Assembly (NCBI GenBank): GCA_027062325.1
Contig: JAMOTN010000047.1
Coordinates: forward strand, 1-6,075
Length of the DNA stretch: 6,075 nt
Direction: 5' to 3'
Source: a bacterium
GTDB lineage: Bacteria; JAMOTN01
How positions within the stretch are numbered: position 1 is the stretch's first letter; each line of letters starts with the position of its first letter. The notes under the pieces are model-generated. The model made no database searches and was not told the origin of the DNA. It saw nothing but the letters and a program-made list of their open reading frames with translations. The position numbers were made by a program, and so were the translations under genes. Of the stretch, positions 1 through 6,075 are shown piece after piece.

Positions 1-597
1 TAATCTTTTATCCTCTGGATAAAGCCTCGTGAGATCCGCCAATTGAGATCTTGCCTCTTCAAATTTCTCGTTTTCAATCAAGCGCTTTACAATTGCTATT
101 TGATCCGCAATCAAATCACTCTTCCCTAAAATTGCCTCCGCATACCTTTTGATACGTCTGTCACTACTTTTACGCAACAAATCTCTTATTATTCTTCTAG
201 CTTCTTCTATTTTTCCCAATCTGAAAAGTGCATAAGTATAGCGCGCCATAAAGATGTTTGCCTCTTTTGTCGACATAGTGGAAACCATTTTTTTTGCCTC
301 TTTATAAAATTCAACTGCTCTCTTATACATTTTTGCTTTTATGTAAGCATATATAAGCGACAGAGCAACATCTTTGTTCGGATTTATCCACCAAGCTTTT
401 TGAAGTCTGTCAACTGCCAAAACAGGACTGATTTTTAAAACAGATTTTCCCCGCTCATAATAAAGCTTCCACACATTTTTTTCCTTGAGAGAGGAAAACA
501 GCTTTTTTTCAAATTCTTCTAATTTATCAACGCCGGCGAAAACCACACTTGAAAAAACAATGAATAACATAAAAAGGACAATTTCTCTTTTTAGCAC
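1..597 (-). CDS. Exported TPR-like helical-repeat protein (3' end outside window)
   Basis: The minus strand is open from a GTG at 597-595 to the window edge: 199 codons without a stop, C-terminus missing. The GTG follows a GGGGTGGT Shine-Dalgarno and starts a protein beginning MLKREIVL. A hydrophobic stretch (about residues 5-20) ends in VVFAG, a typical signal peptide with cleavage after the Ala. A later in-frame ATG (570-568) would shorten the signal's basic N-region. The mature part is alpha-helical and Lys/Glu/Arg-rich, with tetratricopeptide-like phrases such as LIYAYIKAKMYKRAVEFYKEA and YTYALFRLGKIEEARRIIRD, and a further pair near the window edge (LIENEKFEEARSQLADL, then LYPED). TPR proteins are scaffolds, so an envelope or periplasmic assembly role is inferred; no specific partner can be named. 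It lies 14 bases after the putative outer-membrane protein gene and is probably co-transcribed with it. Confidence is high that it is coding, moderate for the TPR assignment. Confidence 0.85.
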   Translation of the reverse strand, partial: MLKREIVLFMLFIVFSSVVFAGVDKLEEFEKKLFSSLKEKNVWKLYYERGKSVLKISPVLAVDRLQKAWWINPNKDVALSLIYAYIKAKMYKRAVEFYKEAKKMVSTMSTKEANIFMARYTYALFRLGKIEEARRIIRDLLRKSSDRRIKRYAEAILGKSDLIADQIAIVKRLIENEKFEEARSQLADLTRLYPEDKRL

Positions 598-611
598 ACT
601 ACCACCCCACA

Positions 612-1352
612 CTATATCCTTCCGCCGATAATAATTCCCCATTGATCGGAATCATAGCTACTACCAAACCTCATCTTCATCAACGTATCGTAATCTCCAT
701 CTCCTCTCCAATAAACTTTCATAAAGTAACCATCTTTTCTCTCCCAAAAGAAAGACCCAATCGTTTTATCTCCATCAAATTCAACAGAAACACCTACTCC
801 TTCTTTAAACTCATAATTAACTCCTACAAAAAAGAAAAATGGATCAGGTTTCTGTTCTCCAAAGTCATAACCTCCAAGGGGTGCAGGATTCCAAGGAACA
901 TGATCACTTCCTGAAACATTCGCACCAACTCCAAAGTAAACTTTTCTATCTCCAAACGTTATAAATAGGCTAGAATAGTGATCATCCTCTAAATCTGCAA
1001 TAAACCCTAAAGCCGTCGATATGAATCCAGTTTGGGGAACTGTATATTTTACTGCAAACATTAAAGCATCGTCTGGTATTCTTCCACAAGAATTTTCTTT
1101 CTTCAAAATTCCAAGTTCCAATCCCGGCAAGAAAGTATAAGTAGCTCCTATTATACTCCTGTAATAGCTCTTCTTGCCGTAATTTTCTTCAAAACTAAAG
1201 TTTTCTCTCCAGAACAGCATGTTAAAATTTCCAACTTCAGGAGCTCCTGGGGAAGGCAAAAATGCCCCACCTTCAAATCCCCATACACTAGGCACTGCCT
1301 TGACAGAGAATACAACTCCTAAAATCAGTAAAACTAGCACTATTCTCTTCAC
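612..1352 (-). CDS. Probable exported beta-barrel (outer-membrane, YjbH-like) protein
   Basis: This is a 246-residue protein with a clear signal peptide: MKRIV, a Leu/Val core to about residue 16, and probable cleavage after VKA (residue 19). The mature part has short alternating beta-strand segments rich in Gly and aromatics, separated by Asp/Gly turns, for example FGDRKVYFGVGANVSG (133-148) and YFMKVYWRGDGDYD (209-222). Its opening, WGFEGGAFLPSPGAPEVGNF, and the spacing TYTFLPGLELGI (71-82) resemble the YjbH-like group of predicted outer-membrane barrels; this comparison is from memory, not a search. The last residue is Ile rather than the usual Phe/Tyr/Trp, which weakens an OMP call slightly. 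The GTG start is supported by GGGGGTG seven bases upstream. It heads a two-gene unit with the TPR-like gene and is divergent from rpsF. The role may be envelope structure or transport; the substrate is unknown. A secreted, non-barrel beta protein remains possible. Confidence 0.78.
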   Translation of the reverse strand: MKRIVLVLLILGVVFSVKAVPSVWGFEGGAFLPSPGAPEVGNFNMLFWRENFSFEENYGKKSYYRSIIGATYTFLPGLELGILKKENSCGRIPDDALMFAVKYTVPQTGFISTALGFIADLEDDHYSSLFITFGDRKVYFGVGANVSGSDHVPWNPAPLGGYDFGEQKPDPFFFFVGVNYEFKEGVGVSVEFDGDKTIGSFFWERKDGYFMKVYWRGDGDYDTLMKMRFGSSYDSDQWGIIIGGRI

Positions 1353-1394
1353 TTAAATACACCCCCTTTCATCTAATCGACTAATAAAAAAATC

Positions 1395-1423
1395 TCTTTA
1401 CTCCTAAATTGTCTTGCTATCAA
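1395..1423 (-). promoter_or_regulatory. Weak candidate promoter for the minus-strand envelope genes
   Basis: Reading the minus strand, TTGATA (1423-1418) is followed after 17 bases by TAAAGA (1400-1395). This is a fair -35 with only a 3-of-6 match at -10. Its -35 overlaps the -35 of the rpsF promoter on the other strand, giving a back-to-back arrangement. The call rests on consensus only. Confidence 0.3.
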
Positions 1424-1442
1424 ACAGCGATAATGTTAAAAT
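1414..1442 (+). promoter_or_regulatory. Sigma70-type promoter of the rpsF operon
   Basis: TTGCTA (1414-1419), a 17-base spacer, and TAAAAT (1437-1442) form a good housekeeping promoter. The predicted start near 1449-1450 would give a leader of about 64 bases before the rpsF ATG. It is the only good match in the 161-base divergent gap and faces a tightly packed operon, which fits strong expression of ribosomal protein genes. Confidence 0.6.
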
Positions 1443-1448
1443 GTTAAA
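1433..1448 (+). repeat. Tandem 8-bp direct repeat across the rpsF -10 region
   Basis: ATGTTAAA occurs twice in immediate succession (1433-1440 and 1441-1448), covering the proposed -10 and the bases just after it. It could be a regulator half-site pair, an alternative -10, or chance in AT-rich DNA; nothing distinguishes these here. Confidence 0.45.
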
Positions 1449-1460
1449 AGTATAGCTGTA

Positions 1461-1504
1461 ACTCCTGCTGCTCCAAATCGGAGCGGCCAAAAGTCCAAAG
1501 GAGG
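1461..1504 (+). promoter_or_regulatory. Leader hairpin pairing with the rpsF Shine-Dalgarno (possible S6:S18 autoregulatory site)
   Basis: An 8-pair stem, GCTGCTCC (1467-1474) with GGAGCGGC (1480-1487, one G-U pair), closes a five-base loop. Immediately 5' of it, CTCCT (1462-1466) is perfectly complementary to AGGAG (1499-1503) of the rpsF Shine-Dalgarno. The two helices stack, leaving an 11-base bulge (1488-1498) on the 3' side. Such a fold would hide the ribosome site. S6:S18 mRNA leaders that mimic the 16S binding site are known in many bacteria. The CCG box usual in that known class is not evident here, so membership is uncertain. Pairing was found by eye; no energy was calculated. Confidence 0.5.
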
Positions 1505-1506
1505 TG
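1497..1506 (+). promoter_or_regulatory. Strong Shine-Dalgarno of rpsF
   Basis: AAAGGAGGTG is a full-length anti-16S match. It sits nine bases (from the AGGAGG core) before ATG 1514 but only three bases before the alternative GTG 1508, so it decides the start in favour of the ATG. Confidence 0.8.
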
Positions 1507-1513
1507 TGTGTGC

Positions 1514-1948
1514 ATGAACGAGATTGAAGCAATCATCAAAAACTTTCCAGTCTCTGCAGAAGAGGTAGAGGATGGTATCAGAGCTTACGAAACAATGTTT
1601 ATTATTAACTCTTCAAAACAAGAAAACATTGACAGAGCCCTTGAATGGTTCGAAAATTTCCTAAATCTCAGAAAAGTCAAAGTTGAAAAGTTTGAGAAGA
1701 TCGGTTTGAAAAACTTCGCCTATCCAATCAAACACATGAATCAAGGTTATTACGTATTGTGCGAATTCTGGTCTGAACCAAATGTTCCAGCTGATCTAGA
1801 GGACCAGTTTAAATTGAGGCAAGAAATTTTGCGTTTTCTCATTATTAGGAGAGACGACAAGGAAGAGATGCTCCTCAACCCAAAGAAATTTGAAAAGAAG
1901 CTCAAAAGCAAAAAACAGAAAAATCGCAAAGAGGAAGGTGAGGAGTAA
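1514..1948 (+). CDS. rpsF: 30S ribosomal protein S6, with N-terminal extension
   Basis: S6 binds 16S rRNA of the small-subunit platform as a heterodimer with S18. The 144-residue product has the S6 core beginning RAYETMFII (23-31), continuing through [24 protein letters not shown] (62-85, the conserved AYPI-x-G-YY block), and ending with [11 protein letters not shown] (104-114). A charged Lys/Glu tail (115-144) follows, as in many S6 proteins. The core normally starts within two to four residues of the initiator Met; here 22 residues precede it. Between ATG 1514 and the core there is no in-frame ATG, GTG or TTG, and the Shine-Dalgarno lies before 1514, so the extension looks real. The gene is first in the operon and its stop overlaps the rpsR start by one base. 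The family is certain; the start is well supported. Confidence 0.96.
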
Positions 1949-2196
1949 TGGTTAGAAAGCGTAAAAAAAGAAGCAAAGTTTGCGAATTCTGCAAAAACGG
2001 CGTATTTTATATAGATTACAAGGATACGGATACTTTGTCAAAGTATTTGAACGAGAGGGGTAAGATCGAACCTCGTAGAAAAACTGGGGTTTGCACAAAA
2101 CATCAAAGGCAGCTTGCAAGAGCTATCAAGAGAGCAAGAATAATAGGACTGCTTCCATTTGTGAAAACTCCAGTAATCAAAATCAGCTTCAAGTAA
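1948..2196 (+). CDS. rpsR: 30S ribosomal protein S18
   Basis: S18 pairs with S6 on the platform of the 30S subunit. The 82-residue product has the basic start MVRKRKKR, a CxxC pair (C12, C15) and a CxxH pair (C49, H52) that look like a zinc-ribbon form of S18. It also has the family signature block around [20 protein letters not shown] (28-47) and [21 protein letters not shown] (51-71). Length is normal for the family. The ATG overlaps the rpsF stop (TAATG), with AAGGTG seven bases upstream inside rpsF, so the partners S6 and S18 are probably translated in a coupled way. In many bacteria ssb lies between these two genes; here there is no room for it. Identity is certain; zinc binding is inferred from the cysteines. 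Confidence 0.97.
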
Positions 2197-2222
2197 AGCT
2201 GGAGTGGTAATATTAAAAAGCC

Positions 2223-3191
2223 ATGAAAATGAGGCAGTTGCAAAGAAAACATGTAACCACCGCCGCGCTTGCTAGTTTATCTGCGGCGGTGGTTTTGATT
2301 TTAAAATATACAATTTTAGGCAATATTCTAGGGATAATAGGTATATTCTTAATTCCAATCCCAATAGCAGCAGCTGGAATCAAGTTTTCTATGAAAGAAG
2401 CTCTTCAAGCTGCACTGATAGCCACAATTGTTGTGGCACTTACTGCAGGAATTCAGTCAGCATTTTGGTTAGCTTTCATTGTTTATCCAATGGCATTCGC
2501 TCTGATTGCTTCCACACGATATAAGATGAATCCATACTTAGCCTCTTTTTTGGCCGCAATTATTATGGCAGCAGGTTTCTTTTTATTAACTTTCCTATTT
2601 ATGGGAAAAGAAGGCTTTTCCAAACTTGAGAAAACTCTGCACAAACAAGGTGAACTAATGCTTGATATAATAAAAAATCGTTTTAAACCACAAACTACTC
2701 AGGAAGTGGAAATGTACAGATCCTACATTCAATCAATGAAAAATGCTCAAAAGTTTTTCCTCTCAAAATCAGGAATAGTTTCATTACAGATTGCAGGTGC
2801 AACAACCCTTTTTTTTCTCTTCTACTGGATTTTTTCCAAATTAAAAAAACAACTTGAAAGATTTCTAGAAATCAAAATTGCGCTTCTTCCTCTGTCGGAA
2901 GTAAAAATTCCATCATTTCTACCAATACTATTATTTTCCTCAGTACTAGGTTTTAAAGCTTTTCCTGAAATTGCTAAATTTTTATTTCTCACATCATTTG
3001 CTATGCTATTTATAGGAGGTATAACCAAAATAAAGCTCTTTATTGAAAAAGACAAAACCGTATTCCTAATTCTCACACTTCTTGGTATAATGACCGGTCA
3101 ACTATTAGTCCTTCCTATATATTATGCGATTTGGGCCATTTTTTATGAATTCACTGAATTTAAACTTCAAGAAAGAGGTGATAATGAGTGA
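2223..3191 (+). CDS. YybS/DUF2232-family integral membrane protein
   Basis: This 322-residue protein is strongly hydrophobic, with roughly eight or nine membrane segments (about 12-28, 32-50, 60-78, 80-97, 103-127, 183-204, 232-246, 250-266, 279-308). A polar region lies between the two halves (128-182, [14 protein letters not shown] onward). The length, topology and position between rpsR and rplI match the YybS (DUF2232) family, whose biochemical function is not established; some resemblance to ECF-type substrate-binding membrane components has been proposed. An in-frame stop at 2214-2216 forces the start to 2223 or later. The Shine-Dalgarno is poor: GGAGTGGT lies about 15 bases upstream. 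A GC-rich hairpin sits over codons 11-24 (separate entry). The last four bases overlap the rplI start. Family assignment is by context and topology, not by search. Confidence 0.85.
2255..2294 (+). terminator. GC-rich terminator-like hairpin inside the start of the DUF2232 gene
   Basis: AACCACCGCCGC (2255-2266) and GCGGCGGTGGTT (2283-2294) are perfect 12-base inverted copies with nine G-C pairs, around a 16-base loop. TTGATTTT follows directly. In an AT-rich operon this is the most stable local structure I can find. It lies 59 bases after the rpsR stop and could attenuate read-through from rpsF-rpsR into rplI-dnaB. It is within coding sequence (residues 11-24, Ala/Val/Thr-rich). Termination is inferred from form only, and the T tract is interrupted by GA. 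Confidence 0.5.
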
Positions 3192-3628
3192 AAGTTATAC
3201 TTCTAAAAGACGTAAAAAAACTTGGTAAAGCCGGTGAGGTAGTGAATGTAAAAGAAGGATACGCCAGGAATTATCTGTTTCCTCGAAATCTTGCTATTGA
3301 AGCAACCGCAAAAGCACTGGCAGCGCTTGAGAAGGACAAGAAAATGAAAATGGAAATTGCCAAACGCAAAGAGGAGAAAGCTCGTGAAATTGCAAAAGAA
3401 TTAGAAAAGTTTACACTAACTTTCAAAAAAAAGGCTGCAGATACAGGTAAAATTTTCGGCTCAATAACCAATAAGGAGATTGCTCAACAACTTAAAAATA
3501 GAGGCTTTGATATAGAGAAAAAATCAATAAAGATAGAGCACATCAAGAATGTTGGCACCTACTTTGCTGAGGTAAAGCTTCACCCAAATGTAGTTGCAAA
3601 AGTGAAGGTGGTCGTAGTTGCAGAATAA
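3188..3628 (+). CDS. rplI: 50S ribosomal protein L9
   Basis: L9 is an elongated two-domain protein that binds 23S rRNA near the base of the L1 stalk. The 146-residue product is normal in length. The N-terminal rRNA-binding domain (1-39) reads [19 protein letters not shown] followed by the hallmark [12 protein letters not shown] (21-32). A long charged connecting helix follows (about 41-75). The C-terminal domain holds GKIFGSIT (87-94), [15 protein letters not shown] (98-112) and [11 protein letters not shown] (125-135). The start is GTG, with AGAGGTG upstream and a four-base GTGA overlap with the DUF2232 stop. An ATG at 3184 is in another frame and closes after 14 codons. The 3' end overlaps dnaB by 11 bases. 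Identity is certain. Confidence 0.97.
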
Positions 3629-4976
3629 CCTTCAAGAAGCAGCTATATTACCTGCAAACGTTGAAGCCGAGCGATATGTACTTGGAACTCTTCTTAAAAC
3701 AGACATAATCGATACACCTGAAGCTGAAGCAACTGCATCTTTAATTTTCGAAAAGCTTTCAGAAGACGATTTTTCTTCTCCTCGTCATAGAATAATATTC
3801 TCCGCATTAAAAAAATTGTACGAAAAAGGTTATCCTCTCGAATTTATAGCACTAGCCGAAGAACTTACCACTCAAGGAAAACTAGAGGAAGCAGGTGGAG
3901 CTGCTTACATCTCAGAGCTGGCAGCAATGACTCCTCCAGTTGGAAATCCAGAGTACTATGTAAATCTTCTGAAAAATAAAGCTCTTCTTCGTCGCCTTTA
4001 CAGATTATCCGAACAGATAAAGACTAAAGTTTTGACAGAAACTGCAGAAGCAGAAGAAGTAATGGATTGGCTTGAACAAAAGTTACTCAACATATCCTCC
4101 CACAGGAGAACCACAGTAGTTGATTTCTCTTCTCTTGCTGACTCTGCTTTAACAAAGCTTGATCAGATTTACACAAATAACATCGAACACGTTGGAGTTC
4201 CATCTGGATTCGTAGATCTTGATAGAAAAACTGGAGGCTTTCAACCGGGAAGTTTGGTGGTTCTGGCAGCACGTCCTTCTATGGGAAAGACTGCTCTTGC
4301 TCTCAACATAGCTTCCAATGTTGCAATTCGTCAAAAAAAACCCGTTTTGATTTTTTCCCTTGAGATGCCCGCTGAACAATTATTTTTTAGAATCCTTTGT
4401 GCAGAAGCAAAAGTCAATTTGCAACTCCTTCTTAGAGGGGAGCTCTATGAAGAAGAACTAGAGCGTTTCATAACTCTGGCTCACTTGGATAAAGGAGCTC
4501 CCATCTACATAGCAGATGAGCCAACTATCAATGTTTATGAGTTAAAAGCCAAAGCTAAACGTCTCAAAATTGAAAAAGGAATCGAGATGATAATTGTAGA
4601 TTATCTTCAACTTTTATCTGCTGGAAGACGCGACAGCAAACAGCAAGAGGTTGCTGAAGTATCCCGAACACTGAAATTACTTGCAATCGAATTAGAAGTT
4701 CCCGTGATCGCTCTATCCCAGTTGAACCGTGCTCCAGAGCAGCGTCAGGACAAACGTCCAACTTTGGCCGATCTGAGAGAGTCAGGGGCTATTGAACAAG
4801 ACGCAGATTTGGTAATATTCATATACAGGGACGAATATTACAATCCGGACACCGAACTTAAAAATGTAGCTGAATTAATAATTGGCAAAAACAGAAATGG
4901 TCCCGTTGGCACTGTGCAACTAGCCTTTTTCAAGGAGTACACGCGATTCGAAAACTTAGCACTGCAAGAAGAATAA
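3618..4976 (+). CDS. dnaB: Replicative DNA helicase DnaB
   Basis: DnaB is the hexameric RecA-fold helicase that unwinds DNA at the bacterial replication fork and engages primase. The 452-residue product is of normal length. The N-terminal helical domain begins with [13 protein letters not shown] (11-23), and a linker follows. The motor domain shows [19 protein letters not shown] (193-211), Walker [10 protein letters not shown] (218-226), the SLEM catalytic-Glu motif (247-250, E249), and Walker [10 protein letters not shown] (325-333). Further motifs are the sensor motif ALSQLNR (365-371), [18 protein letters not shown] (380-397), and GKNRNGPVG (423-431) with the likely arginine finger. No intein interrupts the Walker A or other motifs. 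The start is TTG at 3618, after AAGGTGG with a seven-base spacer; no other start codon precedes the conserved N-terminus. The TTG and the 11-base overlap with rplI suggest coupled, modest translation. Confidence 0.97.
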
Positions 4977-4990
4977 AGCAGGAGGTAGCA

Positions 4991-5614
4991 ATGATCCCCG
5001 AAAAGTTTAAATCTAAAGAGTGGTTCACTATAAAAGAAGCAGCCGAAATTGCCTGTGTAAGTGAGAAAACTATTCGTCGCAAAATAAATTCTGGAGAGCT
5101 CAAGGCTAAGAAAGTGGGCGGAAGATGGCGCATAATGTTCAAAGATTTGATGGAATTTTTGGGGAAAGAGGATACCATTGAACCTGAAAAACTTGCAAAA
5201 CTTGAAGAAGAGATTGCGAGACAGAAAAAACTGCTTATGAAGTTACTTTACAAATACACCAAGGCACGTGTTGATACTGCCCAAAAGCTTGTTAAAATAA
5301 ATCCTAAACAAGCAATAGCAATACTCACTGATATTGCAGAAGAACTTAAGTACTTTTCTGATCTTTTACTGAAGGTATCAGTTATTCTATGGGAAGCAGG
5401 GAAAAAACATATAGCAATAAAATTACTTGAAACTTCTGAAAGTCCCGAAGCTAAAATTCAACTCGCAAAATTCTATTACTCTGCAGGCGAACCTCAAAAA
5501 GCTCTCGAGATACTTGCAAATATTGACAAAGAGAAATTATCTAATGACTTGAAATCTATTATAGAGTTGCTCTACTCATTAATTCTTGCGCAATCTCAAA
5601 GTTCAAACTCATAA
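4991..5614 (+). CDS. Excisionase-type (HTH_17) DNA-binding protein with TPR-like C-terminal half
   Basis: The 207-residue product has an N-terminal winged helix of the excisionase/MerR-like type (about 10-58). WFTIKEAAEIACVSEKTIRR (11-30) gives the helix-turn-helix, and GELKAKKVGGRWRIMFKDLMEFL (35-57) gives the wing and following helix. A charged, probably coiled-coil helix follows (66-95, EKLAKLEEEIARQKKLLMK). The remaining alpha-helical region contains TPR-like phrases ILWEAGKKHIAIKLLETSE (132-150) and AKFYYSAGEPQKALEILANID (159-179). The tail is Ser/Gln-rich (201-207). It starts at an ATG with AGGAGGT five bases upstream, 14 bases after dnaB, so it belongs to the operon. No integrase or phage gene is nearby, so a true excisionase role is unlikely; a regulatory or chromosome-associated role is inferred. 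DNA binding is well supported; the target is unknown. Confidence 0.85.
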   Translation: MIPEKFKSKEWFTIKEAAEIACVSEKTIRRKINSGELKAKKVGGRWRIMFKDLMEFLGKEDTIEPEKLAKLEEEIARQKKLLMKLLYKYTKARVDTAQKLVKINPKQAIAILTDIAEELKYFSDLLLKVSVILWEAGKKHIAIKLLETSESPEAKIQLAKFYYSAGEPQKALEILANIDKEKLSNDLKSIIELLYSLILAQSQSSNS

Positions 5615-5630
5615 GACAGCAACTCTTTTT
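5563..5630 (+). terminator. Possible operon-end terminator with long loop
   Basis: AGAGTTGCT (5563-5571) and AGCAACTCT (5618-5626) form a perfect nine-base inverted repeat spanning the stop codon of the HTH gene, and TTTT follows at 5627-5630. The 46-base loop is longer than usual, and no clear inner helix shortens it. On the minus strand no T-run follows, so it would work one way only. Its position at the convergent gene end is the main support. Confidence 0.35.
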
Positions 5631-6075
5631 ACCTTTTCTCAAACAAGTAGTTATCCAGTAACTGCCATACCATAATGTAATCTTTGAAATAGACTTTTAA
5701 CTCTCCTGAAAAATTAGGTGGCAGTTCAAAACTTGCCCGGTACAACCAACCTTGTGTAAAACTTCCGACAACTTTTAGATAACAGCTTTTCCTAACTCCA
5801 GCTACCTCTACATTCACGTAATCCACATCCACAGGATTAACCGACTCAACCCAAATCCAATAGCGAGTTTTAAACACTGGATCCTGCATAATGCTTACCT
5901 TCGACGCTACACTCAAAACCAAACTTCCTACGTTATAATTCTTCCCCGCTTCAATGAACATATCTTTAACATAGGTTTCATATCCAAAAGCTCTTATCAC
6001 CAATTCAACCTCACCAGTTGGAACATCAGTCAAGGTAAAGGCCCCATTTGAAAAGTACGAGCTAACCTCATCCCA
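5629..6075 (-). CDS. C-terminal part of a surface/secreted protein with a carboxypeptidase-regulatory (PEGA-like) domain
   Basis: The minus strand is open from the window's right edge to a TAA at 5631-5629: 148 residues, with the N-terminus outside the window. An in-frame TTG at 6033 exists, but coding similarity continues upstream of it, so it is not the start. The first 53 or so residues read GAFTLTDVPTGEVELVIRAF, then GYETYVKD and GKNYNVGSLVL. This is the typical pattern of carboxypeptidase-regulatory-like or PEGA beta-sandwich repeats (Gly-x-Phe-x-Leu-x-(D/N)-(V/L)-Pro-x-G, then GY). Such repeats occur in exported and cell-surface proteins. The rest is beta-rich with many aromatics (TRYWIWVESVN, GWLYRASFELPPNFSGEL) and matches nothing I recognise. 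It is convergent with the operon, 14 bases apart. Coding status is secure; function is unknown. Confidence 0.82.
   Translation of the reverse strand, partial: WDEVSSYFSNGAFTLTDVPTGEVELVIRAFGYETYVKDMFIEAGKNYNVGSLVLSVASKVSIMQDPVFKTRYWIWVESVNPVDVDYVNVEVAGVRKSCYLKVVGSFTQGWLYRASFELPPNFSGELKVYFKDYIMVWQLLDNYLFEKR

Follow-up and report, generated by a model that had tools for sequence, protein, structure and literature searches.

A probable member of the widespread S6:S18 leader family, with CCA in place of CCG, upstream of rpsF in a poorly sampled bacterial phylum

The RNA upstream of rpsF in a bacterial contig of 6,075 nt, which we analysed over its whole length (henceforth referred to as the window), can fold so that its Shine-Dalgarno (SD) sequence is paired, and this raises the question of whether it is the widespread feedback leader of ribosomal proteins S6 and S18 or an RNA of another kind. 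The widespread S6:S18 leader, or S6:S18 complex-binding motif, was reportedly described by Matelska in 2013, Fu in 2014 and Babina in 2015, and CCG is the usual description of the box that it carries. We put the probability that the window leader is a member of this family, closing the SD by feedback as originally proposed, at about 0.93, and from membership we infer binding, repression and coupling. It shares with the family the stacked helices, the SD in helix P1, the 3' bulge of ~11 nt, the CC box before the SD and the rpsF-rpsR operon, but differs in having CCA rather than CCG, a P1 that is one pair shorter, and neither ssb nor priB between rpsF and rpsR.

Table 1. Features of the rpsF leader and of the two genes that follow it in the window.
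Feature	Positions	Strand	Remarks
Candidate sigma-70-like promoter TTGCTA-17-TAAAAT	1414-1442	+	TG precedes second hexamer
P1 (H1) 5' strand CUCCU (DNA CTCCT)	1462-1466	+	Shine-Dalgarno partner; covaries in other genomes
P2 (H2) 5' strand GCUGCUCC (DNA GCTGCTCC)	1467-1474	+	stacks directly onto P1
P2 terminal loop AAAUC (DNA AAATC)	1475-1479	+	predicted fold
P2 (H2) 3' strand GGAGCGGC	1480-1487	+	pairs with 1467-1474
3' bulge, 11 nt, CAAAAGUCCAA (DNA CAAAAGTCCAA)	1488-1498	+	presumed S18-binding segment
CCR box, here CCA	1495-1497	+	C1495 and C1496 correspond to C719/C720 of 16S rRNA
P1 (H1) 3' strand AGGAG	1499-1503	+	core of Shine-Dalgarno AGGAGGU 1499-1505
rpsF (ribosomal protein S6)	1514-1948	+	TIGR00166 E 8.4e-21, PF01250 E 3.4e-23
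rpsR (ribosomal protein S18)	1948-2196	+	TIGR00165 E 2.5e-29

The gene row in the window is rpsF-rpsR-DUF2232-rplI-dnaB. The likely start of rpsF is the ATG at 1514, 9 nt past AGGAGG, the mechanically called ORF start (GTG 1508) being too near the SD; the end of P1 thus lies ~10 nt 5' of this ATG, in the 5' UTR of the rpsF-rpsR operon. The rpsF stop codon (TAA, 1946-1948) overlaps the rpsR ATG at 1948 (TAATG, 1946-1950), which makes translational coupling of the two genes plausible, and rpsR could plausibly be coupled in this way to repression of rpsF. The candidate promoter listed in Table 1 is weak, with 9 of 12 matches where 0.6 such sites are expected by chance in the region; a transcript from it would possibly begin near 1449. 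Compared with other S6 proteins, the encoded S6 has about 20 additional N-terminal residues (1514-1580) ahead of the usual start, near which there is no in-frame ATG, GTG or TTG codon. In many bacteria ssb sits between rpsF and rpsR; here it does not, and the genome's sole SSB match lies on a different contig (G000:C14:27943-28248).

The two stacked helices and the 11-nt bulge that had been predicted to bury the SD are real at exactly the positions given in Table 1, and both the minimum free energy (MFE) and the centroid structures of 1450-1530 include them (-23.3 kcal/mol). The fold energy of this segment is just mildly unusual (z -1.77, with 9 of 200 shuffles equally good), as might be expected if a G-rich SD had by chance found a C-rich sequence upstream to pair with. 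Against such an accident stands the anatomy as a whole, defined as P1 on the SD, P2 directly stacked on it, a 3' bulge of 8-15 nt and CCR near the 3' end of the bulge: among dinucleotide shuffles that retained the SD, 2.5-3.6% showed this anatomy at any score and none of 2000 showed it at the observed pairing score. Since, in addition, two family models (see below) rank the leader first in 1.65 Mb of genome, we regard the probability of a chance fold as close to negligible.

The original prediction held that the familiar CCG box was not visible. The box is in fact present, directly before the SD, as CCA: its third base is A and not G, and the two conserved cytosines, C1495 and C1496, are both there. 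Among 45 leaders that a family model recognised in other genomes, the box read CCA in 25, CCG in 19 and CUCG in one, from which it follows, by these data, that a box need not end in G for its leader to belong to the wider family; the constant feature of the family is the two cytosines, with A as common as G after them. The one exception, L189 (genome G109), is a recognised rpsF leader with CUCG in place of CCR.

The window comprises a whole contig, and the leaders available for comparison all came from more distant lineages, outside its phylum; a search of genome contigs for S6 genes of relatives found none. A covariance model (R1) was trained on 15 leaders from lineages other than that of the window, and its alignment (A2) contained leaders of Chloroflexota, gammaproteobacteria and several further families, with the window excluded. 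Inside the window, R1 scored the leader at 24.0 bits (E 5e-4), the next place reaching 10.7; on the whole 1.65-Mb genome the leader ranked first at 24.1 bits, with an E of only 0.135, and the next place had 16.7. When R1 was run with strict filters on 389 other genomes it returned 45 places, 43 of which immediately preceded an S6 gene; an independent figure of 39 of 41 remains when four genomes that had also served for training are left out. The two places without S6 downstream were L183, which stops at a contig edge, and L228, which has no clear S6. R1 is thus specific to S6 leaders. The window leader itself was missed in the strict-filter run, being lost to the filters and the cut-off. A second covariance model (R2), built from the 45 leaders that R1 had found in other genomes, scored the window leader at 32.0 bits (E 4e-7 within the window) and again ranked it first in the whole genome (32.0 bits, E about 1.2e-4; next place 18.1). 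The scan with covariance models for S6:S18 leaders that had been proposed as a check therefore places the window leader first in its genome with both models, and homology gives good support to S6:S18 feedback through burial of the SD. In the 45 leaders, every P1 3' strand contained an SD-like sequence and the bulge measured 11 nt in 26.

Compensatory changes, the other check proposed, were found in abundance in the leaders of other lineages, where both helices covary strongly. In A2, 41 cells were changed on both sides, and none of 500 shuffles scored as high. In the alignment of all 45 leaders (A4), 96.4% of the cells in the two helices were paired and 110 were changed on both sides; again none of 500 shuffles came as high, and slid versions were far lower. 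The nearest leaders by sequence, those of genomes G253, G129, G369 and G220, have in common GCCAAAAGUCCA, after which AAGGAGG comes within a base, and their P1 has one pair more than that of the window, with an extra base on each strand. The bulge of the distant leader in G253 is identical to the 11-nt bulge of the window.

The Rfam model of the rpsF leader (RF02893, RpsF_leader) resembles the window leader in secondary structure and position, yet the window lies below its threshold: scanning the window with E values as high as 10 allowed gave no match (gathering threshold 37 bits), and in the whole genome only a 13.4-bit match elsewhere than the leader. These results would suit a different, convergent class of ribosomal protein leader with a superficial likeness to the widespread one, and a precedent is known, as the S6:S18 motif of Chlorobi is a separate RNA without resemblance to the rRNA site (PMC7247131). 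However, RF02893 gave 110 bits for the E. coli leader and recognised no other of the loci tested, missing at E up to 1 clear leaders outside the gammaproteobacteria (e.g. L006, L008, L012 and L016), and its silence on the window therefore means little. In addition, R1 and R2, although trained elsewhere, single out the window leader from the whole genome, and the order of its parts, the GC/GC base of P2, the 11-nt bulge, the CC box and the position of the SD all fit the widespread leader. By its description, the Chlorobi leader is like that of the window in presumed ligand and gene, whereas resemblance to rRNA is found in the window only (PMC7247131). We thus consider a separate class very unlikely, and the suggestion that the leader might be divergent or of a different class is not borne out: it has the anatomy of the widespread leader, with cytosines in the right place and a CCA found in no fewer recognised leaders than CCG. 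Insisting on CCG, or trusting the narrow Rfam model, would lose many members of the family; a broader model such as R2 would recover rpsF leaders that RF02893 misses. Membership of the window leader means that a known ribosomal feedback device reaches a further, poorly sampled phylum. Three weak matches to other Rfam families in the window (eukaryotic or thermometer) were all far below gathering thresholds and were dismissed as chance.

The two cytosines of the leader are the equivalents of C719 and C720 of 16S rRNA, and in E. coli S18 residues K60, R61 and R63 contact them, K60 and R63 bonding the two bases (PMC4647458). The S18 encoded in the window keeps AIKRAR, including the cytosine-contacting K and R, as judged against the S18 sequences of E. 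coli and B. subtilis. The S6:S18 site of 16S rRNA (C719/C720, beside helix 23a) and the window leader are alike in presenting a two-cytosine box that adjoins a helix. At the matching site the 16S rRNA of the organism has GCCAGUGGCG, compared with ACCGGUGGCG in E. coli; it thus reads CCA where E. coli reads CCG, and the window leader and its own rRNA agree. We considered whether S18 of this lineage prefers CCA over CCG in mRNA and rRNA alike, the mimic having co-evolved with the ribosomal site, and regard this as very unlikely. A general rule by which the box and 16S position 721 co-evolve was rejected: in 21 genomes the third bases (leader first) were AA in 5, AG in 5, GA in 4 and GG in 7, an agreement of 12/21 (Fisher p 0.67, for a small sample and with phylogeny ignored), and clear mismatches of either kind (AG and GA) show that leader and rRNA do not track each other strictly.

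How the leader would act can be proposed by analogy with E. coli, whose leader is identical in anatomy (P1 with the SD, P2 stacked on P1, in the RF02893 alignment) and has a 3' bulge of 12 nt, UGAAUAAUCCGU, followed by AAGGAGC, compared with CAAAAGUCCAA followed by AGGAG in the window. In E. coli, the S6:S18 dimer, and neither protein alone, represses an rpsF fusion about fourfold at the level of translation; repression is abolished by mutating both conserved cytosines, nearly abolished by breaking the SD-pairing strand, and weakened by disruption of P2 but brought back when P2 pairing is restored (PMC4647458). By analogy with E. coli and B. subtilis, we infer that S6:S18 binding and repression occur in this organism too. 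When S6 and S18 exceed free 16S rRNA, the heterodimer would bind the bulge beside P2, with S18 gripping both cytosines in CCA; P1 would then be locked and the SD closed to the 30S subunit, so that rpsF would be translated less and so would rpsR, through the overlapping stop and start. P2 would serve as a stable platform and P1 as the switch.

The different firmness of the two helices could also be read as an RNA thermometer, or as a simple hairpin that masks the SD, needs no protein ligand and keeps the rate constitutively low. The G+C content of the 16S rRNA (61.7%) hints that the organism may be thermophilic, and in a thermodynamic extrapolation over 60-85 °C, which takes the energy model beyond its calibrated range, roughly half of P1 has opened near 75 °C, whereas P2 holds firm up to 85 °C. 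However, any such RNA should lose a 5-bp helix on heating, and a thermometer requires neither a conserved unpaired box nor a conserved bulge length, both of which are conserved beside S6 genes in unrelated bacteria. A hairpin without a protein ligand is therefore highly improbable, and for the S6:S18 leader the same property would, if the organism is thermophilic, make P1 a poised switch that is closed by the bound protein.

Further downstream, 60 nt past rpsR and inside the ORF called as DUF2232, at its 5' end, the window contains an inverted repeat (2255-2304) whose perfect 12-bp stem (AACCACCGCCGC/GCGGCGGTGGTT) encloses a loop of 16 nt and is followed by a T-rich stretch (TTTTGATTTT). Its fold is much more stable than those of shuffled sequences (z -4.56), and it may be a terminator or attenuator that parts rpsF-rpsR from the remaining genes.
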